A stretch of 63,955 nucleotides of DNA from Bacilli bacterium (lineage in GTDB: Bacteria > Bacillota_I > Bacilli_A > RF39 > UBA660): contig JAEENX010000003.1 of the NCBI GenBank assembly GCA_016283935.1, positions 1-63,955 of the forward strand. Reading direction: 5' to 3'. Of the stretch, positions 1 to 63,955 are shown piece after piece; position 1 is the stretch's first letter, and each line of letters starts with the position of its first letter. Position numbers and translations under genes: made by a program. Under the pieces are notes generated by a model. That model saw only the letters and a program-made list of their open reading frames with translations. It searched no databases and had not been told where the DNA came from.

Positions 1-126
1 ATTATTATCTATAATATTATCAAAATTAAAAATAATTAAAAAAACTATACTTAAAAGAAAAGCAAAAGTAATAATTATTTGATAACCATATACTCCTTCA
101 TATTTGTTAGTTAATAGCTTCTTCAT
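1..126 (-). CDS. Partial N-terminus of a small membrane protein
   Basis: The frame opens with ATG at 126, preceded by an AAGGATG ribosome site, and runs off the left edge after 42 codons. The visible protein starts MKKLLTNKYEGVYGY and then has a hydrophobic segment (about residues 16-33, IIITFAFLLSIVFLII), so it looks like an N-terminal membrane anchor or uncleaved signal segment with a positively charged N-terminus. No prepilin Gly-Phe cleavage motif is visible. Function cannot be assigned from this fragment. It lies downstream of efp on the same strand but beyond the efp terminator. Confidence 0.6.
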   Translation of the reverse strand, partial: MKKLLTNKYEGVYGYQIIITFAFLLSIVFLIIFNFDNIIDNN

Positions 127-221
127 GATACACATCCTTCAAGTAATATAATTATAAAATATATAAAAATATAAATAAATGTATTATAAAAAATTAAAAT
201 ATATTTTACTTAATTTAGACA

Positions 222-250
222 ATAAAAAAGGAAGAGATTAAGCTCTTCCT
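222..250 (-). terminator. efp terminator, stop codon in the loop
   Basis: Arms AGGAAGAG (229-236) and CTCTTCCT (243-250) form an 8-bp stem. The six-base loop contains most of the efp stop codon region (238-240), and the T-tract (minus strand) is at 223-229. Confidence 0.9.
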
Positions 251-798
251 GCATATTTACCGTCTGCTGTAGTAATAAGTATTTTTTCACCTTGAGAGAT
301 GAATAATGGTACTTTAACTACATATCCAGTTTCAATCTTAGCATCTTTTGTTGCATTGTTAGTTGTATTGCCTTTAACAGCATCAGAAGTTTCAACAACT
401 TCATATTCAACTTTATCAGGAAGTTCTACGCCTAAGATTTCTCCTTCATAAGTCATAATTTTAATATCCATACCTTCTTTTAAGAAGTTAATTTGATCTT
501 TTAAATTAGAAGCAGGTACTTCCATTTGATCATAAGTTTCATTATTCATGAATACATATGAATCACCATTTGCATATAGATATTGCATATTTTGATGTTC
601 TACTCTAGCTCTTTCAACATTAATATTTGTATTGAATGTTTCTTCAACTAAAGCACCAGTTCTTAAATTTCTTAATTTGATTCTCATGAATGCTGAACCT
701 TTACCAGGTTTAACATGTTGGAAATCTTCAATTAAGCATAACTTACCATCAACAATGATAGTCATACCATTCTTAATATCATTAATACTAATATTCAT
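238..798 (-). CDS. efp: Elongation factor P
   Basis: 186-residue EF-P, the full usual length. It binds ribosomes stalled on polyproline stretches and promotes peptide-bond formation. The KOW-like N-terminal domain (1-65) carries the conserved PGKGSAF loop with the tip lysine (about residue 33) that is modified in many bacteria. The two OB-fold domains follow, ending in VVKVPLFISQGEKILITTADGKYAGRA-type sequence typical of the family. The start ATG has an AAAGGATTG ribosome site. It is 32 bases downstream of rpmG and probably shares its promoter. Confidence 0.97.
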   Translation of the reverse strand: MNISINDIKNGMTIIVDGKLCLIEDFQHVKPGKGSAFMRIKLRNLRTGALVEETFNTNINVERARVEHQNMQYLYANGDSYVFMNNETYDQMEVPASNLKDQINFLKEGMDIKIMTYEGEILGVELPDKVEYEVVETSDAVKGNTTNNATKDAKIETGYVVKVPLFISQGEKILITTADGKYAGRA

Positions 799-830
799 TT
801 ATTTCAATCCTTTCAATTTATAACTAAATA

Positions 831-1010
831 CTATTTACCAATTTTAGCTTCTTTGAAAGCTTGAACTGAATGACATTTAGGACAATATTTATTTAGTTCT
901 AATTTATCAGTAGTATTTTTTACATTCTTTTCTGTGTGTCTAATCATATAATTACATTTAGGACATTTTAATCCGATGTATTGTCTAGCACCTGTTTTCT
1001 TAGTAGCCAT
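831..1010 (-). CDS. rpmG: 50S ribosomal protein L33 (zinc-binding form)
   Basis: A 59-residue protein beginning MATKKTGARQYIGLKCPKCN. It has two CPKC knuckles (residues 16-19 and 43-46), which identify the zinc-containing type of bL33. This protein sits near the E site of the large subunit. An AAAAGGAGG ribosome site precedes the ATG. It is first in a two-gene unit with efp. Many low-G+C bacteria also encode a zinc-free L33 copy for zinc starvation; none is seen here. Confidence 0.96.
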   Translation of the reverse strand: MATKKTGARQYIGLKCPKCNYMIRHTEKNVKNTTDKLELNKYCPKCHSVQAFKEAKIGK

Positions 1011-1045
1011 AAAATTTGCCTCCTTTTATATACAAAACTATTAGT

Positions 1046-1074
1046 ATTTTAGCATATCGAATAAATAAATTCAA
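1046..1074 (-). promoter_or_regulatory. Promoter of rpmG-efp
   Basis: On the minus strand TTGAAT is followed by 17 bases and TAAAAT, with the extended TATGC directly before the -10. It lies about 36-65 bases upstream of the rpmG start. Confidence 0.6.
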
Positions 1075-1116
1075 ACAAAATTATGCATATTTACGTATTT
1101 ACGTTATTTTTTTTGA

Positions 1117-1143
1117 TAAAAAAAGAAAGTATTTCTACTTTCT
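1117..1143 (-). terminator. Terminator of the 1142-1624 gene
   Basis: Arms AGAAAGTA (1124-1131) and TACTTTCT (1136-1143) with a 4-base loop. The TAG stop codon forms the base of the stem, and a run of T (minus strand) follows. Confidence 0.85.
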
Positions 1144-1624
1144 AATTTACTTTAATCTCTTCATTTTGGAATATATAGTAGTTACTATTAGGTATTTCTT
1201 GATTATTTTCATATTTTTCAGCTACTGGGTTCTTATATTCATCATAATAACCAATCATAACTGAAGATGCATGTGCATCTTTACTTAATACATATCCTCT
1301 TAATGAGAAAAATGAATATGTTGCATTAATTACGATATATTTATCATGAATAACTATACCAGTCTTTAAATTTTCAGTATATCCTTCTTCTTTAAATCTT
1401 CTTTCAATATATTCTTGCATTGCTAATTCAGAAGAGAATTGTTCATGATCCAATGCACTTTTAATAACTGTTTCAGTTACATTATTTAATCTATATTCAT
1501 TATATTTTAAAAATACTAAGTCAAATAATATTATAAATATAACTGTACCAATTGGTATTAAGAATAATAACTTAGCAGGATTTTGATAAACTCTATTACT
1601 GTTATCTTTAACTATATTTGCCAT
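1142..1624 (-). CDS. Unknown single-pass membrane protein
   Basis: About 160 residues beginning MANIVKDNSNRVYQNPAK. A single hydrophobic segment (roughly residues 19-40, LLFLIPIGTVIFIILFDLVFL) is followed by a polar extracytoplasmic domain of about 115 residues. The general plan, an N-terminal helix followed by a soluble domain, resembles pilus-associated TadE-like or pseudopilin proteins, but no diagnostic motif is visible and I do not assign a function. The start is the ATG at 1624. A GTG nine bases upstream is part of the AGGTGA ribosome site and is rejected as a start. Confidence 0.75.
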   Translation of the reverse strand: MANIVKDNSNRVYQNPAKLLFLIPIGTVIFIILFDLVFLKYNEYRLNNVTETVIKSALDHEQFSSELAMQEYIERRFKEEGYTENLKTGIVIHDKYIVINATYSFFSLRGYVLSKDAHASSVMIGYYDEYKNPVAEKYENNQEIPNSNYYIFQNEEIKVN

Positions 1625-1641
1625 ATACTTCACCTATTATA

Positions 1642-1652
1642 AGTATAGCATA
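1642..1652 (-). promoter_or_regulatory. Extended -10 promoter fused to uvrC terminator
   Basis: TATGCTATACT on the minus strand begins right at the T-tract of the uvrC terminator and lies 17 bases from the ATG of the next gene, so the 5' UTR would start at the AGGTGA site. Confidence 0.65.
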
Positions 1653-1672
1653 AAAAAAGACTATTTAGTCTT
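1652..1672 (-). terminator. uvrC terminator overlapping the stop codon
   Basis: AAGACT (1657-1662) pairs with AGTCTT (1667-1672), and T7 (minus strand) follows. The uvrC TAG (1661-1663) lies in the stem. Confidence 0.85.
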
Positions 1673-3457
1673 ATTTTCTAAATAGTCATGTAAATATCTT
1701 TTTACTTCTATAGCAACATTTTCAGGTATTATTTTACTTAATTCTTCTACTGAAGCATCATTCATCTTATTTATACTACCAAATTGCTTTAGTAAGTCTT
1801 TTTTACGTCTTTCACCTATTCCATCTATATTATCTAAAATAGATGAGATAGATCCTTTAGATCTAAGTGTTCTATGATATGTAATAGTAAATCTATGTAC
1901 TTCATCTTGTATTCTAGTTAAATAATGGAATAAATCACTTGTTCTATCTATTTCATATGTTTCAAATGTATCTCCATCCATTAAATCGGATGTCATGTGT
2001 TTATCATTTTTAACCATACCACATACTTTAATCTTATCTTTAAGATTTAATTCTTCTAAAGTATCATTTACAGCATGTATTTGACCTTTACCACCATCTA
2101 CTAGTATTAAATCAGGTAATTCTAAATGCTCTAATAAACATCTGTAATATCTTCTATATGTAACTTCTTTCATAGTACCATAGTCATCATTTTTATCTAC
2201 AGATACTTTATATTTTCTATAATCATTTTTAGATGGAACACCATCTTTATAAACTACCATTCCTGATACAGCATATGTGCCAAATAAATGAGCATTATCA
2301 AATGATTCTATTCTATGAATATCTATACCAAGTAATTTTTCTAATTCTTCATTAGCTCCTTCAGTTCTTTCAATTTTTCTAATATGTTCTTCTAGTTTGT
2401 TTTCTAAATTAATCTTAGCATTTTCTTTAACAAGATCTAATAGTTTATGTTTAGGTCCTCTTGAAACATACATAAAGTTTGCTTCTAAAGATTCTTTTAA
2501 CATATCTAAATTTAATTCTTCAGGAGCAATTATTTCCGAAGGTTTCTCATTCTTTTGATAGAAAGCGCCTATATAATATTCAATATCGTCAATATATTCT
2601 TCTGAAATAGGCATTATATCATTTTTACTTCCTATTAATTTACCATGTCTAACAAAGAATATTTCAATAGAAATAAAACCTTTATTAATATAGTAATTGA
2701 CTATGTCTCTATTAACTAAGTCAGGTAAATCAATCTTTTGTTTTTCACTTATTATATTTATATATTCTAAATCATTCTTTAACTCTAATGCTTTTTCATA
2801 ATTCATAAGTTCAGATTGTTTATTCATTTCATCTTTAATCTTATTAATTAATATATCATCATTACCATTAAAGAATTCTAATATTTCTTTTTCCATATTA
2901 TCTACTATAGATTCATCTACATCTTTACAGCAATATCCCAAGCATTCATGTATATGATAATATAAACATACTTCTTTAGGACATCCTGAACACTTTTTAA
3001 GAGGATATAATCTATTTATAAGTTCAACTACTTTACGAGCTGCAGATGCATTAACAAATGGCCCAAATAAATGTTTAGAATCTTTTTTCTTAACATTTAA
3101 ATATCTAACTACTTTAAGTGTTGGATATGGTTTTCTAGTATATTGAATATATGGATAACTCTTATCATCTCTAAGTAATATATTATACTTAGGATCATAT
3201 TGTTTTATTAGGTTTATTTCTAACAAAAAAGATTCTAATTCAGAGGACGTTACTATATAAGTAAAATCATCAATATTTTCTACTAATTTCTTAGTTTTAC
3301 CAGTTACTCTTCCAGTAAAATATGATGTAACTCTATTTTTTAAATCCTTAGCTTTACCAACATAAATAATATTATTATTTATATCTCTCATTTGATATGA
3401 ACCTGGTTTATGTGGTAATAATTCTAATTTAGGTTTAATTTTACTCATATTAGCCAT
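1661..3457 (-). CDS. uvrC: Excinuclease ABC subunit C
   Basis: 598-residue UvrC, normal length. It makes both incisions around bulky DNA lesions in nucleotide excision repair with UvrA and UvrB. The N-terminal GIY-YIG nuclease (about 10-95) shows PGSYQMRD and IIYVGKAKDLKNRV. A cysteine cluster at about 155-177 (CSGC, EVC, HECLGYCC) matches the iron-sulfur ligand region of UvrC. A UVR domain follows (about 200-235), then the RNase H-like nuclease with SFDNAHLFGT and VDGGKGQ, and a C-terminal helix-hairpin-helix pair (DNIDGIGERRKKDLLKQFG). It is divergent from the metallopeptidase gene at 3552 across a 94-base promoter region. Confidence 0.97.
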   Translation of the reverse strand: MANMSKIKPKLELLPHKPGSYQMRDINNNIIYVGKAKDLKNRVTSYFTGRVTGKTKKLVENIDDFTYIVTSSELESFLLEINLIKQYDPKYNILLRDDKSYPYIQYTRKPYPTLKVVRYLNVKKKDSKHLFGPFVNASAARKVVELINRLYPLKKCSGCPKEVCLYYHIHECLGYCCKDVDESIVDNMEKEILEFFNGNDDILINKIKDEMNKQSELMNYEKALELKNDLEYINIISEKQKIDLPDLVNRDIVNYYINKGFISIEIFFVRHGKLIGSKNDIMPISEEYIDDIEYYIGAFYQKNEKPSEIIAPEELNLDMLKESLEANFMYVSRGPKHKLLDLVKENAKINLENKLEEHIRKIERTEGANEELEKLLGIDIHRIESFDNAHLFGTYAVSGMVVYKDGVPSKNDYRKYKVSVDKNDDYGTMKEVTYRRYYRCLLEHLELPDLILVDGGKGQIHAVNDTLEELNLKDKIKVCGMVKNDKHMTSDLMDGDTFETYEIDRTSDLFHYLTRIQDEVHRFTITYHRTLRSKGSISSILDNIDGIGERRKKDLLKQFGSINKMNDASVEELSKIIPENVAIEVKRYLHDYLENKTK

Positions 3458-3551
3458 ACAAAATCATCCTTTCAATCAATTTTATTATATATAATTTGCC
3501 GATATTTGTCTATTTATGTTATTATATATAACTAATTAAAGGGGTATTTAT

Positions 3552-4640
3552 ATGGGAATATATTCATGGGATGCAAATTTAATCAAATCAACAATATCAA
3601 ATGAAAGAAAAGTTGATTCTTTATTATGTGAAATAAATAACGTGCCAGATAAAGAAGTTAATAGATTATTTAATAGAAAAGATACTTTTCAAGAATTTAG
3701 AAAGAGATTTAGAATAGACTTTACAGATCTTGCAAACATAGATGAAGATATGCTTGAATATGTTTGCTATTTATATGAAAGTGTAAAACCAAATGATGTA
3801 TGTTTTGTAGAAATGCCTCATGTAGATATATCTGATGAGGAACTAGTAAATACTATAGCAAACTTCTATTACTCTCTAAAAGATAAAGAAATAACTAAAG
3901 AAATAAAAGAAATTACAAATCCAAATAATCATCAATTAAAAATTGATAAAAAAGATAATAATGAAATGAGCGAAATCTTAAAAGGAAGAGTTATTAAAGG
4001 TGAAGATAAAAATATAGTATATGGTTCTTTTTATAAAAAAGGCACTGAAGAAGATAAAGTAATACTTGCTCATGAAACGGGACATATGTTATCACATAGA
4101 TTATTTGGTCAAGATATTAATCCAATAATGAAATACTTTTTAACAGAAGTAGAATCATATTATATGGAACTTCTATCAACTCAATATCTTGGAGAAAAAT
4201 GTGATATGGTAAAAGAAGCATTATGTTTCAGAGGAAATAGATTATCTAAAATAATAAGTCAAGCATGGGACTTACATATCCAATATGTGATGAATTGTTA
4301 TATATTAAATGTTGGATATGATGAATTAGATCGCGTATTAAAATTAGAAGGATATACAGAAACTATCACAGAAGAAGATTTTAAATCTTATGTTAAAATA
4401 CCTTTCTCATATAGAGCAAGAATGATTAATTCATATCTAGTTGCTCTAGAATTATTTAAAATGACATTAGATGATAAAGAAAAAGGATTAGATACATATA
4501 AAAGATTATATAGATCAGATATAGATGAATATAAAAAATTATTAAATAAATATAAATTAAATTATATGAAAGACTCTAGTACTTTAGAATGTATGGTTAC
4601 AGAAAATAAAGCATTACAAAAAATATTACTACATTTATAA
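3552..4640 (+). CDS. M3-like zinc metallopeptidase, paralogue 1
   Basis: 362 residues, cytoplasmic (no signal peptide). The zinc site is HETGH at residues 174-178, followed about 25 residues later by TEVESYYMELL, whose glutamate would be the third ligand as in the M3/oligoendopeptidase F family. The HExGH form and this spacing fit M3, but the protein is much shorter than usual M3 oligopeptidases (about 600 residues), so it may be a minimal or divergent member. A clear relative lies at 5023-6129; both share an NHQL...DN stretch ahead of the zinc motif. The ribosome site AAAGGGG precedes the ATG, and TATGTTATTATAT at about 3516 may be its -10 region. Confidence 0.75.
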   Translation: MGIYSWDANLIKSTISNERKVDSLLCEINNVPDKEVNRLFNRKDTFQEFRKRFRIDFTDLANIDEDMLEYVCYLYESVKPNDVCFVEMPHVDISDEELVNTIANFYYSLKDKEITKEIKEITNPNNHQLKIDKKDNNEMSEILKGRVIKGEDKNIVYGSFYKKGTEEDKVILAHETGHMLSHRLFGQDINPIMKYFLTEVESYYMELLSTQYLGEKCDMVKEALCFRGNRLSKIISQAWDLHIQYVMNCYILNVGYDELDRVLKLEGYTETITEEDFKSYVKIPFSYRARMINSYLVALELFKMTLDDKEKGLDTYKRLYRSDIDEYKKLLNKYKLNYMKDSSTLECMVTENKALQKILLHL

Positions 4641-4673
4641 TATGATATAATAAAAAAAGTAAGGAGAATAAAT

Positions 4674-5033
4674 ATGGATTATAAATTATTAAACGAATAT
4701 ACATATGAAATTAAGAAATCCAAATTTATTGGACTTATGTATCATGTTGAATCAAAAGAAGAAGTAAAAGATATATTAAATTATTTAAAGAAAGAACATA
4801 AAAAAGCAAGACATATACCCTATGCTTATAAAATTGGTTCTATAGCATCTAAATCAGATGATAAAGAACCAAATAATACAGCTGGTATGCCTATTTATAA
4901 TATTTTAGAAAATAAAAAATTAGAAAATACCTTAATAGTTGTAGTTCGTTATTTTGGTGGTACTAAATTAGGTGCAGGTGGTTTATTCAGAGCATATATG
5001 GAAGCAGCAAGAGGTGTTACAGATGAAGTATAA
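4674..5033 (+). CDS. YigZ/IMPACT-family protein, N-terminal domain only
   Basis: 119 residues matching the IMPACT (UPF0029) domain: RHIPYAYKIG, SDDKEPNNTAGMPIY and VVRYFGGTKLGAGGLFRAY. Bacterial YigZ proteins are usually about 200 residues, with a second ferredoxin-like domain (DUF1949) that is absent here. The reading frame stops cleanly at 5033, and the next gene starts inside it at 5023, so this looks like a natural short form rather than a recent break. Its role in bacteria is poorly known; eukaryotic IMPACT acts on GCN2 signalling. The ribosome site is AAGGAG. Confidence 0.85.
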   Translation: MDYKLLNEYTYEIKKSKFIGLMYHVESKEEVKDILNYLKKEHKKARHIPYAYKIGSIASKSDDKEPNNTAGMPIYNILENKKLENTLIVVVRYFGGTKLGAGGLFRAYMEAARGVTDEV

Positions 5034-6129
5034 TTGGAGAGTATCAGAACTAAAAAAAATTAAAGAAAGAGCGTTACAAATAAAAGATCAAGCTACAGCA
5101 TATGATATGAATTCAATGATAAATTTAATGAATTCTAGTATGGATCCTGATGATTTTAATATAGTTGCTGAACAAAATCATTTTAATTTCAAAGAATCAT
5201 TTACAAACTTCAGTCTACATATGGATGCATTTCCAGAAAATGTATATGACTACTTAATGGAGTTCTTTAAAATTGAAGATGATAATTATGAATGGTTCAT
5301 GGAACAACCTCCTATTACACCATTTTATATAAGCCACAAAAAATTAATAGAACTAGGATACGAATGCTTAGAGCAATTACATGATAAAGAACTATTAAAT
5401 ATATATGAAAAAATCACAAAAAGAAAAAATCATCAATTATATATGTCAGGTAAAGATAATCCATCAGGAATCGTTGCATGCTTAGATGGAGCTACATTTT
5501 TCAATTCAATAACAAGAAAACCATATTTATATGTATATAGAACAAATACAGCATGTGATTTACAATCATTAGTACATGAAGCATTACATGCACACTTTTA
5601 TGATTTAAATAAAGATGCCAGAAACTTCATTACATATTTTAGAGAACTTGAAGGATGGCTAGGAAACTTCATGGCAATAGATTTCTTGAGAAAAAAAGGA
5701 TATGAAGAAGTAGCAAGACAATTGGAATTAGTCGATTTAAAATCCGAATTATTTGATTCATATAGACTATATCTAAGTGACTTATTATTTGGATTGCAAA
5801 AAAATAATAAATTTGATTTAAAAAGAGTTAAACAATGTTACGAACAAGAAACTCATGATAAATGGAAGTATAATAAGGATTCCTTAGATGAATTTTACTC
5901 AATATATGGATTTGATGTTTCAATAGATTTACTAAATTACCTAATGGTATTAGATACATATGCTAAGACAGATAATTTTGAAGATGTATATCATAAAATA
6001 CTTGAAATGAAATCAAGTGATGATTTCGATACAGTTATGAATCTTGAAGACTTTGGATATACATTTATGGATGATGGATTTAAAGATGCCAATAATCTTA
6101 GATTAGCATTAAAAAAAGAAGGATATTAA
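5023..6129 (+). CDS. M3-like zinc metallopeptidase, paralogue 2
   Basis: 368 residues from the ATG at 5023 (MKYNWRVSELKKIKERALQ). An earlier in-frame ATG at 4972 lies within the preceding gene without a ribosome site; AGAGGTG stands just ahead of 5023. The zinc motif HEALH is at residues 185-189, and RELEGWLGNFMAIDFL about 20 residues later could supply the third glutamate ligand. It resembles the 3552-4640 protein in length, in the NHQL segment and in overall plan, so the two look like diverged duplicates. The start overlaps the YigZ-like stop by 11 bases, implying translational coupling. Its 3' end overlaps dtd by 4 bases. Confidence 0.75.
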   Translation: MKYNWRVSELKKIKERALQIKDQATAYDMNSMINLMNSSMDPDDFNIVAEQNHFNFKESFTNFSLHMDAFPENVYDYLMEFFKIEDDNYEWFMEQPPITPFYISHKKLIELGYECLEQLHDKELLNIYEKITKRKNHQLYMSGKDNPSGIVACLDGATFFNSITRKPYLYVYRTNTACDLQSLVHEALHAHFYDLNKDARNFITYFRELEGWLGNFMAIDFLRKKGYEEVARQLELVDLKSELFDSYRLYLSDLLFGLQKNNKFDLKRVKQCYEQETHDKWKYNKDSLDEFYSIYGFDVSIDLLNYLMVLDTYAKTDNFEDVYHKILEMKSSDDFDTVMNLEDFGYTFMDDGFKDANNLRLALKKEGY

Positions 6130-6139
6130 TCCTTCTTTT
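6114..6139. terminator. Shared bidirectional terminator encoding two C-termini
   Basis: AAAAGAAGGAT (6114-6124) pairs with ATCCTTCTTTT (6129-6139) around ATTA. A-runs and T-runs flank both sides. The stop codons of the convergent genes overlap in the loop (TTAA). Confidence 0.9.
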
Positions 6140-6575
6140 CTTTTGTATCAATAATAATAGTAATAGGTCCATCATTTTCTATAGAAACTAACATATCAGC
6201 ACCAAATACACCAGGATATGTTTTTATTTGTTCATTTAACTTACTATTAAAATATTCATATATTTTATTAGCATCTTCACCTTTCATAGCATTTATATAT
6301 GAAGGTCTATTACCTTTTCTAGTATCTGCTTGTAAAGTAAATTGTGATATAGAAAGTATTTCCCCTCCTACATCTAAAATGGATTTATTCATAACTCCAT
6401 TTTCATCATCAAATATTCTTAAATTTAATACTTTATTAGCAAGTTTATCAGCATCTTCTAATGTATCTTCAACATTAACACCAACCAATAAACATAAACC
6501 AGATTCTATACTATTAATTAATTTTCCATCTACAGATACAGATGATTTCTTACTTCTTTGAACTACTACTTTCAT
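6126..6575 (-). CDS. dtd: D-aminoacyl-tRNA deacylase
   Basis: 149 residues, standard length. It removes D-amino acids (and glycine from tRNA-Ala) from charged tRNA. The family motifs are visible: MKVVVQRSKKSSVSVDG at the start, SQFTLQAD (about 76-83) with the following GNRPSY, and the Gly-Pro motif NDGPITIIID near the C-terminus. It lies immediately downstream of rel, a conserved Firmicutes order, and its ribosome site is inside the last codons of rel. Confidence 0.96.
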   Translation of the reverse strand: MKVVVQRSKKSSVSVDGKLINSIESGLCLLVGVNVEDTLEDADKLANKVLNLRIFDDENGVMNKSILDVGGEILSISQFTLQADTRKGNRPSYINAMKGEDANKIYEYFNSKLNEQIKTYPGVFGADMLVSIENDGPITIIIDTKEKKD

Positions 6576-8723
6576 CTAATACCTCTTAACTAAATCAACA
6601 TATTTAAGCATTTCTAAGTCATTTATAAATAAGTCTAAATCTTCTTTAGAAGATACTTTAATTAATAAATCATATATAATTCTATCATTTACATTCTTTT
6701 CATTAATAGAAGTCATTTGAATATTTCTAGAAGTAGCTTTAGCTACAATATCCATTAATTGAGTCTTATTATCATTAGTAAATACTTTAATATGAGAAAT
6801 ATATTTCTTATCGTTAGTTTCAGTTCTTTCATTCCATTTAACATCTATTAATCTTTCATTTAAATCATGAACATTAACACAATCTTTTTTATGAACTGTA
6901 ATACCTCTACCCTTAGTGATATAACCAATTATTTCATCACCATATATAGGTCTACAACATGATGCTAAATTAACTAATAAGTCATCCATACCTGATACAA
7001 TAATATCATTAGCATAGTTAGTCTTATATGAAGTTTGTCTACTTAATTTATCTAAGAATGCATCTTCTACATTTTCTTTATTATTATAAATTAAATCTAC
7101 AATATAAACTGGAGTATATCTTAAAGATCCAATATTTAATAAGATTTCTTCATAATTAGCAACTTTTAAATCAGTAATAAGTTTATTAATATTATCTTCA
7201 GATAATGCTTCTTTAATAGAAATATTTCTCTTTCTTAATTCTTTTTCTAATAAATCTTTACCTCTTGTAATATAGTTTTCTCTATCTTGTTTAGAGAAGA
7301 AAGATTTAATTTTACTCTTTGCTTGAGTAGTTGTTGCTATATTTAACCAATCTAATTTAGGAGATGAGTTAGCATCAGTCATGATTTCTACTTCATCTTG
7401 ATCTTGTAATTTATAATCTAATGTAACAATCTTACCATTTACTATAGCACCTACAGTAGTATCACCTACTTTTGAGTGAATTCTATAAGCAAAGTCTATT
7501 GGTGTAGAATTCTTAGGTAATTCTACTACATCACCTTTAGGTGTATTAATATAAATAGAATCAGATAAGATTTCTGTATCGATTGTATTCTTAATTTCTT
7601 CTTCATCAACATTATCTTCAATCATTGTTCTAAATAAAGATAATTTTTGTTCCATGATACTTTGAGCTGCCTTAGTACCATGTTCTTTATATGACCAGTG
7701 AGAAGCAACACCGTGCTCTGCAATTTCATTCATTTCTTTAGTTCTTACTTGAACTTCAAGAGGTAAATTTTCAGGTCCATATATACCAGTATGAAGAGAT
7801 TGATAAGAATTATTTTTAGGCATAGCTATATAATCTTTAAATCTCTTAGGTATTGGTTTAAATTTGCTATGAATTAATCCAATAATTAAATAACAATCAG
7901 GTATTTCTTCACATATAATTCTAATACCTAAAATATCATATATATTTTTCCATGTATGTCCATTTTTAAATTTATTATCAATACTATTTACTGATTTAAC
8001 TCTACATTTAATTTCAAATGAAATATTATTATCTCTTAATAATTCAGATATTTCATCAATTGTTTCACGAAGCATTTCTTCTAGTTCTTTTCTAGGAACT
8101 GGAAGTTCTGATTCTATTTCGTTATATAAATCAGGATTTAATATTCTAAAATCTAAATCTTCTAATTCAGTTTTTAATTGGTTAATACCTAATCTATGTG
8201 CAATTGGTATTAATACATTCTTAGTTTCTTTAGCTTTAAGAACTTGTAATTCAGGATCTAATCCTTCTTTAGTTCTTAAATTATGTAATCTAGAAGCTAA
8301 CTTAATAATAATTACTCTTACATCTTCAGATAATGCTACTAATATCTTTCTTAAGTTAATAGCAGAAGACTCTGAATCATCAGTTAAATGTAATTTATTA
8401 ATTTTCATTAATGATTCAATAATATTACTAACTTGTTCACCAAATTCTTCTTTTAATTCTTCTAAATTAGATGAACCATGTGTAATAGATTCATGTACTA
8501 AAGCAGAAACAACAGTTATTGCATCAGTATTTAAACCAGCAACTATAATTGCAACATTTAATGGATGAGCCATATATGGATCACCATTTTTTCTTACCAT
8601 ACCAGCATGTTGTTTAGTAGCAAAAGTATATGCTTTATTAATTAAATCAATTTCTTCTTTTGTATATTCGTTATCATTAACTTTATCTATCAATTCTAAA
8701 TATAAATCATCAGTTGTTTTCAT
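6576..8723 (-). CDS. rel: Long RelA/SpoT-type (p)ppGpp synthetase with a degraded hydrolase site
   Basis: About 715 residues with the full Rel layout: N-terminal HD region, synthetase, TGS, helical region, zinc-finger-like segment and ACT. The synthetase looks intact: RFKDYIAMPKNN with YQSLHT, then EVQVRT with the catalytic glutamate and AEHGVASHW. The hydrolase site does not. Where the family has HDxxED this protein reads HESITH, and the metal-binding aspartate of LSDRLHN is serine (LASRLHNLRT). I infer a synthetase-only enzyme. TGS (VELPKNSTPIDFAYRIHS) and the CCRP segment suggest normal ribosome sensing. The start is either ATG 8723 or ATG 8729; both overlap the ComN-like gene. Confidence 0.93.
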   Translation of the reverse strand: MKTTDDLYLELIDKVNDNEYTKEEIDLINKAYTFATKQHAGMVRKNGDPYMAHPLNVAIIVAGLNTDAITVVSALVHESITHGSSNLEELKEEFGEQVSNIIESLMKINKLHLTDDSESSAINLRKILVALSEDVRVIIIKLASRLHNLRTKEGLDPELQVLKAKETKNVLIPIAHRLGINQLKTELEDLDFRILNPDLYNEIESELPVPRKELEEMLRETIDEISELLRDNNISFEIKCRVKSVNSIDNKFKNGHTWKNIYDILGIRIICEEIPDCYLIIGLIHSKFKPIPKRFKDYIAMPKNNSYQSLHTGIYGPENLPLEVQVRTKEMNEIAEHGVASHWSYKEHGTKAAQSIMEQKLSLFRTMIEDNVDEEEIKNTIDTEILSDSIYINTPKGDVVELPKNSTPIDFAYRIHSKVGDTTVGAIVNGKIVTLDYKLQDQDEVEIMTDANSSPKLDWLNIATTTQAKSKIKSFFSKQDRENYITRGKDLLEKELRKRNISIKEALSEDNINKLITDLKVANYEEILLNIGSLRYTPVYIVDLIYNNKENVEDAFLDKLSRQTSYKTNYANDIIVSGMDDLLVNLASCCRPIYGDEIIGYITKGRGITVHKKDCVNVHDLNERLIDVKWNERTETNDKKYISHIKVFTNDNKTQLMDIVAKATSRNIQMTSINEKNVNDRIIYDLLIKVSSKEDLDLFINDLEMLKYVDLVKRY

Positions 8724-8973
8724 TCTCATCACTTTTCTTTATTTGTTCTATTTTATAATCTGCATATAGTGCATTTGGTGTATTTAAAATATTATCTACC
8801 ATAGATGCTAGAGTTAAACCATTAGCATCTCGCCAATTATATAATTTATTATAATTCCATATATCAATTTCTCTTATGAATTTAAGATTAGCAGCATCTA
8901 ACTCATGTTTCTTAGTTCTTAATGCTGGTAATAATTTCATATATAAATCTTTTTGAGATCTAATTTTTTCCAT
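8710..8973 (-). CDS. ComN-like post-transcriptional regulator
   Basis: 87 residues. The stretches MKLLPALRTKKHELDAANL and FIREIDIWNYNKLYNWRDA match the small Post_transc_reg/ComN (YrzD) family, which in Bacillus acts on competence-operon mRNA and whose gene lies near relA. Its last 14-23 bases overlap the start of rel, so the two are probably co-translated. The remaining C-terminal part is charged. The ribosome site is GGAGAG. Family assignment rests on remembered motifs, so the specific target is unknown. Confidence 0.7.
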   Translation of the reverse strand: MEKIRSQKDLYMKLLPALRTKKHELDAANLKFIREIDIWNYNKLYNWRDANGLTLASMVDNILNTPNALYADYKIEQIKKSDENENN

Positions 8974-9000
8974 AGTTAACTCTCCACATTCTCTATAGTA

Positions 9001-9011
9001 ATTATAACATA
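9001..9011 (-). promoter_or_regulatory. Extended -10 promoter of the comN-like/rel/dtd unit
   Basis: TATGTTATAAT on the minus strand, 27 bases from the ATG. TTGATA lies just upstream (9013-9018) and could alternatively be the -35 for TATAGA 16 bases on. Confidence 0.6.
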
Positions 9012-9019
9012 AATATCAA

Positions 9020-9046
9020 TAAAAAAAGAGACTTTTAAGCCTCTTT
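9020..9046 (-). terminator. tig terminator overlapping the stop
   Basis: AAAGAG (9025-9030) and CTCTTT (9041-9046), extended by CTT/AAG across one mismatch. The tig TAA at 9035 lies within the structure. Confidence 0.8.
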
Positions 9047-10279
9047 AATTATATCTAACGCTTTTTCTACACGAATTTCAAATTCGATATTTTCTTTTCC
9101 ACCTACAGCATTTTCGAATTCTTCAGCCTTCATATTGTATTTAGCTGCGTTATCTTCAATAAATTTCTTAATATCAGCAGCAGTAGCTTTGATATTTTCT
9201 GCAGTAGCAACTTCTTCTAATAAGTATCTAGTTTTAATTCTAGCAGTTGCTTGTGGTTTCATCATATTTTTAAGATCTTCGAACTTAGTTCCAGTCATTT
9301 GTAGGTATTGTTCTAATGAAGCACCTTGATGAGATAATTCATGAGCATATTCTTCTACCATTCTATTAACTTCTGAATCAATGATTTCTTCATTAATTTC
9401 AACTTTCATGTTATCAGTAGCTTTATGTAATACTTCATCTAAATATTTTCTATCGGCTTCATTTTCTTTAGCTTTAGTGATTTCTTCTTTAACATGAGCT
9501 TCTAAAGATTTTTTATCAGTAACACCTTCAATACCTAAATCATCAAAGAAGTCTTTTCCTAATTCAGGAATAATTCTTTCTTTAATTTCTCTAACTGTTA
9601 CAGTAAATTCAACATCTTTACCTTTTAAGCTTTCAACATAATTTTCAGGGAACTTAAGTTTTAATACTTTTTCTTCTCCAACTTTCATTCCAATACATCC
9701 ATCTTCGAATCCTGGGATAAATGTGTTAGAACCAATTTCTAATGGATAGTTAGTTCCAGATCCACCTTCAATAACTTCTCCATCTACTCTACCAACGAAA
9801 TCAATGTAAGCTGTATTTCCTTTTTCTACAGTTCCATTTTCTTTATTGATAATTTCAGCCATATTTTCACAAATATGTCCAATTTCATGTTCAACTTCTT
9901 CTTTAGTAACTTTAACAGTGTCTTTCTTAACTCCTAAGTTTTTGTATTTACCTAATTTAATTTCAGGTCTAGAAATTAATTTGAATTTGAAAGTACAATG
10001 TTTTTTATCAATTGATTCAATAGCAACACTTGGTTCACATACGATTTCCATGTCTGCTTTCTTTAATGCATCTTTATAAGCTATTTCAATAGCAATATCT
10101 GATGCATCCATGAATAATGATTCAATACCAACTTTTTTGATATAGATTTCTTTAGTAACTGAACCCTTTCTAAATCCATCAATTTTTACATCTTTCTTTT
10201 TATTTTCAAAAGCTTTATCTATAGCTTTTTCCCAATCTTTACCTTCAACAGTAATAGTTATTTCTTTAACATTTTTCAT
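9035..10279 (-). CDS. tig: Trigger factor
   Basis: About 414 residues, near the usual length. This ribosome-bound chaperone and peptidyl-prolyl isomerase meets nascent chains at the exit tunnel. The N-terminal ribosome-binding domain contains GFRKGSVTKEIY, the family signature loop (GFRxGxxP). The FKBP-like PPIase domain (about 150-245) has YIDFVGRVDGEVIEGGSG and FIPGFEDGCIGMKVGEEK. A helical chaperone domain follows. Two ATGs nine bases apart are possible. I prefer 10279 because AAAGAG is well spaced from it, while it directly abuts the ATG at 10288. Confidence 0.96.
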   Translation of the reverse strand: MKNVKEITITVEGKDWEKAIDKAFENKKKDVKIDGFRKGSVTKEIYIKKVGIESLFMDASDIAIEIAYKDALKKADMEIVCEPSVAIESIDKKHCTFKFKLISRPEIKLGKYKNLGVKKDTVKVTKEEVEHEIGHICENMAEIINKENGTVEKGNTAYIDFVGRVDGEVIEGGSGTNYPLEIGSNTFIPGFEDGCIGMKVGEEKVLKLKFPENYVESLKGKDVEFTVTVREIKERIIPELGKDFFDDLGIEGVTDKKSLEAHVKEEITKAKENEADRKYLDEVLHKATDNMKVEINEEIIDSEVNRMVEEYAHELSHQGASLEQYLQMTGTKFEDLKNMMKPQATARIKTRYLLEEVATAENIKATAADIKKFIEDNAAKYNMKAEEFENAVGGKENIEFEIRVEKALDIIKEA

Positions 10280-10310
10280 AACTTTCATCTCTTTCTTTAG
10301 TTCTTATAGT

Positions 10311-10339
10311 ATTATAAAGGAATTATAATTTAATATCAA
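10311..10339 (-). promoter_or_regulatory. Promoter of tig
   Basis: TTGATA (10334-10339, minus strand), 17-base spacer, TATAAT (10311-10316): a near-consensus housekeeping promoter about 30 bases before the start. Confidence 0.8.
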
Positions 10340-10371
10340 TAAAAATGACACTTTTTTGCCTATTTTACAAA

Positions 10372-10400
10372 TAAAAAGCATATATTTTCATATATGCTTA
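10372..10400 (-). terminator. Terminator at the end of the trmD unit
   Basis: AAGCATATA (10376-10384) and TATATGCTT (10391-10399). The stop codon of the 10398 gene sits at the base of the stem, with T5 after it. Confidence 0.8.
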
Positions 10401-10901
10401 TCTACTTCTTGCATGAGAATATGTATCTTCTAATTCTTCTATATCTTCATCAAAAGAAAAATTATATTGATCTAACATATTATTCATCATCATTTGTTTT
10501 CTATAATTATTTATAGCAATTTTATTTCTTAATTCTATATCTAAATAATATAGATTTTCTATATATATTTTATATTCTTCATTTTTCATGAAGTTTTTAT
10601 ATCTAATATCAAGTGCACTTCTAAACTTTTGAATTTCACCTAATACTACTTCGTTAGCATCATCTGATGAATCTTCATCATATAAGGTTTGCATTATTTT
10701 GTTATATAGTAATTTAAATTTATCTGAAATTTTATTATGTACAAGATTTTCTATCATTTCTTCATTAAAAATCTTTATAGAAGTTATTTGAAGGTCATTA
10801 CTTTTACTATTTTTATTTGGATGGAAAGTGAATCCATCTAAATCATATTCATAGTAATCAATATCCCATTTCTTCTTGTTTTTCTTTACTATATAATTCA
10901 T
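10398..10901 (-). CDS. Unknown protein in the rimM-trmD unit
   Basis: 167 residues, soluble, charged, no signal peptide or membrane segment. The protein begins MNYIVKKNKKKWDIDYYEYDLDGF, and the second half is predicted mostly helical with many Asn, Lys and Asp. I do not recognise the family. It starts 12 bases after the trmD stop with a strong GAGGTGAGG ribosome site, so it is co-transcribed with rimM and trmD. A link to translation would be guilt by association only. In most Firmicutes rplS occupies this place; it is absent here. Confidence 0.75.
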   Translation of the reverse strand: MNYIVKKNKKKWDIDYYEYDLDGFTFHPNKNSKSNDLQITSIKIFNEEMIENLVHNKISDKFKLLYNKIMQTLYDEDSSDDANEVVLGEIQKFRSALDIRYKNFMKNEEYKIYIENLYYLDIELRNKIAINNYRKQMMMNNMLDQYNFSFDEDIEELEDTYSHARSR

Positions 10902-10912
10902 AACCTCACCTC

Positions 10913-11581
10913 CTATTTATCTAACAAATCTGGTCTTCTTTCTTGAGTCTTTTTTAAAGCCTCTTGATATCTCCATTCATCTATCTTTTTATGATCACCT
11001 GATAATAATATATCTGGCACTTTCATACCATTGTAATCAGCTGGTTTAGTATAAGTTGGATAATCAAGTAAGAAGTTATCATTAAAAGAATCATTTATAT
11101 GGCTTTCTTCATTAATAACTCCTGGTATTAATCTAACTATCGAATCAGTTATTACCATTGCTGGTAATTCTCCACCTGTTAATACATAATCTCCAATTGA
11201 TATTTCCATATCAGCTAAAGATAATATTCTTTCATCAAAACCTTCATAATGTCCACATATTATTATTAAATGCTTTTCTTTAGATAAATCATAAGCATAT
11301 GCTTGTTTATATGGAATTCCTGAAGGAGTCATGATAATAACTTTAGATTCAGGAGTTTTAATAGCATTAACACAATCAAAGATTGGTTGACAAGCTAAAA
11401 CCATTCCTGCTCCACCACCATAAGGGGTATCATCTACCTTTTTATGTGGATCTTTTGTATATTCTCTAAAGTCTATTACTTCTATTTCAATCTTTTTATC
11501 TTCTATTGCTCTCTTAATAATAGATTCATTTAAGAATCCATCAAACATATGAGGAAATAAACTTAATATACTTATTTTCAT
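10913..11581 (-). CDS. trmD: tRNA (guanine-37-N1)-methyltransferase
   Basis: 222 residues. SPOUT-class enzyme that methylates G37 next to the anticodon and prevents +1 frameshifting. Recognisable elements are ISILSLFPHMFDGFLNESI, the DDTPYGGGAGMVL loop, VIIMTPSG, ICGHYEGFDERI and SIGDYVLTGGELPAM, which together form the trefoil knot and AdoMet site. It overlaps rimM by 4 bases (ATGA), the usual coupled order rimM-trmD. Confidence 0.97.
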   Translation of the reverse strand: MKISILSLFPHMFDGFLNESIIKRAIEDKKIEIEVIDFREYTKDPHKKVDDTPYGGGAGMVLACQPIFDCVNAIKTPESKVIIMTPSGIPYKQAYAYDLSKEKHLIIICGHYEGFDERILSLADMEISIGDYVLTGGELPAMVITDSIVRLIPGVINEESHINDSFNDNFLLDYPTYTKPADYNGMKVPDILLSGDHKKIDEWRYQEALKKTQERRPDLLDK

Positions 11582-12066
11582 ATTATAAGTTCCTCAATTC
11601 TATCAGAAACATATACCTTATTTTCTTTTACAGATACTTTTTGAATAAAGTCAGATTTTAAAGGAATATAATAAGTTCTATTATCATAGTTAACTTCAAG
11701 TAATGGATTAATATTATTAGTATAATCAACAATAGATCCAAATGCACCTTTATCGTTAACTACTTTCATGCCAATTAAATCTGCATAAATATAATCGTCT
11801 TCAGGTATTTCTAATCTATCACGATCAATATAAACTAAATATCCTTTATATTGTTCTATATCATTAATATGAATATATCCTTCAAATTGTAATAAATCAG
11901 TACCTTTATATTCTTTATAATTTTTAATAACAAATTCAGTATTATCAATAATTACTTTTTTACCTTTTTTAAAGATTAATTCTTTTCTTTCAAAGTCTGA
12001 TTTTACCTTTACTTCACCTTTTAAACCGTGAGTATTCACTAATTTTCCAACTGCTACTAATTCCAT
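11578..12066 (-). CDS. rimM: Ribosome maturation factor RimM
   Basis: 162 residues. It assists assembly of the 30S head by binding S19. The N-terminal domain starts MELVAVGKLVNTHGLKGEVKV, the typical RimM opening with the G-x-hydrophobic-GxHGLKGE motif, and the PRC-barrel domain (about 90-160) includes YADLIGMKVVNDKGAFGSIVD. The ribosome site is GAGGG. It is the first gene of the rimM-trmD-10398 unit. It ends in TGA, which shows that TGA is a stop here. Confidence 0.95.
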   Translation of the reverse strand: MELVAVGKLVNTHGLKGEVKVKSDFERKELIFKKGKKVIIDNTEFVIKNYKEYKGTDLLQFEGYIHINDIEQYKGYLVYIDRDRLEIPEDDYIYADLIGMKVVNDKGAFGSIVDYTNNINPLLEVNYDNRTYYIPLKSDFIQKVSVKENKVYVSDRIEELII

Positions 12067-12176
12067 ATAAATCCCTCTTCTTAATATTTTTTTATTATAT
12101 ACTCTAAAAAATTATTTTTCAATAACTACTATCTTTTTTTAAATAAATATGATATATATTGTTTAGGTGAGATGAG

Positions 12177-12551
12177 TTGGAGAGAAAAAAATTATATCTT
12201 AGTATTTTACTAAGAACAATTGGTTTAATGGTAACAATATTACCATTAGTTTTCAGAGAAAAAATAGGAAGGTTTTTAGATGATATGGTCTATACGCAAT
12301 ATGAAAATGACGCATGTACGTATATTGCTGCAGACGATAGAATATTGAAAATTATACTAACAAGTTTATTACTATTCTTTGTAATATATATGATTAGTTT
12401 TGCATTTTTAAAGATGGCTAATAGACAAAAGCCAAGATTATTAAATATAGTTTTAATGATAGCATTAGCATTGATAAATATATTTTCATCAATGAATGTT
12501 CCACATCATTATTACAGAATTAATCCTTATGGATATAAAATATGTGAATAA
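12177..12551 (+). CDS. Small three-pass membrane protein with a TTG start
   Basis: 124 residues, begins MERKKLYLSILLRTIGLMVTI. Hydrophobic segments are at about 8-24, 58-80 and 87-107, ending in a His/Tyr-rich tail. Function unknown. TTG at 12177 is chosen because AGGTGA (12165-12170) is six bases upstream. The nearer ATG at 12172 is too close and gives only a 13-codon frame. An extended -10 (TATGATATAT) lies at about 12149. It stands alone on the plus strand, convergent with the methyltransferase gene and sharing its terminator. Confidence 0.7.
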   Translation: MERKKLYLSILLRTIGLMVTILPLVFREKIGRFLDDMVYTQYENDACTYIAADDRILKIILTSLLLFFVIYMISFAFLKMANRQKPRLLNIVLMIALALINIFSSMNVPHHYYRINPYGYKICE

Positions 12552-12553
12552 TA

Positions 12554-12578
12554 AAAACGAAGTTTAATACTTCGTTTT
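12554..12578. terminator. Bidirectional terminator between convergent genes
   Basis: AAAACGAAG (12554-12562) and CTTCGTTTT (12570-12578), with A/T runs on both sides. It serves the membrane gene (+) and the methyltransferase gene (-). Confidence 0.9.
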
Positions 12579-12579
12579 T

Positions 12580-13299
12580 TTATTTATTAAATTCATATAA
12601 TATGATTGATGTTGCAACACCTACATTTAAAGATTCACATTTATCGTTCATATTAATATACACTGATTCATCAGCATATGATGCAATACTATCTTTAACA
12701 CCATTACCTTCAGAACCCATAATTAAAGCAAATGGTTTATTTACCTTAATATCTTCTAATCTAGTACCATTTACTACATTAGTAGTATAAATAGTATATT
12801 TATTCTTTAATTCAGGTAATATTTCATTTAAATCTCTTCTAATAATATTTATATTAAATATCATACCTTCAGTAGCTCTTAATACTTTACTATTATATAA
12901 ATCTACTGAATCATTAGAAAGAATTACTGTATCTATATTAAAAGCAATTGCACTTCTAATAATAGTACCAAGATTACCCGGATCTTGTACTCCATCTAAT
13001 ATTAAAACATTACCATTTATTTCTTTTTCTTCTTTTTTATTACATATAGCTAAAACATTACTAGGAGATTCTAAAGAAGACATCTTTTTCATAACATCAG
13101 AAGTGACATAATTAATATTATCTGAATCAACAAATTCTTTTTCAAAAAGAAATAATTCTTTAATTAACCCAGCTTTTTTAGCTTCTTCAACTAAATGACA
13201 TGTTTCAACTACAAAAAGATTAGTTTCATCTCTATATTTCTTATTTTGTAGTTTTACTACTTCTTTTACTTTAGAATTATCTAAACTTGAAATAACCAT
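12580..13299 (-). CDS. TrmH/SpoU-family RNA 2'-O-methyltransferase
   Basis: 239 residues. Substrate-binding N-terminal domain (1-90), then a SPOUT domain with motif 1 DPGNLGTIIRSAIAF, motif 2 ALIMGSEGNGV and motif 3 SLNVGVATSIILYEF. This is the RlmB/YsgA-type rRNA or tRNA ribose methyltransferase group. The exact target nucleotide cannot be told from sequence alone. It lies 15 bases downstream of the YgjP-like gene on the same strand. The ribosome site is AGAGGAAG. Confidence 0.93.
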   Translation of the reverse strand: MVISSLDNSKVKEVVKLQNKKYRDETNLFVVETCHLVEEAKKAGLIKELFLFEKEFVDSDNINYVTSDVMKKMSSLESPSNVLAICNKKEEKEINGNVLILDGVQDPGNLGTIIRSAIAFNIDTVILSNDSVDLYNSKVLRATEGMIFNINIIRRDLNEILPELKNKYTIYTTNVVNGTRLEDIKVNKPFALIMGSEGNGVKDSIASYADESVYINMNDKCESLNVGVATSIILYEFNK

Positions 13300-13313
13300 A
13301 TATGTCTTCCTCT

Positions 13314-13937
13314 CTAGTAATTTAATTCTTTTCTAGCCTTTTTATAATTAGGATAATGTTTACTTACTTCATTCCAAAAATTTGATGAATGATCCATGAA
13401 TTTAAAATGAGATAATTCATGAACTATAACATAATCAATTAACTCAGGTTTGTAATGAATTAACATAGTATTTAATGTAATAGTTTTACTACTTCTATTA
13501 TTTACTCCCCATCTTGTTTTCATTTTTCTTGTTCTTAATCTAAAATTAGGAATTTCTCCGAATTCATTTATATATAATTCTAATCTCTTTTCAAATACTT
13601 TAATAGAATTCTTTTCTAAATATTCATTTACTTTATCTATTGAAGGACCATATGCAATATTATCTTGAAACATAACCTTTTTATATTCAATATAATCTAA
13701 TTCTTGACCTAAATATAATACTTTTTCTTTTCTAGATTCTTGTCTTTCAGATCTTTTAGCCATTCTTATTAAAGCTTTTTCATTTTGTTTTAATAACTTA
13801 ATAATATAATTATCTGTACATATAAATGGACAAGATACTCTTATAGTTTTATCTTCTATTCTAAAATTAATATTTTTTATTCTTTTTCTATTTATTTCTA
13901 CTTTATACTCAATACCATCGATTATAAAACTAGGCAT
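13314..13937 (-). CDS. YgjP-like (DUF45, M48-related) metallopeptidase
   Basis: 207 residues from ATG 13937 (MPSFIIDGIEYKVEINRKRIKN). The zinc site HELSH and the downstream MDHSSNFW give the HExxH...H pattern of the YgjP/UPF0758-DUF45 WLM-related family. The preceding KMKTRWGVNNRSSKTITLN is the characteristic RWGSC-like segment. Some YgjP genes accompany restriction systems, but none is nearby. An ATG at 13952 exists, but GAGG is correctly spaced only for 13937. The start overlaps the end of the upstream gene by 8 bases. Confidence 0.88.
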   Translation of the reverse strand: MPSFIIDGIEYKVEINRKRIKNINFRIEDKTIRVSCPFICTDNYIIKLLKQNEKALIRMAKRSERQESRKEKVLYLGQELDYIEYKKVMFQDNIAYGPSIDKVNEYLEKNSIKVFEKRLELYINEFGEIPNFRLRTRKMKTRWGVNNRSSKTITLNTMLIHYKPELIDYVIVHELSHFKFMDHSSNFWNEVSKHYPNYKKARKELNY

Positions 13938-14862
13938 TTTTCCATACCTCATACCAATCTGCTAGTTTTTGAATACTAGATGTACCAGCTGGTTTAATTA
14001 ATTCATTATAAATATCTTTAATAATACTCCATGTTATATTTAATGATTTCTTTAAATCTTCAGTATCTTTCTTTAAATCATTACATAATTCAGGATTATC
14101 TAAGCAAACATCATAAGAATAATCAGTATACATTGCTATTAATTGATTCTTAGCGTTCTTATATGAATCGCTTAAAGTATCTTTATAGCCAGGAATATTC
14201 TTATCAATAATTGAATCAATCTTTAAAGTATAATAAATAACTTTTACTTTAGTAGAATCAGATAATTCTTTAAAAGTCACTCCATTTAATGTTCCACCAT
14301 AAAAGATAAAATCTACTAATGATACAAAATATTCTTTAGCTTTATTTTTATTTTCTTCATTATTTTCTAATTTACTATATTTTTGATTTTCACCTTTAAC
14401 ATATTCTAATATATCAGTATGTTTTTCAGTTACAGCATTAGTTTGAATATATATTTCATCTTGTTTTACTTTAGCTGTAGTAGTAGTTTCTTGTTCTTCA
14501 TATAGATCTTTATCATATTCTTTGTCATCAATATACATCTTTGTACGAAAGTTATACATAGCACCAGATTCTGTCATGTTATAAGTGATTTCATCACCTA
14601 CTTGTAATTTGTCAAAATTAGTAACTGTTGAATCTTCTTCTTTTTCACCTTCAGGCATAAAATAAACTATACCATCTTCTATTCTAGTAACTTTACCAGT
14701 ATATGTTTTATTTACATCTATTACTCTAGTAGAATTCTTTAATTCTCTATTAACTTTTATATTATGCATAATTAATAAGGAAATACCTAAAGCTAAAACA
14801 ATAACAATTGCAGATAAAGCTACAATTGTTATATTCTTTTTATCCATTTTTTTATTAAGCAT
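13930..14862 (-). CDS. Unknown membrane-anchored protein
   Basis: 310 residues. Positively charged N-terminus, one membrane helix at about 10-32 (ITIVALSAIVIVLALGISLLIM), then an extracytoplasmic region. The first part is beta-rich (VTRIEDGIVYFMPEGEKEED), followed by a short Thr-rich linker (ETTTTAK) and a helical C-terminal domain (about 155-305). Two cysteines (CLDNPELC) could form a disulfide. No family recognised. It is coupled to der by a TAATG overlap and precedes the YgjP-like gene, so it lies in a der-led unit. Confidence 0.8.
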   Translation of the reverse strand: MLNKKMDKKNITIVALSAIVIVLALGISLLIMHNIKVNRELKNSTRVIDVNKTYTGKVTRIEDGIVYFMPEGEKEEDSTVTNFDKLQVGDEITYNMTESGAMYNFRTKMYIDDKEYDKDLYEEQETTTTAKVKQDEIYIQTNAVTEKHTDILEYVKGENQKYSKLENNEENKNKAKEYFVSLVDFIFYGGTLNGVTFKELSDSTKVKVIYYTLKIDSIIDKNIPGYKDTLSDSYKNAKNQLIAMYTDYSYDVCLDNPELCNDLKKDTEDLKKSLNITWSIIKDIYNELIKPAGTSSIQKLADWYEVWKNA

Positions 14863-16172
14863 TATTCTTCACCTTTATTCTTAAATTGTAAAATAATTGG
14901 AGTTCCATCTAAATCAATAGATTCTCTAATTTTGTTTTCTAAATATCTTTCATAAGAGAAATGCAATAATCCTTTATTATTTACATTAAAAGTAAATTTA
15001 GGAGGACATGTATCTGTTTGAGATACAAAATATATTTTTAATCTCTTAGTTTTATAAGATGGTGCTTGATGTAATGCAACAGCATCTCTTATAACATCAT
15101 TTAATACACTTGTTTTAACTTCTTTAGTATAAGATTCATATGCTTTAATAATTGCAGGCATTAAAGTATGTAATCTTGTTTTATCTTTAGCGCTTATAAA
15201 TAAAATTTCAGCATAAGGAACAAATTGGAATTCGTTTCTCATACGTAATTTCCATTCTTTAATAGCTGTATCTCTATCTTTTACTGTATCCCATTTATTT
15301 ACAACAAGAACAATAGCTTTACCAGCTTCAAGTGCGTATTGTAATACATGCTTATCTTGTTCAATAATACCTTCTTCAGCATTTATAACAAGAACACATA
15401 CATCTGCTCTTTCAATAGCTTTAATACCACGTATAATAGAATATTTTTCTAATTCTTCATAAATCTTACCACGTTTTCTCATACCAGCAGTATCAATAAC
15501 TAGGTAATCTTCTCCATCATATCTAAACTTAGTATCATTTGCTTCTCTTGTAGTACCAGCAACGTTAGAAACTATTTGTCTTTCTTCATTTAATAAAGCA
15601 TTAACTAATGAAGATTTACCAACATTTGGTCTACCAATTATACAGAACTTACATACTTCATCTTTAGGTTCTGTTGTATAAGTATTAAAGTCTTCAGTAA
15701 TTAAATCTAGAAGAGATTCAATATTTCTTTTATGTTCAGCTGATATAGCAATTACATGTTCAAATCCTAATTCATAGAAATTATAGATATAATCATCATG
15801 TTTAGGATCATCTAATTTATTACATGCTACTATTACTTTCTTATCAGTTTTTAATAGCATATCACGTACAGCATAATCATTTGTAGTTAAGTCTTGTTTA
15901 CCATCTACAACAAATACAATTACATCTGCTTCATCAATAGCTATTTCAGCTTGTACTTTAATATTATCATTAAAATCTGCTGTCTCTAAATCTATACCAC
16001 CAGTATCAATTAATGAGAAAGATTTATCACCATAATTAACTATTCCATATAATCTATCTCTTGTTGTACCAGCTATATCAGAAGTAATAGCTTTCTTTTC
16101 ATTTAGTAATCTATTAAATAAAGTAGATTTACCTGTATTAGGACTACCTACTAAACATACAGTTTTACGCAT
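14862..16172 (-). CDS. der: Ribosome-associated GTPase Der (EngA)
   Basis: 436 residues with two tandem G domains and a C-terminal KH-like domain, the defining Der plan. It acts in 50S subunit assembly. G domain 1 has GSPNTGKST, DTGG and NKLD. G domain 2 has GRPNVGKSS, DTAG and NKWD. The KH-like domain (about 350-436) contains KIYFVSQTDTCPPKFTFNVN. An AAGGAGGG ribosome site precedes the ATG. The next gene starts at its stop codon (TAATG). Confidence 0.98.
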   Translation of the reverse strand: MRKTVCLVGSPNTGKSTLFNRLLNEKKAITSDIAGTTRDRLYGIVNYGDKSFSLIDTGGIDLETADFNDNIKVQAEIAIDEADVIVFVVDGKQDLTTNDYAVRDMLLKTDKKVIVACNKLDDPKHDDYIYNFYELGFEHVIAISAEHKRNIESLLDLITEDFNTYTTEPKDEVCKFCIIGRPNVGKSSLVNALLNEERQIVSNVAGTTREANDTKFRYDGEDYLVIDTAGMRKRGKIYEELEKYSIIRGIKAIERADVCVLVINAEEGIIEQDKHVLQYALEAGKAIVLVVNKWDTVKDRDTAIKEWKLRMRNEFQFVPYAEILFISAKDKTRLHTLMPAIIKAYESYTKEVKTSVLNDVIRDAVALHQAPSYKTKRLKIYFVSQTDTCPPKFTFNVNNKGLLHFSYERYLENKIRESIDLDGTPIILQFKNKGEE

Positions 16173-16204
16173 ATTAATCCCTCCTTAAACGTTTCAATAT
16201 ATTA

Positions 16205-16238
16205 ACATAAAAAGGTCTAAATATCAATTATTTAGACC
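16205..16238 (-). terminator. Terminator of the prepilin gene
   Basis: GGTCTAAAT (16214-16222) and ATTTAGACC (16230-16238), T-rich on the minus side. The gene stop codon is at the inner edge of the stem. Confidence 0.8.
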
Positions 16239-16845
16239 ATACTATACTTTTATATTCATATCCATAATTATTAGCTTCATATGGATCATTTGTTGCTTTA
16301 TCACATGATCTTTTATCAAAGTATGCATATGCTCTATTATTTTTATAATAAACATATACATTACAACTATTAATAATATTATTACTAATAGGATTTAATA
16401 TTTGATTATCATAATAATTTTTATTAGATGAATTACAATTTGCATTATTACTACAGAAATCTTCTTTATCATAATTTAAGTATTTATTTACTGCTAAATC
16501 ACTTACTTTAAACTTAATACATAAATAAGTATTAGTTCTACCTTCTAATATATTATCTGAGTAAGTTAAATCAGTTGTATATGAAACTGTAGGTTTTTCT
16601 CCTGTAGAAAATTCACATAAGCTAGTTCTATTAGTAGTAAAGTCTATTCCTTGTCTTAGATAATCCATATTTGTTTCTCCATATAGAATAGCTTCATTTT
16701 CTATAAAATCAATTTTAGTATCATATGCTTTTTCTTTAGATGCTTTTAATATTTTAGATGTAGCAGGTATCGAAATAGCAACTAATAGTCCAATTATTAC
16801 TATAACAGTTAGCAATTCAACTAAAGTAAAACCCTTATTATTCAT
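16228..16845 (-). CDS. Type IV prepilin-like protein
   Basis: 205 residues from ATG 16845, beginning MNNKGFTLVELLTVIVIIG. This is a class III/type IVa prepilin signal: a short leader ending in Gly, cleavage before Phe, glutamate at +5 and a hydrophobic helix. A prepilin peptidase would cut and methylate it, and the product would enter a pilus, pseudopilus or DNA-uptake fibre. The soluble domain (about 35-205) carries several cysteines (CSNNANC, SCNVYV, RSCDK) that may form disulfides. A PilB-type ATPase lies 7 kb away; no PilC, PilD or other pilins are in view. A GTG upstream belongs to the AGGTGA ribosome site. Confidence 0.92.
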   Translation of the reverse strand: MNNKGFTLVELLTVIVIIGLLVAISIPATSKILKASKEKAYDTKIDFIENEAILYGETNMDYLRQGIDFTTNRTSLCEFSTGEKPTVSYTTDLTYSDNILEGRTNTYLCIKFKVSDLAVNKYLNYDKEDFCSNNANCNSSNKNYYDNQILNPISNNIINSCNVYVYYKNNRAYAYFDKRSCDKATNDPYEANNYGYEYKSIVWSK

Positions 16846-16861
16846 ATAATTCACCTATTTA

Positions 16862-16872
16862 ATTATAACATA
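16862..16872 (-). promoter_or_regulatory. Extended -10 promoter of the prepilin gene
   Basis: TATGTTATAAT on the minus strand, contiguous with the engB terminator T-tract and 17 bases from the ATG. The transcript would begin at or next to AGGTGA. Confidence 0.7.
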
Positions 16873-16896
16873 AAAAAAGGAGTATTTACTCCTTTT
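16872..16896 (-). terminator. engB terminator overlapping the stop
   Basis: AAAAGGAGTA (16875-16884) and TACTCCTTTT (16887-16896), followed by T7 (minus strand). The engB stop at 16886 is inside. Confidence 0.9.
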
Positions 16897-17485
16897 CTCC
16901 ATCATTTTGATAACTTGACAAAATGTTATATACTTCATCTCTACCTTTCTTAGTAACAGATGAAAATAATACTACTTGGTCAGTATCTAATAGTTTTAAT
17001 GTTTCTTTTAATATTTTTAAACTCTTATCTTTAACACTTGGTTTAACCTTATCTAATTTATTAGCAATTATAACTGTTGGAATTTCATAATATTTTAAGA
17101 AATTATACATTAAAACATCATTTTCATTAGGTTTATGTCTAAAATCTACAATTAAGAATACACATTGAAGATTCTTTCTATCTTTAATATATTCTTCAAT
17201 CATAAATCCAAATTTTCTTTGTTTTTCTTTAGAAACATCAGCATATCCATATCCTGGAACGTCTACTAAATAAAATTCATCATTTATTAAATAAAAATTC
17301 ATTGTTTGAGTTTTACCAGGTTTAGCAGAAGTATGTGCATAATTCTTTCTACCTAATATAGTATTAATAAAAGAACTTTTACCTACATTAGATCTTCCAC
17401 ATAACATATATTCTTTTTTCCCATCTGTTGGATATTGACTAGTTCTAACAGCAATAGTTTCTAGATTTGAGCTTTCAATTTTCAT
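16886..17485 (-). CDS. engB: Ribosome biogenesis GTPase EngB (YsxC/YihA)
   Basis: 199 residues from ATG 17485 (MKIESSNLETIAVRTSQYP). It is a TRAFAC GTPase needed for 50S assembly. G1 is GRSNVGKSSFIN, the G2 threonine lies in KPGKTQTMNFY, G3 is DVPGYGYA (the usual EngB form), G4 is NKLDK and G5 is SSVTKKG. A TTG 21 bases upstream lies before the AAAGGGG ribosome site and is rejected. It stands between the ABC exporter and the prepilin gene, each with its own promoter. Confidence 0.97.
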   Translation of the reverse strand: MKIESSNLETIAVRTSQYPTDGKKEYMLCGRSNVGKSSFINTILGRKNYAHTSAKPGKTQTMNFYLINDEFYLVDVPGYGYADVSKEKQRKFGFMIEEYIKDRKNLQCVFLIVDFRHKPNENDVLMYNFLKYYEIPTVIIANKLDKVKPSVKDKSLKILKETLKLLDTDQVVLFSSVTKKGRDEVYNILSSYQNDGEKE

Positions 17486-17544
17486 AATATTAGCCCCTTT
17501 CAACAAGATTATTATAATATAAATCTATTTATATAACAAGATTC

Positions 17545-19305
17545 TTACATTTCTTGTAAGTATAGGTCTTTATAAAATTGGTTATTTTTAATTAATTCTT
17601 CGTGAGTACCTTCACCTATTATTTTACCATCATCAACTATAAATATACGATCACAGTCAATTATTGTAGATAATCTATGAGCTACAATTAAAATAGTATA
17701 TTCACCTTGCATATTATTTATAGCTGTAGTTATTTCTTTTTGAGTTTCATTATCTAAAGCACTTGTAGCTTCATCAAATAGAATGATTTCAGTTTTTAAA
17801 AGTAATGCTCTTGCAATAGCAATTCTTTGTTTTTGTCCACCAGATAGTATTACACCGTTTTCTCCTAATTTAGTATTATATTTATTTGGAAGAGACATAA
17901 TATAATCATCTATTCTAGCTAACTTACACGCTTCTCTTATTTCTTTCATAGTTGCATTTTCTTTAACTGCAGTAAAATTTTCTTTAATAGTAAAATTAAA
18001 TATATATGGGTTTTGAGTAATAAGAGAAATATTATTTCTTATAGATCCTTTAGACAAATCATTTAAATTATATCCATCTAATAATATTGAACCAGAATCA
18101 ATATCATATAATTTAGTTAATAAACTAAATAATGTTGTTTTACCAGCTCCAGATTTACCGACAAAAGCAACTTTTTCATTTGGTTTAATAGTAAAATTCA
18201 TCTTATTTAAAATCTTTTTACCTTTTTCATATCCAAATGTTACATTTTTAAATTCTATATTTCCTTCTATTTTTTCTACTTCAACATTTCCAAATTTTTC
18301 TTTTTCAAATTTATCACCATCTATAATTTCATTAACTCTATCAAATGCTAATTGGAAATTTTTTAAATATCCCATTAACTCAGACATACCAGATAATAGA
18401 TTTTTAACTCTATCTTTGTAATAGAATAATGTTATAAATACAGCAATAGTTATGTATCCCTTTGTATGTAATACCATACATAAAACAATATAGAAGAAGC
18501 TTACAAGTGTAGATGTTAACCTAGCTAAAACTCTTATACTGCTTAATCTAGTATCCATTTTATTACTTTTATCAATTATTTCAGTAATTCTATTTCTAAT
18601 CTTATTTAATATAGAATCACCAGCATTTAATACTTTAACATCTCTAGATCCTCTTATAACTTCTGAAGTAAGACCGGTTTTTTCTTCATTTAACTTTCTT
18701 ATTTCTTTAGCACTTTTATATCTATAATCAGCATGCCATTTATCAATTAAGAATATAAAAATTGCAGTTATAAATGAATACACAAATACAATTTTATTCA
18801 TTATGAATACAGAAGCAACAATACCTATTTTACCTATTACATTTGTAATCCAATAAGTTGTTTCCATGAATACTTGAGATAAATCACCAGTATCTTTGTT
18901 TAATCTATCAACAAATAAGCCAGACGAATTGGCATCTATTTCAGATGTTTTAATTTTTAAAGTTTCATCAGCAACCTTCATTTGAATTCCAAGCATTGTT
19001 GATCTATTTATTCTTCTATAAGTATAAGTTTTAAAAAACATCATAAATGAACTAACAATTTCTAAACAAGAGATAATAATTAATACTTGTAATAATTGAT
19101 GCATTTCATCGCCTGAAATATGCATTATCAATTTAGCTGATAAAAGAGGCATAATTACACCCATAACAGCTTCAAACAAAGAAACTAAAGCATAAATCAC
19201 TAAATATTTTTTACATTTCAGAAAATATTTAGAAACCATTTTTATAGATTTAAATAAACTAGTTTTCTTTTCTTCTTTTACTTTTTTCTTTTTATTCTTC
19301 TTCAT
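17545..19305 (-). CDS. ABC exporter, fused permease-ATPase
   Basis: 586 residues from ATG 19305 (MKKNKKKKVKEEKKTSLF). A membrane domain of about six helices (40-320) is followed by an ATPase domain (about 350-585) with Walker A GKSGAGKTT, signature LSGGQKQR, Walker B EIILFDEATSALD and the switch histidine in VAHRLSTI. This is the MsbA/multidrug/lipid exporter half-transporter type, which would act as a homodimer since no partner gene adjoins it. Cargo unknown. GGGAGTG precedes the chosen ATG; the upstream in-frame start has no site. Confidence 0.93.
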   Translation of the reverse strand: MKKNKKKKVKEEKKTSLFKSIKMVSKYFLKCKKYLVIYALVSLFEAVMGVIMPLLSAKLIMHISGDEMHQLLQVLIIISCLEIVSSFMMFFKTYTYRRINRSTMLGIQMKVADETLKIKTSEIDANSSGLFVDRLNKDTGDLSQVFMETTYWITNVIGKIGIVASVFIMNKIVFVYSFITAIFIFLIDKWHADYRYKSAKEIRKLNEEKTGLTSEVIRGSRDVKVLNAGDSILNKIRNRITEIIDKSNKMDTRLSSIRVLARLTSTLVSFFYIVLCMVLHTKGYITIAVFITLFYYKDRVKNLLSGMSELMGYLKNFQLAFDRVNEIIDGDKFEKEKFGNVEVEKIEGNIEFKNVTFGYEKGKKILNKMNFTIKPNEKVAFVGKSGAGKTTLFSLLTKLYDIDSGSILLDGYNLNDLSKGSIRNNISLITQNPYIFNFTIKENFTAVKENATMKEIREACKLARIDDYIMSLPNKYNTKLGENGVILSGGQKQRIAIARALLLKTEIILFDEATSALDNETQKEITTAINNMQGEYTILIVAHRLSTIIDCDRIFIVDDGKIIGEGTHEELIKNNQFYKDLYLQEM

Positions 19306-19430
19306 AAAACACTCCCATATATATAATATCAATAAAGCAGTATATATAATAGTATAAATTTAATAAAATATGTTACTTTTTATATTTATCTTACCTTAAA
19401 ATTAATATATAATATATGTTGGTGGAAAAT

Positions 19431-19985
19431 ATGATTAACTATCCTGGAAAAGCAAAATCAAATTATACTAAAACTGTTAATTATTCAAACCGAGGAATGG
19501 ACTTAGAAGAATTAATAAATCTATCTAATGAATATTACTTACAAGAAGATATAGCAGTTATATATAAGAAGCCTACTCCTATTACTATAGTTGACGCTTC
19601 ATTTGATTCTCATGGAAGAGTTATTACAAAAGCATATTTTAAAGAACCATCTACCCTAGATTACAATGGTCTATACAAAGGTAGATATATAGATTTTGAT
19701 GCTAAAGTTACAAAAAGTAAAACATCATTTCCACTTAGTAACTTACATGAACATCAATATCAACATATGAAAAATATTATAAATCACGGTGGTATTACTT
19801 TCTTAATAATATCGATTAATAATAAATATTATTATCTAGATGGATTAGATATTATTAATTTTATAAATACAAATGATAGAAAATCTATTCCAATTGAATA
19901 TATTGAATCAAAAGGAATTGAAATAAAAGCTAAAATAAAGCCTAGATTAGACTATATTAAAGCAATTGATGAAAAATATTTTTAA
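19431..19985 (+). CDS. recU: Holliday junction resolvase RecU
   Basis: 184 residues from ATG 19431 (MINYPGKAKSNYTKTVNYSNRG). The Firmicutes Holliday junction endonuclease, acting with RuvAB in recombination and chromosome segregation. Active-site region: YKKPTPITIVD, STLDYNGLYKGRYIDFDAK and FPLSNLHEHQYQHM with GGITFLII. An ATG at 19416 lies in the likely -10 (TATAAT at 19407-19413) and lacks a ribosome site, so 19431 is preferred. It is 15 bases upstream of the PBP gene, the conserved recU-ponA order of Bacilli. Confidence 0.96.
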   Translation: MINYPGKAKSNYTKTVNYSNRGMDLEELINLSNEYYLQEDIAVIYKKPTPITIVDASFDSHGRVITKAYFKEPSTLDYNGLYKGRYIDFDAKVTKSKTSFPLSNLHEHQYQHMKNIINHGGITFLIISINNKYYYLDGLDIINFINTNDRKSIPIEYIESKGIEIKAKIKPRLDYIKAIDEKYF

Positions 19986-20000
19986 GGAGGAACAATAAAA

Positions 20001-23000
20001 ATGGTAAAAAAATCTACTAAAATTAAGTCAGCTAATATAAAGAAATCAATTAGTACATTAAAAAAACCAAGAAAAACTAAAACTCCTAAAGAAGAAGTAA
20101 TAATCACTGTTAGAGAGGATCAAGATCCTCCAATAAAAAAAGAAGTAGTAAAGAAAACTACTAAAAAGAAAACAGTCGCTAAAAAAACAACCACAAAGAA
20201 AGAAACTACTAAAAAAGCTGCTGCTAAAAAAACTAATAAAAAGGTAGAAGCAAAAAAGACTACAAAAAAAACAACAACTAAAAAGACAGCAGCAAAGAAA
20301 ATAACAAAACCTAAGAAAAAATTAGAAAAAGCTAAAAAAGCCAAAATAGTTAAAATTGATAAAGAAGAAGCTAAAAATAAAGCTTTAAAAATTCTCTATT
20401 CTATCGGAGGTTTCTTTAAGATTTTAGGTCTTATAATATGTAAAATCTTCTTAAACTTACTAAAGGGTCTTAAAAAATTACCAAGAAAATTGTATAATGG
20501 TGTTAAGACTAAAATAGAAAATGTTAAGTCTAAAAGAAAAATTAAAGAAATAAAGGATAAAAAAGAGAAAAACAAAAAAGAAACAAAGATAATACAAGAA
20601 TCAAATAAGGAAGATGATATTGATTTATCTAAGTTATCTAAAAAAGAAAGAAATAAATACTTACTTAATGCAGATAGCTATACAGATATTAAAAAGATTA
20701 AATATAAAGAAACATCATTCCTACTTTGGATTCCTGCATTTTTTGTTAATAGAGCTAAGGTGATAGGATACGATATGAAAAGATTTGGAAAAAGAATCAA
20801 GTATGGTACTTGGAAAGATAGATTATTAATAATTATAATGTTAGGATTAATTGCTGGTTTCTCATGCTTAGTTGCATTATGTATATATGTAATTGCTACT
20901 GCACCAGAAATTAATGAAAAGAGATTATATAAATCAAATTCAACTATTCTTTTAGATAAAGATGGTAATGAATTTGCAAGACTTGGATCTGAAAACAGAG
21001 AAAAAGTTACATATGATGAAATACCAGAAGTATTAGTAGATGCAATAATTGCAACAGAAGATTCAAGATTCTTCCAACACAATGGTGTTGATATTGCTCG
21101 TTTTACTAAAGCTGCATTTGGACAAGTACTTGGTCATTCAGACTCAGGTGGTGGTTCAACACTTACCATGCAAGTTTCAAAGAATGCTGCAACAAATACT
21201 AAACACTCAGGTATTGAAGGTATTATAAGAAAGTTTACAGATATTTATTTATCAGTATTCGTATTTGAAAAACAATATACAAAAGAACAAATCATGGAAT
21301 TCTACGTTAATATTCCAAACTTAGGTGCTGGATCTTATGGTGTTCAACAAGCAAGTAAGATTTATTTTGGTAAAGAAGTATCAGAATTAAACTTAGCTGA
21401 AGCTGCAATGATTGCTGGATTATTCCAAGGTCCTTCAGCATATAACCCATATGTTCATCCAGAAAGAGCTGAAAACAGACGTCAACAAGTTTTAGGCTTA
21501 ATGTTAAGACATGGATATATTACTCAAGAAGAATATGAAGCTGCTAAATCAGTTAATATTGAAGATTTATTAGTTGGTATAGAAAATACAGGAATAAGTG
21601 AATACATTGGATTTATTGATACAGTTGTATCAGATGTAAAAGATAAAACTGGAAACAATCCAGACTTAGTATCTATGACAGTATACACTACTCTAGATCC
21701 TGAAAAACAAAAAGGTATAAATAATATTTATAATACATATAATTTTAAAAATGAATATTCAGAATTAGGTATGGTTATTGAAGATGTTCCAACTGGTGCA
21801 ATTGTTGCAATCGGAACAGGACGTAATTTAAAGAAAATCGAACGTGGTTATAACTACGCTACAGATATTCATAGACACCCAGGTTCAACTGCAAAACCAG
21901 TATTAGACTACGGTCCAGCATTTGAATATTTAGGATGGTCTACATCAAATACTGTAATCGATGATGAATATACATACTCAGGTGGTGGAAAGATTAAAAA
22001 CTGGGATAATAAATATGATGGTGTTACTACAGCAAAAGCTGCATTAGCAAGATCAAGAAATATCCCTGCCCTATATACTTTCCAACAAACAACAAATGAA
22101 CAAAAACTAGAATTTGCTACAAATTTAGGATGGAGACCTGAAACTGATACTAGAGGTGAAAACTTATCAGCTAAAACTCCACAAGATATAAAAGGACGTA
22201 TATTAGAAACATGTTCAATTGGTGGTTTCGAAGGTGTATCTCCAGTAGAAGCTGCATCAGCATATGGTGCATTTGCAAGAGGCGGAACTTATATTGAACC
22301 ATATACATTTACTAAAGTTGTTTATTCAGATACAGGAGAAGAATTTAATTTCACTCCTAAGAAAGTACAAGTAATGGATGAAGGTACAGCTTATTTAGTT
22401 ACTGTTGCATTAAGATATGCCGTTACAGGTGGAACAATTAATGTTGGTAAAGCTAACGGAGCTGAGGTTGCAGCTAAAACAGGTACTTCTACAGTAGATG
22501 GTGCAACTATTAAAGCATTAGGATTAAAAGGAAATATAATTGGAGATTCATGGGAAGTTAACTACTCTTCAAGTGCTGTTATAGCATTATGGTATGGATA
22601 TCCATCAATAGATTCAGAACATTACTTATTATCAAGTGAAGGTGGTACTGCACGTAATAATATTGGTAAACAATTAGCAACTATTGCTCATGCAAAGAAT
22701 GCTACATTCACTAAACCAGCAAGTGTTAAAACTGCTACAGTTGAACTTGGAACTTCTCCACTTCAATTAGCAAGTGAGTATACACCAGCAGATTTAAAAG
22801 AAACTGCATATTTCAGAGAAGGAACTGTTCCTACAGAAACATCTACAAGATTCTCTAAATTAGGAGATATTAATAACTTAAGAGCTTCATCAACAGCTAC
22901 AAGTGTTACATTATCTTGGGATGCTGCTCCTACTCCAGATCAAAAGAATGATCAATACTTAAGAAATTACTTCAGTAATGATAAATCAGCATACAAACCA

Positions 23001-23549
23001 TGGGCTGATAAATACTATCAAGAAAGAGTTAATTATAATAATTCAGTATTCGGAGACTTTGGTTACAGAGTTTATATGGTAACTGCAGCTGGAGCAACTG
23101 AAATAGGATTTACTACAAATACTACATTTACTACTAACGTACAATTCAATACAGCAACAAGATTTATAGTTAAAGCAAGTTATAGAAACTTCACTGCTAA
23201 TATGTCTAACGGTAAAGAATGTACAGTTAATCCAAATTCATCTGGTAATACAGGTGCATCTGGAGATCAAACAATTGGAAATATTAGTTTAGGATTAAGT
23301 ATTAAACCAACAATTAATCAAGCTAAGAGTTTAAACTATGCTGACTATGTTACAGTAAATGGTAAAACAGTATCTCAAATAAAGGCTTCAGGTGAAACAA
23401 TTAGTTTATCAGTAGAACATCGTGATAGAGTTAGCAACAATAAAGTTGAAGCAGCTAACCTACAATGTTCAGGAAGTTATAGAACATATATAACAGTATC
23501 ATATAAAGGAAAAACAGCTCAAATAAATAAGGATTTATCTGGATGCTAA
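20001..23549 (+). CDS. ponA: Class A penicillin-binding protein with a long lysine-rich tail
   Basis: 1182 residues. Peptidoglycan glycosyltransferase and transpeptidase. Residues 1-280 are a very basic cytoplasmic tail with many KKTTKK/AAKK units and a hydrophobic stretch at about 131-158. The main membrane helix is at about 283-303. The GT51 domain has ATEDSRFFQHNGVD and GGSTLTMQVSKN. The transpeptidase domain has STAK (about 629), SRN (about 684) and KTGTS (about 825). A fibronectin type III-like module (LRASSTATSVTLSWDAAP) and a C-terminal domain follow. The tail is far longer than the short cytoplasmic ends of ordinary PBP1 proteins. AAGGAGG precedes the start. Confidence 0.96.
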   Translation: MVKKSTKIKSANIKKSISTLKKPRKTKTPKEEVIITVREDQDPPIKKEVVKKTTKKKTVAKKTTTKKETTKKAAAKKTNKKVEAKKTTKKTTTKKTAAKKITKPKKKLEKAKKAKIVKIDKEEAKNKALKILYSIGGFFKILGLIICKIFLNLLKGLKKLPRKLYNGVKTKIENVKSKRKIKEIKDKKEKNKKETKIIQESNKEDDIDLSKLSKKERNKYLLNADSYTDIKKIKYKETSFLLWIPAFFVNRAKVIGYDMKRFGKRIKYGTWKDRLLIIIMLGLIAGFSCLVALCIYVIATAPEINEKRLYKSNSTILLDKDGNEFARLGSENREKVTYDEIPEVLVDAIIATEDSRFFQHNGVDIARFTKAAFGQVLGHSDSGGGSTLTMQVSKNAATNTKHSGIEGIIRKFTDIYLSVFVFEKQYTKEQIMEFYVNIPNLGAGSYGVQQASKIYFGKEVSELNLAEAAMIAGLFQGPSAYNPYVHPERAENRRQQVLGLMLRHGYITQEEYEAAKSVNIEDLLVGIENTGISEYIGFIDTVVSDVKDKTGNNPDLVSMTVYTTLDPEKQKGINNIYNTYNFKNEYSELGMVIEDVPTGAIVAIGTGRNLKKIERGYNYATDIHRHPGSTAKPVLDYGPAFEYLGWSTSNTVIDDEYTYSGGGKIKNWDNKYDGVTTAKAALARSRNIPALYTFQQTTNEQKLEFATNLGWRPETDTRGENLSAKTPQDIKGRILETCSIGGFEGVSPVEAASAYGAFARGGTYIEPYTFTKVVYSDTGEEFNFTPKKVQVMDEGTAYLVTVALRYAVTGGTINVGKANGAEVAAKTGTSTVDGATIKALGLKGNIIGDSWEVNYSSSAVIALWYGYPSIDSEHYLLSSEGGTARNNIGKQLATIAHAKNATFTKPASVKTATVELGTSPLQLASEYTPADLKETAYFREGTVPTETSTRFSKLGDINNLRASSTATSVTLSWDAAPTPDQKNDQYLRNYFSNDKSAYKPWADKYYQERVNYNNSVFGDFGYRVYMVTAAGATEIGFTTNTTFTTNVQFNTATRFIVKASYRNFTANMSNGKECTVNPNSSGNTGASGDQTIGNISLGLSIKPTINQAKSLNYADYVTVNGKTVSQIKASGETISLSVEHRDRVSNNKVEAANLQCSGSYRTYITVSYKGKTAQINKDLSGC

Positions 23550-23576
23550 AAGACTAGAATTATCTAGTCTTTTTTC
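23548..23576 (+). terminator. ponA terminator
   Basis: AAAGACTAGA pairs with TCTAGTCTTT, with T6 after it, directly downstream of the TAA at 23549. Confidence 0.9.
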
Positions 23577-23649
23577 ATGCTATTCATTGACTTTAAATTG
23601 TATATTTTATATAATTATATTGGAATAAAATAGATAGGGTTGATTGTAC

Positions 23650-26460
23650 ATGGATAATCAAGAAAATGTAGAACTACAATATGTCGATGAATTTGGTAAT
23701 CCAATAGATCCATCACTAATTGACGCAAACGGCAATTATATCGGAAATCAAACAATTGAATACGTTGATGAGAATGGTAATCCAATAGACCCTTCTCTAA
23801 TCGATGCCAATGGTAATTACATTGGAAATACTCAATATGTTGATGAAAATGGAAAACAAATAGATGCATCATTGGTACCAACAAGTGTACAAGAAAACAC
23901 TATCGATCAAAATGCAGTTGCAAATCAATTAGATATAGCAGCTGGAACAGCTTTACCTCAAACTGAAAACATCGTTCAAGATGGAAATTACGAAGGAATG
24001 GTTACATTTGATTATAACAATGTTGCTATTTCTGATATAGTTAATTCAATAATCTTAGATGCTATTAATCGTGGATCATCAGATATTCACTTTGACCCAA
24101 ATGATGATGGTATTAAAGTTAGAATACGTATAGATGGTGAATTATATGATTATACTATAGTTCCACTATTCGTTAAGAGAAATATGATTACTAGAATTAA
24201 AATTATTGCTGGTATGAATATTACTGAATCAAGAACACCACAAGATGGTGCAATTCGTACAGAATTAGATAATAAGACTATAGATCTTCGTGTATCTTGC
24301 TTACCTACTAACATGGGTGAAAAGATAGTTATAAGAATCATGGATTATTCAATGTCTGCTAAAGGTATTGAATCTCTAGATTTCTCAGAAAGTAATTTAG
24401 CTAAAGTAAATAAGATGTTATCTTTACCAAATGGTATAGTATTAGTAACTGGTGCTACTGGTACTGGTAAATCTACTACAGTATATTCAATGTTACAAAA
24501 GTTAAATGTCGAAGGAAGAAACTTAGTTACAGTAGAAGATCCTATCGAAATGAATATTCCAGGCATAAATCAAGTACAAGCTCAAGCTGATATTGGTTTA
24601 ACCTTTTCTAATGTTTTAAGATCAATTTTAAGACAAGATCCAGACGTAATCATGATTGGTGAAATAAGAGACGATGACACTGCTAAAATAGCTGTAAGAG
24701 CTTCTATTACAGGTCATTTAGTATTATCTACAATACATACAAACAACTCATTATCTACAATCGAAAGATTTATAGATATGAATGTAGAAAGATATTTACT
24801 TGGTACTTCCCTATCTGGTATTGTTTCTCAAAAACTTACAAGAAGATTATGTCCACATTGTGCTAAGAAAAGACCAACAAATGAATTTGAAAAAGAAACA
24901 TTTAAATCAGCATTAGGAATTGATGTAAATGAAATCTTAGAACCTGTTGGTTGTTCAGAATGTAATCATGGATATAAAGGAAGAATTGCTATACAAGAAG
25001 TATTATTAATTAATCCCGAAATCAGAGAAGCTATTTCAAGAGGTGCTTCTAAAGAAGAATTAAGAAAAGCTATTTACTCTGAAAATGGAGCTAAAACAAT
25101 GCTTCAAGATGGATTAGAAAAAGTATTAGCTGGTAAAACTTCATTTGAAGAAGTAATAAGATCAATAGATTTGGAAGAAGACTTAGAATCAGTTAAAGAT
25201 GAAACTATTGAAGTTAAATCTGAACCAGTTAAAGTAAATGAAGTTAAAGAAGTTAAGGAAGTTAAATCCTCTAAACCTGAAGAAGTTAAAGCAGAAAGAA
25301 TTATAATAAATAATGAATTCTCTCCAGAAGAAGTTAAGAAACTTATCGAAGAAGAATTAAAAAATAGAAACATTACTTCTAAAACCCCTACTCAAGAAAT
25401 TGATATTGAGGAAATTAAAAAGATAGTAAAAGAAGAAATGAAATCTTCTCAACCTAAAGAAGTTGAAGTTAAAGTTCCTGAAATAAATGAAGAAGAAATT
25501 AAGAAATTAATTAAAACTGAATTAGATCAAACAAAGGAACAAATTGATACTGAATTAGAAGAAAAATTAAATAAACAAAAAGATTCTATAACTGATAAAT
25601 TAGATGACATTAATAATAAGATAAGAACAGTTAATCTAAAAGAAAATACAGTTAAACCTACTCCAATCAAAGAACAAGCTGAAAAACAAGAAAAAGCAAA
25701 AGTTGAAGATAGAAAAACTGAAATAAAAGAAGAAGAAAAAACTGAAAAAGACTTAAAACCTGAAATTATTAAAGCATTTGAATTAAGTAATATAGATGAA
25801 AAAGTAACAACAAAGAAGAAAAAGACAGAATATGAAAAAGCAAAAGATTCACTTAAAGATTTCTTAAATGAAACTAATGAACCTACATATATTAAATTAG
25901 ATAAAAAGAAAACTGAACGTGAAGAATTAAAAGAATTATTAAATGATAAATCAGATCAAATTGTAATATCTACTAAACAAATTAAGACAATTGATACTAA
26001 ATCTAAAAATAAGAAAAAACTTGAAAATCTAAAGCTTAAAATAGACGCTAAGAACGAATTATTCCAAGATGAAGTATTAATCGATCCAAAAGATTTATCT
26101 TTAAATAGCAACGTAAAAGTTGTTGATGAAGATATCTATGAAATTGATGATACTGTATTAGTTAATCCAGAAGATATTAGTTTAGATAAAGATGTTATAA
26201 TTGAACATACAATTGATGATTTAGACGAAATTATAAATACAGAAATGGATGTAAATAAAGTTGAACCACAAGTTGTAGAAGAAAGAACTGATGAAGATCA
26301 AGATAAATATATTGATCAAACATTTGACCAATTATATAACGAAATTGAATCATCTACATCAGAATATGATGTTGATGACATAGACTTATCTATTTTAGAC
26401 AATATGACTAAACCAGAATTAACAGATGAAGAAATAGATAGAATATTAGATGAAGAATAA
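23650..26460 (+). CDS. PilB/GspE-type secretion ATPase with added repeats and charged tail
   Basis: 936 residues from ATG 23650. The central 370-residue core is a type II secretion/type IV pilus assembly ATPase: Walker A GATGTGKST, Asp box and Walker B DPDVIMIGEIRD, His box HLVLSTIHTN, and a CPHC...CSEC zinc knuckle. Residues 1-80 hold three tandem copies of a unit like YVDENGNPIDPSLIDANG, replacing the usual N1 domains. Residues about 510-936 are a highly charged, Glu/Lys-rich, probably coiled and disordered extension with repeated EVK and IDPKDLSL/VNPEDISL units. A TTG two codons upstream is rejected. It would power the fibre built from the 16228 prepilin or similar. Confidence 0.9.
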   Translation: MDNQENVELQYVDEFGNPIDPSLIDANGNYIGNQTIEYVDENGNPIDPSLIDANGNYIGNTQYVDENGKQIDASLVPTSVQENTIDQNAVANQLDIAAGTALPQTENIVQDGNYEGMVTFDYNNVAISDIVNSIILDAINRGSSDIHFDPNDDGIKVRIRIDGELYDYTIVPLFVKRNMITRIKIIAGMNITESRTPQDGAIRTELDNKTIDLRVSCLPTNMGEKIVIRIMDYSMSAKGIESLDFSESNLAKVNKMLSLPNGIVLVTGATGTGKSTTVYSMLQKLNVEGRNLVTVEDPIEMNIPGINQVQAQADIGLTFSNVLRSILRQDPDVIMIGEIRDDDTAKIAVRASITGHLVLSTIHTNNSLSTIERFIDMNVERYLLGTSLSGIVSQKLTRRLCPHCAKKRPTNEFEKETFKSALGIDVNEILEPVGCSECNHGYKGRIAIQEVLLINPEIREAISRGASKEELRKAIYSENGAKTMLQDGLEKVLAGKTSFEEVIRSIDLEEDLESVKDETIEVKSEPVKVNEVKEVKEVKSSKPEEVKAERIIINNEFSPEEVKKLIEEELKNRNITSKTPTQEIDIEEIKKIVKEEMKSSQPKEVEVKVPEINEEEIKKLIKTELDQTKEQIDTELEEKLNKQKDSITDKLDDINNKIRTVNLKENTVKPTPIKEQAEKQEKAKVEDRKTEIKEEEKTEKDLKPEIIKAFELSNIDEKVTTKKKKTEYEKAKDSLKDFLNETNEPTYIKLDKKKTEREELKELLNDKSDQIVISTKQIKTIDTKSKNKKKLENLKLKIDAKNELFQDEVLIDPKDLSLNSNVKVVDEDIYEIDDTVLVNPEDISLDKDVIIEHTIDDLDEIINTEMDVNKVEPQVVEERTDEDQDKYIDQTFDQLYNEIESSTSEYDVDDIDLSILDNMTKPELTDEEIDRILDEE

Positions 26461-26476
26461 TTCTTCATCTTTTTTA
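26448..26476 (+). terminator. Terminator whose loop is the stop codon
   Basis: AGATGAAGAA (26448-26457) and TTCTTCATCT (26461-26470) flank exactly TAA, the stop codon. T6 follows. Confidence 0.92.
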
Positions 26477-26483
26477 TTGCAAT

Positions 26484-26510
26484 AAAAAAACTAGGAATAA
26501 ATCCTAGTTT
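26484..26510 (-). terminator. tsf terminator
   Basis: AAACTAGGA (26488-26496) and TCCTAGTTT (26502-26510), with T7 on the minus side, 9 bases after the tsf stop. Confidence 0.9.
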
Positions 26511-26518
26511 TAAATTTA

Positions 26519-27397
26519 TTAGTTACCTAATTGTTTAGCAACTTCTTCAGCGAAGTTTTCAGATCTCTTTTCCATACCTTCGCCTACTTCGTAACGGTAC
26601 ATAGCAATAACTTCTCCACCGTTATTCTTAACGAATGTCTTAACATCCATAGAAGAATCTTTAACGAATTCTTGATCAACTAAGCAGTTTTCTTTGTAAT
26701 ACTTAGAAATTCTACCAGCAACCATCTTTTCAGCTATATCAGCAGGTTTTCCTTCTTCTATAGCTTGAGCTTTTAATACTTCTTTTTCTTTTTCGATTAC
26801 TTCTGCAGGAACTTCATCAGCCTTTAAGTAAGCTGGTTTCATAGCAGCAGCTTGCATTGCTACATCTTTAGCACATTCTTCATTAGCACCTTCAGTAACA
26901 ATTAATACAGCAATCTTTCCACCCATGTGGATGTATGAACCAAAGTTTTGAGAAGCAGTTTTAGTAACAACTTCAACTCTTCTTAAAGATAATTTTTCAC
27001 CAATCTTAGCAGTTTTAGCAACAACTAAGTCAGCTACTGTTCCTTCAGTTCCTTCTACAGCTAATGCATTAACTTCATCTAATGATTTAGCATCATTAGC
27101 TAAAGCAGTTTTAGCGATAGTTTCAACTAAATCAACGAATTCAGCATTTTTAGTAACGAAGTCTGTTTCACAGTTTACTTCGATAATAGCAGCTTTATCT
27201 CCATCGATAATAACGTTTGCTAAACCTTCAGCAGCAATTCTGTCAGCTTTTTTAGCAGCTTTAGCAATACCTTTTTCTCTTAACCAGTTAACTGCAGCTT
27301 CGATGTCTCCATTGCATTCAGTTAATGCTTTTTTGCAATCCATCATTCCTGCACCAGTTTGATTTCTTAATTCATTTACGTCTTTAGCAGTAATCAT
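26519..27397 (-). CDS. tsf: Elongation factor Ts
   Basis: 292 residues, normal length. It is the nucleotide exchange factor for EF-Tu. The UBA-like N-terminal domain (1-55) has LRNQTGAGMMDCKKALTEC, the signature TGAGMMDCKKAL. NCETDFVTKN is the second hallmark. The core and coiled-coil domains follow, ending VGEGMEKRSENFAEEVAKQLGN. It is 27 bases downstream of rpsB in the standard rpsB-tsf operon. The ribosome site is AGGAG. Confidence 0.98.
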   Translation of the reverse strand: MITAKDVNELRNQTGAGMMDCKKALTECNGDIEAAVNWLREKGIAKAAKKADRIAAEGLANVIIDGDKAAIIEVNCETDFVTKNAEFVDLVETIAKTALANDAKSLDEVNALAVEGTEGTVADLVVAKTAKIGEKLSLRRVEVVTKTASQNFGSYIHMGGKIAVLIVTEGANEECAKDVAMQAAAMKPAYLKADEVPAEVIEKEKEVLKAQAIEEGKPADIAEKMVAGRISKYYKENCLVDQEFVKDSSMDVKTFVKNNGGEVIAMYRYEVGEGMEKRSENFAEEVAKQLGN

Positions 27398-27424
27398 ATT
27401 ATATTCTCCTATCTATTCTTAATA

Positions 27425-28336
27425 TTAGTTTAAAGATGCTAATAATTCATCTTTTTTCATTGTAGAGAAACCTTTAACTCCAGCTTCTTTAGCCATAGCT
27501 CTTAATTCAGCTACAGTCTTATCAGTTAAATCGTTTTCAGCTTTAACTTCTTCAACTTTTTCTACTTTAGCTTCTTTTTTAGCTTCTTTAGCTACTTTAA
27601 CTTCTTTTTCTTGTCTTTCTGGTTTTTCTACTTCAGTTGAATAATCAACCATTTCTAATCCTTTAGCTTCGCAGATAGCGTTAGTTAAAACACCTAAGAT
27701 AACTTTTACTGATCTAACAGCATCATCGTTACCTGGGATAACATAATCAACTAAATCAGGATCACAGTTAGTATCAACTAATCCGAATACAGGAATTCTT
27801 AACTTTCTAGCTTCTCTAATAGCATTGATTTCTTTATTTGGATCAACAACGATTAAAGCGTTAGGAAGTTTATCCATTTTACGAATACCACATAATACTT
27901 TATTTAATTTATCGTATTCTTTCTTTAATCCGATAACTTCTTTCTTTGGAAGTACATCGAACATTCCGTTTGATTCCATTTTTTCAATTTCATCTAATCT
28001 TCTAATTCTAGTTCTGATAGTTCTGTAGTTAGTTAATGTTCCACCTAACCATCTAGAAGTTACATAGAAAGATTCAGATCTTGCAGCTTCTTCTTGTGAA
28101 GCTTCAATTGCTTGTTTTTTAGTTCCAACGAATAAGAAAGAACCTCCGTTTTCAGCAATCTTTTTTACTTCTTCGTATGCTTTTTCTAAGCATGCAGCAG
28201 TTTTTTCAAGATCGATAATATAAATATCATCTCTTGAAGTGAAGATGTATTCCTTCATTTTAGGATTCCATCTCTTAGTTTGATGTCCGAATTGAACACC
28301 TGCTTCTAATAAATTACTCATAGAAACAACAGCCAT
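27425..28336 (-). CDS. rpsB: 30S ribosomal protein S2 with Rho_N/SAP-like C-terminal extension
   Basis: 303 residues; typical S2 is about 240-260. Residues 1-240 are standard S2: [28 protein letters not shown] and [33 protein letters not shown]. From about 241 there is a Lys/Glu/Val-rich linker. The last 35 residues ([20 protein letters not shown], then [14 protein letters not shown]) resemble the Rho N-terminal/HeH (SAP-like) helix-extended-loop-helix nucleic-acid-binding module. This is read from motif similarity. AAAGGAGAG precedes the ATG, and a long structured leader lies upstream. Confidence 0.96.
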
Positions 28337-28452
28337 ATTTTCACTCTCCTTTTGTTATTCATCCACATATCCAAGACATCACCAACACATCTTATATGGC
28401 CACATGGCATGTCCTCTAGATATATGTGCTTATTAACCCTCATTCGAAGGCC
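28337..28452 (-). promoter_or_regulatory. Structured rpsB leader, possible autoregulatory RNA
   Basis: About 115 untranslated bases, much longer than other 5' UTRs here. Nested pairing is visible: CACATAT (28422-28428, minus strand) with ATATGTG (28364-28370), GACAT (28409-28413) with ATGTC (28375-28379), and an inner GCCATGTGGC hairpin (28399-28408). A nested stem ahead of rpsB suggests feedback control by S2, as known for the unrelated leader of gammaproteobacteria. No match to a named motif is claimed. Confidence 0.6.
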
Positions 28453-28458
28453 GTTAAT

Positions 28459-28487
28459 AATATAACAAAAAATCAAAAAAATATCAA
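28459..28487 (-). promoter_or_regulatory. Promoter of rpsB-tsf
   Basis: TTGATA (28482-28487), 17-base A/T-rich spacer, TATATT (28459-28464) on the minus strand. Predicted start is near 28452. The inverted repeat TTATTAAC...GTTAATAA (28430-28460) overlaps the start site. Confidence 0.8.
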
Positions 28488-28489
28488 TA

Positions 28490-28510
28490 AAAAACACGCA
28501 TTTTATGCGT
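28490..28510 (-). terminator. Terminator of the M29 aminopeptidase gene
   Basis: ACGCAT (28496-28501) and ATGCGT (28505-28510), with T6 on the minus side, 12 bases after the stop. Confidence 0.8.
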
Positions 28511-28521
28511 ATTTTTATATA

Positions 28522-29721
28522 TTAAATATTAAAGTTTCCATCTTTAAATATTTCTATTTCTTTACCATCTTTAGTAATACCGATTATCGATAAATCCTTA
28601 GTACCAATCATAAAATCTACATGTTGTTTAGATACATTAACACCATTATTTGATAATTCTTGTTGAGACATATCATCTCCACCCTCTAAACATTCAGAAA
28701 AACCACATCCTAAGGCTAAATGACATGATGCATTTTCATCATATAAAGTCTCATAAAATAATGTATTACTTAAACTTATTTTAGAATCATAAGGTACTAA
28801 TGCACATTCTCCTAAATAATGAGCTTGTTCATCAGTTTCAATAATACTTTTTAATGTTTCCATTTCTAACTCTGAATCAGCATGATATTCAATTGCTCTA
28901 CCCTCATGAAATCTAACATAGAAATTATCTATTAATATATTGTTATACAATAATGGTTTACTAGAATATACTATTCCTTCTGTTTTCTTCCAATTAGGAG
29001 AAGTAAATATTTCATATGTAGGCATATTAACGATTACACCATATTTAGAAGTTCCACTACTCCATATATTTTTATCATTTAATTCAATTGTAAGATCAGT
29101 TCCTAATGAATTAGTATATTTTAATTTTTTAAATTCATATGCATTTAATATCTTAGTTCTATCATCTAATTGATCTAAAAACTTTAGCCAATTTTCATAA
29201 GCAAAATTATCATCTACCATACATATATCTAATATAAGATTCCACATATCATTTAACGATAATCCTACTTGTTTAGCCCAGGCTTCATTTGGACATCCTG
29301 CAATAACCCAATTAACTTCCATTCTTTCATATAAGTCTTGAAAATACTCTCTTGTTCTTCTTGTATGTAATCTTTGTAATTTAATCTTATTTGGATCAAC
29401 ATCATTCATTAAATTAGGAATTGGGCTTTCTAAAAATATAAATGCTGCATCTAACTTAGCATATTTATTATAAATAGATGCATCAAACATAGGATGCTTA
29501 TAAATATCTTCTATATCATATTTTTTTAATATATCATGTTTTTTATCCATATCAATAGAATCTATATATACTTCTTTTATATTATAATCATCAGACATTT
29601 CATTTAATAAATTCATAAAATCGTTACAAATACTAGGTCCTGATATTACTAAATACTTCTTTTCATTTAATTTAATACACTCAAGTAATAACTTAGCATA
29701 TTCTCTTATCTTATCTTCCAT
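28522..29721 (-). CDS. M29-family aminopeptidase
   Basis: 399 residues, the usual length of AmpS/PepS/aminopeptidase T. This cytoplasmic metal-dependent enzyme removes N-terminal residues from peptides. The C-terminal metal-binding half is clear: RFHEGRAIEYHA, HYLGECALVPYDSKIS, LFYETLYDENASCHLALG and KQHVDFMIG, containing the Glu, His and Asp ligands of the family. The N-terminal domain is a Rossmann-like fold. It starts with AGAGGTG before the ATG and has its own promoter behind the upstream lipoprotein gene. Confidence 0.93.
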   Translation of the reverse strand: MEDKIREYAKLLLECIKLNEKKYLVISGPSICNDFMNLLNEMSDDYNIKEVYIDSIDMDKKHDILKKYDIEDIYKHPMFDASIYNKYAKLDAAFIFLESPIPNLMNDVDPNKIKLQRLHTRRTREYFQDLYERMEVNWVIAGCPNEAWAKQVGLSLNDMWNLILDICMVDDNFAYENWLKFLDQLDDRTKILNAYEFKKLKYTNSLGTDLTIELNDKNIWSSGTSKYGVIVNMPTYEIFTSPNWKKTEGIVYSSKPLLYNNILIDNFYVRFHEGRAIEYHADSELEMETLKSIIETDEQAHYLGECALVPYDSKISLSNTLFYETLYDENASCHLALGCGFSECLEGGDDMSQQELSNNGVNVSKQHVDFMIGTKDLSIIGITKDGKEIEIFKDGNFNI

Positions 29722-29776
29722 TTTAACACCTCTTTTAGCCTATATAAGACACGTTATTATCTTATACAACTATTTT

Positions 29777-29787
29777 ATTATAACATA
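29777..29787 (-). promoter_or_regulatory. Extended -10 promoter of the M29 gene
   Basis: TATGTTATAAT (minus strand), abutting the T-tract of the lipoprotein terminator, 55 bases upstream of the ATG. Confidence 0.65.
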
Positions 29788-29814
29788 AAAAAACAAATAG
29801 ATTTCTATTTGTTT
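29784..29814 (-). terminator. Lipoprotein gene terminator overlapping the stop
   Basis: AAACAAATAGA (29791-29801) and TCTATTTGTTT (29804-29814). The TAG stop (29805-29807) lies in the stem. Confidence 0.9.
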
Positions 29815-30359
29815 TTATGTTGTTCTGCCAACTCAAATACTTCATTAGAATTATGTGCTATATAATCAGCATATAATAATTTTAATACTCTAGGTGATAT
29901 AGTATCATATGTTATATTTATTTCATCAGATAAGATATAATCACTATATTTATAATCATATATTTCATCTGAAACATTTTCTATATAATACATATCTTTA
30001 TCTTCTGTTAGAGTATATTCATGCTTATCTCCAACAGTAGGATTATCAATTGATACAGAATAAACATCACCAGTCATTTCATTAATATATTCAGTATAAC
30101 CATCATATTTAGCGTATCTTAAAAATCTAACATCATATTTATAATTTTCATCATTTTTATCAAATACTAAATATACTCCAACATTACTTAGATTATTAAT
30201 ATTTATTTGTTCTAATTGATTACCATCATCATCTACAAACATTGAATGATGGTCTTTATCTATTGGAGTAATAGCTACATCTCCATTTGAACATCCACAT
30301 AATAAAAACAATGGAATACTCATCATTGCTACATTTCTAACATTTTTAACTTTTAACAT
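29805..30359 (-). CDS. Unknown lipoprotein
   Basis: 184 residues. The N-terminus is a lipoprotein signal peptide: basic residues, hydrophobic stretch (VAMMSIPLFLLCG) and the lipobox LLCGC with the lipidated cysteine at about residue 23-24. The mature part is acidic and Tyr-rich with no recognised fold. Expected location: outer face of the cytoplasmic membrane. A GAAGGGG ribosome site precedes the ATG. The gene is monocistronic, between a terminator-promoter pair and the small basic protein gene. Confidence 0.85.
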   Translation of the reverse strand: MLKVKNVRNVAMMSIPLFLLCGCSNGDVAITPIDKDHHSMFVDDDGNQLEQININNLSNVGVYLVFDKNDENYKYDVRFLRYAKYDGYTEYINEMTGDVYSVSIDNPTVGDKHEYTLTEDKDMYYIENVSDEIYDYKYSDYILSDEINITYDTISPRVLKLLYADYIAHNSNEVFELAEQHKNK

Positions 30360-30420
30360 ATATATACCCCTTCTTAGTGCCTAATATAATAGCACTATAA
30401 TTGGTTTTAGTCAAAAATAA

Positions 30421-30440
30421 AAGAAGCTTAAATTAAGCTT
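30421..30440 (-). terminator. Terminator of the small basic protein gene
   Basis: GAAGCTTAA and TTAAGCTTC pair around one central base. The TAA stop (30433-30435) is in the stem, and a T-rich run follows. Confidence 0.85.
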
Positions 30441-30579
30441 CTTTAGCTGCTTTTTTAGCTGCTTCTTTTTTCTTTTTAGCATCAAACATTTTTTTGTTGA
30501 TTAATTTAACTTTAACACCACGGTCATAAGCGAATTGTTTCTTAACTCCGTCTGGTAAATTCTTTTTATAAGTTCTCAC
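30433..30579 (-). CDS. Small basic protein with a GTG start
   Basis: 48 residues beginning MRTYKKNLPDGVKKQFAYDR and ending in a Lys/Ala-rich helix (AKKKKEAAKKAAKEA). The start is GTG at 30579 with AAAGGAG nine bases upstream. It is very basic, suggesting RNA, DNA or ribosome binding, but I do not recognise the family. It has its own terminator built into the last codons, which supports it being a real gene rather than chance. Confidence 0.7.
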   Translation of the reverse strand: MRTYKKNLPDGVKKQFAYDRGVKVKLINKKMFDAKKKKEAAKKAAKEA

Positions 30580-30645
30580 AGTTATTCACTCCTTTGCATT
30601 GCTGTTTAATTATAACAAATAATAAATATTTAATCAAGAAAAATA

Positions 30646-31329
30646 TTAATTACTTACAATTATATCGTATGCAGTAGCATGAATATCTTTTCTTAAGTTC
30701 TTATTATCAATGTAAATATAACCAATTACATACTTTAAATTAGATACTAAATTAATATTTTCTTCATCTAATGTTAAATTACCAATAAAACATTCAGTAG
30801 TTTCATCTAATTCATCAATATCATCAGTAATATTATCGGAAGAAACATTTAATAAAGTAGCTATATCTTCATTTCTATCTCTATCAGATAATATTTCATT
30901 TAACATATCTTCTACTTCATTATTAAAACCTTTTACAGGCACTTTAATTTGATATAAGAATTCTAAATCTTCATTAGTTAGATCATCTTTTCTTTTTCTT
31001 ATATCATATAATCTAATTAAATTATTTACTTTTCCAATTTCATTATGGTTGCATTTAAATTTAGTTAATTGTTTTTTTAATTCATCTAAATATTCTTCTT
31101 CAATAGAGTTGTTTTCCCCATATCCAAATACACCATTTACTCTTTTACCATCATATAAGTAAATCATTAAATGAGGTTCTTCATTAACAAAATAAATATA
31201 AATATCATGAGAAACTAAAATATCATATAAATCCTTTACTGTTAATTGCCAAACATTATTATTTCTAATCTTTTGAAATACTTCTACTGGTTGACTTCCT
31301 TTTCTAAAACTAACCCATTCTCCTTGCAT
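30646..31329 (-). CDS. Unknown protein
   Basis: 227 residues, begins MQGEWVSFRKGSQPVEVFQK. Soluble, acidic, no signal peptide or membrane helix. The first 80 residues look alpha/beta (VWQLTVKDLYDILVSHDIYIYFV), with a helical, Asp-rich middle and a beta-rich end. No family recognised. Its start overlaps the end of the next upstream gene by 20 bases, so the two form a coupled pair. Confidence 0.75.
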   Translation of the reverse strand: MQGEWVSFRKGSQPVEVFQKIRNNNVWQLTVKDLYDILVSHDIYIYFVNEEPHLMIYLYDGKRVNGVFGYGENNSIEEEYLDELKKQLTKFKCNHNEIGKVNNLIRLYDIRKRKDDLTNEDLEFLYQIKVPVKGFNNEVEDMLNEILSDRDRNEDIATLLNVSSDNITDDIDELDETTECFIGNLTLDEENINLVSNLKYVIGYIYIDNKNLRKDIHATAYDIIVSN

Positions 31330-31789
31330 TTAACTCACTCCTTCTTAATTTATATTGTTTAATATCATCTACTTCTTCTTCAATTTCTATATCATTTCTA
31401 CTTGATAAAGGTTTATGTTCTTCATCAAAATGCTCATTTATATATTCAACCGCAACTTCTGCAGGTTGCATCCAATAAAAACATATATCAGCAAATTGCA
31501 TTTCTACATCTCTTATATCTTTATCTGTTACAGGTTTATTTAAAATAATAACATTACTAACTGATTCAAAATCTTCTACATCATCAATATTAACGTATTT
31601 AATTTCACCATTTAATAAATTTAAATATTTATGATGAGAATATCCATATTTATCTAATTTAATAAAATCCTTAACACATTCTTCTTTAAAAACAGTATCA
31701 ATAAATAAGTATGCATTCTCACCCACATGACACTTCATTAACGGATCCTTTGCCCACCAAGAAATGTCTCTTTTTATATGTCTCTCCAT
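31310..31789 (-). CDS. Unknown protein, partner of the 30646 gene
   Basis: 159 residues from ATG 31789 (MERHIKRDISWWAKDPLMK). Soluble, with aromatic-rich patches (SWWAKDP, CFYWMQPAEVAVEYI) and an acidic helical C-terminus. Not recognised. An earlier in-frame start (31837) falls in the promoter region (TTATATAAT), whereas GGTGAT is well placed for 31789. The overlap with the downstream gene implies the two proteins are made together and may interact. Confidence 0.7.
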   Translation of the reverse strand: MERHIKRDISWWAKDPLMKCHVGENAYLFIDTVFKEECVKDFIKLDKYGYSHHKYLNLLNGEIKYVNIDDVEDFESVSNVIILNKPVTDKDIRDVEMQFADICFYWMQPAEVAVEYINEHFDEEHKPLSSRNDIEIEEEVDDIKQYKLRRSELNARRMG

Positions 31790-31821
31790 CGTTGTATCAC
31801 CATATTTATTATATAACAAAA

Positions 31822-31849
31822 TAAAAAAGGAAATCAATGAAGATTTCCT
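31822..31849 (-). terminator. Terminator of the PASTA protein gene
   Basis: GGAAATC (31829-31835) and GATTTCC (31842-31848), T6 on the minus side. The TAG stop (31848-31850) overlaps the stem. Confidence 0.85.
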
Positions 31850-34800
31850 AGTTTATATTTATAATATATGGTCTTGAATCAGTACCAGATCCACCACTTA
31901 TTTCTGCATCTGCAGGTAAATAAATTGTTGGATATACAGTATATGCATTAGTTGTTGCTGTATTTCTGAATAAAGGACTTGATCTTGTTACATAATAGAA
32001 GTATTTCTTATCTGTTTCTGAGTAATCATCAGGATTATTCATAACATATGCATTTTGAGTTAAAGCATAACCAGAAGTCTTCATTAACCAAGAATTTCCA
32101 ATATTCTTTAAGTTATTTACTATTGTAGAAGATACATCAGTATCTGATGATGTATAAGCAATATCACTTATTGTTAACATACCAACTTTACCAGTATATG
32201 TATCAGTACTTGTTTTTTCATTATTAAATACATCACCGAATGAAGTATTCATTCCTGCTGAACCTACTTTCCAAATTACTGTTTCAGCTTTAGATGCAAA
32301 TGATTGAGTTTGTAATGTTTCTTTTAATGTACTACTTGTAAATGGTTTAACGTCTGGGTCAATTTGATATGTACCAGTCATTATTGAAGAACCACTTTGA
32401 ATACCAACAAGTTTTAATAATTTCTTATTTCCACTTGGAGTTTGTACATTGAATACACCAAGTATTCTGAAGTTAGCATTATATGCACCATTATTTAATG
32501 AAACATAGTTATTAGGTTCATTTACGAATCTAATATTTGTTCCATCTTTCTTACTTAAGTAAGTATTATAAGATCCACTTTCATATAATCCAGTAATAAT
32601 ATCTACTGCATTACCAGTACTATCAATCCAACGAGCCATTAATTTTTCACTCTTAGTTGGTTTAGTATCAGCGTTAAAGTGAACTCCATCAGCATTATAC
32701 CAACCAATAAATATATGTCCATCCCATACAGGTGTTGGAACGTTCTTAGCATACATCTTAATACTATTAGCAGGAACATTCTTAGTAATAACTTCACTAC
32801 CTTCAACCTTAGCTCCACAACCTTCACCATATTCACCACATGAATCTAATGTGAAGATATAATCACCAGGACTCCAATGAGTATAGTATTGAGTATCACT
32901 TTCAGGTGTTTGATTCTTATTAACTTGGCTACCACCTTCAGCTTCAGTATACCATGATACTTTAGCACCATCTTTATATACAGAAGGAAGTGTTCCAATT
33001 GGATCGCCCTTTTCAATATTTCTAATTAATTTATTCTTAGATTCGTTACATTCATTTCCTACTTCGGCACAACTTTCATCAGTTATTACTCCACCTTCAG
33101 TAGTATTAAATGTTAACTTAACACCAATATAAATCTTTATATTTGTTGCAACTTGATCAGTAGCTGCTTTACCAGCTCCAGAAACCATAGAACATTTAAT
33201 ATCATAATATCCAATTTCAGGTATTTGATCTAAGTTTGTAATTGGTTTATTTATTGATTGTCCATGTTCTCCATAGAAACATGTAACAGTTGATCCTGAT
33301 TTCATCTTCTTAACATATGATGGAATAGCATAACTTACACCAAATGGTGCTTTACCACTTACTCCAAGTTCAAATTCAGGATTATCATTATCAATCTTAG
33401 TAACAACAATTGAACTAGATGTTAATGTTTCTTCAATACCATTTACTCTAGCAATTACTTCATGATCCTTACCATCATCTTCGAATCTAATAGGATCCAT
33501 ATAAGTTTCCCAAGTTTCTCCATCATCAAGTGAATATTCATAATCTCCTAATCCACCATCTGGATATACAATAGAAACTTCTTTATAAGTACTCCATCCA
33601 TATTCATTTAAAACGAATTTTGGAGGATTTAATTCTTCAACTACACTATCAACAGTTAAGTAATTATTCTTTTCTTCTCCACCAGTCTTAGTGAATGAAG
33701 TTTCATAATTACCAGCTTCATCATAAACAATGAATGTATAAGTACCATTTTGCTTAATACCTATATGTTCATTATTAACTATTCTCATCTTACAATTATT
33801 AATTTCAGAAGTTGAGCATTCACTCATTTGATTAATTTGATCTGCTGATTTAGTACCTAAAGTATAGTACATTGTGAAATAACTAACATCACCAGTATCT
33901 TTATTATCAGATGCTTGTACTATTGCAGAAACTGTTTTCTTTTTACTTAAAAAATCACCATCAATTGTAAATGTTGGTTTAACATTATCATATTTATAGA
34001 ATGAAACAGTTTCAGTTATACCATTTCCTGCTTTATCCCAGAATCCAAATGTCCATACTCCTGTACATCTTTCTTCAGATTTATCTGTTCCACATAAAGC
34101 ATATTTTTTCTTAGTAGAAATATCTTTACCATCTGCTTTAACATCTTCAAGTGATTGATCGCCTTTAAGAACTTTAACTTTAACAGCGTCATTTGGATCA
34201 TATGTTAAGTAAGCATATGGATCATTGCTATATTTATCTGGTACTTCAATTTCAAATGAAGGAGGTGTAACATCTTCTCCTACTGGATCAACACCAATTT
34301 GTTGAGTAGTTCCACCAGATGAACCATTACCAGCATAAATTGTAATAGAACCAGTATTTCCAATAATAACATATTCACCAATAGCAATTGTATTACCATT
34401 ACCACTAATAAAGTATTCAACATTTTTAGCTCCATCAGCATATTTAATAACTGATGCATTACCTTTTGTATCAGTAACTCTAACAGCAGTATTACCATTT
34501 ACTTTACCAGTTTCAGTCTTAATACCAACTTGTTCTTCTTTACCTTTTTCAGAACCAGCTGGATTATCATTTTTCTTACCATCAACTGATTCTCCACTAC
34601 CATTTTGTTCTACATCTCCATCACAGTTAGTGTCACATTTTCCATCACCATCTGTATCAAGATTTGTATCTGGTATTCCATCACCATTTGTATCACAGTT
34701 TAATAAACAAACATTAGCTTGTGTTGGTTTCTTTTTATTATTTTCCATTATTTTAGAAATAGTACCTTTTCCTAATAATAAACCTACTAGTAAAACAGCA

Positions 34801-35027
34801 ACTAAAACTATAAAGAATGGATATGTTTTTCTCTTACTAACATAAATAGTAATAAGATCACCATAATTAACTTGAGTTCCAATTGGAGGTTCTGTTTTAA
34901 CAACTTTACCTTTTTCAGTATTGAAAGAATTAATTTCTTTTACTTGGTCGTATCTTAATCCCCAATCATCAAACTTGTTTCTTGTTTCTCTTAAAGATTT
35001 ACCTTTAACATCAGGAATTGTTATCAT
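31848..35027 (-). CDS. Large envelope protein: N-terminal PASTA, one membrane helix, repeat ectodomain
   Basis: 1059 residues. Residues 2-63 are a PASTA domain (IPDVKGKSLRETRNKFDDWG, VVKTEPPIGTQVNYGDLITIYVS). One membrane helix follows at about 70-88. Residues 119-140 have DTNGDGIPD and DTDGDGKCD calcium-type loops. Several Ig-like modules come next, then an InlB/Flg_new-type repeat (IFIGWYNADGVHFNADTKPT, LMARWID) and a C-terminal domain of about 220 residues. No LPXTG sorting motif. The PASTA domain precedes the only helix, so by usual topology it would be cytoplasmic, which is odd for a peptidoglycan-binding module. It is coupled to the upstream gene by TAATG. Confidence 0.85.
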   Translation of the reverse strand: MITIPDVKGKSLRETRNKFDDWGLRYDQVKEINSFNTEKGKVVKTEPPIGTQVNYGDLITIYVSKRKTYPFFIVLVAVLLVGLLLGKGTISKIMENNKKKPTQANVCLLNCDTNGDGIPDTNLDTDGDGKCDTNCDGDVEQNGSGESVDGKKNDNPAGSEKGKEEQVGIKTETGKVNGNTAVRVTDTKGNASVIKYADGAKNVEYFISGNGNTIAIGEYVIIGNTGSITIYAGNGSSGGTTQQIGVDPVGEDVTPPSFEIEVPDKYSNDPYAYLTYDPNDAVKVKVLKGDQSLEDVKADGKDISTKKKYALCGTDKSEERCTGVWTFGFWDKAGNGITETVSFYKYDNVKPTFTIDGDFLSKKKTVSAIVQASDNKDTGDVSYFTMYYTLGTKSADQINQMSECSTSEINNCKMRIVNNEHIGIKQNGTYTFIVYDEAGNYETSFTKTGGEEKNNYLTVDSVVEELNPPKFVLNEYGWSTYKEVSIVYPDGGLGDYEYSLDDGETWETYMDPIRFEDDGKDHEVIARVNGIEETLTSSSIVVTKIDNDNPEFELGVSGKAPFGVSYAIPSYVKKMKSGSTVTCFYGEHGQSINKPITNLDQIPEIGYYDIKCSMVSGAGKAATDQVATNIKIYIGVKLTFNTTEGGVITDESCAEVGNECNESKNKLIRNIEKGDPIGTLPSVYKDGAKVSWYTEAEGGSQVNKNQTPESDTQYYTHWSPGDYIFTLDSCGEYGEGCGAKVEGSEVITKNVPANSIKMYAKNVPTPVWDGHIFIGWYNADGVHFNADTKPTKSEKLMARWIDSTGNAVDIITGLYESGSYNTYLSKKDGTNIRFVNEPNNYVSLNNGAYNANFRILGVFNVQTPSGNKKLLKLVGIQSGSSIMTGTYQIDPDVKPFTSSTLKETLQTQSFASKAETVIWKVGSAGMNTSFGDVFNNEKTSTDTYTGKVGMLTISDIAYTSSDTDVSSTIVNNLKNIGNSWLMKTSGYALTQNAYVMNNPDDYSETDKKYFYYVTRSSPLFRNTATTNAYTVYPTIYLPADAEISGGSGTDSRPYIININ

Positions 35028-35449
35028 TATCCTTCACTCCCTTCGTTATCAGTAGTCTCTGTATTATAAGTAACATTATAATTAACCTTACAGTTTACTA
35101 ATTCAACATCAGTTACTGCTGTAACTTTAACTGTTTCACCAAGTTCAATACTTTGATTAACATATCCAGTTAAAGTAACCGATTTATTACCTTTACATCC
35201 AGATAAATTGATTTTTATACTCTTAACATTCTTAGTTTCTTTCTTAGTATATAAATCACCAGTAAAAGTATACATATCATTTTCATCCTTAGTTGGTGTA
35301 TTTGCAGTTATATATAAATCACCATCAATTTGAACATCTGATCCTGCTTTAGTTACATTGATAACAACAATTGTAGTAAATAGAACCATTATCAAAAATA
35401 TGCATGATATAATAGCTGTCTTTTTATTGTTTTTAATAAAATTTATCAT
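35027..35449 (-). CDS. Small membrane-anchored extracellular protein
   Basis: 140 residues. Basic N-terminus, membrane helix at about 11-33 (AIISCIFLIMVLFTTIVVINV), then a beta-rich domain with two cysteines (SGCKGN, VNCKVN) that could form a disulfide. No family recognised. Its stop and the start of the PASTA protein share one base (TAATG), so they are made as a pair and may act together at the envelope. GAAGTGA precedes the ATG. Confidence 0.78.
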   Translation of the reverse strand: MINFIKNNKKTAIISCIFLIMVLFTTIVVINVTKAGSDVQIDGDLYITANTPTKDENDMYTFTGDLYTKKETKNVKSIKINLSGCKGNKSVTLTGYVNQSIELGETVKVTAVTDVELVNCKVNYNVTYNTETTDNEGSEG

Positions 35450-35530
35450 ATTGTCACTTCCCTATAATACCTATACAATAATAATACTAAAAATAACAAA
35501 GTTTTACAATAAAAATGGTATATTTTTTAA

Positions 35531-35561
35531 TAAAAAAAGATAGTTTTTTTTACTATCTTTT
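35531..35561 (-). terminator. Terminator of the flavoprotein pair
   Basis: AAAGATAGT and ACTATCTTT around a T-rich loop, ending next to the stop codon at 35561, with T7 on the minus side. Confidence 0.85.
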
Positions 35562-37126
35562 TAAGCCTTATAAATATTAGCAAATTTTTCAAATGTTTTA
35601 ATTCCGTCTATTGCTGCAGTAGTTATACCTCCAGCATAACCGGCACCTTCACCAACTGGATAAATACCCTTTATATTAGATTCATTATTATCATCTCTAA
35701 TGATTGTAACAGGACTACTAGTTCTAGATTCTATTCCCATCATAACTGAATCAGGATTATCATACCCTTTTATTTTGTGTCCAAAATAAGGAATAGCTTC
35801 CTTAAGTGATTCATTTATATAATCAGGAAATAATTTATTTAAATCAGAAAATGTAGTATTTCCTTTTACTTCAGGAATAATGCTACCATAATTTATACTA
35901 GCTTCATTATTAATATAATCTTTATATAATTGAGTTGGTATAAAAGAATTACCCAATTCATATGCTTTACTTTCAAACATTCTTTGATATTCAATACCAT
36001 CAAATATATTATTGCCAAAGTCGTCTGGACTAACAGTAACTACTATAGCAGAATTACTAGAATTAGACATTCTATCATAGTTAGACATACCATTTATTGC
36101 TAATCTATTAACTTCAGATGATGCATTAACAACATATCCTCCAGGACACATACAAAATGAATAAACTCCTCTACCATTAGAAGCTTTATATGTAAGTTTA
36201 TAAGATGCTGTTCCTAATATATTAAAATCAGCATCTCCAAACATACTTTTATTAATATCTTCTCTATTATGGATTATTCTAATACCAACTGCAAATGGTT
36301 TAGCTTTCATATCTAATCCTTTATCATTCAACATATAGAATGTATCTCTAGCAGAATGCCCTATACATAAAAATAAATTATCACATTTAATTTCTTCATT
36401 ATCATTAACAATAATAGATTCTACTTTATTATCTTTAATATTGATATTCGATAATTTAGTACTATAACGAATAGTTCCACCCATATCTATTATTTTTTTT
36501 CTAATATTTTTTATAACAGTTCTTAAAATATCAGTTCCAATATGAGGTTTATAATCATATAAGATTTCTTCTGGAGCTCCATTTTCTACAAATATTTCAA
36601 ATACTTTCTTAAATCTAAAATTTTCGTCTTTAGTTAAAGTATTTAATTTACCATCTGAAAATGTTCCTGCTCCTCCTTCACCAAATTGAATATTTGATTC
36701 AGGATTTAGTTCATTAGTATTAAAGAAATCTTCTACATCTTTTACTCTTTCATCTATAGATTTACCTCTTTCTATTATAAGAGGCTTATATCCATATAAA
36801 CTAAGCATATAAGATAAAAATATACCTGCTGGTCCAAATCCAACAACGACAGGTCTATTAATCATTCCTTTAGTTCCCAATGATTCAAACTTATATTCTT
36901 CATTTCCTACTTTTTTAATAGAATCATTTATATATTTATCTTCATTATTAATACTAATATCTAAAGTATATACAAATAATATATTTGATTTATCTCTAGC
37001 ATCTATAGATCTTTTATTAATCTTATATTCTTTTATATCTTGTTTAAATATTTTACTTAATTTATTTTTAATAGCTTCATCTTGATTACATTTATAATTT
37101 ATTTTAATATTACTAACTCTAATCAT
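35561..37126 (-). CDS. FAD-dependent dehydrogenase (COG2509-type)
   Basis: 521 residues from ATG 37126 (MIRVSNIKINYKCNQDEAIK). A small N-terminal domain (1-85) is followed by the FAD fold with VGFGPAGIFLSYML, IIERGK and the family hallmark FGEGGAGTFSDGKLNT. CMCPGGYV and a C-terminal GEGAGYAGGITTAAIDG complete the flavin site. Physiological substrate unknown. It starts 8 bases inside the preceding flavoprotein gene with AAGAGGT as ribosome site, so the two are co-translated. A paralogue lies at 53880. Confidence 0.88.
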   Translation of the reverse strand: MIRVSNIKINYKCNQDEAIKNKLSKIFKQDIKEYKINKRSIDARDKSNILFVYTLDISINNEDKYINDSIKKVGNEEYKFESLGTKGMINRPVVVGFGPAGIFLSYMLSLYGYKPLIIERGKSIDERVKDVEDFFNTNELNPESNIQFGEGGAGTFSDGKLNTLTKDENFRFKKVFEIFVENGAPEEILYDYKPHIGTDILRTVIKNIRKKIIDMGGTIRYSTKLSNINIKDNKVESIIVNDNEEIKCDNLFLCIGHSARDTFYMLNDKGLDMKAKPFAVGIRIIHNREDINKSMFGDADFNILGTASYKLTYKASNGRGVYSFCMCPGGYVVNASSEVNRLAINGMSNYDRMSNSSNSAIVVTVSPDDFGNNIFDGIEYQRMFESKAYELGNSFIPTQLYKDYINNEASINYGSIIPEVKGNTTFSDLNKLFPDYINESLKEAIPYFGHKIKGYDNPDSVMMGIESRTSSPVTIIRDDNNESNIKGIYPVGEGAGYAGGITTAAIDGIKTFEKFANIYKA

Positions 37127-38279
37127 TATTAATACCTCTTGAAGCAATTAATGCCGAATATATTGCAAATGCTATATTATATCCACCACAATCACCATCA
37201 ACATCTAATACTTCACCAATGAAATATAATCCTGGAACTTTATTAGATTCAAAACTAGTATTAATATTACTTAAATCTACTCCACCTCTTGTAACTTGAG
37301 ATTGATTATAATTCATTGTACCAGTTACATATAATTTGAAGTTGGTTAATTCATTAATTAATATAACTTTTTCATCTTCAGTTAATTCCCTAAAAGTTTT
37401 ATTTCTAAGAATATCAATATTACCTAAAATAACATTTGCTAACTTATCATTAATCATTCTCTTTAATACAATATTAATAGTATTATTAGTATTATTTAAA
37501 TAAGTATAAATATTACTTATAGAAGGGACAAAATTAATACATACATATACATCATCTTTTTTATTTAAAGCAATAGATGCATATCTAGATATATTAAATA
37601 CACATATACCAGATATACCATATGAAGTTAATTGTATTTCTCCTTCTTCAGTATGTATTCTTTCTCCATTTACAAATATACTAATTTTACAATCAGATCT
37701 TATTCCATCCCAATCATATTTATCAGTTTCTAAAGGAACTAAAGATGGTAAAATTGTTACAATATCATGATTTAATTCTTTAGCAAACTTAATACCATCT
37801 GTACTTGCTCCTATTTGAGGATAACTTCCTAAACCTGATGAAACTATAACTTTATCATATTTATCTTTTCCATTTATGATAAATACATTATCTTTCTTTT
37901 CAATTTTAAATACTTTTTCATTTAATCTAATATCTACATTTTTCTTATTAGCTTCATATACTAATGCATTTTTAATAGTAGTAGCTTTATTAGATAAAGG
38001 ATAATAATAACCATTTTTTATTTTATAAGCTATTTCTAATTCATCCATGAAATTTAAAACTGTATCTTTTATATCATCTTTAATATAATCTCTTACATCT
38101 GAATTAGAATGATAATGATCTAAATTCATATCATCATTTAAAAAATTACATCTTCCATTTCCAGTTACAGTTAACTTTTTAAGTGGTTCAGAATTACTTT
38201 CATATATTGTAATATCACCATTTAATTTAAGTGATGCCACAAATCCTGATATTCCACCTCCAATAATAGCTATTTTCAT
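37119..38279 (-). CDS. BaiN/HI0933-family flavoprotein
   Basis: 386 residues. The N-terminal Rossmann motif is IAIIGGGISGFVASL. KKLTVTGNGRCNFLND is the hallmark of the HI0933/BaiN family, and the C-terminal part has NYNQSQVTRGGVDL and GLYFIGEVLDVDGDCGGYN. Members bind FAD; some reduce bile-acid intermediates, but most have no known substrate, and I do not assign one. It is coupled to the 35561 flavoprotein gene and 15 bases after the GH10-PHP gene. Confidence 0.9.
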   Translation of the reverse strand: MKIAIIGGGISGFVASLKLNGDITIYESNSEPLKKLTVTGNGRCNFLNDDMNLDHYHSNSDVRDYIKDDIKDTVLNFMDELEIAYKIKNGYYYPLSNKATTIKNALVYEANKKNVDIRLNEKVFKIEKKDNVFIINGKDKYDKVIVSSGLGSYPQIGASTDGIKFAKELNHDIVTILPSLVPLETDKYDWDGIRSDCKISIFVNGERIHTEEGEIQLTSYGISGICVFNISRYASIALNKKDDVYVCINFVPSISNIYTYLNNTNNTINIVLKRMINDKLANVILGNIDILRNKTFRELTEDEKVILINELTNFKLYVTGTMNYNQSQVTRGGVDLSNINTSFESNKVPGLYFIGEVLDVDGDCGGYNIAFAIYSALIASRGINND

Positions 38280-38294
38280 AGGTTATCTTCCTTT

Positions 38295-41200
38295 CTAATT
38301 CTTTAAATTAAATTTATGTATGTACTTCTTGATATTATCATCACTTCTCTTAATAATATCTTCATTATCATTAAATTCTTTTTCCATCAATTCTTTACAT
38401 ACAATTAAATAATCTTCTCTAGAATAGCATCCTAAAGCAGATGCATTAACAATAAAATGTTTTAGCTTATAAAGTAAACTAATTCTATTATTAGTTACAG
38501 TACCAAAACTTTCCATATATTTAAGATTATTATTAATTCTCTTTTCTCTTTCTTGATCAGATATAAAATGATCTTCAGCTACATTTAATAATTCTTCGAA
38601 TTTCTTTCGAGATTCGATTTTAGAAGTTCTTTTTGCTTCTTCAATTAAACCTTCTACTTTATCTAACATTTTCAAATCTAAATCAACTGCTGTATATTCC
38701 TTTGTTATTTTTTCTAATAATCTCATTAACATATATGTTTCATAAGAATATGAATTATATTCAGATAATAATAATCTTTGATCTAATTCAGGATTTCTAT
38801 ATCTAATAGGATTATAATCATCTGGAACAAATTGCATTTCACTTGTTCTTAAAATAGTATCTGCTCTTATGATATTTTCATTTATATCTTTAATAGACTT
38901 AGGTCTATGAGCATCACATCCGTATAAGAATCTAACATCATATTTTAATAATTCACTGTAAAAGCGTGGATGTGTAAATGAATGTTCACCATCATAGAAC
39001 TTATCATTTTCTACTCTAGTAATAGAATCAAGATTTATTTCTAGAGGAATATCTAATTCTTCACATTTTCTACCAATTATATCAGCTGCTTTTTCAGCAT
39101 TAGTCATGAATTCCATATGTGCTCTACTATCTTTGCAAGTATCACGATATATCATAAAATAATCAGGATGAGCAACAATATCAAATATACCTGAATCTAA
39201 AGCATCTACAATACTTTTTGCATATATAAGTGGATATTCAGGATTATCTATAGGATCGACTACTTCACCATCTACTATAACGTCATGTTGACCTAACATC
39301 ATATAATCAACTTGTTTTCTTAAATTAACTAAATGTAATCTTAAATCTTCTGAATATCCTGCTTCAAATCCAACATATACTTTAATATCAGGAAATTCTT
39401 TATTTAATTTCTTAATACTATTTATATATTCAGGTGTAGCATCATTACTTAATCTTTCATTTATTTCATCATATTCTATTCTAGGACTAGGAGCATGTTC
39501 AGTAAAACCAAATGATGTCATGCCCTTCTTTAATGCTTGAATAATATAATCTTGATCTTTAGCAGTAGAATCATTTTCACATCTATTAGTATGTGTATGA
39601 TAATTAAATCTTTGAATAGCAGGACCATTTATAAGATTAATATTAGAAACTAAAGAATCTCTTTTAGTATTAAATTCCATATCAAAATATCCACCATGAA
39701 TATTAGGAATTATTTTTTCTTTAAATCTAATCTTATTTTCATTAACTCTTCCAAGATTATGATCCATATCATCAGTTTTACTCCATATAGTAAAACTATC
39801 GATAATATCTCTATATTTATATAATACATCATATAATTCATTCATTTTAGCTTGTCTAATTTCTTCTAATTGAATTGGAACAACATACTTTTCTACTGGA
39901 TTAACATACATATCAAATTCAGTAATATTTATATGCATATTATTTTCTTTTAATTTATTTAATAATCTATCAATTTTACTAACATCAATTGATGTATCTA
40001 TATGTAATTGCTCACCTATAGAATCAATTATCTTAACATTATGTTCTTTTTCATATTTCTTGATTCTATCTAAAACAGACATGAATACATCATATTTTTT
40101 ATCATCAAATAAATTAACTTCATTATAAACAAAATTAGTATTAGGTAATATAGATTTAGCTTCAGATAATATATCTAATACATCTTCTAAAGATACATAA
40201 TTTAACCATCCACCTGTTAAATTATCGGAGTTATCTTTATATGTACCTCTTAAATCATATGGATTACCTACTTTACTTGCAAATCTATTAATTATTTCAT
40301 TTAAAGCATCAATAGATTCAACTGTAGATTCATATCCATTTTCTTTTATAAATGAACATAAACTTATTATATATTTTCTTAATAACTCTTTAATTTCTTC
40401 TTTGGATTTATTCTTATATCTATCAGGAAAATCCATATAAAAGAATATAGAATTTAATCTAACTCTCTTATCAAGACTTTTAGCAAATTTTAAAGCGCGT
40501 TCAAATCCATCAAATTTAAAAGTATTATTTAATAAAGTAACAGCATTATACTTAATAATATCATCTAAAGTAAAAGTATCAAATTCGCTTATTTTATTAT
40601 ACATACTTGTATATACATTCCATGAACTATCTTTAACACCAGACTTAGATATTACTCTTGCATTAAATATTTCAAATATCTTTTCTGCTTTTTCTTTATC
40701 AAATAATTCATATACTTTATTAACTATATCATCAACATTAGAACAATCAGTTATTATTTGAGTTAATTCTTTTATTTCTTCTTCATTTAAAATATGTTTC
40801 TTTAATAATAAATTAATCTTAGCTTTAGTTTTAATGCTAGGATTAATTAAGAAATCATATTTATGACTCAATGAATTAACATAGCATTCATATACATATT
40901 TTTTTGCTTCTTCTAAATCCTTATATGATTTTAAATAAGATTCATCTATATCTAAATTTATTATACTTTTTGAAAGATTTAATAATTCATCTAAAGAATT
41001 ACATGAAACAATAGATAATATATCTATATCTTGGTGATTTAATGTTATACCTGTAGTTTTAAAATTTATATCTAATAAATCTTTATTATTTTCATTTTCT
41101 TCTACTTTTTGAGTATTAAAGTACATTTCTCTATATTTTTTTGTTTTTTCATATACTTTTTTTCTCAATTCATCAATTGGCATTTCTGATTTTAAATATA

Positions 41201-41309
41201 AACCATACCAATTTTTAATTTCAGTTTCACTTATTATGATATCAATCTCTCTCATTTTATTTCTAAAATCATTTAAAATTCTAAGAGCTTCACCACTTTG
41301 AAGTAACAT
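38295..41309 (-). CDS. GH10-like glycosidase fused to a PHP phosphoesterase
   Basis: 1004 residues, no signal peptide. Residues about 1-240 are helical and unknown. About 250-545 match a GH10 (xylanase family) barrel: SIDALNEII with the acid/base glutamate (about 336), FVYNEVNLFDD, DSIGEQLHID, ITEFDMY with the nucleophile glutamate (about 466) and FTIWSKTDDMDHN. About 565-830 match a HisK-type PHP domain: NYHTHTNRCEND, FTEHAPSPR, GFEAGYSED, MLGQHDV, AHPDYF and GCDAHRP, which supply the metal ligands. The rest is helical. Both sites look intact, so a cytoplasmic bifunctional enzyme is inferred. It is co-directional with flavoprotein and NUDIX genes. Confidence 0.85.
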   Translation of the reverse strand: MLLQSGEALRILNDFRNKMREIDIIISETEIKNWYGLYLKSEMPIDELRKKVYEKTKKYREMYFNTQKVEENENNKDLLDINFKTTGITLNHQDIDILSIVSCNSLDELLNLSKSIINLDIDESYLKSYKDLEEAKKYVYECYVNSLSHKYDFLINPSIKTKAKINLLLKKHILNEEEIKELTQIITDCSNVDDIVNKVYELFDKEKAEKIFEIFNARVISKSGVKDSSWNVYTSMYNKISEFDTFTLDDIIKYNAVTLLNNTFKFDGFERALKFAKSLDKRVRLNSIFFYMDFPDRYKNKSKEEIKELLRKYIISLCSFIKENGYESTVESIDALNEIINRFASKVGNPYDLRGTYKDNSDNLTGGWLNYVSLEDVLDILSEAKSILPNTNFVYNEVNLFDDKKYDVFMSVLDRIKKYEKEHNVKIIDSIGEQLHIDTSIDVSKIDRLLNKLKENNMHINITEFDMYVNPVEKYVVPIQLEEIRQAKMNELYDVLYKYRDIIDSFTIWSKTDDMDHNLGRVNENKIRFKEKIIPNIHGGYFDMEFNTKRDSLVSNINLINGPAIQRFNYHTHTNRCENDSTAKDQDYIIQALKKGMTSFGFTEHAPSPRIEYDEINERLSNDATPEYINSIKKLNKEFPDIKVYVGFEAGYSEDLRLHLVNLRKQVDYMMLGQHDVIVDGEVVDPIDNPEYPLIYAKSIVDALDSGIFDIVAHPDYFMIYRDTCKDSRAHMEFMTNAEKAADIIGRKCEELDIPLEINLDSITRVENDKFYDGEHSFTHPRFYSELLKYDVRFLYGCDAHRPKSIKDINENIIRADTILRTSEMQFVPDDYNPIRYRNPELDQRLLLSEYNSYSYETYMLMRLLEKITKEYTAVDLDLKMLDKVEGLIEEAKRTSKIESRKKFEELLNVAEDHFISDQEREKRINNNLKYMESFGTVTNNRISLLYKLKHFIVNASALGCYSREDYLIVCKELMEKEFNDNEDIIKRSDDNIKKYIHKFNLKN

Positions 41310-41319
41310 ATAAGATCAC

Positions 41320-41712
41320 CTACTTTCTATTCTTTCCTTTCAAAACGCATTTAAAAATTTTCTTAATGTTATTATACGTTAATTTATCTAAAACTGCATC
41401 TTTATTAACCCATTCACATGAAATTATTTCATTTTCTTGGTTCTTTAAATCAAAAGATATAGCTTTAGCTATAAAGAATATAACTTCTTTTTTAGTATTA
41501 CCATTTATTTTATAGTTTATCTTATATTTCTTTTTACTTATTATTTCTATATCAATATTAGTTTCTTCTTTTACTTCTCTTATTGCTGTTTCTTCATCAG
41601 TTTCTCCTGGTTCCACATGACCTTTAGGGAAAGAAAAGAATCCTTGAAATTGTTCTATTATTAATACATCATCACCATTAAAAACAATGGCCCCACATGA
41701 TTTTTCTTTCAT
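41320..41712 (-). CDS. NUDIX hydrolase
   Basis: 130 residues. The Nudix box GHVEPGETDEETAIREVKEET is intact: Gly, the EE metal-binding pair and the REVKEE helix. It resembles the small bis(5'-nucleosyl)-tetraphosphatase/MutT-like group (starts MKEKSCGAIVFNGDDVLIIEQ). It cleaves X-linked nucleoside diphosphates; the precise substrate is unknown. It is 10 bases upstream of the GH10-PHP gene, so co-transcribed. GGTGAG precedes the ATG. Confidence 0.92.
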   Translation of the reverse strand: MKEKSCGAIVFNGDDVLIIEQFQGFFSFPKGHVEPGETDEETAIREVKEETNIDIEIISKKKYKINYKINGNTKKEVIFFIAKAISFDLKNQENEIISCEWVNKDAVLDKLTYNNIKKIFKCVLKGKNRK

Positions 41713-41728
41713 AACTCACCACAATTAT

Positions 41729-41739
41729 ATTATAACATA
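41729..41739 (-). promoter_or_regulatory. Extended -10 promoter of the NUDIX-GH10/PHP-flavoprotein unit
   Basis: TATGTTATAAT on the minus strand directly after the T-tract of the 41740-41765 terminator, 16 bases from the NUDIX ATG. Confidence 0.7.
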
Positions 41740-41765
41740 AAAAAACAGGTTTTAACCTGCTATTT
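41739..41765 (-). repeat. Terminator copy 1 of a 27-bp direct repeat
   Basis: CAGGTT and AACCTG stem followed by T7 (minus strand). The whole 27-bp block is identical to 42295-42321. It ends the 41760 lipoprotein gene, whose TAG abuts the stem. Confidence 0.85.
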
Positions 41766-42269
41766 ATTTATATTACTATTAACTTTATTTTTATGAAAGA
41801 AAAGATAATTTATTCTTTCAACTTCTATTTTATTTTCACTTTTAGCATCATATTCTAAACTATTACAAATAAATTGAGAATCATTTGAATTGTACATATA
41901 ATTATATTTGGCGCTATATATTTTTGCATAATATTTATTTTTACTATATAAACAATGTTTAGTTTCTTTTCCAATACATCCAAAATTTACATTGCCAGTA
42001 TCACTGCCTTTGTAATTTACAGCAATCTTTTCATCATTTGCGTTTTTATAAACATAATATGTGTTGGTTTCATAAAAACATCCATCTAACCAAAATGCAC
42101 AATCTTTAATATCACATGTTGTAACATATTCAAAAGAATCATTAACAATATTTTTATCTTTTAATGCATCAAATATTAAAGAAGCTTCATCAAATGAAAC
42201 ACTTTTACCACAACCAGTAAGAATTAAAATGCATAACAATAAACAAATTAGTTTTATACTTTTCTTCAT
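41760..42269 (-). CDS. Unknown lipoprotein
   Basis: 169 residues from ATG 42269. Signal peptide MKKSIKLICLLLCILILTGC with lipobox LTGC; the mature protein starts at that cysteine. It contains many further cysteines (about nine) and is Tyr/Asn-rich, suggesting a disulfide-bonded extracytoplasmic domain. Family not recognised. An upstream in-frame start at 42296 lies in the preceding terminator and is rejected; GTGAG precedes 42269. The gene is bracketed by two identical 27-bp terminator repeats. Confidence 0.8.
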   Translation of the reverse strand: MKKSIKLICLLLCILILTGCGKSVSFDEASLIFDALKDKNIVNDSFEYVTTCDIKDCAFWLDGCFYETNTYYVYKNANDEKIAVNYKGSDTGNVNFGCIGKETKHCLYSKNKYYAKIYSAKYNYMYNSNDSQFICNSLEYDAKSENKIEVERINYLFFHKNKVNSNINK

Positions 42270-42294
42270 AAACTCACATACTTTTCTAGGATTC

Positions 42295-42321
42295 AAAAAA
42301 ACAGGTTTTAACCTGCTATTT
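42295..42321 (-). repeat. Terminator copy 2 of a 27-bp direct repeat
   Basis: Same sequence as 41739-41765. Here the stem overlaps the last codons and TAA of the 42308 gene (ATA GCA GGT TAA). Confidence 0.85.
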
Positions 42322-42508
42322 TATCTCCAAATAATTTACATGCTTTATTGAATTCATCTTCATCAGTAATACTAACTAAATCTTCTCCTTCATCTTTCAT
42401 GATTAAAAAGTTATCAGGATTATCTAAATCAACTAAATAAGCATATCCTTTGATTATATCAACGATTGTATAATCAATATCATCAATTCTAACTACAGCT
42501 ACGTCCAT
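42308..42508 (-). CDS. Small acidic unknown protein
   Basis: 66 residues, begins MDVAVVRIDDIDYTIVDIIK and ends KACKLFGDKIAG. The pattern NPDNFLIMKDEGEDLVSITD is loosely like small Asp/Glu-rich proteins of the DUF1292 kind, but the match is too weak to assign. It starts one base after the stop of the upstream gene (TAATATG), so it is translationally linked to the 42510 protein. Confidence 0.7.
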   Translation of the reverse strand: MDVAVVRIDDIDYTIVDIIKGYAYLVDLDNPDNFLIMKDEGEDLVSITDEDEFNKACKLFGDKIAG

Positions 42509-42509
42509 A

Positions 42510-43094
42510 TTATTTACCCATTACCTTATCTTCAGTTTTATTTCTACCTAAGAATTCATCTACTTCAGTACCTAATCTTTCAGACATCGTAGAATTTTCT
42601 GGAGTAGCATGAATAATCTTCTTTAAACCAACATCTACTTCAGCTGCAGACATTCCGTTTGCATAGCATAAATCTCTTATATTTTCTACAGCATAATTAT
42701 AATTAACATAATGTGTTCCTTTATTAAATACGATACCGTTCTCATAATCATTAAAACCATATCCAGCTTCAGTCATGATTCCATATACTTTATTAGCTAT
42801 CATTTCTCCACCTAAGAATGCAGGTGTAGCTAAAGCTATACAAATACCAGCTACACTTCCACCGATATAAGCTCTGATTTTACCTCTTTTTAATTTTTCT
42901 TGATGAATTTTATTTAATCTTCTTTTTTCAATTTCAGCTTTTCTAACTCTTCTTTCAGCTGCTAAATGAATTTCCATTGCAGCAACATATTTATCAAAGT
43001 TTTGTGCAATATATTCATCATCTGCTGTATCTAAAAGATATTCAGCATCATCAATAATATCTTTTCCTGCTTCATAGTTGTAATATTTATCCAT
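42510..43094 (-). CDS. Unknown protein with one membrane segment
   Basis: 194 residues. An N-terminal helical, charged region (1-75, with basic RRVRKAEIEKRRLNKIHQEK) is followed by one hydrophobic segment (about 78-100, GGSVAGICIALATPAFLGGEMIA) and a C-terminal soluble domain of about 95 residues. Basic residues before the helix suggest an N-in topology. No family recognised. GGGAGGA precedes the ATG; it is the first gene of a two-gene unit with 42308. Confidence 0.75.
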   Translation of the reverse strand: MDKYYNYEAGKDIIDDAEYLLDTADDEYIAQNFDKYVAAMEIHLAAERRVRKAEIEKRRLNKIHQEKLKRGKIRAYIGGSVAGICIALATPAFLGGEMIANKVYGIMTEAGYGFNDYENGIVFNKGTHYVNYNYAVENIRDLCYANGMSAAEVDVGLKKIIHATPENSTMSERLGTEVDEFLGRNKTEDKVMGK

Positions 43095-43121
43095 AATGTT
43101 GTCCTCCCTACTATTAATTAA

Positions 43122-43132
43122 ATTATAACATA
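43122..43132 (-). promoter_or_regulatory. Extended -10 promoter of the 43094/42508 unit
   Basis: TATGTTATAAT on the minus strand, 27 bases before the ATG. Confidence 0.65.
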
Positions 43133-43149
43133 TATATAATTCAAAAATA

Positions 43150-43180
43150 TAAAAAGATTAAGTGGTTTACTTAATCTTTT
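43150..43180 (-). terminator. Terminator of the zinc-ribbon membrane protein gene
   Basis: AAAAGATTAAG and CTTAATCTTTT form a long stem around about 8 bases, 4 bases after the stop at 43184. Confidence 0.85.
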
Positions 43181-43183
43181 CAC

Positions 43184-43579
43184 TTAAAACTGTGATCCAC
43201 AATTTGGACATAAATTATCTTTTTCTTTTACTTCAAATCCACATTTAGAACAAATCAATTTATTTCCTACTTTATTCTTCTTAGCACCAGTTCTAAGAAG
43301 TTTTAATAATAGTCTAAAAATACACCATAAACCAGTATAGACTATATCAGCTATACAAATACCTGCAGCTATACCTAATATACTATTTTGTATAACATAA
43401 CCTAGTATTGGTCCTAATATAAAAGCTACAAAACTAGGTTTTCTAAAGAATGGTAAAAACAATAATAATATATCCATTCCTAAAATAATACTTGCACATA
43501 CATAAGTTAAAACAGGTACATTAAATATAAAGCCTAATAACCCACATATAGATATTATCAACATAATTAAATCTAACAT
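43184..43579 (-). CDS. Membrane protein with C-terminal zinc ribbon
   Basis: 131 residues. Four or so hydrophobic segments fill residues 1-95 (LIMLIISICGLLGFIF, VLTYVCASIILGMDILLLFLPFF, FVAFILGPILGYVI, ILGIAAGICIADIVYTGLWCIF). The C-terminus (about 107-131) is a zinc ribbon, ICSKCGFEVKEKDNLCPNCG, of the DUF-type often found at the ends of small Firmicutes membrane proteins. Function unknown. GGTGAGAG precedes the ATG. Confidence 0.8.
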   Translation of the reverse strand: MLDLIMLIISICGLLGFIFNVPVLTYVCASIILGMDILLLFLPFFRKPSFVAFILGPILGYVIQNSILGIAAGICIADIVYTGLWCIFRLLLKLLRTGAKKNKVGNKLICSKCGFEVKEKDNLCPNCGSQF

Positions 43580-43596
43580 ATACTCTCACCATTTAT

Positions 43597-43607
43597 ATTA
43601 TAACATA
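43597..43607 (-). promoter_or_regulatory. Extended -10 promoter of the zinc-ribbon membrane gene
   Basis: TATGTTATAAT on the minus strand, joined to the pflA terminator T-tract, 17 bases from the ATG. Confidence 0.7.
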
Positions 43608-43637
43608 AAAAAGACTCTATTTTAATTTAGAGTCTTT
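43606..43637 (-). terminator. pflA terminator overlapping the stop
   Basis: AAAGACTCTA and TAGAGTCTTT around an 8-base loop that contains the pflA stop region (43617), with T6 after it. Confidence 0.9.
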
Positions 43638-44357
43638 ATATTTATTATTATATTTTTCTTTAAACATATTAAATAGTTTACTACATTCTTCTTTATTCAT
43701 ATCATTCATATTTTCATATGGATAAGGTATTCCTAAAGTTATATATTTTTCTCTTCCTAATCTATGATAAGGTAAGAATTCAATGTTTTCTATATTAGAA
43801 ATAGTAAATTTATCTAAATAATTAACTAATGAATCTATATAAGCTTCTGTATCCATTAAACCTGGAACAACAACTTGTCTTATCCATAGCTTTTTATCAT
43901 GTTTCTTTAAAGCTTCTATAAATCTTTCTGATCTATCTTGTTCAAGTCCTGTAAGTACTTGATATGCTTTTGGATCAGTATGTTTAATATCTAATATAAC
44001 TAAATCTATATAAGGTAATATATCATCATAGTCATCTAAACCAACACCAGCTGTATCTAGAGCCACGTTTATACCTTTTTCATGTAATGCTTTAGCACAT
44101 TCTATAATAAACTTACTATGTAAAAGTGGTTCCCCCCCTGAAAAAGTAACACCACCTTTATCTTTAAAATATGGTTTGCATCTTAGTGCTCTATCAACAA
44201 CTTCATCAACTGTTAAATTTTCATCACCTTTAGTCCACATTTCAGGATTATGGCAATATTTACATCTAAGCATACAACCATTTAAGAAAAATACGCATCT
44301 AATACCAGGACCATCTACAAGTCCAAATGTTTCTACACTAGCTAAAGATGCTTTCAT
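43617..44357 (-). CDS. pflA: Pyruvate formate-lyase activating enzyme
   Basis: 246 residues, standard length. Radical SAM enzyme that installs the glycyl radical on PflB. The cluster motif is CMLRCKYCHNP (CxxxCxxC). VTFSGGEPLLH is the SAM-contacting GGE motif, and YIDLVILDIKHTD and RQVVVPGLMDT are also typical. Its start shares one base with the pflB stop (TAATG), so it is co-translated with its substrate protein, in the order pflB-pflA. Confidence 0.97.
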   Translation of the reverse strand: MKASLASVETFGLVDGPGIRCVFFLNGCMLRCKYCHNPEMWTKGDENLTVDEVVDRALRCKPYFKDKGGVTFSGGEPLLHSKFIIECAKALHEKGINVALDTAGVGLDDYDDILPYIDLVILDIKHTDPKAYQVLTGLEQDRSERFIEALKKHDKKLWIRQVVVPGLMDTEAYIDSLVNYLDKFTISNIENIEFLPYHRLGREKYITLGIPYPYENMNDMNKEECSKLFNMFKEKYNNKYKDSKLK

Positions 44358-46591
44358 TACATACTCTCATGGAATGTACGAGAAATAACTTCCTCTTGTT
44401 GTTTTCTAGTTAATCTATTAAATCTAACTGAATATCCAGATACTCTTATAGTTAATAATGGATATTTATCAGGATTTTCCATTGCATCAATTAATGTTTC
44501 TCTTGATAAAACATTAACATTTAAGTGATGAGCTCCTTGTGAGAAGTATCCACTTAATAAATTAACTAAGTTATTCTTTTGATCTTCAATATCAGTTCCT
44601 AAAGCACTTGGAACAATTGAGAATGTATTTGAAATACCATCTTTACAAGATTTTTCATATGGTAATTTAGCAACTGAGTTTAATGATGCAATAGCACCTG
44701 ATGCATCTCTTCCATGCATTGGATTAGCACCTGGAGCAAATGGAACTCCTGCTTGTCTACCATCTGGAGTAGAACCAGTTTTTGAACCATACACTACGTT
44801 AGAAGTAATAGTAAGAACAGACATTGTTGGTTCAGCATTTCTATAAGGAGTATGTTTAGCTAACTCTGAATAGAATTTATTTAATAATTCAACTGCTATT
44901 TCATCTACTCTATCATCATCATTTCCATATTTAGGGAAATCACCTTTAATATCAAAATCTTCAGTTATACCATTTTTATTTCTAATTGGTCTAACTTTAG
45001 CATATTTAATAGCTGATAATGAATCAACTGCTACAGATAATCCAGCAACACCATATGCCATATATCTATGTACATCAGTATCATGTAATGCCATTTGAAT
45101 TGATTCATATGCATATTTATCATGCATGTAATGAATAATATTCATTGCATTTGCATATATACCAGCAACTTTTTCTAATACTTCAAAATATGCTTTTTTA
45201 ACTTTATTGTAATCTAATACTTCATCATTCATAGGTTTAATATCAGGAAGTACTAAATCGCCTTTCATTTCGTCTTTACCTTCATTTAATGCAAGTAATA
45301 ACGATTTAGCTAAGTTACATCTAGCTCCAAAGAATTGCATATCCTTGCCTTCTCTCATAGCTGAAACACAACAAGCAATAGCATAATCATCACCATATAT
45401 AGGTCTCATTAAATCATCATTTTCATATTGAATAGCATCAGTATTAATAGACATCTTAGCACAATATCTTTTCCAATTTTCTGGTAACATTTCAGCCCAT
45501 AAAACAGTTAAATTAGGTTCTGGTGCTGGATCTAAGTTAGTTAAAGTATGTAACATTCTATAACTTGTTTTAGTAACCATTGATTTACCATCAGTAGTAA
45601 CACCACCTAATGAACAAGTTACCCAAGTTGGATCTCCAGAGAATAATTCATCATATTCAGGAGTTCTTAAATGTCTTATAATTCTTAATTTAATAATAAA
45701 GTTATCAATTAATTCTTGAGCAGCTTTTTCAGTTAATGTTCCATCATCTAAATCTCTCTTAATATAAATATCTAAGAAAGCATCAACTCTACCAATTGAT
45801 TCAGCAGCTCCATTATTTTCTTTAACACCTGCTAAATAACCGAAGTAAGTCCATTGAACAGCTTCTTGAGCATTTTTAGCTGGTTTAGAAATATCGAATC
45901 CATATGATTCACCCATTTTCTTAATTTCTTCAAGAGCTCTAATTTGCATATTAACTTCTTCTCTTGTACGAATTAAGTCTTCAGTCATAGGTCCATCATA
46001 TTTCTTTAAATCTTTTTTCTTTTCTTCGATTAAGAAATCAACACCATATAAAGCAATTCTTCTATAATCACCAATTATTCTACCTCTTCCATATGCATCA
46101 GGAAGTCCAGTTAATAAACCAACATGTCTTGCTTTTCTAATATCATCATCATAAGCATCAAATACACCTTGGTTATGTGTTTTTCTAAATTCGTTAAAAT
46201 ATTTATCAACAGTTGGATCTAATTTATATCCATATGCATCTAATTCTTGATAAACCATACGAATGCCGCCATAAGGATTAACAATTCTTTTTAAAGGTGC
46301 ATCTGTTTGTAATCCGACAATTACATCATCGTCTTCATTAATGTATCCAGGTTCAAAAGAATTAATACCAGACATATGAACTGTATCAATATCTAATACA
46401 TGTTTCTTTAATTCTTCTTTTAATAATTCTTCACATCTGCCCCATACACTTTTTGTCTTTGCTGTAGGTTCAGCTAAAAAAGATTCATCACCATCATATG
46501 CTTCATAGTTTGCTTTAATAAAGTCACTAACATTTACTTCTTCTTGCCATTTACCTTTCTTAAAATTTTTCCATTCATTCTTATCTATCAT
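44357..46591 (-). CDS. pflB: Formate C-acetyltransferase (pyruvate formate-lyase)
   Basis: 744 residues, full length. Converts pyruvate and CoA to acetyl-CoA and formate under anoxic conditions. Active-site cysteines are in [19 protein letters not shown], and the glycyl radical site is [20 protein letters not shown] near the C-terminus. [18 protein letters not shown] and [13 protein letters not shown] are typical. GGAGG precedes the ATG. Upstream are a TGGTATAGT extended -10 and an 11-bp palindrome (46635-46660) that may be regulatory or a terminator. Confidence 0.98.
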
Positions 46592-46634
46592 TCTATCTAA
46601 CCTCCAAGTATAACTATACCACTTAACAAAATAA

Positions 46635-46660
46635 TAAAATGTTGCAATGGCAACATTTTA
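46635..46660. promoter_or_regulatory. Perfect 11-bp inverted repeat upstream of pflB
   Basis: TAAAATGTTGC (46635-46645), loop AATG, GCAACATTTTA (46650-46660). It lies just upstream of the pflB promoter and 23 bases after the NlpC/P60 stop. It may be that gene's terminator (T-rich TTTTATTATTTT follows on the minus strand) or an operator. The T-tract is interrupted, so both remain open. Confidence 0.6.
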
Positions 46661-46682
46661 CGTTTTCTTTATAATTTATTAA

Positions 46683-47744
46683 TCAGTTCCAAAAATTAGT
46701 TAAAATTCCATCCTCTTTGTAATAGTCATCCATCAATACAAAGAACTTTAATTCACTATTTTTTAGTTCATCTTTACTATACACTAACATATGTAAATCA
46801 TAATCTAATGATTCAGCAATATAATATTTATTATCGTTGATTCCTACTAATATTCCAACATGACCATTCTTACCAACTAAATCTCCTACTTTAACTTTTT
46901 CAAATACAGAATCATCAGTAAAATAAACTTTTTCTCCTAAACCAAATAAATCTCCAGCGCCATAATCAGGAATATCATATCCAGCATTAAGCATAGCCCA
47001 TGTTACAAATCCTGAACAATCTAATCCGTTATTTTGATTCATCTTTCTAGTTTCTTCATACATAGGGCATCCCCACATTTGAGGGCCAGATCTAGATTGT
47101 TTAATATCTTTATAATCATTACTACTTAAATATAAACCTTTATGTAGATATCTACCTTCACCATCGCAATAATCATATTGATCATTATTAGTCATTCTTC
47201 CATTTTCATAAAAGTAATTTAATTTATATTCAAATTCTAAACTCAAGAATCTAGCAGCTGCTACAACACCTGCTCTTGTTTTAGTACCATAAAATTCTAT
47301 TTGATTAGCTAAAATATCTTCTAGAAGTTTTTCATCTTCTGAACTATATTGTTCACATATTAATTTGTTTTTATTATTAATTTGATAATTAGTAAGAATA
47401 TCAGTTACAACTATTTCTAACTCATCATACTTTTTATCTTTAATAACTTTGATTTTACTTGTACCAATTTTATTAGCATGTATTGTTTTATCATCAATAG
47501 ATAAAACATCATTACTAATTTCAATTTTATCAGCATCTAATATTAAGGTACTATCTAAAGCCATATATAATTTATCAGTATTAAACATTTCTTCTTTTTT
47601 TAAAGTTATATTTTCTACTTTATCTACCATATAACTAACAGATTTATTATTATAAGAAAAAGCGCATATTAAAACAACAATACCTATAAATAGATAAAGA
47701 ACTCTTTTAACACTCTTTTTTAATCTTCTTTTTCTTTTAGCCAT
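46683..47744 (-). CDS. Membrane-anchored NlpC/P60-type cysteine peptidase
   Basis: 353 residues. A basic N-terminus (MAKRKRRLKKSVKR), one helix (15-31) and an Ig-like Big2-type domain (about 50-115, ending GTSKIKVIKDKKYDELEIVV) precede a C-terminal NlpC/P60-like fold with the catalytic cysteine in NNGLDCSGFVTWAM and histidine in GKNGHVGILVGI. Such enzymes cut peptidoglycan stem peptides or act as amidases. Exact bond unknown. It likely acts outside the membrane, tethered by the helix. AGAGGAT precedes the ATG. Confidence 0.87.
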   Translation of the reverse strand: MAKRKRRLKKSVKRVLYLFIGIVVLICAFSYNNKSVSYMVDKVENITLKKEEMFNTDKLYMALDSTLILDADKIEISNDVLSIDDKTIHANKIGTSKIKVIKDKKYDELEIVVTDILTNYQINNKNKLICEQYSSEDEKLLEDILANQIEFYGTKTRAGVVAAARFLSLEFEYKLNYFYENGRMTNNDQYDYCDGEGRYLHKGLYLSSNDYKDIKQSRSGPQMWGCPMYEETRKMNQNNGLDCSGFVTWAMLNAGYDIPDYGAGDLFGLGEKVYFTDDSVFEKVKVGDLVGKNGHVGILVGINDNKYYIAESLDYDLHMLVYSKDELKNSELKFFVLMDDYYKEDGILTNFWN

Positions 47745-47779
47745 ATGTCTTATCCTCTTATATAATTATACCAAATAAA

Positions 47780-47806
47780 AACTCCAATTATAATTTAATT
47801 GGAGTA
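47780..47806 (-). terminator. Terminator of the 47788 gene, in the coding end
   Basis: ACTCCAATTA (47781-47790) and TAATTGGAGT (47796-47805). The last codons and TAA form half of the stem. Confidence 0.85.
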
Positions 47807-48270
47807 TTATTTTCATTTATTTTACTTAATTTTTTATCTTTATCTAATACATATAAAGATTTAACATCTACTCTATCTTCTTCAGGTAGTTTATTATTTA
47901 GTTTTTCTAATAAAGCCATATCAACATATAAAGCATTGTATTCTGGTTTTACTTGAGTACCATCTAATGTTAACTCTGCAATAACCATCTCATCAGCTGA
48001 AACTAAATTTTCATATTCTTCTCTTAATTTATCAGTTAAATCTGTTCTTCTTAAATATTGCAATGTTCTAGTTAAATCTCTTTGATAGAAACATAATATA
48101 GCATCAAGAGGACCAGTTGTTCTAATAATATTTGTATCCATTCCTAATAACATATCTGAATGATATTCTATAAAATTTCTAATTATAATTGCATCTTCTT
48201 TATTCGCTTCTATTCTTTTATATAATTCATTTACTTTTTCTTTATAATGCTTTCTAAAAATGTTTAACAT
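47788..48270 (-). CDS. Unknown helical protein
   Basis: 160 residues, begins MLNIFRKHYKEKVNELYKRI. Mostly helical, no signal peptide or membrane segment. The region GPLDAILCFYQRDLTRTLQYLRRTDL is amphipathic. The C-terminal third looks alpha/beta (VDVKSLYVLDKDKKLSKIN). I do not recognise the family. It follows the 48281 gene by 10 bases, so the two are co-transcribed. TTTAGGGG precedes the ATG. Confidence 0.7.
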   Translation of the reverse strand: MLNIFRKHYKEKVNELYKRIEANKEDAIIIRNFIEYHSDMLLGMDTNIIRTTGPLDAILCFYQRDLTRTLQYLRRTDLTDKLREEYENLVSADEMVIAELTLDGTQVKPEYNALYVDMALLEKLNNKLPEEDRVDVKSLYVLDKDKKLSKINENNTPIKL

Positions 48271-48280
48271 ATTAAAACCC

Positions 48281-48796
48281 CTAAATCTTATTATTATTTG
48301 TTTTTTTCATCAGTTTCTTTTCCACTTTTTTAGCTCTCTTTGATCCTGGAATAATCATTGATAAAGATCCTTCTTTAAACCAAAGCAAATCTCTTAAAGA
48401 TATTATCTTAAAATCTAATTCATCACACATTTTAACAATATCTTGTTTCTTTTCTCTATCTTTCAAGCTTAATCTATTAAAGTTAATAGCTAATTCCTGC
48501 TTTTTATCTTGCAATAAATAAGCTTCTTCATATATATCTTGAGTGGTAGATTGTTTATGTTCATTATAATCTAAAATATAATCCAAACCATTTATATATG
48601 AAATTGTAGATTGTTCAGTAAACAATTTAAAAGTATACGGAGTATCATCTAATCCCTTTTTATTTTTAACATTTAGTTTATTATTAAAATCCTCTTTGAC
48701 AGAATCTGGGATTCCAATTTCATGACTAAAAATAAAAATAATATCACTTATTTGTAAATATAATTTTTCCTTATTATCTTTAATAAACAATTTCAT
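48281..48796 (-). CDS. Unknown protein
   Basis: 171 residues from ATG 48796 (MKLFIKDNKEKLYLQISDII). Soluble, with a long helical C-terminal half and a very basic end (PGSKRAKKVEKKLMKK), perhaps binding nucleic acid or membrane. Not recognised. A GTG nine bases upstream is part of the ribosome site. It is first in a two-gene unit with 47788. Confidence 0.7.
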   Translation of the reverse strand: MKLFIKDNKEKLYLQISDIIFIFSHEIGIPDSVKEDFNNKLNVKNKKGLDDTPYTFKLFTEQSTISYINGLDYILDYNEHKQSTTQDIYEEAYLLQDKKQELAINFNRLSLKDREKKQDIVKMCDELDFKIISLRDLLWFKEGSLSMIIPGSKRAKKVEKKLMKKTNNNKI

Positions 48797-48815
48797 ATAA
48801 ACCACTTCGCTTATA

Positions 48816-48826
48816 ATTATAACATA
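48816..48826 (-). promoter_or_regulatory. Extended -10 promoter of the 48796/48270 unit
   Basis: TATGTTATAAT on the minus strand, 19 bases from the ATG and right after a GCGTTA/TAACGC hairpin with T4. Confidence 0.68.
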
Positions 48827-48828
48827 AA

Positions 48829-48887
48829 AGCGTTACTTAACGCCAGTTTTTATTGTAATACAATAAAAAGAGAGACAAAATCTCCCT
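48829..48887 (-). terminator. Two hairpins after the TPM gene
   Basis: A stem AAAAGAGAGA/TCTCcCTTTT (48864-48887, imperfect) near the stop, then a perfect GCGTTA/TAACGC hairpin (48829-48842) followed by T4. Together they probably terminate the TPM transcript. Confidence 0.65.
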
Positions 48888-48893
48888 TTTATT

Positions 48894-50012
48894 CTATCCA
48901 TGTCCTCCACCTGATGAGTGTCCTCCACCAGAAGAACCACCAAAAGATGAATGTCCTCCACCTCCACCACCTGATGATGAAGATACAGTATAACTACTTG
49001 TATGTGATCTTAAGAAAATATCTCTACTATCAGTTAAGTCAAGTGAATCTTTTACTAGATATTCTCTTGCTGCAGTAGCTTTCTTAACCATTTTATGTTT
49101 TCCTAAGCCAACTAATAAATAAATTATACCGACTAATAAACCAACAAAAGTATATACACCATAGCTAGGATACCATTTTCTTTTTAGGAATCCCATTTCA
49201 TCTATATAATATCCTTTTAATTGTCCTTTAGCTACACATGAATCATAGTAGCTTAAAATATATCTAACTGCTCCAATGTAATTCTTAGAAGTAAAATATG
49301 ATTTTACACCAGTAGATAAATCATCAAATCTAGTATCATATAAATATAATTGAGCTTCACCAAAAGTCATGATTCTATAATATGGATCTGCAGCATAAGT
49401 ATTTCTAAATATAGCTAATCCTTTATAGTTTTCTAAATCTAATGCAAAATCGTTATAATCATAGAAATTAGCTAAGAATTCATCATTTTTCATATCATAT
49501 GTATATGGTAAGTTATAACTTACAAATATAATATCCATATTATATTTTTTAGAATATGCTTCCATTAAAGAAGCTATTTCTAGTTCTTCAGACGCATCTA
49601 ATATATCTGAGAAATCATATACTTTATCTTTAGCATCTACACATGGTGTATTTTTAGCACTACTAATTCTATTGGAAGAAGTCATATCCCACTTCTTATT
49701 AACACCATAATTGTTAGATGAATTTCTAACACATAAATTAGTATATCCAGAATTATTTTCTAATTTAGCACCTGTCTTATTATATGAAGTTGTAGTTGAT
49801 GTGATTTTAGTTGTTTTATTGGTAGAACTATTTGTAGGACATATAACTGTTTCAGTCTCAGATTCAGCATTAAAATAAATGCATTTTGAATATCCTTCGG
49901 TATACTCTTCACATCCATATGCTTCAGCACATTTATTAGCATTTGAGATTGCCTTAACTGGTAAAGCAATTAAAACAATTAGGATAGTAATTAATCTTAA
50001 TAATTTCTTCAT
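48894..50012 (-). CDS. TPM-domain (YgcG-like) membrane protein
   Basis: 372 residues. Signal peptide (1-21), a Cys-containing linker, then a TPM domain (about 120-265): VYDFSDILDASEELEIASLM and NMDIIFVSYNLPY, with YDYNDFALD-type acidic residues. One membrane helix (about 285-303) and a Gly/Ser/His-rich tail (GGGGGGHSSFGG) follow, as is common in YgcG proteins. TPM domains occur in photosystem II repair and, in bacteria, in membrane proteins of unclear role. It begins one base after the upstream zinc-ribbon gene stop, whose last Gly-Gly codons supply its GGAGGT ribosome site. Confidence 0.87.
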   Translation of the reverse strand: MKKLLRLITILIVLIALPVKAISNANKCAEAYGCEEYTEGYSKCIYFNAESETETVICPTNSSTNKTTKITSTTTSYNKTGAKLENNSGYTNLCVRNSSNNYGVNKKWDMTSSNRISSAKNTPCVDAKDKVYDFSDILDASEELEIASLMEAYSKKYNMDIIFVSYNLPYTYDMKNDEFLANFYDYNDFALDLENYKGLAIFRNTYAADPYYRIMTFGEAQLYLYDTRFDDLSTGVKSYFTSKNYIGAVRYILSYYDSCVAKGQLKGYYIDEMGFLKRKWYPSYGVYTFVGLLVGIIYLLVGLGKHKMVKKATAAREYLVKDSLDLTDSRDIFLRSHTSSYTVSSSSGGGGGGHSSFGGSSGGGHSSGGGHG

Positions 50013-50013
50013 T

Positions 50014-51189
50014 TTAATTACCTCCTATATAGAAAAATATAATACTTATAAGTAATGCAATTACAAATGCAATTGCAAATGCTATTACTGTTTTTATAAT
50101 AGCTTTCATTGGTGAAATAGGAACATTACCAACAAATTCACCAGTTTGACCATTCATTGCAAAAGTATAATATTTTCCATTATATTTAACATTTACCATA
50201 TATACTGGTAATAATACATATTCACATAAATCTGTTCTAGGAAAATAATTTCTAGATACTACCATCTTAGAACCATATCCAACACAAGTATTTAAGAATT
50301 CTTGATCTCCAGTTGTCTTGGATCTATCACTTGCATCTTTAAATGATCTAGTCTTATCAATATCATATTTTTCAGCAATAAATCCTGATAAATATGCATG
50401 ATTATATTCTTTTAAATCATTATAATTAAATGGTTCAATTGTATTCATAAGAGCATCATCAAATCTAGATGATCCATCTACAGGTATTCTATTAAATTTC
50501 ATTGTACCTTTACGATAAATATCATAGTAATCAGTCTTAGTATAATGAGTATCACCAACTCTCCAAGAAGTACTCTTAGTTCCTGATATTTTAACATCTC
50601 CACTTAATAAAATTGTATATAACCAGAAAGGAATATATACACCTCTTATCTTTTCAATATTAGCAGTACTCTTAAAAGATTTAGGTACAAAAGGTTTACC
50701 TTTTGTTACATTATTAAATGCATTTCTAGCATCTTGTTCAGTTTTCTTAAAAGGAATTATATAGTCAGGTTTAAATTTACCTGCTAATTTATTTTTTAAT
50801 ATAGCTGTATTACCACAATAAATACAGAAAGTAGCACTCGTTAATTCATCAGCAATTATTTCAGCACCACAATCAGGACAATTATATTGTACATAAGTAG
50901 TATCATCATCTTCTACTACTTCAGAATCGTCATTCTTTTTAGCAGTTGATGCATTATTTAATCTTTTTTGTAATTCTTCTAAAGTAAATTCAGAATCGCA
51001 ATAATCACATTTCCATTTTTGTAATTCAATATTATAGTTTAATTTTGCATTACAATTTGGACATTTATGATCTATAGAAGTAGATCTTACTTTTTTAACT
51101 TCTACTTCTTCTTTTTTAGATTCTTCAACTATAGGAGTTTCTTCTACTGTTTTATTTGATACATTATCTTTAGTTTTCTTCTTTGCCAT
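50014..51189 (-). CDS. Zinc-ribbon membrane protein, partner of the TPM protein
   Basis: 391 residues. Lys/Glu/Val-rich start (1-40), then two TFIIB-type zinc ribbons: CPNCNAKLNYN...CDYCDSEF (about 44-66) and CPDCGAEI...CIYCGN (about 103-125). A soluble domain (about 135-350) has YIIPFKKTEQDARNAFNN, GVYIPFWLYT and VLLPVYMVNVKYNGKYYTFAMNGQTGEFVG, the pattern of Firmicutes TFIIB-type zinc ribbon proteins. One membrane helix at the C-terminus (about 363-387). The tight link to the TPM gene suggests a joint membrane quality-control or envelope role, by association only. Confidence 0.85.
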   Translation of the reverse strand: MAKKKTKDNVSNKTVEETPIVEESKKEEVEVKKVRSTSIDHKCPNCNAKLNYNIELQKWKCDYCDSEFTLEELQKRLNNASTAKKNDDSEVVEDDDTTYVQYNCPDCGAEIIADELTSATFCIYCGNTAILKNKLAGKFKPDYIIPFKKTEQDARNAFNNVTKGKPFVPKSFKSTANIEKIRGVYIPFWLYTILLSGDVKISGTKSTSWRVGDTHYTKTDYYDIYRKGTMKFNRIPVDGSSRFDDALMNTIEPFNYNDLKEYNHAYLSGFIAEKYDIDKTRSFKDASDRSKTTGDQEFLNTCVGYGSKMVVSRNYFPRTDLCEYVLLPVYMVNVKYNGKYYTFAMNGQTGEFVGNVPISPMKAIIKTVIAFAIAFVIALLISIIFFYIGGN

Positions 51190-51208
51190 CCTATAATCAC
51201 CTATTAAA

Positions 51209-51219
51209 ATTATAACATA
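51209..51219 (-). promoter_or_regulatory. Extended -10 promoter of the zinc ribbon-TPM unit
   Basis: TATGTTATAAT on the minus strand, joined to the T-tract of the 51248 gene terminator and 19 bases from the ATG. Confidence 0.7.
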
Positions 51220-51249
51220 AAAAAAAGTTTAGTAAATAAATACTAAACT
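51218..51249 (-). terminator. Terminator of the 51248 gene
   Basis: AGTTTAGTA and TACTAAACT around 6 bases, overlapping the stop codon, with T8 on the minus side. Confidence 0.88.
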
Positions 51250-52033
51250 ATTTTCTAACTAATCTAATTTCATCATGTGTTTCATCAATATTATATACTG
51301 TAGTTTCTGTAAAATATTCACTTTCTTCAATACTAAATTTCTTATTTTGAACACCTGATGTTTCAATTAAAGATTTTTGATAATCAGATAATTTATCTTC
51401 ACTTACTTCAGCATGTAATAGTTTATCTAACGATGGAGTTAAAGCTAAATCTCTATATGCAGAATATTTTAATTCATCTTCACCTCTATTATATCCTAAG
51501 AATTCAGAAGCAACTCTTCCTGCACTTCTATTTTCTTCCCATCCACGTACATTTAATCCCCATGGAGAGATAGCTACAGCTCTTTCTAAATCAAAATGTC
51601 CAAATTTATCATTTAAAGTAAAATATCTAGGCATATCTTTAACAAATTCACTTGTTAAAATAGCTTCAGCATTTTCAATAATCTTTTTTGAATTAGTTGG
51701 TAAGAACATATGCTTTTTATCATCTAATACTAAATTATATGTTTCACCATTAGTAGAAATATCAAGTTTTTTAACTTCTTCTAAATCTCCATTAGAAACT
51801 ACTTTACCAATTTGTTGTAATAGATTTAAAATAGCTGATTGTCTTTTAACTATAATTAATCTTAATTCAGAAACATTTTCATTTTCTTTAGTATATTTAC
51901 TAATATTAAAATCAACTGTATCTTTACCATTAGCAAATTCTACTCTATCTCTTATTTCTTCTAATTTTTGTTCTAGTAATTTATATTCATTTCTTAAACT
52001 GAATATAACATCTTTTAATTCATATTTTTCCAT
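51248..52033 (-). CDS. Unknown soluble protein
   Basis: 261 residues from ATG 52033 (MEKYELKDVIFSLRNEYKLL). An N-terminal coiled-coil region (1-85) is followed by a mixed domain with RYFTLNDKFGHFDLERAVAI and SPWGLNVRGWEENRSAGRVA. No membrane segment. No family recognised. The earlier in-frame TTG (52051) lies upstream of the AAGGGGA ribosome site and is rejected. Confidence 0.72.
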   Translation of the reverse strand: MEKYELKDVIFSLRNEYKLLEQKLEEIRDRVEFANGKDTVDFNISKYTKENENVSELRLIIVKRQSAILNLLQQIGKVVSNGDLEEVKKLDISTNGETYNLVLDDKKHMFLPTNSKKIIENAEAILTSEFVKDMPRYFTLNDKFGHFDLERAVAISPWGLNVRGWEENRSAGRVASEFLGYNRGEDELKYSAYRDLALTPSLDKLLHAEVSEDKLSDYQKSLIETSGVQNKKFSIEESEYFTETTVYNIDETHDEIRLVRK

Positions 52034-52092
52034 AATCTGTCCCCTTAACACAATGTTCGTTTATTATATTACAATATATATCATTTGTAAAA

Positions 52093-53013
52093 CTATTTTA
52101 AGCGTTTTTCTTTAACTAAAGGATTAAGCGTTTTATCTTTAATCTCTGGTTGACTAATAATAGGTGCTTCCTTTATATTTTTAAACTCTTCATATAGTTT
52201 TTCTAATTCTTCATCCAAATGATTATTGTCTTCTAATATATCTATTATATCTCTTTCTATTAATTTATATAAGTCTTCATATGTAACTAATTTCAAATTA
52301 ATCATTTTTCTAATTATTTTAGAAACTAATAACATCATATAAGTATCTGAATTAGAATGAGTTAATCTATTAATATCATTATTAATGTTATAAATAATAT
52401 TAGCTGCTTCAGAATCTATAAATGATATTTCGTATATACCATTTTCATTTATAGTTAATCTAATACTCTCTAATACTTTTTTAGCATCTTCATATGTTAA
52501 TTTTTGACTCCAAGCCATTCCTACTCCAATGCTATTATCTAAACGATCAGCACACATATAAGGTCTTGGTAAATCAACTACAGAGTATTGTTTAAAATCT
52601 TTTATATCATCTATCATTATATGATCAAGATATAAATATCTTTTTAAATCTTCTGATGAAGATAAAACTTCTTCTGTAGGTTCTTCAGTTGATTCTTGAT
52701 TAATAAAATCACCATTCATATAATCAATACAATGTGAAAATACAGGTGAAGATACATCATGAAATAATGCTGCTAATGTTGCATTCTTATCATGTGTTAA
52801 ATACCAAGTTATTAAAGCTACATTTAAACTATGCTCATATCTAGAAATAGAAAAAGCAAAATCATATATATCATGTGATGCATATTCCATACCACATAAT
52901 AAAGATATATCTTTTAATCTAGTTAATATATCTAAATCTAAATATTTTTTTAGCCATTCTGGTGGAGTTCCTAACAATAATTTATATCTTTCGTAGTCTT
53001 CTCTTGTTGCCAT
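52093..53013 (-). CDS. HD-domain phosphohydrolase
   Basis: 306 residues from ATG 53013 (MATREDYERYKLLLGTPPEW). The HD metal site is seen in order: YEHSLNVALITWYL, LAALFHDVSSPVFSH and YMCADRLDN, that is H...HD...D. The segment pattern resembles HD proteins of the dNTPase/YfbR-like kind that act on nucleotides. Because the Rel in this window seems to lack hydrolase activity this protein could be suspected of (p)ppGpp hydrolysis, but nothing in the sequence shows that. GGAGGATAAT precedes the ATG; the TTG upstream lies inside the ribosome site. Confidence 0.82.
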   Translation of the reverse strand: MATREDYERYKLLLGTPPEWLKKYLDLDILTRLKDISLLCGMEYASHDIYDFAFSISRYEHSLNVALITWYLTHDKNATLAALFHDVSSPVFSHCIDYMNGDFINQESTEEPTEEVLSSSEDLKRYLYLDHIMIDDIKDFKQYSVVDLPRPYMCADRLDNSIGVGMAWSQKLTYEDAKKVLESIRLTINENGIYEISFIDSEAANIIYNINNDINRLTHSNSDTYMMLLVSKIIRKMINLKLVTYEDLYKLIERDIIDILEDNNHLDEELEKLYEEFKNIKEAPIISQPEIKDKTLNPLVKEKRLK

Positions 53014-53060
53014 ATTATCCTCCAAAAGTAAATTTATGGTTTATATTATACAACATATAA

Positions 53061-53098
53061 TAAAAAAAATCTTCTAAAAAAGAAGATTATTTTTATTA
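53061..53098 (-). terminator. Terminator of the 53101 gene
   Basis: AATCTTCT and AGAAGATT around AAAA, with T8 on the minus side, just after the stop. Confidence 0.85.
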
Positions 53099-53100
53099 TT

Positions 53101-53802
53101 TTATAATACCGTTAATAATAGCAATAATTCGTCATATCCAGAATTGACATTATATAACGATTTTGTTATATTATCTTTATAGAAAGAACTTGCTGCGGTG
53201 CTAGTGCCCGTACCTTGTTCTTTTTTTGTGTATAAAAGAATTAATTCGTCATTGCTGATTTTATAATTGATATAATCATATAATCTTATATTGTTGTTAT
53301 CATATCCATATATACTTTTTATTCGATTGATATTTAATAATTTATTATTAACATAAGTATTTGTATCATATACAAACGGAATAACAATAATATTACCATA
53401 TTCATCATAATTATCTGTAATAATAAATAATTCATTACAATTACAATATTTATATATTGCATTGGAAGAGTCAATACTATCCAAAGCAGATAAATAAGTA
53501 TAGATACCTAAACCATGAAAATGATCACGATTAGAAATTGATAAGCCAAGTTTTTTAGCATCATCTACAGAAAGTATATTTTTTCTAACATGTGAAGGAT
53601 TTTCATATATTGGCAAATTAGATATAGCCAAGTTTTTTAATATATTAGGAGTTTCATTTAACAAAACAACTGGTTTTCTAATATCTATATTATTTAACAC
53701 ATCATCTATGTCTCTTTTTATAAAAAAAGACAAGTTATCAAAAAAATAATTTTTTCGATCTAAATAAGCAATAATCTCTTTGCTAATATAATTTATCATC
53801 AT
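53101..53802 (-). CDS. Unknown protein with atypical composition
   Basis: About 233 residues, beginning MMINYISKEIIAYLDRKNYF. Tyr/Asn/Ile/Leu-rich with segments NRDHFHGLGIYTYLSALD and GTGTSTAASSFYKDN. No signal peptide or clear membrane helix. No family recognised. Its DNA has local GC-richer patches (around 53190-53215) and codons such as TCG and GTG that are less common in neighbours, hinting at recent acquisition. AGGGAG precedes two adjacent ATGs (53802, 53799). Monocistronic with its own terminator. Confidence 0.65.
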   Translation of the reverse strand: MMINYISKEIIAYLDRKNYFFDNLSFFIKRDIDDVLNNIDIRKPVVLLNETPNILKNLAISNLPIYENPSHVRKNILSVDDAKKLGLSISNRDHFHGLGIYTYLSALDSIDSSNAIYKYCNCNELFIITDNYDEYGNIIVIPFVYDTNTYVNNKLLNINRIKSIYGYDNNNIRLYDYINYKISNDELILLYTKKEQGTGTSTAASSFYKDNITKSLYNVNSGYDELLLLLTVL

Positions 53803-53864
53803 CAAAACTCCCTATCTTCCTAATAATATTATATCATACATGTGTACGATAAACAATGACACAA

Positions 53865-53893
53865 TAAAAAAAGAGATAATTATTTATCTCTTT
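53865..53893 (-). terminator. Terminator of the 53880 flavoprotein gene
   Basis: AAAGAGATAA (53870-53879) and TTATCTCTTT (53884-53893). The stop codon is in the loop, and T-rich sequence follows. Confidence 0.88.
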
Positions 53894-55277
53894 CTAATAT
53901 ATCTCTTGCAGCTACTAAACCAGTTGCAGCAGCAGTAACAATATTACCTGCTTTACCTGCTCCATCGCCTACAAAATATATGTTATCTTTTTCTAATTTA
54001 AATTTATTATTTGTTTCTATTTCATTACTAAAGAATTTAATTTCTGGTCCATATAAAAGTGTATCGTCATTATTAACACCTGGAATAATTTTATCTAGTG
54101 TTTCTAATCCTTCTAATATATTAGTAATAATTCTATGAGGCATTACTAAAGCTAAATCTCCTGCAACACAGTCTTTAAGTGTTGGTTCAATAAATCCTTT
54201 ATTAATTCTATGCCATTCACTACGTCTTCCATTTCTTAAATCTTTTAATGTTTGTACTATAGGTTTACCATCACCTAATACATTAGCTATCTTAGCTATA
54301 GATTCACCATATAATCTAGTATTAGTAACAGGTTGAGTTAAATTAACTTTAGATATAAATGCAAAGTTAGTATTATTACTCTTAGTATCTTTTAATGCAT
54401 GACCATTTACACATATATATCCATAGTAATTTTCTTTTGCAACAAATCCTCCTGGATTTGTACAGAATGTTCTTATTTCATCAGAGTATGTTTTAGTTTT
54501 AATAAATATAGTTGGATCATATATAACATTTGTTAGATCTTCCATAATATCTTTTCTTACTTCTACTCTAACACCTATTTCAATACTTTGAGATATATAT
54601 GGTATTTCATATTTATCAGCAAGTTCTTGAATCCATTTAGCACCAGTTCTACCTGGAGCTACAATTATATATTTACCTTTAAGTTTAGTTTCTTTTTTAC
54701 CTGTAACATAAGTTACTTCATGTTCATTTTCATTTATAGTGTGAATATCAGTTACATTAGCACGATCAATTAAAGTAACACCTTTATCGATTAAGTAATC
54801 ACATATACCATCTATATATTCAGGTAAATGATCTGATCCTAGATGTTTTTGTTTAATAATAAGAAGTCTAGCTCCTGAAATAGCAACTTTCTTTCTTATT
54901 TCTTCAGCTTCTTTCATATTAGTTGGATATACTTCAGCATCCATTTTAAATTTATTAAATATTTCTTCAGTTTCATCTATTAATTTAGTAGCTTCAGATT
55001 CTAACATATATTTAGATAAATCTGATTTACCTAATTTATAAATATAATTTAATTTACCATCAGAAAATGTTCCAGCTCCACCATAACCTGAAAGAATTGC
55101 ACATGGATTACAATTTTGACAAGGAACACCTTTCTTAGCCATTGGGCATATTCTATTTTTAACACATGATCCTTGATCTAATACACATACTTTTAATTTC
55201 TTGTTTTTACTTATAAGTTCATAAGCACTAAATAAACCTGCAGGACCTGCTCCTACTATAATTACATCATATTCCAT
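53880..55277 (-). CDS. FAD-dependent dehydrogenase, paralogue of the 35561 protein
   Basis: 465 residues. VIIVGAGPAGLFSAYEL is the FAD-binding start. A CxxC-rich region (CPMAKKGVPCQNCNPCAIL) and GYGGAGTFSDGKLNY mark the same COG2509-type family as the 35561 protein, but without that protein's N-terminal domain. FVGDGAGKAGNIVTAAATGLVAA closes the flavin site. The cysteine cluster could bind iron-sulfur or zinc. Substrate unknown. AGGGTGG precedes the ATG. Confidence 0.88.
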   Translation of the reverse strand: MEYDVIIVGAGPAGLFSAYELISKNKKLKVCVLDQGSCVKNRICPMAKKGVPCQNCNPCAILSGYGGAGTFSDGKLNYIYKLGKSDLSKYMLESEATKLIDETEEIFNKFKMDAEVYPTNMKEAEEIRKKVAISGARLLIIKQKHLGSDHLPEYIDGICDYLIDKGVTLIDRANVTDIHTINENEHEVTYVTGKKETKLKGKYIIVAPGRTGAKWIQELADKYEIPYISQSIEIGVRVEVRKDIMEDLTNVIYDPTIFIKTKTYSDEIRTFCTNPGGFVAKENYYGYICVNGHALKDTKSNNTNFAFISKVNLTQPVTNTRLYGESIAKIANVLGDGKPIVQTLKDLRNGRRSEWHRINKGFIEPTLKDCVAGDLALVMPHRIITNILEGLETLDKIIPGVNNDDTLLYGPEIKFFSNEIETNNKFKLEKDNIYFVGDGAGKAGNIVTAAATGLVAARDILERDK

Positions 55278-55289
55278 TTCTTAACCACC

Positions 55290-55312
55290 CTATAAACATT
55301 ATATTATAATGT
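55290..55312 (-). terminator. Palindrome at the end of the 55304 gene
   Basis: AAACATTAT and ATAATGTTT flank the stop region. It may terminate the 55304 transcript. TATAAT within it may also serve as -10 for the next gene. Confidence 0.5.
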
Positions 55313-56101
55313 TTTACCATTTTCTATATTATTAGTTTTTGCATATTCTATAAATTCATCATAAGTAAATACCTTATTAGAATCCAAACCACTTTTATTC
55401 ATCCATTCAATAAGCATACTTTTAACTTCTCTTGTACCAAGTACTCCTACTAATTGTTCAGGATTATTAAAGAAACTAACATTTTGCATATTAGCAGATG
55501 ATCTTAATTCTTTATCTCCTTCTTTTTCTCTAAGAACAAATAATACACCACATGGTAAACATCTTCTATAAGAACCAAAATCAGTAAAAAAATTAATTGT
55601 TCTATCTATACTATTTATATCAGAAGCAGAAAATTCTCCAGATATATCAGTACTTTTAATATAACCATCATAGATATCTGCTGATGAACATATTTTTCCA
55701 GATTCAATTATTTCTTTAGCAAAATATATAGGTGTTCCATGGAATCTAATATTAGATTCTTCTCCTAAAATACTTTTTAATTCTTTTCCAAATGTTTCAG
55801 CTATTCTATCTCTATCTTCTATTTCTTCTTTACTATTAGGTCTAATAAATTCTCTCATCTTAACATTTTCATTATAAGTATAATACCATCTTTGCATTGT
55901 TTCTTTAGTATCTAAGAATTCCTTAGATTCTTTATCAACACCTACATCTAATAATTTACTTAATTTCTTAGTAGCGTCTTCATAATAACCTAATACTCTA
56001 GCTATATCTACTTTATTTAAATCTAACATAGAAAGATATTCTAAATATTCAGGACCTTTTTTATATTTTCTTTTTTCTATTATTTTTTGTATAAAGTTCA
56101 T
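55304..56101 (-). CDS. Unknown protein with a possible ADP-ribosyltransferase-like domain
   Basis: 265 residues. A helical N-terminal half (1-115) with many Lys and Glu. From about 118, NIRFHGTPIYFAKEIIESGK and the later CGVLFVLRE and NPEQLVGVLGTREVK resemble the order of ART-fold proteins (HGT-type first strand, hydrophobic strand, late Glu), but I cannot confirm a full catalytic triad. Two cysteines (RRCLPCG) are adjacent. It starts one base after the 56103 gene stop, so it is co-translated with the DUF2974-type hydrolase. Confidence 0.6.
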   Translation of the reverse strand: MNFIQKIIEKRKYKKGPEYLEYLSMLDLNKVDIARVLGYYEDATKKLSKLLDVGVDKESKEFLDTKETMQRWYYTYNENVKMREFIRPNSKEEIEDRDRIAETFGKELKSILGEESNIRFHGTPIYFAKEIIESGKICSSADIYDGYIKSTDISGEFSASDINSIDRTINFFTDFGSYRRCLPCGVLFVLREKEGDKELRSSANMQNVSFFNNPEQLVGVLGTREVKSMLIEWMNKSGLDSNKVFTYDEFIEYAKTNNIENGKTL

Positions 56102-56102
56102 T

Positions 56103-57155
56103 TTATTCGCCTCTTATTAATAGTACTTTGATCATTTCAAAGAACATCTTTCTAGTTTCAGGATCAACGTCTTTAACATCATCAAACATATCTTTTAATT
56201 TAGTAAATGTCATATCATTTAAATCATGAGATGTCACTAAATTGTTTTCTTTAAAGAAGTTTTTAAATGCCGTTACTAACTTTTTATAATCATCCATATT
56301 AACTTTATCTAAGTTTGATGATAATTGTAATTGAATACTTTTAGATAATTTATCTTGTTCACCCTTTTTAAAGAATTCTCCATACATTTTCCAATTAAAT
56401 GGATAATGTTTCTTAAATCCCATATCTTGAGCTTCTACAAAGTTATAATTAGTATTATTCATTAATATACCTACCATTGATCCATCTGGTAATATATTAA
56501 TACATTTATTATTCATTCTTTTAAACTTATCTGTATTAAATTCTTGATCTCTAAATCCAGGTCCATCTAAGTTATATATTTTATTAATTCTATTAAATAT
56601 AGAATCAGTTGTTTCCATAGATGCACACATAGCTAAGTTACCACCTTTTGAATGTCCACCTACATATACTATTTCATCATTTTCATTGATAGTATTATTT
56701 AAATAATCAATAGCTAACTTTTGCGTATCAGTTGGATATTCAGCATATAAATTAAAGTTTTCTACCCATCCAGCCATAGAAGCTGATGTTCCTTCAAAAG
56801 ATACATATGCAATATTATTCCATCTAAAAGTCATTGCTCCAAATTGTAAATTTGAATCTACTTGTTTCTTTAAATTATCTATTTTAATATCTTTATATCT
56901 CTTAGCATTTTTCAATACTTCTAATATATCAATTGTTACATATGCCATAGACCCATGTATATTTTCTTCATTCATAGATCTACATTTATTATATAAATCT
57001 TCAAATGTAGAACTATCATCAATTTCAATACATGGAGCATATGCTAAAAATGCTAATAAAGTTGCATCTATATCATTAAAACGTATTTCATCAAAAGTAT
57101 AATTTTTATAATATTCTAAATATTCTAAAAAGTTATTAGTAATCTTATTCTTCAT
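56103..57155 (-). CDS. DUF2974 (Mbeg1-like) alpha/beta hydrolase
   Basis: 350 residues from ATG 57155 (MKNKITNNFLEYLEYYKNYT). The nucleophile elbow is GGHSKGGNLAMCAS (GxSxGG), within YVGGHSKGG, with IYNLDGPGFRD supplying a likely acid region; this is the Mbeg1-like family of lipase-fold proteins. Cytoplasmic by lack of a signal. Substrate unknown. In-frame starts at 57191 and 57170 lie in the promoter or before the ATGAGG ribosome site and are rejected. Confidence 0.87.
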   Translation of the reverse strand: MKNKITNNFLEYLEYYKNYTFDEIRFNDIDATLLAFLAYAPCIEIDDSSTFEDLYNKCRSMNEENIHGSMAYVTIDILEVLKNAKRYKDIKIDNLKKQVDSNLQFGAMTFRWNNIAYVSFEGTSASMAGWVENFNLYAEYPTDTQKLAIDYLNNTINENDEIVYVGGHSKGGNLAMCASMETTDSIFNRINKIYNLDGPGFRDQEFNTDKFKRMNNKCINILPDGSMVGILMNNTNYNFVEAQDMGFKKHYPFNWKMYGEFFKKGEQDKLSKSIQLQLSSNLDKVNMDDYKKLVTAFKNFFKENNLVTSHDLNDMTFTKLKDMFDDVKDVDPETRKMFFEMIKVLLIRGE

Positions 57156-57174
57156 ATAATCATTCCTCATATTA

Positions 57175-57185
57175 ATTATATCATA
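57175..57185 (-). promoter_or_regulatory. Extended -10 promoter of the 57155/56101 unit
   Basis: TATGATATAAT on the minus strand, 19 bases from the ATG and close to the 57220 gene terminator. Confidence 0.65.
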
Positions 57186-57192
57186 TAACAAT

Positions 57193-57222
57193 AAAAAAGA
57201 TATAAGTTAATACTTATATCTA
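57193..57222 (-). terminator. Terminator of the 57220 gene
   Basis: AGATATAAGT (57199-57208) and ACTTATATCT (57212-57221), T6 on the minus side, overlapping the stop codon. Confidence 0.88.
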
Positions 57223-57843
57223 TCTTTCAATATAATCTTTATATTGTTTAATAAAAGCACTTAATGCTTTTATTAACAATTCTAAATTATCTAAATTAGA
57301 ATAATCTCTATATCTATAATTAATTTCTAATTGAATAACATCAATATCTTTTTTGTTATATAAATATTGAGTAATTGCTCCACCTTTAAATGGATTATTA
57401 AAACTAATTTTAGTTATTCCATTTTCTATAAACGCTTCTTTTAGTTCATTTATAGTACTAAAGTCAGCAGTCAAATTATTCATAGTTCCAAATTCAACAT
57501 CAAAATCTCTTGATTCTGAAGCACCATGTAAATCAATAACTAATTTAATATTATGTTCATCTACAAGATTTAATAATTTAGTTTTAAATTCATCATGATT
57601 ATCGCGATTAGAATCTAATCCAGTATCCTGCAATTTAATCATGCTATAAGTATTCATATGTTTATTTAAATACAATGCTATTGCTTTAGTATATGGTTCA
57701 CTACTTTTAACTGTTCCATCACTTCTTACTTGTTTCATTGTATGAGGAGCAGTAAAAAGAATTGGAACATTACCCATACTTATTTTATAAATATTTACTA
57801 AATCTAGTTGTTCTAATTCATTTATCTCTTCTTTAAAGTTCAT
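57220..57843 (-). CDS. N-formylglutamate amidohydrolase-like protein
   Basis: 207 residues. Motifs of the FGase/HutG-like superfamily: LFTAPHTM, LDSNRDNHD, LVIDLHGASES, NPFKGGAITQYLY and VIQLEINYRYRD. The His, Asp/Glu and DLHG residues would hold zinc. The family hydrolyses N-formyl or related amide bonds; the true substrate is unknown, and no histidine-degradation genes adjoin. ATGAGG precedes the ATG, and it is 12 bases after the 57856 gene. Confidence 0.82.
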   Translation of the reverse strand: MNFKEEINELEQLDLVNIYKISMGNVPILFTAPHTMKQVRSDGTVKSSEPYTKAIALYLNKHMNTYSMIKLQDTGLDSNRDNHDEFKTKLLNLVDEHNIKLVIDLHGASESRDFDVEFGTMNNLTADFSTINELKEAFIENGITKISFNNPFKGGAITQYLYNKKDIDVIQLEINYRYRDYSNLDNLELLIKALSAFIKQYKDYIER

Positions 57844-57855
57844 TAAAACCTCATA

Positions 57856-58329
57856 TTATTTCAATGAAAATTTCTTTTGAAATTGTTCAATTGTATAAAT
57901 CTTTGAATCACCAGGAATTTTTACATATGAATAAGCACCATTTTTCTTAGCAATAGGAAATGCTTCTTCAGTCCAAGTAAATTCACCTGATTTAGTTTCA
58001 TTACAATCCCATTCAGATGAACCATATGATTTAGTTACACATGTTTCGTTTGTATATTCAAATCCCATATTATCTTGTCCATTTTCAATTTTATAAATAT
58101 GTGTTCTATAAGTAATTTCTCCAACACCACCATTAAAGATAGCTACTTCTTTTTTATCATTTACTTTCTTAGTAGTAGTTTCTTTAGTTGTAGTTGTTGT
58201 GCTTGTAGTTGTTGTTTCAACTACTTTAGTATTAGCTGATTTATAAATACCAAATCCTAATAAACCACCAAATAAAATAACTGCTATACTAAATATAACA
58301 ATAAATAAAACTTTTTCTTTATTCTCCAT
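57856..58329 (-). CDS. Unknown membrane-anchored protein with a Thr-rich linker
   Basis: 157 residues from ATG 58329 (MENKEKVLFIVIFSIAVILF). One helix (about 7-28), a threonine-rich linker (TTTTSTTTTTKETTTKK) typical of surface-exposed spacers, and a soluble domain of about 95 residues with two cysteines (ETCVTK, WDCNET). Function unknown. The GTG used by a longer reading is part of AGGTGA; the adjacent ATGs at 58332 and 58329 are alternative starts. Confidence 0.75.
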   Translation of the reverse strand: MENKEKVLFIVIFSIAVILFGGLLGFGIYKSANTKVVETTTTSTTTTTKETTTKKVNDKKEVAIFNGGVGEITYRTHIYKIENGQDNMGFEYTNETCVTKSYGSSEWDCNETKSGEFTWTEEAFPIAKKNGAYSYVKIPGDSKIYTIEQFQKKFSLK

Positions 58330-58346
58330 CATAATCACCTATTTAA

Positions 58347-58357
58347 ATTATAGCATA
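58347..58357 (-). promoter_or_regulatory. Extended -10 promoter of the 58329/57843 unit
   Basis: TATGCTATAAT on the minus strand, starting at the T-tract of the 58382 gene terminator, 18 bases from the ATG. Confidence 0.7.
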
Positions 58358-58383
58358 AAAAAAGTGTAATATAATTACACTTT
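58357..58383 (-). terminator. Terminator of the giant TelA-like gene
   Basis: AAAGTGTAAT (58361-58370) and ATTACACTTT (58374-58383), with T7. The TAA stop (58382-58384) overlaps the base of the stem. Confidence 0.9.
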
Positions 58384-61300
58384 ATTCTAATGTCTTCTTT
58401 TTGACATCTTCTTGTTCACCATTTAATAATTTTTTTGAATCATTAACAACATCTATATATTGATTAACACTTCTAGTCATATTATCTAATGCTATAGGAT
58501 CAAATCCTGTTACAGATTGAAGTTTATCTAATGTATCTAATGTTTCTTCTACATTTTGATTAACTACACTTTGTAATAGATCAACTAAATTTCTAGAAAT
58601 ATCTAATCCAATTGCATCTGTTTTACTACCTGCAATTAATGCAAATTCAGTTGCTATCATTGGTAAGATTGCTGAATTAGAAGTATTAAGAGCATCTATA
58701 GTAACAAAATGACTAATAATAGCTCTATGAACTTTAACTAATTCTTGTTTCATTACTACTATATTAGTATTAAAACTATTAATCTTTTTATCTAATATAT
58801 CTTGTAAATCTTTATAATCTAATAATTCAGTAAATGACTTCATATTGCCACTTGATTCAGCATTACTTAACTCTTCTACTCTAGCATCAACTAAAACTTT
58901 AAATTCTTTTAATCTTGTTAAGTATTCATCTGTTTTATATAAATATTCTTCAATATATCTTTTAATAATTTCATATCCTTTTAATTCATCATTTAAAGTT
59001 TGAACATTTTCAGATATTGCAGTTTTAATATTTGATATTGTACCTGCTTTTTCAGAATAATTATATTCAGTTTTTTTCTTCCTATTAAATAATGCAAATA
59101 TTCCTTTAGGTTCTTCTTCAGGTAGAACCATAACATCATTACATAATTTATTTATATCTTCAACTGAATGTTCTAATGAATCAGAGAATGCTAATTGTTG
59201 AAGTGCATCACTTATAACTGTAGAATGTTTAGATAATTCATTTCCATATAAAGAAACATCACTTATACTATCTGCTCTTAGAATTGGAATTATTTCTTTA
59301 GATAATAATTTAATTCCATCTTCAGGTGTTAATGGTCTAAATTTTTTATTAGTAGTTTCTTCTTTTAAATAATCATATCTATTTCCAGTTAAAGCTGTTA
59401 AAACTTCTAATACTTTAGAATCATTTATACTATCATCAAATACTCTACGTACTAAAGTATTATCATCTATTACATTATCTTTAATATATTTTTTATATTT
59501 TAATATTAGATTTCTATCATATTCTTTTTTTCTAATTTGTATTACTTCTTCTTTAGATATTCCTAATTGTTTTAATACTTCATCAAGAGTAATACCATTA
59601 TTTGAAAGATATTGTAAATAAGAATTATTACCATTTAATAATATTGCAATTATTATAGATGCTTCTTCAATATCATTTTCAGTTTCTATAATACCTTTAA
59701 AAGTATTAGCTTCAACTTTATTACTAAAATATGTATGAAATCTTAATATATCATCAAATATATTACTTACACATGCACATTGAATAAATAAATTATCTAC
59801 ATTTTCTTTTATTTTCTTTTGTTTAGACACTTCTTTATAAGCTTCAGATTCTTTTTTAGTATCTTTATAAACGTCTCTTGTAATATCTAAATTATATAAG
59901 AATTTATCTAATGCAAAATTAGTATTTAATTTAATAGCATTATCTAAGATAGTATATAAAGTAATATCTTTTTTATCTCTATCAAATATATATTTTTTAA
60001 ATACTTCTTCTACTGTAAAAATATCTATATCTTTTTCTTTATATACAATAGAGCCAAGATTTAATCCTTTTAATATATCTTTTTTAGATAATCCAATACT
60101 ATTTAAATATAAAGATAAACTTGAATCACATTGATGAGCAGCTAATATAATAGACATAGAAGCTAATACATCATTGCTTACAGGTGTTTTATATTGAGTT
60201 AATAATAAATAATATGAACAAATAGATTGAATATAATTATATGTATCTTTAGATAATCCTTGTAATAAAGATAGTTCTAATTCATTTCTATTCTTTTCTT
60301 TTTCTTTTTTATCTAGTTTATCTAATTCATCTTTAATAACTAAATTTTCAAAATTAACATCACGATTAATAGAACTTAATAATCTAGATAGAATATCTGA
60401 TTTTTCAAACTTCTTATCATATATAAAAGCATTAATATAATTAATAGTAATTTTATCTTTTGGTATATTAGCATATACATTATTTGAAATATATTTTTTT
60501 ACTATATTCATATCTCTATTAGTATATGTTTCTAATTTTGCATTACTAATTGGAACATTTAATAATGATTCTATTTTTTCTATAGTTAAACCAATTGCGC
60601 TCAAATATCTAGATAAATCATTTTCACATGTATACGAAGCTAATATAACAGATAAAGCTTCTATATCATCAGGAGTATCTACAATACTAGTATTTATAGT
60701 TCCTCCTTTATATTTATCTGATAAATATCTATGATATGTAGCAACTGTTTCCATATATTGATATACAGCTGGTTTTAATCCATTTAATATTTGATCTGCT
60801 GACATAGCATTATGAGATAAATCAAATTCTTTAATTAATACTATTAAATCATCAAAAGATTTAATGTTTGATTCTGATGATGAAAATAAAAATTTAAGAA
60901 TAATAGATTTATTAAGATCTTTGCTAAAAATATTATAGAACATATCTTCAGTAGAGTTCTTAGCATAATCTTTAACTATATTAATGAAGTTTCTATAAAT
61001 ATATAAAGAAGATCTATCAACACTTTCATCTGTAACATCAAAGTCAAATCCTAATACTTTTTTTATTTTATCAAGTGTAAGTCCTTTACTATTAAGGTAA
61101 TCAACAATCATATTAACAACATTATCATCTTTATATTCCATATTATAAAAATATAAAGCTACAAATAATGATAAATGAATAATACTTTTACGATCTTTTG
61201 GATAAGAATCATCAAGATTATCTTTATTAGTAAACATATAATCAAATAATTGTCCTACTATATCAAAATAATTAATCTTATCTACGTCAATGTTTTCATA

Positions 61301-61804
61301 TACTTTAGAAATAATTTCATTAAATTTTTCATCACAATTAGCTTTACCCATTTTTTCTAATTCTTTAATAAAATCGTCTATATCATTTTTTATAAATGCA
61401 GATGTTTTTATTACAGATACACCACTTAATTGTTCATATATATTAGTTACTATATTTTCAGGATAAATATCTAAATAATCATCATCATTATCATAAAAAT
61501 CAAATAACTCAATATACTTAGAAAAAACTTTTTCACTTTCTTCATCATAATAAAATTTAGCTTTAGAAACTCTTTCATTTGGAATATCAAAACCAATAGT
61601 ATGTAATTTATCTTGATATGCTCTAGATGATTCAGCAAGTGCTAATAAAGATTTAAAGAAATACTTATCATATTTTTGAATAATAGTAACATCATCTACT
61701 TCAATATCATCTGAATCTGCTAAATATTCTAAAAAATTATCTAAAAAATTAACAGTTTCTTTTGGCACTAAACTACAATACTTTTTATATGTCATTGTTT
61801 CCAT
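58382..61804 (-). CDS. Giant helical protein: Clp-N-like repeats plus TelA-like domain
   Basis: 1140 residues, soluble, Asp/Asn-rich. Three or four diverged repeats of about 200 residues can be aligned by eye around SVILASYTCENDLSRYLSAIG, SIILAAHQCDSSLSLYLNSIG and SIIIAILLNGNNSYLQYLSNNG, each followed by L-x-x-D/E and a short helix, the pattern of double Clp-N motifs. The last 350 residues (KGIFALFNRKKKTEYNYSEK, then a long helical run) resemble TelA, the toxic-anion-resistance/ter-associated family. The combination is unusual. It precedes the 58329 gene and has a GAGGGG ribosome site. Role unknown. Confidence 0.75.
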   Translation of the reverse strand: METMTYKKYCSLVPKETVNFLDNFLEYLADSDDIEVDDVTIIQKYDKYFFKSLLALAESSRAYQDKLHTIGFDIPNERVSKAKFYYDEESEKVFSKYIELFDFYDNDDDYLDIYPENIVTNIYEQLSGVSVIKTSAFIKNDIDDFIKELEKMGKANCDEKFNEIISKVYENIDVDKINYFDIVGQLFDYMFTNKDNLDDSYPKDRKSIIHLSLFVALYFYNMEYKDDNVVNMIVDYLNSKGLTLDKIKKVLGFDFDVTDESVDRSSLYIYRNFINIVKDYAKNSTEDMFYNIFSKDLNKSIILKFLFSSSESNIKSFDDLIVLIKEFDLSHNAMSADQILNGLKPAVYQYMETVATYHRYLSDKYKGGTINTSIVDTPDDIEALSVILASYTCENDLSRYLSAIGLTIEKIESLLNVPISNAKLETYTNRDMNIVKKYISNNVYANIPKDKITINYINAFIYDKKFEKSDILSRLLSSINRDVNFENLVIKDELDKLDKKEKEKNRNELELSLLQGLSKDTYNYIQSICSYYLLLTQYKTPVSNDVLASMSIILAAHQCDSSLSLYLNSIGLSKKDILKGLNLGSIVYKEKDIDIFTVEEVFKKYIFDRDKKDITLYTILDNAIKLNTNFALDKFLYNLDITRDVYKDTKKESEAYKEVSKQKKIKENVDNLFIQCACVSNIFDDILRFHTYFSNKVEANTFKGIIETENDIEEASIIIAILLNGNNSYLQYLSNNGITLDEVLKQLGISKEEVIQIRKKEYDRNLILKYKKYIKDNVIDDNTLVRRVFDDSINDSKVLEVLTALTGNRYDYLKEETTNKKFRPLTPEDGIKLLSKEIIPILRADSISDVSLYGNELSKHSTVISDALQQLAFSDSLEHSVEDINKLCNDVMVLPEEEPKGIFALFNRKKKTEYNYSEKAGTISNIKTAISENVQTLNDELKGYEIIKRYIEEYLYKTDEYLTRLKEFKVLVDARVEELSNAESSGNMKSFTELLDYKDLQDILDKKINSFNTNIVVMKQELVKVHRAIISHFVTIDALNTSNSAILPMIATEFALIAGSKTDAIGLDISRNLVDLLQSVVNQNVEETLDTLDKLQSVTGFDPIALDNMTRSVNQYIDVVNDSKKLLNGEQEDVKKKTLE

Positions 61805-61844
61805 GGTTTCAACCCCTCAAATTGCGTATTATTATACATTACAA

Positions 61845-61876
61845 CTAAAAAGAGGTCAAATAATTTGACCTCTTAA
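61845..61876 (-). terminator. Terminator of the queuosine-precursor transporter gene
   Basis: AAGAGGTCAAA and TTTGACCTCTT form an 11-bp stem around 3-4 bases. The gene stop (61873) is in the stem. Confidence 0.88.
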
Positions 61877-62538
61877 TTAAGCTTTTTACTTATATAAATA
61901 AATGGTGTATCAAATAAAGCTATTACTATTTCAACAACAGATATTGTAGTAGCAATATTTAACATAGTTGGAATATCATATATTCCTATAAATGCAAAGA
62001 AAATAAAGAAATAATTTTCTAATACATTAGATATCATTGTAGCAACATTATTTCTTAACCATAACATATTTGGAAATTTCTTTTTAAGTTTTTCAAATAT
62101 AAATATATCTAAGTTATTACTTATAAAGAACATAACTATACTTGATAAACTTATTCTTAAGTTTAATCCAAATAATGTAGTCATTGCATCATGTGCAAAA
62201 TCAGTTTCATCTGGAGTAAATAATAAACCTATTTGCATAACTGCAGTAAATGCAATCATTGCAAATACAGCTATTTTAATAGCTTTTTTACTATATTCAG
62301 CACCATATTTTTCACTCATAATATCAGTAGCTAAAAATACAGATGCAAATAATACATTTCCACATGTAGAAGTAAAACCATTAAATAAACCAACAGTTTG
62401 ACATTCTAATATATTTGCTGTTATTAAAGCAATAGCTGCCCAAACAAATAAACCTTCCTTTTTAAATATTTTTTCTATTAATATTACAATACTAAAAGTA
62501 ACAATAATATTAATAAAAATTAATAACACATTATTCAT
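61873..62538 (-). CDS. Queuosine precursor transporter (YhhQ/VUT family)
   Basis: 221 residues with about six membrane helices. Family features include VWAAIALITANILECQTVGLFNG, FASVFLATDIMSEKYG (the D-x-x-SE-x-YG motif) and ISNNLDIFIFEKLKKK with WLRNNVATMISNVLENYFF. YhhQ proteins import preQ0 or preQ1 for queuosine tRNA modification. The preQ1-I riboswitch directly ahead makes preQ1 (or a relative) the likely cargo. The AAGGAG ribosome site lies just after the aptamer. Confidence 0.92.
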   Translation of the reverse strand: MNNVLLIFINIIVTFSIVILIEKIFKKEGLFVWAAIALITANILECQTVGLFNGFTSTCGNVLFASVFLATDIMSEKYGAEYSKKAIKIAVFAMIAFTAVMQIGLLFTPDETDFAHDAMTTLFGLNLRISLSSIVMFFISNNLDIFIFEKLKKKFPNMLWLRNNVATMISNVLENYFFIFFAFIGIYDIPTMLNIATTISVVEIVIALFDTPFIYISKKLN

Positions 62539-62544
62539 AAATAA

Positions 62545-62588
62545 TCTCCTTCCCTTTTTTATACTAGGCTGTGTAGGATAACTAGTAC
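62545..62588 (-). promoter_or_regulatory. preQ1-I riboswitch (translation control likely)
   Basis: P1 is TACTAG (62582-62587) with CTAGTA (62562-62567). The loop carries ATCCTACACAG, similar to the CUACAC loop of known preQ1-I aptamers, and an A-rich ATAAAAAA follows P1. The CC in the loop can pair with GG of GGGAAGGAG, putting the pseudoknot over the Shine-Dalgarno, so ligand would repress translation of the transporter. No downstream terminator is present. The class is inferred from recalled consensus. Confidence 0.82.
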
Positions 62589-62611
62589 GTTTTTAATAAT
62601 ATATTATTTAA

Positions 62612-62645
62612 TAAAAAAAGTCTAGTATTTACTAGACTCTTTTTT
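62612..62645. terminator. Strong bidirectional terminator of the RNA unit
   Basis: AGTCTAGT and ACTAGACT around ATTT (62619-62638), with T7 on the minus side and T7 on the plus side. Confidence 0.92.
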
Positions 62646-62980
62646 GTGGATTATATTCTTGAATTTTAAATACTTCATAATATATAGAATAACATGCGTT
62701 GTTAAATGGGACATTTTTTTAATTAAACGACATTATTAGTTTTTTTATTCTAACGAATAATCACTTATGGTCTTACTCCCTTTTATCGCTTCATCTTATT
62801 TTTAATCACGATTATTAGATTCAGCAAAATTTATTTTATTCGTAAGAATTATTCATGTTATTTCTATACATAAACAACAAATATAAGGGCGATTTTTACG
62901 AAAGTAAATGTTAAATTCAAAAAGATCTTTCCACTTTCCTATAAACTAAACTCAAACTCTCTCCTTTTTTAGTTTATGAA
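62612..62980 (-). ncRNA. Candidate structured non-coding RNA, class unknown
   Basis: About 370 bases with no plausible gene, but with a consensus promoter and a strong terminator. On the minus strand the 5' end TTCATAA (62974-62980) can pair with TTATGAA near the 3' end; with three to four more upstream bases the match is 11 bp including one G-U. Local hairpins are clear: ATAAACTAAA/TTTAGTTTAT (62941-62977), TTTAC-TTTC-GTAAA, TTATTC-GTTA-GAATAA and TAATC-GT-GATTA. I looked for RNase P, tmRNA, SRP and 6S hallmarks and did not find them. It is not obviously a decayed gene. Confidence 0.6.
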
Positions 62981-62984
62981 GCAT

Positions 62985-63012
62985 ATTTTATACCAAAAAT
63001 CACAAATGTCAA
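62985..63012 (-). promoter_or_regulatory. Consensus promoter of the RNA unit
   Basis: TTGACA (63007-63012), 16-base spacer, TAAAAT (62985-62990) on the minus strand. This is one of the few exact TTGACA boxes seen in the window. Confidence 0.8.
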
Positions 63013-63022
63013 TACTAAAATG

Positions 63023-63046
63023 AAAAGAAGACTAATTAGTCTTCTT
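63023..63046 (-). terminator. Terminator of the 63045 gene
   Basis: AAGAAGACTAA and TTAGTCTTCTT form a perfect palindrome overlapping the stop (63045), followed by TTTTCATTTT (minus strand). Confidence 0.85.
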
Positions 63047-63275
63047 ATACCCATTCATCTTCGTCTTCTTCAGGATCTATGAAATCATCTTCTCCATAGT
63101 AGTCATCATCTTCTACTTCCATATCAGGATCATCTTCAAAAGATGTTTCATCCCATCCTTCTTCTCTAACTAATCTAGCTTCTTCATCAGATAAACCTAA
63201 ATTCTTTAATCTCTTAATTTCTTTTTCTTCTTTATCATTTTTTGATGTATCAAATAATCCACTAAAAATACCCAT
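63045..63275 (-). CDS. Small acidic protein
   Basis: 76 residues, begins MGIFSGLFDTSKNDKEEKEI. A short helix (KEIKRLKNLGLSDEEARLVRE) is followed by a strongly acidic tail (EDDPDMEVEDDDYYGEDD). Function unknown; the charge suggests a binding or disordered segment. It starts 15 bases after the sortase stop and has an ATAGGAGA ribosome site, so it is probably co-transcribed with the sortase gene. Confidence 0.75.
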   Translation of the reverse strand: MGIFSGLFDTSKNDKEEKEIKRLKNLGLSDEEARLVREEGWDETSFEDDPDMEVEDDDYYGEDDFIDPEEDEDEWV

Positions 63276-63289
63276 ATAAACTCATTCTC

Positions 63290-63955
63290 CTATTCTTTTA
63301 TTCTTACAGCTTGTACAACTAATCTTTTATTACCAGTATAACCTTGACAAGTTGATAATGTTATAATTGAATCTTTTTCTCCAACATCTACATTAAAATT
63401 ATATATAGATCTACTCTTCATCTTTTTAATAAATTCTTTCCATTCTTTCTTATTCTTAAAAACAGTAGTTATATAGTAATCTTCTGCTTCTATAGTATAT
63501 ACAGAAAACAATTTATATTTATATGTACCTTCAGGTGTAACAAATGTCATCACTTGATTTTCTTCTTTTTGATAATTCTTATCATTTAATATTTTATGTA
63601 ATGAACCAAACATAGAACCATTTTTCATACTATGTCCAAACAACACTATATTTTTATCAGTTCCATCAAAGTTATTTCTATAATCAGCAAATATCCAACC
63701 TGCTTCATTAGATTTTTTACTAAAGTTATGATTTAGATAATAATCATTATCTTTACCTTTAACAACAACATAACTAATATTAAATTGTTTATAATCTAAA
63801 TATGCTACAGTATCATTATTAATTTCTTTTAAAGCATTAAAATCTACATAGAATACAGGATTTCCTGTATCATCTACTTCTTCTTTAACTTTATCACTTA
63901 AATCTTCTTGTATATCTTCATTTTCGTTTAAATACTTATTCCAATTATATATTTT
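63290..63955 (-). CDS. srtB: Class B sortase, N-terminus beyond the window
   Basis: 221 residues visible; the frame stays open to the right edge, so the N-terminus and membrane anchor are missing. Family pattern: VFYVDFNALKEINNDTVAYL, YVVVKGKDNDYYLNHNF, AGWIFADYRNNFDG, catalytic His in VLFGHSMKNGSMFGSL, catalytic Cys in ITLSTCQGY and Arg in NKRLVVQA. Class B sortases anchor a restricted set of proteins to peptidoglycan via NPxTN-like signals, or assemble pili. No sorting-signal protein is seen in this window. In-frame GTG or ATG codons inside are not starts. Confidence 0.93.
   Translation of the reverse strand, partial: KIYNWNKYLNENEDIQEDLSDKVKEEVDDTGNPVFYVDFNALKEINNDTVAYLDYKQFNISYVVVKGKDNDYYLNHNFSKKSNEAGWIFADYRNNFDGTDKNIVLFGHSMKNGSMFGSLHKILNDKNYQKEENQVMTFVTPEGTYKYKLFSVYTIEAEDYYITTVFKNKKEWKEFIKKMKSRSIYNFNVDVGEKDSIITLSTCQGYTGNKRLVVQAVRIKE

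Follow-up and report, generated by a model that had tools for sequence, protein, structure and literature searches.

GH10 is among the best studied glycosidase families, and its members are mainly known as xylanases. Both cytoplasmic GH10 enzymes and PHP domains fused to another enzyme are already known. IXT6 from Geobacillus stearothermophilus, which its structure entries identify as a xylanase (PDB:1n82, 2q8x), is a cytoplasmic GH10 protein, and so is Xyn10B (PMC4761950). (A preliminary description of the locus analyzed here had considered a cytoplasmic location to be unusual for GH10, which these two enzymes correct.) We found no description, in the literature that we searched, of a GH10-PHP pair, of the altered GH10 site that we describe below, or of the anchored modular family; the preliminary description had likewise known of no enzyme with this pair.

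The GH10-PHP fusion lies in a 63,955-nucleotide stretch of DNA from a Bacilli bacterium (contig JAEENX010000003.1). We use "the window" for the whole of this stretch. The features of the fusion gene and its neighbors are listed in Table 1.

Table 1. Features of the fusion gene and its neighbors, in window coordinates.
Feature	Coordinates	Strand	Comment
GH10-PHP fusion gene	38295..41309	-	1004 aa, ATG start
N-terminal helical segment, residues 1-78	41076..41309	-	AlphaFold2 model; found in fusions
GH10 (beta/alpha)8 barrel, residues 79-554	39648..41075	-	model aligned with GH10 xylanases
Helical insertion after barrel strand 1, residues ~92-240	40590..41036	-	model secondary structure
Remodeled glycone-subsite segment NSIFFYMD, residues 286-293	40431..40454	-	alignment
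GH10 acid/base E338	40296..40298	-	aligned with 3w24 NE motif
GH10 nucleophile E464	39918..39920	-	alignment
HisK-type PHP domain, residues 567-838	38796..39611	-	match to 2yxo; metal ligands
C-terminal helical region, residues 839-1004	38298..38795	-	homologous to anchor-ending region of relatives; anchor absent here
NUDIX hydrolase gene, upstream neighbor	41320..41712	-	synteny; judged outside the system
HI0933-like flavoprotein, downstream	37119..38279	-	core gene of the genus; judged outside the system
FAD-dependent protein, downstream	35561..37147	-	core gene of the genus; judged outside the system

Two catalytic domains in one protein

The fusion cannot be explained by an assembly error, as another species of the genus has a syntenic full-length copy that is 72% identical. 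A purine-rich stretch that resembles a ribosome site lies upstream of the start codon. As the preliminary description had proposed, a GH10 domain and a HisK-type PHP domain are present in a single open reading frame: Pfam's GH10 model matches residues 225-530 (E = 1.4e-21, 77.5 bits with a cut-off of 22.1), and PHP (PF02811) matches residues 570-758 (E = 3.4e-15, 57.2 bits with a cut-off of 26.4). We also obtained AlphaFold2 models for the full protein (29 aligned sequences, mean pLDDT 89.2) and for residues 562-1004, which cover the PHP domain and the C-terminal part (pLDDT 92.2). In these models, both domains form barrels, and the last 165 residues are helical. The protein lacks a signal peptide, again as proposed: the highest mean hydropathy of any 19-residue stretch among the first 60 residues is just 0.17, so there is no N-terminal hydrophobic segment.

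The modeled GH10 barrel resembles GH10 xylanases (Z = 30.0, rmsd 2.6 over 304 residues of 1ur1), and about 300 of its 476 residues can be aligned to GH10. Barrel strand 1 (residues 85-91) is not covered by the Pfam match, since it is separated from the next part of the barrel by an inserted helical stretch of about 150 residues. The acid/base glutamate is in an NE motif (E338 in DALNEII) and the nucleophile is in a TE(L/F)D motif (E464 in ITEFDM). E338 aligns with the NE motif of 3w24; the same motif reads NA in 3w25. Both glutamates were recognized in the preliminary description, but it placed them at about 336 and 466, 130 residues apart, and the actual spacing is 126 residues.

Membership in the PHP superfamily is supported by the PF02811 score, by the PHP barrel, and by the metal ligands, all of which are present (H571, H573, E604/H605, E649, H675, H714, D799, and H801). 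The HisK-type metal site is thus complete, as first described. The closest structure to the PHP and C-terminal model is the histidinol-phosphate phosphatase 2yxo (Z = 23.0), followed by HisK entries and then by the PHP domains of family X polymerases (Z of about 19).

Given these matches, the protein could be a histidinol phosphatase of histidine synthesis, but we consider this extremely improbable. It scores 48.6 bits against the HisJ family (TIGR01856), whose cut-off is 90.2 bits, and we did not find hisD in the genome, which is estimated to be 96.5% complete. (This completeness limits all of our results on absent genes. Of 14 control genomes, 13 had hisD.) GH43, xylose isomerase, and PTS_EIIC (PF02378, the one PTS permease family that we searched for) were not found in this genome either, and the positive controls for each were found. 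With all four missing, the bacterium is unlikely to make histidine, to use xylan, or to import sugars through the PTS. In particular, the lack of a PF02378 match makes an imported phosphorylated sugar, which the preliminary description had suggested as one possible substrate, unlikely.

The sugar site and the history of the fusion

In the classical numbering of xylanases, E43, N44, K47, H80, W84, and Q87 bind xylose in the -1 and -2 subsites. Of these six, just K47 has a retained equivalent, K253. In the alignment to 3w24, H80 is replaced by N286, W84 by F290, and Q87 by D293, and D249 and D250 are at the positions of E43 and N44. The nearby H85 is replaced by Y291. N286, F290, and D293 are fixed throughout the main clade of fusions. 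Because these changed residues are constant across proteins that are about 30% identical, the alignment suggests a new specificity for the glycone subsite rather than decay. Given this constant replacement of the sugar-binding residues, the GH10 part is a distinct subfamily and is probably not a xylanase.

The fusion might still degrade xylo-oligosaccharides inside the cell, with an unrelated phosphatase attached, since xylanases, among them the intracellular IXT6, are the structures that it matches best. We think that this is very unlikely: the equivalents of H80, W84, and Q87 are replaced, and neither GH43 nor xylose isomerase was found in the nearly complete genome.

Another idea is that the PHP domain is the sole working enzyme and that the GH10-like barrel is a glycan-binding module that targets the phosphatase. 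The replaced subsite residues would fit, as would certain relatives. One (L012) lacks the acid/base glutamate, and a divergent pair (L077/L080) lacks the GH10 site but retains most of the PHP ligands. Mere binding would not require any of the catalytic residues, however, and the main clade retains both glutamates as well as N337, Q434, and H436, so we view a binding role as unlikely. More broadly, every tabulated fusion other than L077/L080 retains N337, E338, Q434, H436, E464, and W509, and the PHP ligands are retained in nearly all of the fusions. The preliminary description had tied its reading to the retention of catalytic residues in homologs. This holds for nearly all full-length fusions, but not for L012, L077/L080, or L017/L018, which lost PHP ligands. 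In yet another relative (L076:7436-9505), the PHP domain is deleted after QDFNYHTHTYRSGHS, and GH10 and an anchor (see below) remain.

The pairing of GH10 and PHP is real and old. These two domains are the best-conserved parts of the protein, with mean pairwise identities of 44% (GH10) and 49% (PHP), versus 25-33% for the rest. Both domains are under purifying selection (dN/dS of about 0.35 in each, for the window protein versus its closest relative). Among 11 fusions, GH10 distances and PHP distances are highly correlated (r = 0.91; none of 5,000 permutations was as high), so most fusions descend together. There are hints that the two domains were joined independently a second time, in L011. 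Its PHP domain groups with stand-alone PHPs and apart from the other fusions (support 99/98), and a tree constrained to place all of the fusions' PHP domains, including L011's, in a single clade has an AU p value of 0.022. A caveat is that we chose this hypothesis after seeing the tree, so the second joining is tentative. Also, the fusion evolves faster than its neighbors: compared with the syntenic copy in the other species, it is 72% identical, and the neighboring genes are 84-89% identical.

Distribution, neighbors, and anchors

The fusion is an accessory gene. A single-sequence search found relatives of any part of it in 20 of 193 genomes of its own family, and a profile search found them in 54 of 385, or about 10-14% of the sampled genomes; its spread across genomes had been left as a question by the preliminary description. 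In our samples, we did not find the fusion outside of the family. In the class sample, the outside matches, among those listed, cover just the PHP part; in the phylum sample, the GH10 profile matched the own family and, weakly, one other family of the class. Genomes of this lineage are mostly about 0.8-1.8 Mb, and these bacteria presumably belong to the Bacilli order RF39 and live in the gut.

In the window, the fusion is in an apparent operon, in the order NUDIX, fusion, HI0933-like, and FAD-dependent. The preliminary description was right about this company, but it is uninformative about function. The two flavoprotein genes (35561-38279 in the window) are a conserved pair of the genus: they are adjacent at all eight of the other loci of the genus that we read, and the fusion is at just one of those eight (in the genome behind L002). 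Since the pair is core with or without the fusion, and fusions elsewhere have different neighbors, we rejected any prediction of function from the gene neighborhood.

Some of the other loci are unusual. At L025:2963-8744, the GH10 and PHP parts are split by an in-frame TGA, and they are preceded by WXG100-type genes and by a 386-aa protein whose C-terminal part looks like a peptidoglycan amidase. At L081:4885-9076, L082:2344-5153, and L083:3667-6264, relatives with GH10 and the anchor but no PHP are located close to relaxase-like and helix-turn-helix genes. A conserved protein of 204-205 aa follows each of these relatives (the copy in L081 has no Pfam match).

A hydrophobic C-terminal anchor is present in 11 of the 16 fusions that we examined. 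We did not find this hydrophobic segment in the window protein or in its closest relative. The helical C-terminal part and the anchor, which begins with G[F/Y], also occur on other proteins, with a nucleotidyltransferase-like domain plus PHP (L078) or with HD (L070 and L112). Because many loci were retrieved with the anchor profile itself, the count of anchor-bearing cores is biased. In L078:5574-7988 and L070:6406-9432, the cores are swapped on the common anchor. At L072:11001-12662 (minus strand), an ADP-ribosyltransferase (PF03496, E = 3.1e-18) ends in the anchor type of the fusions (NNRGFINGLVLACIIGFL...); it has the anchor alone in common with them, and it adjoins a fusion (L072:7162-10320). 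These anchors, the swapping of catalytic cores, and the repeated loss of active sites in side branches were missed by the preliminary description.

The protein might be a membrane-tethered modular effector or conflict protein that acts in competition or in defense against mobile elements, in which case GH10 and PHP would be two of many swappable cores on a shared helical N-terminal part and C-terminal anchor. The C-terminal module on other cores (L078, L070, and L112) and the anchor on the ADP-ribosyltransferase are consistent with this, as are the patchy distribution, the repeated loss of active sites, and the location of some members among recombinase or relaxase-like genes (L030 and L081-L083) or near WXG100 genes (L025). 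But the catalytic domains are conserved, not diversified, within the fusion clade, and the window's copy, which has neither the anchor nor neighbors of this kind, is part of an ordinary core operon. Also, the window protein has no match among PADLOC defense models (at E of 0.01) or PHROG profiles, and the fusion has no match in phages, plasmids, or viral contigs. (Five plasmid matches are weak, at 19-24% identity, and cover just the GH10 part; most are annotated as xylanases.) On balance, we consider an effector to be somewhat unlikely. In a broader and rather doubtful scheme, interchangeable cores (GH10, PHP, nucleotidyltransferase, HD, and ADP-ribosyltransferase) on a common C-terminal anchor would form a lineage-specific modular system. 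GH10 would then have become an intracellular enzyme that attacks phosphorylated glycans or glycosylated macromolecules, with a role in conflict or in control of the envelope.

Predicted activity and comparison with known enzymes

Our best reading, which we hold tentatively and with less than even confidence, is that the fusion is a two-site hydrolase that works close to the inner membrane and whose substrate is a phosphorylated glycan or glycolipid. It would be a cytoplasmic enzyme, encoded in the accessory genome, that combines a GH10-derived retaining glycosidase, its sugar site remodeled, with a HisK-type phosphomonoesterase that has a trinuclear metal site. We infer that both sites are active and share a substrate. 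Most likely, they would remove sugar and phosphate from the same kind of molecule, which could be a phosphorylated glycan, a glycolipid, or a nucleotide- or lipid-linked sugar, on or close to the cytoplasmic side of the membrane, where the C-terminal anchor would hold most relatives. Xylan and histidinol phosphate are unlikely substrates. The two modeled folds, the retained catalytic residues, the conservation and co-inheritance of the two domains, the purifying selection, the fixed changes in the subsite, the anchors in most of the fusions, and the hinted second joining all argue for a two-site hydrolase. On the other side, we found no functional neighbor, some relatives have just one domain or a dead one (L012, L017/L018, and L076), the fusion evolves faster than its neighbors, and the window protein lacks the anchor.

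A cytoplasmic GH10 subfamily that has a phosphatase partner and whose sugar site is altered in a constant way, kept in small-genome bacteria that lack the xylan-use markers that we tested, points to an unrecognized phosphorylated glycan, or else to an undescribed set of membrane-tethered enzymes.

Among known enzymes, the fusion is similar to IXT6 in its GH10 barrel (Z of about 28.6-28.9), its two catalytic glutamates, and its lack of a secretion signal. But the two are just 18% identical, and the fusion differs in its altered glycone subsite, in the helices inserted into its barrel, and in having a PHP domain attached. Like the HisK/HisJ phosphatases (2yxo, 4gyf, and 3dcp), it has a PHP barrel (Z of 20-23) with the HxH, E, H, H, D, and H ligands; unlike them, it is below the HisJ cut-off, it is encoded in a genome without hisD, and its PHP domain is embedded in a multidomain protein. 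Finally, DNA polymerase X and DNA polymerase III alpha also combine a metal-dependent PHP phosphoesterase with a second catalytic module, but there the partner of PHP is a polymerase, and here it is a glycosidase-type barrel.

Follow-up and report, generated by a model that had tools for sequence, protein, structure and literature searches.

The window analysed here, a stretch of 63,955 nt, is contig C27 of a 1.29-Mb genome, the closest named relatives of which are metagenome assemblies recorded as Bacillales, Bacilli or Tenericutes bacterium. At one end of the window, a sortase gene and a small acidic-protein gene form a pair, followed on the same strand by a gene for a Vut_1 transporter of the yhhQ/queuosine precursor transporter type (Table 1). 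The 506 bases between the acidic-protein and transporter genes (62539-63044) are the sole non-coding gap of more than 300 bases in the window, in agreement with the initial annotation, which had read this stretch as an independent transcription unit for a structured RNA; the apparent gaps at 4641-4971 and 30360-30645 both score as coding and were set aside. The stretch is present in a single copy in the genome, and we therefore rejected the idea that it is a repeat or mobile element.

The product of the acidic-protein gene (76 aa, very acidic) has no Pfam match, and the gene is kept in a few members of the genus. In two of these members it lies between genes that, judged by eye, are phosphotyrosine-phosphatase-like and diacylglycerol-kinase-like, rather than after a sortase gene. 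Beyond the transporter gene, 58382-61804 (minus strand) encodes an 1140-aa protein, for which Pfam likewise gives no match and in which a motif resembling YMETVATYHRYLS/YIQSICSYYLLLT appears to be repeated internally.

Table 1. Genes and sequence features in and around the 506-base gap
Feature	Position	Strand	Remarks
Vut_1 transporter gene	61873-62538	minus	PF02592; downstream neighbour
Conserved leader of the Vut_1 gene	62543-62584	minus	TACTAGTTAWCCTACACAKCCTAGTATAAAAAAGGGAAGGAG; preQ1-I-like pseudoknot predicted; adjoins the stretch but lies outside it
Intrinsic terminator hairpin	62612-62645	minus	7-T tail; bidirectional
Body of the putative transcript	62646-62978	minus	no homologue or coding signal; folding energy ordinary
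12-codon TTG frame	62917-62955	minus	TTG AGT TTA ... TTT TGA, 5 nt past AAAGGAG; may encode a leader peptide or mark where a decayed gene began
5' hairpin	62941-62977	minus	ATAAACTAAA/TTTAGTTTAT, 10 bp; Shine-Dalgarno-like AAAGGAG in loop (62967-62961)
Sigma-70-type promoter	62985-63012	minus	TTGACA-16-TAAAAT, 11/12 consensus match; expected start ~62978
Terminator hairpin of the acidic-protein gene	63025-63046	minus	weaker; weak U-tract (TTCATTTTAG)
Small acidic-protein gene	63045-63275	minus	upstream neighbour
Sortase gene	63290-63955	minus	paired with the acidic-protein gene

Transcription signals, folding and coding content

The transcription signals described in the initial annotation are all in place: the near-consensus promoter, the strong terminator, which can be read both ways, and the weaker terminator of the preceding gene. 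A promoter site as good as this one occurs in 2.4% of dinucleotide shuffles of the region, and terminator-like sites are enriched (three observed, 0.2 expected). Thus, an independent transcription unit on the minus strand is plausible from these consensus matches, with a promoter and an intrinsic terminator on one strand and apart from those of the neighbours. RNA polymerase would probably start near 62978 and stop near 62612, yielding an RNA of ~365 nt. A 26-codon frame for a hydrophobic peptide (MGIRRLISLLFILVLTFVIFGIKYAS, 62974-63054, minus strand), with an ATG that overlaps the stop codon of the acidic-protein gene, runs through the weaker terminator and the promoter; it is probably due to chance.

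Structure within this putative RNA did not bear out the initial reading. The stretch including its terminator folds with z = -4.3 relative to shuffles, but without the terminator the values fall to -1.9, -2.4 and -1.2 for three bodies with slightly different ends, and 20 equal-length coding-strand pieces of the window range from -3.85 to +0.5, with 7 of the 20 at -1.2 or below. The fold signal is owed mostly to the terminator, and the body is not more stable than ordinary sequence of this genome; more generally, a fold score of z -4 can come largely from a terminator. As controls, we folded this genome's RNase P RNA and tmRNA (z -2.1 and -3.0). With even RNase P RNA scoring no lower than -2.1, z by itself discriminates poorly, and more weight falls on the missing homologues described below.

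Individual helices were similarly modest. The longest inverted repeat is 10 bp, compared to a shuffle mean of 9.1. The proposed pairing of the two ends (TTCATAA/TTATGAA, up to 11 bp) amounts to 8 perfect bp within the body, a value equalled by 8.8% of shuffles; this closing stem is within chance. Among the internal hairpins noted initially, the 10-bp hairpin at the 5' end is indeed present, but exceeds chance only weakly or not at all, a local hairpin of this length being found in 4% of shuffles.

The base composition of the stretch is intermediate. Its G+C content (23.9%) is above that of true intergenic DNA (18.5%; p 0.03) and below that of genes, and its strand purine content (56%) lies between those of intergenic DNA (53%) and genes (58%). 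By comparison, the RNase P RNA and tmRNA of this genome have 44% and 36% G+C.

We found no trace of a recognizable protein. The codon-usage signal, with frameshifts allowed, is 4.8, whereas coding pieces average ~50 and shuffles 5.7, and a Pfam search of all six frames (with X at stops) yielded no family, its one match (E 0.22) being below the cut-off. Old decay would wipe out a codon-usage signal.

Homologue searches and the same slot in relatives

Searches for relatives of the stretch itself gave nothing. With the covariance models of Rfam 15 there was no match at the gathering cut-off, and only trivial hairpins up to E = 10. By BLASTN, which we also ran in a 60-genome set, the remaining 10 genus members yielded no homologue, and neither did samples of 386 genomes from the family and 385 from the order; the best foreign matches (1e-4 to 1e-6) are AT-rich pieces of 26-40 nt, mostly within unrelated open reading frames. 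Phages and plasmids likewise yielded no homologue, and exact searches of viral contigs with three 20-21-mers from the region gave no match. Thus, no collection searched supplied a homologue in which base pairs could covary. The initial annotation had seen no hallmarks of RNase P RNA, tmRNA, SRP RNA or 6S RNA, consistent with the Rfam result, and RNase P RNA (272 bits) and tmRNA (129 bits) do sit elsewhere in the genome, such that this locus need not supply either; 6S RNA was not found in the genome. It had also called the stretch the best candidate for an undescribed element and had named lack of conservation in relatives as evidence to the contrary. With no conservation in the genus or in the family and order samples, no surplus structure once the terminator is left out, a G+C content of 24% and no Rfam match, we dropped that proposal: a conserved or unusually structured RNA is not supported.

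We compared the same slot in other genomes. In the nearest syntenic relative (L051, the same as L032), the yhhQ-type gene is 92% identical to that of the window, the acidic protein 63% and the sortase 70%, and the slot between the acidic-protein and transporter genes (G009:C28, 3603-6557) holds a gene for a 543-aa helix-turn-helix protein and thyX, both of which have a terminator of their own. Other relatives have yet different DNA before the transporter gene, and in no relative are the 400 bases upstream related to those of the window. Thus, this slot is a place of gene turnover. thyX is found in just 3 of the 11 genomes of the genus, and the window's genome has no match to the thyX of L051; its loss here or its gain in the relative may each be the explanation. 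Alignment of the stretch to the relative's thyX and helix-turn-helix genes was no better than that of shuffles in what is a blunt test with lenient gap penalties. We did not count a likeness that covers the thyX terminator together with the 30 bases preceding it, as palindromic terminators match on both strands.

Origin of the stretch

We favor, at about even confidence, the interpretation that the stretch is an orphan, genome-specific transcription unit in this slot, most likely the relic of a lost or replaced gene. A gene may have been lost or replaced here, leaving behind its promoter, a ribosome-binding-site-like motif and its terminator; the RNA would lack sequence conservation and clear coding content, its structure would be like that of other stretches of this AT-rich genome, and its sole likely effect at present would be to insulate the sortase operon from the yhhQ-type gene. 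Several observations are consistent with a relic as the most likely origin: the stretch has no homologue in the genomes, phages and plasmids searched; a gene-like start is kept, with AAAGGAG ~11 nt past the expected transcription start; the slot holds genes in L051, and the window's genome lacks the thyX of L051; and the G+C and purine contents lie between those of intergenic DNA and genes. Orphan intergenic transcripts and pseudogene relics occur in reduced AT-rich genomes, and the stretch resembles these in its own promoter and terminator, its lack of a conserved frame, its restriction to one species and the occupation of the slot by genes in a relative. Unlike in typical pseudogene relics, however, the lost gene is not recognizable: no thyX, helix-turn-helix or Pfam remnant appears in six frames and there is no codon-usage signal, and thus the lost gene cannot be named. 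Furthermore, the slightly raised G+C and the good promoter-terminator pair would also suit a functional RNA.

Indeed, it is possible, although we hold it only tentatively, that the stretch encodes a lineage-specific non-coding RNA of ~365 nt that acts in trans by base pairing, with its 5' hairpin and AGGAGAGAG loop exposed. Young sRNAs commonly have no homologues outside their species. As in bacterial trans-acting sRNAs generally, the unit is free-standing and ends in an intrinsic terminator; moreover, a codon signal is absent, G+C and purine content are slightly above those of spacer DNA, and the 5' hairpin is of a length reached by few shuffles. On the other hand, the body folds as equal-length coding pieces do, its G+C is far below that of the genome's RNase P RNA and tmRNA, no homologue was found even within the genus, and the stretch is longer than most such sRNAs and has no conserved part. 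The specific version in which a young, species-specific regulatory RNA was born in the gene-turnover slot, with the 5' hairpin exposing the AGGAGAGAG loop, we consider unlikely; if the RNA does work, it would be an example of new RNA birth in such a slot. The stretch itself carries little weight, beyond illustrating that in an AT-rich genome an RNA gene can be mimicked by a promoter-terminator pair.

Two further explanations take the transcript to be an mRNA or part of one. If it were a short mRNA, AAAGGAG and the TTG codon would yield a peptide of 12 residues (MSLVYRKVERSF), or a different small ORF would be translated. The Shine-Dalgarno-like site, which precedes the TTG by 5 nt and comes shortly after the expected transcription start, fits such an mRNA, but the frame has just 12 codons, followed by ~300 nt without a long frame or codon signal, it has no relatives, and the Shine-Dalgarno-like site lies inside the loop of the 5' hairpin; we regard this as improbable. 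Still more improbable is a long attenuated leader of the yhhQ-type gene, with read-through into 62538 when the terminator is blocked. The gene does lie directly downstream on the same strand, and the terminator ends 27 nt ahead of the conserved 42-nt leader of that gene. However, relatives usually have a promoter right before the conserved leader (by eye, TTGATT-17-TATAAT in L032), the window retains a weaker one (TAGACT-17-TATTAT at 62624-62596), and no relative shares the DNA farther upstream.

A diverged housekeeping RNA (RNase P RNA, tmRNA or 6S RNA) or a retron, CRISPR or toxin-antitoxin RNA is largely refuted and has hardly any likelihood left: a length of ~365 nt, similar to that of RNase P RNA type B (RF00011) and tmRNA (RF00023), the end pairing and the failure to find 6S RNA in the genome speak for it, but the covariance models give trivial hairpins alone, RF00011 and RF00023 are both accounted for elsewhere in the genome at far higher G+C, 6S RNA (~190 nt) is about half the length of the stretch, the stretch is single copy, and its neighbours (Vut_1 transporter, acidic protein and sortase) include no typical partner.

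A preQ1-I-like leader next door

The more useful lead is the adjoining leader: it is probably a preQ1-type riboswitch, from an uncultured lineage of Bacilli, that escapes the Rfam models. It occupies 62584-62543, immediately upstream of the Vut_1 gene, with the sequence TACTAGTTATCCTACACAGCCTAGTATAAAAAAGGGAAGGAG, and this 42-nt leader occurs with two or fewer differences before the transporter gene in L032, L033, L034/L041, L035, L038 and L042. It is near-identical in seven species, although the transporter proteins differ by up to 43%; in L042, the transporter is just 57% identical to that of the window, yet the leader is kept. The surrounding DNA cannot otherwise be aligned, and conservation of this kind suggests selection on the leader.

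The layout of the leader suggests a ligand-binding pseudoknot. A stem P1 (UACUAG/CUAGUA) could form, in which a G ends the 5' strand and is followed by UU and a C stands just before the 3' strand; an A-rich tail follows, and CCU in the loop can pair with AGG in the tail beside the ribosome-binding site (H-type pseudoknot). This last pairing resembles that of the Escherichia coli type III preQ1-I riboswitch of yhhQ, in which C9-C10-U11 pair with A28-G29-G30 (PMC10622847), and the G, the UU and the C correspond to G5, UU and the specificity C of class I preQ1 riboswitches (PMC11625349). In contrast to type III, the leader has a loop of 14 nt, instead of a short, pyrimidine-rich one, has UC or GC, and not AC, before the 3' strand, and belongs to Bacilli, not Pseudomonadota. 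The Rfam preQ1 models give no match to it. We infer that the leader is probably an unlisted preQ1-I riboswitch variant of this Bacilli lineage. In L036, in which the transporter is 62% identical, the leader differs, but by eye the same layout is possible, with P1 as UGUAG/CUACA and P2 as UCAU/AUGA.
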